From Sulfolobus sp. SCGC AB-777_G06 (GTDB lineage: Archaea; Thermoproteota; Thermoprotei_A; Sulfolobales; Sulfolobaceae): a stretch of 8,638 bases of DNA. Shown one piece after another: positions 1 through 8,638 of this stretch. A model generated the notes under the pieces. That model saw only the letters and a program-made list of their open reading frames with translations, was not told the origin of the DNA and did no database searches. The first letter of the stretch is position 1; each line of letters opens with the position of its first letter. A program made the translations under genes and the position numbers. The stretch spans positions 1 to 8,638 of the forward strand of contig QEFN01000037.1 of the NCBI GenBank assembly GCA_003086555.1, in the 5' to 3' direction.

Positions 1-565
1 AGGAGAGGCAACAAGATGTCCCAGAAATTATTCCAACTGTAGGTAAGACTACGAGTGTTATACTTTTCTTCTTAGCCTTTACAGCTTTCCATAACTCCAA
101 TACTCTTTCAACGTTGGCTCCTAGTAGTAAGGAGAGAATTAAACCTAAAAAGATCGTATAAGGAATAGCATCCGATACGAAACCGTAAAGGTAAAAAGTG
201 AAGCCTATAGCCTCAGTCTCGTACTCGACAAAGTAGGGAAGAGGAGGAGGAACAGCTGCTCCGAAATAAACAGTTACATAGGGCAAATATTCTACACCTC
301 CAAATAATGCTTCGTAAAAGGCTCCGTAAAGAAGTACATGAAATGTCATATAAATGGATGCTGAAATCCAATAGGCCCTGCCTTTTTTAATCTCTCCCCA
401 CACCATATTGAAGAACCTCTTAGGTATCATAAGCCAAACTGCTGACCAGAACGTTATAGCTGATAGCATACCACCTATTCTCACGTAGTGAAAAGCTAAG
501 AGATAAAACACGAAGGAAGATACTAGAAGGATTATGATAATACTTAGCCTTGTTGCAAGATTCAT
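1..565 (-). CDS. Multi-pass membrane protein, unknown function, partial (C-terminus outside window)
   Basis: An open frame runs from ATG at 565 to the left edge without a stop, giving 188 residues. I do not recognise the family. The first residues are followed by a strongly hydrophobic segment (about residues 8-29, including LSIIIILLVSSF). Further hydrophobic stretches lie at roughly 33-50, 65-90 and 120-150, and a fifth begins near residue 172. A basic KAKKK patch precedes the last one. This suggests at least four or five membrane passes. The sequence ends in SGTSCC, a cysteine pair next to or inside the last helix that could bind metal or form a disulfide; that is a guess. The start is supported by a TATA box centred about 26 bases upstream, which fits a leaderless transcript. 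It points away from the CRISPR genes and is probably unrelated host sequence. Confidence 0.75.
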   Translation of the reverse strand, partial: MNLATRLSIIIILLVSSFVFYLLAFHYVRIGGMLSAITFWSAVWLMIPKRFFNMVWGEIKKGRAYWISASIYMTFHVLLYGAFYEALFGGVEYLPYVTVYFGAAVPPPLPYFVEYETEAIGFTFYLYGFVSDAIPYTIFLGLILSLLLGANVERVLELWKAVKAKKKSITLVVLPTVGIISGTSCCLS

Positions 566-586
566 AAAAAATATATATCTTCGTAC

Positions 587-595
587 AATTTAAAC
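587..595 (-). promoter_or_regulatory. TATA box for leaderless transcription of the membrane protein gene
   Basis: On the minus strand a TTTAAA core (589-594) is centred about 26 bases upstream of the ATG at 565. This is the normal TATA-to-start spacing in archaea, so the transcript would begin at or next to the start codon. No Shine-Dalgarno sequence lies in front of the ATG, which agrees with a leaderless message. Confidence 0.6.
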
Positions 596-731
596 TGATT
601 AGTATTAGTTGACGACGAAACCAGTAAAAAACCGATTGAAACGTTAAATTTTAAGGTTAACTTCTTATCATTCGTTAGTTGGCAATAAGATCTCATATAA
701 AGGTGGAAGAAGAATCCCCCCCACCCCCATC

Positions 732-941
732 TCAATAGCTTTGATAAGAGGGAAATATTTCGTTTAGCGGAAGGGCTATTACCCAGCCGTAACTATTCGC
801 TAAGAACATTGTATTTCCGGCGATCACTGGGTTTACTATTCCGAACCTTCCTCCTACTTGGTAAGTTGCCAATATTTGCCCACTATGCGGGTTTAATACA
901 TAAATGTGTTTACCCGTGGCGTAACTTATCCTTACTCTTAA
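732..941 (-). pseudogene. C-terminal remnant of a PQQ-like beta-propeller protein
   Basis: A stop-bounded frame of 69 codons ends at TGA 732-734. From about residue 6 it reads like the last blades of a PQQ-type beta-propeller: GKHIYVLNPHSGQIL, then a stretch with PVIAGNTMFLANSYGWVIAL. The pattern 'G-x-x-h-h-V-L-N-x-x-S-G-Q-h-L' and 'P-V-h-A-G-x-T-h-h-h-A-x-x-x-G-x-h-h-A-L' is characteristic of these repeats. There is no start codon and no room for the several other blades, so it is a truncated leftover. Its open frame overlaps the end of the TnpB-like remnant (stop at 910-912) in a different frame. This suggests the mobile element landed in, or recombined into, the propeller gene. The alternative is that both pieces belong to one frameshifted gene, but the TnpB-like part has no reason to end in a propeller. 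Confidence 0.5.
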
Positions 942-1472
942 TTACTTCTAATTCCGCCACGGGCACCCCTCTTAAGGGATCATACACAGTCACCCTTAAG
1001 TCATTGGGGCTAGTCGAGGAAAACACCACTACCCTCCCATCCACCTTTCTTGCCAAGTTAAGAGGAGCAATAGAATCCCTCTCTAAAAGAACTTCACCAC
1101 CCTCCAAGTACCTAGCGTTCACCTTCAGTGCTTTTACACCCCCACCCTCGTGAGCTGTGCCCGTCATCAGGTAGGGGTTAAAAACTCTGATAACTCTCTC
1201 TCAACTACTTGCTTACCCTTCCTCAACTTCTCGCCGTTAAACGGGTTGATAGAGGAAGCGTAGGACTCAGAAATCTCCACGACGTCTATCGGCTGAGCTT
1301 TTAACATCTCCACAAATTTAACAACACTCCACTGGTGAATCCTATGCCTAAGCTTATCATTTTTATCACCCTCCATCTTCTCCTTGACTTTAGAGGAAAA
1401 CTTACCTACTACGACTTTAGCACCTAAGCTCCTAGCAAGCTCTGTTATCCTTTTTACAGTCTTCCTTAACAC
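910..1472 (-). pseudogene. Degenerate TnpB-like (IS605 OrfB-type) protein, frameshifted and N-terminally truncated
   Basis: Two overlapping minus-strand frames form one broken protein. The first frame (GTG at 1472, stop 1167-1169; open back to 1520) contains ELARSLGAKVVVGKF, IHQWSVVKFVEMLKAQPIDV, EISESYASSINPFNGEKL. It matches the second half of TnpB, where E-x-Y-T-S-x-x-C-P-x-C-G is expected. The second frame (stop 910-912) continues with NPYLMTGTAHEGGG and ERDSIAPLNLARK; the D and N of that last motif correspond to the RuvC-III segment D-x-x-G-x-x-N. The frame change lies in a GA repeat near 1198-1206: removing one GA restores a continuous reading. The zinc-finger cysteines are replaced (SINPFNGE), and the N-terminal half and first catalytic Asp are missing, so it cannot be an active nuclease. 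No partner tnpA or clear element ends are visible. Family assignment comes from motif memory, not a search. Confidence 0.65.
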
Positions 1473-1515
1473 GTCAGTAAATCTTAATAAGTTACTACCA
1501 TCCTTTAAATTTTTA

Positions 1516-1520
1516 AAAAG
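1516..1520 (-). terminator. Possible T-tract terminator after the CARF-PIN gene
   Basis: On the minus strand a run of five T follows about 23 bases after the TAA stop (1543-1545), within an AT-rich stretch. Archaeal RNA polymerase can terminate at short T runs without a hairpin. The tract is short, so this is a weak call. Confidence 0.3.
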
Positions 1521-1542
1521 TCAGAAAGTGCAGTCCTTGAAT

Positions 1543-2877
1543 TTACCTTACAATGTTCACATTGAACATCTTTCCGTATAACAAATCACATCTCAAATTT
1601 CTATCACGGATGCTTTCCGAAAGTTCTATTTCTACCTCAACATATTTCCCCTCTCTTTTGCCTCCTATAAGTGCCTTCACCTCACCCCTGGAGGAGTAAA
1701 TGATCATACCTATCATCTTAAATAATGAGTAAGTCCCTAAACTCCTCTCGTATTTCGACTCTACATAATCATAAGAGAGCGGTGGGTTTAAGGGTTTTGC
1801 TTGTCTCCAATTATTGACTTTTTCAATCACGTCATTATCCCTCGAGACCAAATACATTTTAGTGTGTAAATGTTTTAGGTACTCCTCTACAATTAAATTA
1901 TCGCAATATGTCTCCTTTGATTCAATCGGCAAAGACCTACCGAAATTAATTAATGACAAGTATTGGTGGTAAGCCAAACAAGCGAGCATCCTGACATTTA
2001 GGTTAGGGGGTTGTTGAGTACGGTTTAAGTCCGGGTTTACTTTACGGCTCAACTCGTTTCTGAGGCAGTCCGAAACGTAAATTATTGGTTCTTCGTCGTT
2101 CAGTAGCCTATAGGCGTCGACATCATAAAAGAAGTTGGTGTCAGGCAATAACGCTTTGCCCCTCAACTTGTCCTCAGTACCTTTGAACTTCACGGACTTC
2201 AACCCTACCATTGTTTCCAACTGATCAATAGAGGATCCCTTATTCAAATCCTTCAGTATTCTACTCATCTTTTTAGCTTCCTGAAAGTTGTCCTCATCGT
2301 CTAAATGTATAGTGAAATAATTCATGCTCACCCCCTCTCTGATGAACTGAAGGCTTAAGTCAGCATCATCGAAGTAGTTAACGACTGTGGATAAAGCTGA
2401 GAGGAAGTCGTGTCTTGAAGAAAACTTGTTAATTGAAGGGAGGGTCTCGGGTAATTTTTTTACGTAGGGGCGACTGAACTTAAATTCCATGTTATAACTC
2501 TCGAACTTCTGCAGCCATCTGGGGACTTCCGGATAGGCACTTTTAAAGTAGCCCGGCCCCTCTAAATAAGAAACTCCTTTCTTGTCACGGACTGCGATGA
2601 TAGAGAAAGCTGAGGCCATCTGCTTAGTGCCCCCCGTGATGTCTATAGCGTCACAGTCGAGCTTAAGCTTCAAGTTCTCCGAATACGATGAAGGAGAAAC
2701 GGTAATTATCTCGCTCTTAAGCCCCTCCACATTTTCTACGTACTGCTTAGTCTTATCTGTGACAAGGAAAACGACTTTCTCTAAATCAAAGTACTCCATA
2801 TAACGCCTGATTACTGAAAGGGCTGTGTCTTTAGTAGTGCCCACCGTGATACACAAACTCTTCACTTCCGTCCCCAA
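1543..2877 (-). CDS. CARF-PIN fusion protein, predicted cOA-activated ribonuclease
   Basis: A protein of 444 residues. The N-terminal part (about 5-110) is a CARF domain: a first strand with ITVGTTKD (residues 10-17), then DITGGTKQMA (79-88), the D-x-T-G-G-T-K signature that binds cyclic oligoadenylate. A middle linker (about 140-235) is followed by a PIN nuclease domain (about 242-360). Its acidic residues are all in place: D246 in LLPDTN, E275 in CLRNEL, D326 in YCDNL and D347 in SRDND. The expected role, known for this fold combination and inferred here, is RNA cleavage switched on by a second messenger made by type III Cas10 during infection. No Cas10 is in the window, so the signal would come from elsewhere. 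The start is TTG at 2877, with AGGTG five bases upstream; a GTG four codons downstream is an alternative. It has its own promoter, 465 bases downstream of cas6, so it is not part of that operon. Confidence 0.85.
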   Translation of the reverse strand: MGTEVKSLCITVGTTKDTALSVIRRYMEYFDLEKVVFLVTDKTKQYVENVEGLKSEIITVSPSSYSENLKLKLDCDAIDITGGTKQMASAFSIIAVRDKKGVSYLEGPGYFKSAYPEVPRWLQKFESYNMEFKFSRPYVKKLPETLPSINKFSSRHDFLSALSTVVNYFDDADLSLQFIREGVSMNYFTIHLDDEDNFQEAKKMSRILKDLNKGSSIDQLETMVGLKSVKFKGTEDKLRGKALLPDTNFFYDVDAYRLLNDEEPIIYVSDCLRNELSRKVNPDLNRTQQPPNLNVRMLACLAYHQYLSLINFGRSLPIESKETYCDNLIVEEYLKHLHTKMYLVSRDNDVIEKVNNWRQAKPLNPPLSYDYVESKYERSLGTYSLFKMIGMIIYSSRGEVKALIGGKREGKYVEVEIELSESIRDRNLRCDLLYGKMFNVNIVR

Positions 2878-2882
2878 AATCC

Positions 2883-2899
2883 CACCTAGTTAGTAGGTG
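2883..2899 (-). promoter_or_regulatory. Inverted repeat that covers the CARF-PIN Shine-Dalgarno sequence
   Basis: CACCTA and TAGGTG form perfect six-base arms around a five-base centre. On the minus strand the downstream arm contains the AGGTG that serves as ribosome-binding site for the TTG start at 2877. The predicted transcription start (about 2889-2891) falls inside the repeat. If the real start is a little upstream, the RNA would fold and hide its ribosome-binding site. Otherwise the palindrome is a candidate operator over the start site. Confidence 0.4.
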
Positions 2900-2911
2900 T
2901 AAGGCTCTAGG

Positions 2912-2919
2912 ATTAAAAA
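2912..2919 (-). promoter_or_regulatory. TATA box for the CARF-PIN gene
   Basis: The minus strand reads GTTTTTAAT here, centred about 39 bases upstream of the TTG start. The usual 26-27 base spacing puts transcription start near 2889-2891, leaving a leader of roughly 12 bases that is just long enough for the AGGTG ribosome-binding site. This differs from the leaderless cas8b promoter. Confidence 0.45.
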
Positions 2920-3342
2920 CTTTCTCGGATGATGACTTTGACTCCCCCGAGGGATAAGGCTTTTCGCCTCAATTTTTTGTAAACGTGGCGGGAATAATAG
3001 TTAAGGTATTTTACATCTTTGAAAAACCGCTAGCTCGGACAGAATACGAAGGATAACGCAATTGTAAGGACAAGATTTTGTCTTCAAGGTCGAGTAACCG
3101 TATTACCTAATAATAACCGCCCTTACTTATGACCCTCATCGAAAGGAGTTAGACCGATTTTCCGTCTCGTCACAAAAATCAGTTTTTTCACACAACGAAG
3201 AATATCGTCCTTATCAAGACTGAATGAAATATCTTAAACCGGCGTCCTGAACTGCGGTCCCCTCCGTTTCGACATACATTTACCGACGGAAGAGAAAGGA
3301 GGTCTCCGTCGGTTGTCGTCCTGAAAGGTCACTCTCCTACCT
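2920..3342. other. Intergenic region between cas6 and the CARF-PIN gene
   Basis: No coding frame of note exists on either strand: stops are frequent and no known motif appears. It contains a hairpin close behind cas6 (3282-3313), a direct repeat of GTCCTGAA (3244-3251 and 3317-3324) and several small AT-rich inverted repeats, such as GACAA-GATT-TTGTC near 3070. It separates the cas operon from a gene with its own promoter. I see no tRNA, CRISPR repeat or mobile-element end in it. Confidence 0.5.
3282..3313 (-). terminator. Hairpin downstream of cas6, possible operon end or RNA-stabilising structure
   Basis: ACCGACGGA (3282-3290) and TCCGTCGGT (3305-3313) are perfect nine-base arms around a 14-base loop. 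On the minus strand the hairpin lies about 30 bases after the cas6 stop, so it would be in the 3' end of the cas7-cas5-cas6 message. No T tract follows, so it is not a classical terminator. A 3'-end stabiliser or processing site is equally possible. Confidence 0.35.
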
Positions 3343-4086
3343 TCACTCCCCTAGCAAGTTCCTTAAGCTCGTCCCTTCGAACTCCAGCATCCCGAAACCT
3401 TGGCTGTTCTTCACCCCTAAACCAGCCTCATACGCCACCTTCAATGCAGTCAAAGTCCCGGTAAGTTTGAATTTACCCATTACTCCCTCTATCCTCGTAC
3501 GCTTATATTTCGTGACACTCCTCCTCCAGTTCTCTACCCTGACCTCCAAATCGGTCTTAAACACCTTACCGGTAAGAGCTAACACTTTCCTCTTCATGTT
3601 TAACTTGATTAAGTAATCGTACTCTAACTGGTGCGGGAACAGATATCTACTCCCTTCAGCCGTCCTCTTCGTTACTACGACGGGAGACAGTGTGTAAAAA
3701 AGCCCTTTCGAAGCTAGCTCCTTGTCGAAGTTCTTTACTAACATCTTATCTACGACGAACTTAGCCTTATCTATAACGAACTCTGGGTTACTGCTTAAAT
3801 ATTCATAAAGGTACTTGACTACTGTGTCTAACGCCGAGGAAAAAGCGAAATACACGAAGTCCCTATAAAGTAACCTTCCCTCATCTCTTCTATAATCTCC
3901 GTATATTCTAGAAAAGGTGAACATCTTAAACCTCCTAGGGCCCTCCTCGACGCCCATGTCGTGTAGGGACTTCCTAACTTTAGGAGGTAGGGCCTTGTAA
4001 AAGAAGGACTGTAAATAGTAGTTATAGTGAGCGTGTACGTAACCGCCCAAATACCTAGCCTTGATGTAGATCCTCACCGGCTTCAT
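3343..4086 (-). CDS. cas6: Cas6, CRISPR repeat-cleaving endoribonuclease
   Basis: A protein of 247 residues, normal for Cas6. It cuts the long CRISPR transcript within each repeat and usually stays on the 3' end of the crRNA. The N-terminal half has the Cas6 pattern YNYYLQSFFYKAL (21-33), then LHDMG and RRFKMFTFS (51-59). Comparison with Pyrococcus furiosus Cas6 suggests a catalytic set of Y30, H42 and K54. The C-terminus carries the glycine-rich RNA-binding loop GLGVKNSQGFGML (222-234). The expected product fits the array here: cleavage after the short stem of the minus-strand repeat leaves an eight-base CTTGAAAC handle. It is the last gene of cas7-cas5-cas6, six bases after the cas5 stop. 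GGAG abuts the ATG directly, which is tight; a GTG three codons downstream would have better spacing and would remove only three residues. Confidence 0.93.
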   Translation of the reverse strand: MKPVRIYIKARYLGGYVHAHYNYYLQSFFYKALPPKVRKSLHDMGVEEGPRRFKMFTFSRIYGDYRRDEGRLLYRDFVYFAFSSALDTVVKYLYEYLSSNPEFVIDKAKFVVDKMLVKNFDKELASKGLFYTLSPVVVTKRTAEGSRYLFPHQLEYDYLIKLNMKRKVLALTGKVFKTDLEVRVENWRRSVTKYKRTRIEGVMGKFKLTGTLTALKVAYEAGLGVKNSQGFGMLEFEGTSLRNLLGE

Positions 4087-4092
4087 CTCCGG

Positions 4093-4785
4093 CTAAAGGA
4101 AGACTAAGTGTTTATTACCGCACCTGACCCCCTCCGCTTCACCGCTTTTGACCTTCACTGCTGAGCCGTCGGAGGGAAAGAAGTAGTTGTGGAGCTTCCC
4201 CGACATCCTACCCTCCTCAAACCTCCGGGGCATACCGTATTCCAGCGTGATTACCGTCCCCGCCTCCACGCTAAAAGAAGCGGGTAATGCACCGTACACA
4301 CTCTTCCCTGAAAAGTCCTTCACTTCCTCGCACTCCTCCACTGAGACTTTCTCTATCCACCCCAGCATCTCGGCCGTGCCCAAGGCTAAGGGGTACTTAG
4401 GACTCTTAAATGCCTCCTCTATCTCCTTGTTGTAAGTCATGTACAGCCCGTAACCTAAAAAGTCGCCCTTAGATGCTACAATGAACTCCTTCGTTATCGG
4501 AACTCTGTTACCGACACCCCTAAATTTCTTTACGTTAACGGAGTCCGTATCGAGGTAGTTCTCCCCGAACACAAGTTTCTTCAAAGGTGTCAAAGCTTCG
4601 ATAGCGTAGTCCAAAGCGTCGAGTTCCTTATAGTAGGAATCCCTCTCCTTCCCGCTCACAGCTGCCACTATTCCCATGACGGTAGTCCTAGGCGGGAAAT
4701 AGTAAGAAAGGGAGGTCGAGTTGGTGAACACTTTCCTGAAATGAGCCATCCTACCGTAGATTTCGACGTAAAGAAGTTTTTTCAA
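4093..4785 (-). CDS. cas5: Cas5, type I-B (Cas5b/Cas5h) Cascade subunit
   Basis: A protein of 230 residues. In type I-B Cascade, Cas5 grips the 5' handle of the crRNA and contacts Cas8 and the first Cas7. The N-terminus shows the Cas5 signature: beta strand LLYVEIYG, then AHFRKVFTNSTSLSYYFPP (14-32) and RTTVMGIVAAVSG, the 'R-T-T-V-x-G' segment shared by Cas5h proteins. LALGTAEMLGWIE near residue 135 corresponds to the second conserved block. Catalytic activity is not expected, because a separate cas6 is present. The start is TTG at 4785, behind GAGG at a four-base spacing; the next ATG (residue 13) would delete the first strand of the fold, so TTG is preferred. It lies six bases from the cas7 stop and six from cas6, clearly one transcript. 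Confidence 0.93.
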   Translation of the reverse strand: MKKLLYVEIYGRMAHFRKVFTNSTSLSYYFPPRTTVMGIVAAVSGKERDSYYKELDALDYAIEALTPLKKLVFGENYLDTDSVNVKKFRGVGNRVPITKEFIVASKGDFLGYGLYMTYNKEIEEAFKSPKYPLALGTAEMLGWIEKVSVEECEEVKDFSGKSVYGALPASFSVEAGTVITLEYGMPRRFEEGRMSGKLHNYFFPSDGSAVKVKSGEAEGVRCGNKHLVFL

Positions 4786-4791
4786 AGCTCC

Positions 4792-5724
4792 TCACGGGAA
4801 CTTTACGTCCTTGTGCGGTAACTGTATTGAATTTAGCCCTATCAAGGGCTTGCAGATCTCGCTAAACTCCTCCGCACACCTCAGGTATACCGTACCCTTG
4901 TCCTTAAGCTTGTTAGCCAGTACTGAAAGGTCTATACTCAAGTCGTCTAAGTCCCTTACGTTCTCCTTCTTTTGCGTCACCTTAACGAACCTCCTCAGGT
5001 CACCTAAGAGCGTGTCAGGGTCTTTGTGCTCTAACCTCAAGTACAATAGGGGATAATGCCCTATCTTACTCCTCGTCACGCTCTCCTCCATGATTGCCTC
5101 CCACAAATAGTTGTCAAACACCTTCAGGTCCTTTTCCGTCACCATAGTCTCTTTCCCCCTCCTCCAACTGAACGCACCGTAGAAGGCAATAAGCGAGTAG
5201 TAAACCCTGTAGTCCTTCCCTATGTTACCCGCACCAGTATCCCTGCCAGAGAACAAAGACGTTATAGACCTAGTGTCCATCAGGTCTACTTTATGTAGAG
5301 AATAACCCCATGTCAGTTGCAAAGGTCCGGTATAAGAGATGGACTCGCCCTTTCCTTCGTCCTCTGACCCCTTTCCTTTAGACTTACCCTTCTTCGGTAT
5401 GGTAGCACCGAATAACCTTACGTCTATGCAAGAGCTAAGTACTTTAGAGGGGTCATTACCAAACATTTCCAGCCTTTCCGTAGCGTCTACGTGCTTTCCG
5501 CCAACTTTGGTTATCCACACGTAGTCGATACCGTGCTTCATGATCACGTAGTCCCTGAAGAACCTTTTTAGCCTCACGTCCGAAACGTAATTGGTCTTAG
5601 TCTTGTGGTCCATTCTGGGCCTGTTCTCATCGTCAGGGTCTCCGTTAGGGTTAGCGTTCTTCACTTCGTATATTATTAAGTACTCTGAATTAGTCTTCGG
5701 GGATACGGAACTACTTCCAGACAT
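4792..5724 (-). CDS. cas7: Cas7, type I-B (Csh2-like) Cascade backbone
   Basis: A protein of 310 residues, the usual size of Csh2/Cas7b. Several copies polymerise along the crRNA spacer to form the Cascade backbone. The signature NANPNGDPDDENRPRMD (23-39) and YVSDVRLKRFFRDY (46-59) is diagnostic of Cas7b. GPLQLTWGYSLHKVD (133-147), DTGAGNIGKDYRVYYSLIAFYG (162-183, split by the conserved G-x-D-x-R) and RSKIGHYPLLYLR (218-230) follow in family order. A lysine- and glycine-rich stretch (111-127) looks like a flexible, perhaps RNA-facing insertion. It is the first gene of the operon. A short out-of-frame ATG at 5734 precedes the real ATG and stops after seven codons. The promoter lies about 34 bases upstream, so the leader is only a few bases long and has no ribosome-binding site. 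Confidence 0.95.
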   Translation of the reverse strand: MSGSSSVSPKTNSEYLIIYEVKNANPNGDPDDENRPRMDHKTKTNYVSDVRLKRFFRDYVIMKHGIDYVWITKVGGKHVDATERLEMFGNDPSKVLSSCIDVRLFGATIPKKGKSKGKGSEDEGKGESISYTGPLQLTWGYSLHKVDLMDTRSITSLFSGRDTGAGNIGKDYRVYYSLIAFYGAFSWRRGKETMVTEKDLKVFDNYLWEAIMEESVTRSKIGHYPLLYLRLEHKDPDTLLGDLRRFVKVTQKKENVRDLDDLSIDLSVLANKLKDKGTVYLRCAEEFSEICKPLIGLNSIQLPHKDVKFP

Positions 5725-5753
5725 ATAGATTCATAGCTCAATTTGTTATCCAC

Positions 5754-5762
5754 TTTAATAAA
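5754..5762 (-). promoter_or_regulatory. TATA box for the cas7-cas5-cas6 operon
   Basis: The minus strand reads TTTATTAAA, centred about 34 bases upstream of the cas7 ATG. Transcription should start near 5731, giving a leader of roughly seven bases. The 17-base C tract starts 18 bases upstream of this box, close to where an activator or TFB-proximal contacts would sit. Confidence 0.5.
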
Positions 5763-5779
5763 TATTACTACATTGTTCA

Positions 5780-5796
5780 CCCCCCCCCCCCCCCCC
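5780..5796. repeat. Homopolymer tract of 17 C
   Basis: An uninterrupted run of 17 C on the plus strand (G on the minus strand). It sits in the divergent cas intergenic region, just upstream of the cas7 promoter. Such tracts change length by polymerase slippage, both in cells and in sequencing, so the exact count is uncertain. A long G run could also form a quadruplex. Confidence 0.9.
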
Positions 5797-5851
5797 GTGC
5801 AATTCGTCAAAAGCCTTTAACGGGCGTCCTCAACGGTAAACACAGCTGACA

Positions 5852-5894
5852 CTTCCGACGCTCAAACAGCGTACCGCTCGCTCAAAGTCGGAAG
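5852..5894. repeat. Inverted repeat with internal hairpin and duplicated GCTCAAA
   Basis: CTTCCGAC (5852-5859) and GTCGGAAG (5887-5894) are perfect eight-base arms. Between them lie two copies of GCTCAAA (5860-5866 and 5880-5886), each touching an arm, and a central AGCG-TAC-CGCT hairpin. The layering suggests a structured RNA or a protein-binding DNA site in the shared cas control region. Function unknown. Confidence 0.5.
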
Positions 5895-6121
5895 GACTGT
5901 AAATAAGCCCCCTTTCCAGCGACCGTCACCCCGACACCCTCACAAGCCTGATCTAATCCTGCCCGTAACGGTTTACAATCCTGTCTCCCTCACCCCCGTT
6001 TGCTGAGACACCATCTCACAAACAAAAGATCGTGCATTAAATCCACCTTACGTTATCGTCTACCACAACTCACCGATTATAGGCTTTGTAAACGAGCCTT
6101 GTGAAAGAGTGTAAGAGGGCA

Positions 6122-6131
6122 CGACATGTCG
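6122..6131. promoter_or_regulatory. Palindrome upstream of the cas8b TATA box, candidate operator
   Basis: CGACATGTCG is a perfect ten-base palindrome ending 11 bases before the cas8b TATA box. This is a typical place for a dimeric regulator such as the wHTH Csa3/Csa-type factors, though no regulator gene is in the window. A ten-base palindrome can occur by chance, so this is a candidate only. Confidence 0.35.
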
Positions 6132-6141
6132 CATTAAAAAT

Positions 6142-6150
6142 CTTTATTTA
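6142..6150 (+). promoter_or_regulatory. TATA box for leaderless cas8b transcription
   Basis: TTTATTTA, preceded by an A-rich BRE-like stretch (ATTAAAAATC), is centred 26-27 bases upstream of the cas8b ATG at 6173. This predicts transcription starting at the ATG. No Shine-Dalgarno sequence precedes the start. Confidence 0.65.
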
Positions 6151-6172
6151 TGTCCCCCGCTAAATCAAGATT

Positions 6173-7909
6173 ATGTTTAACTCTATTTTAAGGATAGGAG
6201 AACTTTTGAACAAAGAAGGAGGAAGCGATTATAAATTACCTATAGAGAAAGTGAAATCGAAAGACGCTAAACTATGTTTCGTAGTCTTTGACATCGGGAA
6301 GAAGAAAGTATACATGGACAAACAGAAACTGGTTGAGGGAGACGAAGAGAAATACGCTTACATAGGTAACGCTAAGGCTCAGAAACCCCAAGACAGACTC
6401 ACTACCGATTCGCTAAAGTACATTATAGGGCGTGACGAAAACGGCGAGAGAGTACCAAACAACAAGTTCTCCCTAAAAGTAGTAGCGGATAAGCTTAAGG
6501 ACAGTAAGACGGGCAAACTTCTAAAAGAAGTCTTAGAGTGGTATACACCAGAAACGGAAATAGAGGGACTGGACTGGGACTGCGACTTGTACACCGTGAG
6601 GGTGGTGACTAAGGAAGAGGAGAAAATAGACTTAGCCACTTTAGAAGACTACCGACGCTCCTTAGTAGAAGCTAAGGGCGTCGTGAAAGGTAAGTGCCAG
6701 TTCTGCGGGACCGAAGGGGTTCTACCCAACCCCGACTACACCGGGGGGAGTTTGCTGAAGGTCTTCATCACGGACAAAAAAGGCTTCCTCTCAGACTTCG
6801 GTGAAGTGTTGTACTCCCACTCGGTCTGTCCCTCTTGCAGGAACAAATTGGAGCTCGGCAGGAGCTACGTAGAGCAGAACCTGACAGCCAGAGTGGGTAA
6901 ACTCAACGTGTACATAGTCCCGGACATACCCGGGAAGGCCGAGAAGACGTTCTTGGACATGTTCAAAGCGAACAAAGAGGGGTACATCTTGGAAGGCCTC
7001 AGGGAGGTAGAGAGGGGGGAGAGAGAAGCGTTAGAAATAATGGAATTTGAAGGAGTAGAAGTGAGGCTGGACTTAGTCTTTGGACAAAAGGAACAAAACA
7101 AGTTCAGGCTGTGGAGGGTAATACCCGAAGTAGGAGTCCCCAGGTTAGTAGAGATCATGAAACTGGCGGGGAAGGGCAAAAGGTTAGTATCGGGTAACAA
7201 CAAGATACCCTTGCAGGACATCTCTTTCCAAACACTTTACGGAGTCTTACCGGTAAGGGATTCCGGTAGAGGAATAGAACCTAAGGTCTTCTTGGACTTC
7301 CTCGAAGCCCTCCTACTGGGTAACAAACTAGACCAGAGCTATGTTTACGGGTCTTTCGTCTCCGTAGCGAGGTGTGTGAGGTACGGTACTTGTGAAAACA
7401 GTTTAACTAGATTCACGTTGGAGGACTTACCGTTATACCAAGAAATATTTATATATGTTATGAAGGAAATTGGGATTATGGGAGAGAAGACAGGACAACA
7501 GAAGGAAACGAACCTAGATACCCCGCTGGGCTATGCAGACAGCCTGGGACTAAAAGGTGGCCTTAAAGGGCTATTCCTTTTAGGTGTTCTAACGGCGTAT
7601 GTGGGTAAAGAACAGTACAATAAAGGAGACGAAAAGAAGGCGATACTAAATAGGATCGATTACGAAGGGATGGACATAGACGACGTGGTAGCATTTGCGA
7701 ACAGGTTACACGAGTCACTGAGGGATTACAGACAGCTGAACTCTGTTACAGAGTCGTTGTTCGCCGAGGCGTTAGACTTGATAAAGAGAAACCCCAACGA
7801 CTTGTGGGACACACAATCAAACGTCTTCCACATCTTGTTAGGCTACTCTTACCAGACCAAGATGTTCATTCAACACGCTAAGGGCGGTACTAAGGAGAGC
7901 AACGAATAA
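6173..7909 (+). CDS. cas8b: Cas8b (Csh1/TM1802-like), large subunit of type I-B Cascade
   Basis: A protein of 578 residues. Cas8b reads the PAM next to the target and recruits Cas3. The N-terminus (MFNSILRIGELL, then KLCFVVFDI) follows the Csh1/TM1802 layout. A four-cysteine zinc site is present: C175-x-x-C178 and C219-x-x-C222, with a spacing of about 40 residues, as in that family. The C-terminal 140 residues look helical (for example YEGMDIDDVVAFANRLHESL cut at 661-680 of the codon count is not implied; see 7478-7909) and match the position of the Cas11-like small-subunit domain. It is transcribed away from cas7-cas5-cas6, from a leaderless promoter, and ends 194 bases before the array. 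In most I-B loci cas8b is in the same operon as cas7 and cas5, so the divergence is unusual. Family level is certain enough from gene context plus zinc site; the exact subfamily was not searched. Confidence 0.87.
   Translation: MFNSILRIGELLNKEGGSDYKLPIEKVKSKDAKLCFVVFDIGKKKVYMDKQKLVEGDEEKYAYIGNAKAQKPQDRLTTDSLKYIIGRDENGERVPNNKFSLKVVADKLKDSKTGKLLKEVLEWYTPETEIEGLDWDCDLYTVRVVTKEEEKIDLATLEDYRRSLVEAKGVVKGKCQFCGTEGVLPNPDYTGGSLLKVFITDKKGFLSDFGEVLYSHSVCPSCRNKLELGRSYVEQNLTARVGKLNVYIVPDIPGKAEKTFLDMFKANKEGYILEGLREVERGEREALEIMEFEGVEVRLDLVFGQKEQNKFRLWRVIPEVGVPRLVEIMKLAGKGKRLVSGNNKIPLQDISFQTLYGVLPVRDSGRGIEPKVFLDFLEALLLGNKLDQSYVYGSFVSVARCVRYGTCENSLTRFTLEDLPLYQEIFIYVMKEIGIMGEKTGQQKETNLDTPLGYADSLGLKGGLKGLFLLGVLTAYVGKEQYNKGDEKKAILNRIDYEGMDIDDVVAFANRLHESLRDYRQLNSVTESLFAEALDLIKRNPNDLWDTQSNVFHILLGYSYQTKMFIQHAKGGTKESNE
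7444..7456 (+). promoter_or_regulatory. Internal TATA box and BRE inside cas8b, candidate cas11 promoter
   Basis: AAGAAA (BRE-like) runs directly into TATTTATATAT. The TTTATATAT core (7448-7456) is centred about 26 bases upstream of an in-frame ATG at 7478, the same geometry as the cas8b promoter. The codons here (ATA TTT ATA TAT GTT, then ATT twice) are AT-richer than the surrounding gene, which mostly uses TTC and TAC. This suggests the promoter sequence is being maintained. Confidence 0.5.
7478..7909 (+). CDS. cas11: Candidate Cas11 small subunit, expressed from within cas8b
   Basis: In-frame with cas8b, starting at its codon 436 and sharing its stop: 143 residues, the size range of Cas11. 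It is known for type I-B, I-C and I-D systems that the small subunit is made separately from the 3' end of the large-subunit gene, usually by internal translation initiation. Here the ATG has no good ribosome-binding site (only GGA about 12 bases upstream) but has a TATA box 26 bases upstream, so a separate leaderless transcript is more likely. The sequence is rich in predicted helix: GLKGGLKGLFLLGVLTAYVG, then IDDVVAFANRLHESL, TESLFAEALDLIKR and VFHILLGYSYQTKMF. That fits the all-helical Cas11 fold, whose copies line the non-target-strand side of Cascade. An in-frame ATG at 7460 is a less well placed alternative start. Existence of the product is inferred. Confidence 0.5.
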   Translation: MGEKTGQQKETNLDTPLGYADSLGLKGGLKGLFLLGVLTAYVGKEQYNKGDEKKAILNRIDYEGMDIDDVVAFANRLHESLRDYRQLNSVTESLFAEALDLIKRNPNDLWDTQSNVFHILLGYSYQTKMFIQHAKGGTKESNE

Positions 7910-7933
7910 CTCTCTCAAACACCTACCAAGTAA

Positions 7934-7994
7934 TTTTTCTCCTCGTTTTAAACTACACGTATTAGGGTGTACTGAACTCCTCGTTTTTTTTTTT
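7934..7994 (+). terminator. T-rich termination region after cas8b
   Basis: TTTTT (7934-7938) and an uninterrupted run of 11 T (7984-7994), followed by a long pyrimidine-rich stretch to about 8060, lie 25-85 bases after the cas8b stop. Archaeal RNA polymerase terminates at such tracts. No hairpin is needed or seen. Confidence 0.55.
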
Positions 7995-8103
7995 ACTTTC
8001 TTTTCCTTTTTTCTTTTTCCTTGTCCCCTCTTTCCATCCTTCGCCCCTCTATCCCTCCTCATTGCCCTTACTTATTCCAATTTCAACGCTTAGCTGGGGA
8101 AAA

Positions 8104-8638
8104 GTTTCAAGTCCCCAAGGGAATGCTACAAACATCCAGAAACAGGGCGTTTGAAACAGAGGGTTTACTGTTTCAAGTCCCCAAGGGAATGCTACAAACG
8201 TTTTCATAATAATCGTAATATTGGTGGTGGTGAGGGTTTCAAGTCCCCAAGGGAATGCTACAAACTGTATTGAACGTATACGCTAGTTTTTACAGAAGTT
8301 TCATGTTTCAAGTCCCCAAGGGAATGCTACAAACACGCATACCTACTCTCGTTTTGCCACTGGAGTAACCAATGTTTCAAGTCCCCAAGGGAATGCTACA
8401 AACCTACAAACAAGCATACCAATGGATTTATTGAAAGTCCAGCTCCAGGTTTCAAGTCCCCAAGGGAATGCTACAAACAATACTACGTAACTTCCGTGAT
8501 TTGTGACGGTGAACTGTTTCAAGTCCCCAAGGGAATGCTACAAACGCGTTATATATAAAGCAGTGCACATTTTGGCATATGAGGTTTCAAGTCCCCAAGG
8601 GAATGCTACAAACGCGTTATATATAAAGCAGTGCACAT
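8104..8638 (-). CRISPR. CRISPR array, eight 30-base repeats, continuing past the right edge
   Basis: Eight identical repeats start at 8104, 8170, 8236, 8305, 8374, 8449, 8516 and 8584. Each begins GTTTCAAGTCCCC and ends GAATGCTACAAAC on the plus strand. The seven complete spacers are 36, 36, 39, 39, 45, 37 and 38 bases long. The eighth (from 8614) is cut by the window edge and repeats the first 25 bases of spacer 7. On the minus strand the repeat ends in CTTGAAAC, like the common archaeal ATTGAAAC handle, and forms a TCCC-TTG-GGGA hairpin exactly in front of it. The crRNA is therefore probably transcribed leftwards, and the leader lies beyond 8638. The end beside cas8b would then be the oldest, although its last repeat is intact. 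Repeat type and neighbouring genes both fit I-B. Confidence 0.97.

Follow-up and report, generated by a model that had tools for sequence, protein, structure and literature searches.

A putative intragenic promoter in cas8b may give rise to a leaderless cas11b mRNA in type I-B CRISPR loci of Sulfolobales

The type I-B locus and its cas8b gene

The stretch of DNA analyzed here, referred to as the window, comprises 8,638 nucleotides from a member of the Sulfolobales, an order of heat- and acid-loving archaea. It contains a type I-B CRISPR locus with cas8b, the divergently encoded genes cas7-cas5-cas6 and the beginning of a CRISPR array. The following features were assigned:

3343..4086, minus strand: cas6 (TIGR01877, E = 1.5e-34)
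4093..4785, minus strand: cas5 (PF09704 above the cut-off, TIGR02592 below the cut-off)
4792..5724, minus strand: cas7 (Csh2), divergent from cas8b here (TIGR02590, E = 4.1e-56)
6143..6148, plus strand: TATA box of cas8b itself, TTTATT, its first T 30 nt 5' of the ATG at 6173 (promoter score 7.29)
6173..7909, plus strand: cas8b, encoding a large subunit of the TM1802/Csh1 family with 578 amino acids (Pfam PF09484, E = 3.8e-65; PADLOC Cas8b, E = 4.4e-64)
8104..8638, no strand assigned: CRISPR array, 8 repeats of 30 nt found in the sequence, reaching the end of the window

The match to PF09484 spans residues 1-560 of the cas8b product and the genes for Cas7/Csh2, Cas5b and Cas6 adjoin, which classifies the protein as type I-B Cas8b; the NCBIfam models TIGR02556 and TIGR02591 match it below their curated cut-offs. 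The closest database protein, from Stygiolobus sp. CP8521M, shows 98% identity. A sequence search of the PDB with Cas8b gave no match, and the best PDB matches to its AlphaFold model were chains of type I-C Cascade, taken to be Cas8. Judged from typical repeats, the CRISPR array is presumably read leftward, converging on cas8b.

Searches with the Cas8b protein found no relative in plasmids, phages and viral contigs. A contig scan of genomes returned none in a first pass and, in a second pass with alignment, the loci L001-L009, while searches of genomes at class and phylum level added divergent relatives only. Among 214 genomes of the order nine carried a match; the eight close ones (L010-L017) were used, and the ninth (G139/L018, 30% identity) was left out and is reported separately. 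Together with the window these loci constitute a set of nine genes that falls into about four sequence clusters.

A TATA box and an in-frame start codon within cas8b

Codon 436 of the 578 codons of cas8b is an in-frame ATG (7478-7480) preceded by elements that resemble an archaeal promoter:

7442..7447, plus strand: BRE-like GAAATA of the putative internal promoter (synonymous AT enrichment z = 3.8 at codon -12)
7448..7456, plus strand: internal TATA box TTTATATAT, identical with codons F426-I427-Y428 (promoter score 8.0; z = 5.5 at codon -10)
7466..7474, plus strand: AT-enriched stretch before the start, probably the promoter-proximal or melting region (z = 2.2-3.0 at codons -4 to -2, nine genes)
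7478..7909, plus strand: internal ATG M436, with a predicted transcription start at or near 7478, and the Cas11b frame of 143 amino acids plus stop

The original prediction had proposed this TATA box, the BRE-like stretch, the ATG and a product of 143 residues, and all of their coordinates proved right. It had given the distance from TATA box to ATG as about 26 bases, which holds if counted from the center of the box, whereas the first T lies 30 nt upstream of the A of the ATG. The spacing is the same at the box of cas8b itself, as had been predicted. TATA box and BRE thus stand at the spacing of a leaderless promoter, with the first T at -30 in all nine genes. The nearby M430 (7460) was rejected as a start, as it is a methionine in 14 of 25 proteins and is lost in five of the nine genes. 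A role of the box as promoter of the CRISPR array was also rejected, since the array, by its presumed orientation, converges on cas8b.

The chance level was derived from 400 kb of the close relative G198 with 332 crude gene calls. There, the frequency of TTTAWA is highest 28-30 nt upstream of putative starts (27/322), and the motif is scarce at this distance from internal in-frame ATGs (6/1289). A promoter matrix of 14 BRE/TATA columns, learned from 262 starts of G198 DNA without cas8b, scored M436 of the window at 8.0, while the starts had a median of 2.2 and a 95th percentile of 7.6 and none of 1204 internal ATGs reached at least 8.0. M436 is the top-scoring of the eight in-frame ATGs after codon 20 in the window gene, and it has the highest promoter score of the in-frame ATGs in each of the nine genes (window and L010-L017), a comparison that in L017 leaves ATGs next to N partly outside the scoring. 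The score of M436 was matched by none of the 1204 internal ATGs for the window, L010, L011 and L013, and by a fraction of 0.0008 for L016, 0.0025 for L012, 0.0042 for L015 and L017 and 0.0166 for L014. The likewise conserved M500 scored negatively in 8/8 genes scored. The internal pair of TATA box and ATG therefore exceeds chance. The start of cas8b itself scored at least 2.8 in seven of the eight genes read, the eighth being L016 (-2.4), and the annotated start of cas7 showed no clear promoter in the window (-2.4) and in S. caldivivus (-0.1), so that the matrix misses some promoters.

Conservation beyond the protein sequence

The internal ATG is kept in 9/9 cas8b genes, which places a putative start codon of its own in the in-frame 3' end of each gene, and TTTATW stands at -30 in all of them. 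Across 25 aligned proteins, the M436 column holds 18 M, five V and two I. The ATG is absent from the divergent relatives L018, L019, L020 and L023, of which L018 has ATA in this column.

Codon 426 (Phe) is TTT in all nine genes, eight of which prefer TTC (18 TTC vs. 6 TTT in the window gene; 11 TTC vs. 13 TTT in L016). TTC predominates at five of the six remaining invariant Phe columns, and the sixth is mixed (5 TTT, 4 TTC). Given the codon usage of each gene, the conservation of TTT426 has P = 1.7e-6, the lowest value of 126 columns, followed by 7e-4. Codon 427 (Ile) is ATA in 8/9 genes (P = 7e-3), with ATT in L013. A deliberately harsh estimate with one draw per cluster and the most generous codon frequency gave P = 0.006 (TTT) and 0.03 (ATA). 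Since Phe and Ile are also conserved as amino acids, the box is partly imposed by the protein. Free drift of TATA box and ATG in homologues had been named in advance as the observation that would speak against the promoter; it is not seen, with ATG and TTT in 9/9 genes and ATA in 8/9, all at -30.

In a synonymous-shuffle test, in which the 19 codons before M436 were drawn synonymously in the nine genes, the summed promoter score of 54.0 (null 0.1) was matched by none of the draws; z was 6.4 in one run and 6.6 in another. With one gene per cluster, the observed sum was unmatched by any of 4000 shuffles in all 16 combinations. For single genes with weaker scores (L012, L014-L017), P was 0.03-0.10. 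The synonymous codon identity between clusters (0.38-0.53 vs. 0.36-0.45 expected; six pairs examined) is barely above expectation, so that the clusters are near-independent, whereas codons within clusters are not independent (0.38-0.58 vs. 0.37-0.46 expected, in some pairs up to 0.58 vs. 0.44).

The synonymous AT excess is highest at -30 (z = 5.5) and -36 (z = 3.8) and more modestly raised from -12 to -6 (2.2-3.0), a profile that resembles the layout of archaeal TATA box, BRE and melting region. Codons just downstream of the ATG show an excess as well, reaching z = 3.2 at codon +3, as does, to a smaller degree, position -45 (2.3). General AT richness as the cause is disfavored by the peaks at -30 and -36, although part of the enrichment extends broadly to either side of the ATG.

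Shine-Dalgarno motifs in the clade, in bacteria and in type I-D cas10d

Before M436, no Shine-Dalgarno (SD) motif was found at usable spacing in the nine genes, and SD strength is below the synonymous expectation (z = -2.1). The SD duplex energy is -3.3 kcal/mol or weaker in 8/9 genes in a wide window; in L017, a GGTG 18 nt from the ATG gives -8.0 in the wide window and 0.3 in the spacing-limited one. With no SD at usable spacing, an SD-led start at M436 was rejected.

The bacterial relatives differ in that their in-frame ATG is preceded by GGTGA or GGAGG, while the window clade has a TATA box and no SD. In L005, L006 and L007, GGTGA lies 7-10 nt 5' of an in-frame ATG, in the context GGGGGTGA or GGAGGTGA; the SD has z = 3.9 in these three genes, next to a relative TATA enrichment of z = 3.3 with negative absolute scores. 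The relative from Deferribacter (L099) has AAGGAGGT and that from Thermus (L098) GGGGAGG before an ATG. The archaeal relatives L018, L020 and L023 show a plausible SD with a nearby ATG (SD z = 1.4, not significant). As a separate observation, TATA-like stretches precede a GTG in L019 (GTG 472, TATA 5.5, SD -5.4) and in L023 (GTG 473, TATA 4.8).

As control within the same order, type I-D cas10d was examined. TIGR03174 proved uninformative, as it gave no cas10d match in 211 genomes or in the 14 control genomes. Csc2 (PF18320) took its place; of 30 genomes matching Csc2, seven with long contigs and larger genome size form the control. Like cas8b of the window clade, these seven cas10d genes possess an invariant internal Met in the C-terminal part (column 795, 7/7), the putative start of Cas11d; it differs in being preceded by an internal SD under synonymous selection. 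The motifs are of AGGTG/GGGTG type with energies of -6.4 to -12.2, weakest in L083, and the shuffle test on seven genes gave z = 4.2 for the SD and 2.2 for TATA. A second invariant Met of the C-terminal part (column 736) lacks an SD, and column 795 was chosen as the start because of its SD. T-rich boxes at -33/-34 with scores of 3.3-6.0 occur in 4/7 genes, so that cas10d is not a pure TATA negative. Control starts, including those of L005-L007, L018, L020, L023, L098 and L099, were picked with the SD in view, which lets the control SD values lean upward and softens the contrast to the window clade. The shuffle tests leave out L008, L019, L024, L025, L098 and L099.

Comparison with known Cas11 systems

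Cas11 of types I-B, I-C or I-D has been described as a product of internal translation or of an internal ribosome-binding site (PMC11899642, PMC11096372, PMC13199841, PMC10212523, PMC7694759), the latter being named in PMC11096372. The window clade has in common with bacterial I-B and I-C and cyanobacterial I-D systems that one gene would encode two proteins, that the second is a small helical subunit, and the architecture of a large subunit with a C-terminal small-subunit domain (PMC11096372, PMC13199841, PMC10212523).

The nearest parallel is the type I-B Cas11b of Haloferax volcanii, likewise archaeal, whose sequence is that of the Cas8b C-terminal region read from an ATG within the gene; in contrast to the window clade, internal translation was invoked for it, with GGATG as a weak SD-like motif (PMC11899642). 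The evidence reported there comprises FLAG fusions, mass spectrometry and a Met545Ala change (PMC11899642), the last of which would equally abolish the product of an internal promoter. An experiment aimed at an internal promoter does not figure in the abstract, sections 3.1 and 4.1 or other passages of that paper (PMC11899642). For comparison, eight haloarchaeal regions were drawn from 66 plasmid records matching Cas7. The alignment omits L095, in which cas8b and cas7 form a single frame. Six of the seven remaining genes, none from H. volcanii, have an internal Met at one column with a weak SD, and no TATA-like box was found at that place in the seven (at best 4-6 A/T of any eight bases).

Most mRNAs in this group of archaea are leaderless, with 73% reported for S. 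solfataricus (PMC11698992). Among the matches listed in the open-licence PMC literature, no report linked Cas11 to an internal or intragenic promoter or to a leaderless mRNA. Shigella virF similarly yields a leaderless mRNA for an N-terminally shortened product, with "internal promoter" among its terms, but it is a bacterial regulator gene with another promoter type and not part of a CRISPR system (PMC5101355).

Genes downstream of the internal promoter

Gene order was compared at eight loci, leaving out L017 with its short contig. The genes cas7-cas5 follow 3' of cas8b in the same direction in 6/8 loci and are divergent in the window and in S. caldivivus. The putative internal promoter may therefore also feed cas7 and cas5, and in some species a cas11b-cas7-cas5 mRNA could result. 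In four of the six codirectional loci (L002, L087, L088, L089) the start of cas7 is SD-led (duplex -6.7 to -12.1) and scores negatively for TATA; L002 offers a GTG as a second possible start, with a TATA at -26 that scores 3.5. The cas7 of HS-7 has its own TATA box at -30 (score 8.1), and that of Sulfodiicoccus a TATA at -27 of an alternative TTG start (score 3.8).

In S. caldivivus, no same-strand gene was found 3' of cas8b among ATG frames of at least 110 amino acids in the 8.5 kb covered; the sole same-strand frames of this size are two made of CRISPR repeats, and the next downstream ATG frame of at least 110 amino acids (209 amino acids) lies on the opposite strand about 1.2 kb off. Since the box is kept there (score 8.0), the element seems to serve Cas11b in this species.

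The predicted product and the proposed mechanism

The product of 143 residues was modeled as a compact helical bundle resembling chains of type I-C Cascade, a predicted fold that agrees with the Cas11-like appearance previously ascribed to it and with a Cas11b assignment. A search with a Cas11 profile against PDB sequences gave one weak match (C6HR1_4r, E = 0.015).

We consider it probable that, in this Sulfolobales type I-B clade, a leaderless cas11b mRNA is transcribed from an intragenic promoter. BRE and TATA box (7442-7456) lie within the codons of the final helix that precedes the Cas8b C-terminal domain, and TBP and TFB bound there would position RNA polymerase for a transcription start at or within one or two bases of A7478. 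The resulting leaderless mRNA would open with AUG 436 as its first codon, and leaderless initiation would yield a protein of 143 residues identical to the C-terminal domain of Cas8b. This product may join Cascade in several copies, as in a bacterial I-B Cascade with three copies of Cas11b (PMC11096372). Its dosage would then be set independently of Cas8b. The proposal that an internal promoter replaces the internal ribosome-binding site gains support, at the level of sequence, from the codon-level conservation, the -30 spacing and the lack of a usable SD.

A broader reading, which we hold to be an even prospect, is that the whole clade sets the stoichiometry of Cascade by nested transcription. 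The dual-coded promoter in cas8b would produce a leaderless cas11b mRNA, in many species as cas11b-cas7-cas5, and would uncouple the multi-copy subunits from the single-copy Cas8b, replacing the internal ribosome-binding site that bacterial relatives and I-D cas10d of the same order seem to employ.

Alternative explanations

It seems unlikely, though less so than the other alternatives, that Cas11b arises by SD-less internal translation of the long cas8b mRNA at AUG 436, with TTTATA being incidental or keeping the start unstructured. The precedent is Haloferax, in which Cas11b from Met545 is reported as in-frame internal translation (PMC11899642), and the haloarchaeal genes that keep the internal Met in 6/7 cases do so with a weak SD and without a TATA-like box; the partly broad AT enrichment around M436 would also fit. 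Against this, selection is sharpest at -30 and -36 and not beside the ATG, the SD before M436 is below expectation, and the cas7 starts in four loci and I-D cas10d do have an SD.

The internal promoter might be real but serve the transcription of downstream cas7-cas5, with Cas11b as a by-product. The codirectional order cas8b-cas7-cas5 in 6/8 loci points in this direction, as does the SD-led start of cas7 without a TATA box in register in four of these six. That the exact leaderless spacing to an ATG is itself kept in 9/9 genes, and that the box is kept (8.0) in the window and S. caldivivus with cas7-cas5-cas6 on the opposite strand, makes this purpose very doubtful. We judge it just as improbable that there is no functional internal start, with TTTATA and M436 coinciding through a Phe-Ile-Met at a helix end and the domain acting within Cas8b or as a proteolytic fragment. 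Phe426 and Ile427 are indeed conserved as amino acids, and a fragment of Cas8b was once ascribed to fragmentation (Richter 2017, cited in PMC11899642). The protein, however, explains neither the codon conservation of TTT426 nor the shuffle z of 6.6, and divergent relatives have I, V or L in the M436 column.

Implications

The production of Cas11 from within the large-subunit gene is now explained by internal translation; here, a promoter in conserved codons seems responsible. If this holds true, the ratio of Cas11 to Cas8b would be a transcriptional setting open to regulation, gene annotation would have missed one protein, and a codon-optimized cas8b of such systems would lose both the promoter and the subunit. 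The clade would further allow dual-coded TATA boxes to be tested cleanly, and it gives reason to ask whether archaeal Cas11 proteins ascribed to "internal translation" could have internal promoters.

Genomic surroundings of the type I-B operon

The genes beside the I-B operon in the window, and the open frames of note in two other cas loci, are as follows.

Window 1167-1472, minus strand: remnant of an IS200/IS605 TnpB-type gene (TIGR01766, E 2.1e-16)
Window 1543-2877, minus strand: CARF-like gene encoding a 444-aa protein, with weak matches to CARF_PIN (PADLOC, E 4.2e-7) and to Csx1/Csm6 models
S. caldivivus locus (L085) 2820-5066, minus strand: 748-aa frame after cas6, with an HD-like motif recognized by eye
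Natrinema thermotolerans plasmid (L095) 1356-4520: cas8b and cas7 as a single stop-free open frame of 1054 aa, annotated as cas7b

The CARF-like gene adjoins the I-B operon on one side and the TnpB-type remnant, itself neighboured by a frame at 910-1167, on the other, and its weak matches suggest that the product is possibly a CARF-PIN nuclease. The window and the S. caldivivus locus differ in what stands after cas6, which is the CARF-like gene in the window (region 1543-4086), whereas in S. caldivivus it is the 748-aa frame. No cas3 was seen within the window. Long C runs are located in the cas7/cas8b intergenic region of the window (about 5780-5796) and, in S. caldivivus, just downstream of cas8b. 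The match to cas5 in the Sulfodiicoccus locus (L086 8210-7567, minus strand) is split into two overlapping pieces, perhaps reflecting a frameshift.

At the end of the CRISPR array, the spacers following repeats 7 and 8 were found by eye to be identical in their first 25 letters (window 8546-8638), the window including only these 25 letters of the latter spacer. The repetition may mean that one repeat-spacer unit was duplicated, or it may have arisen in assembly at the end of the contig.

Putative internal starts in cas10d and in divergent cas8b relatives

In the type I-D cas10d control genes (L078-L084, seven genomes of the same order) an internal Met is invariant and preceded by a Shine-Dalgarno motif, which is weak in L083; this Met is a likely Cas11d start. 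Four of these seven genes additionally carry a T-rich box at -33/-34.

In the protein alignment A1, Val replaces Met at the column of M436, the putative Cas11b start of the window cas8b, in P0015-P0017, P0019 and P0020, a group that includes a protein labelled Nitrososphaeria; the Val residues in these five proteins could correspond to GTG starts. TATA-like stretches are located upstream of in-frame GTG codons in two divergent archaeal cas8b genes, both encoded in one genome, namely L019 (score 5.5, codon 472) and L023 (score 4.8, codon 473).
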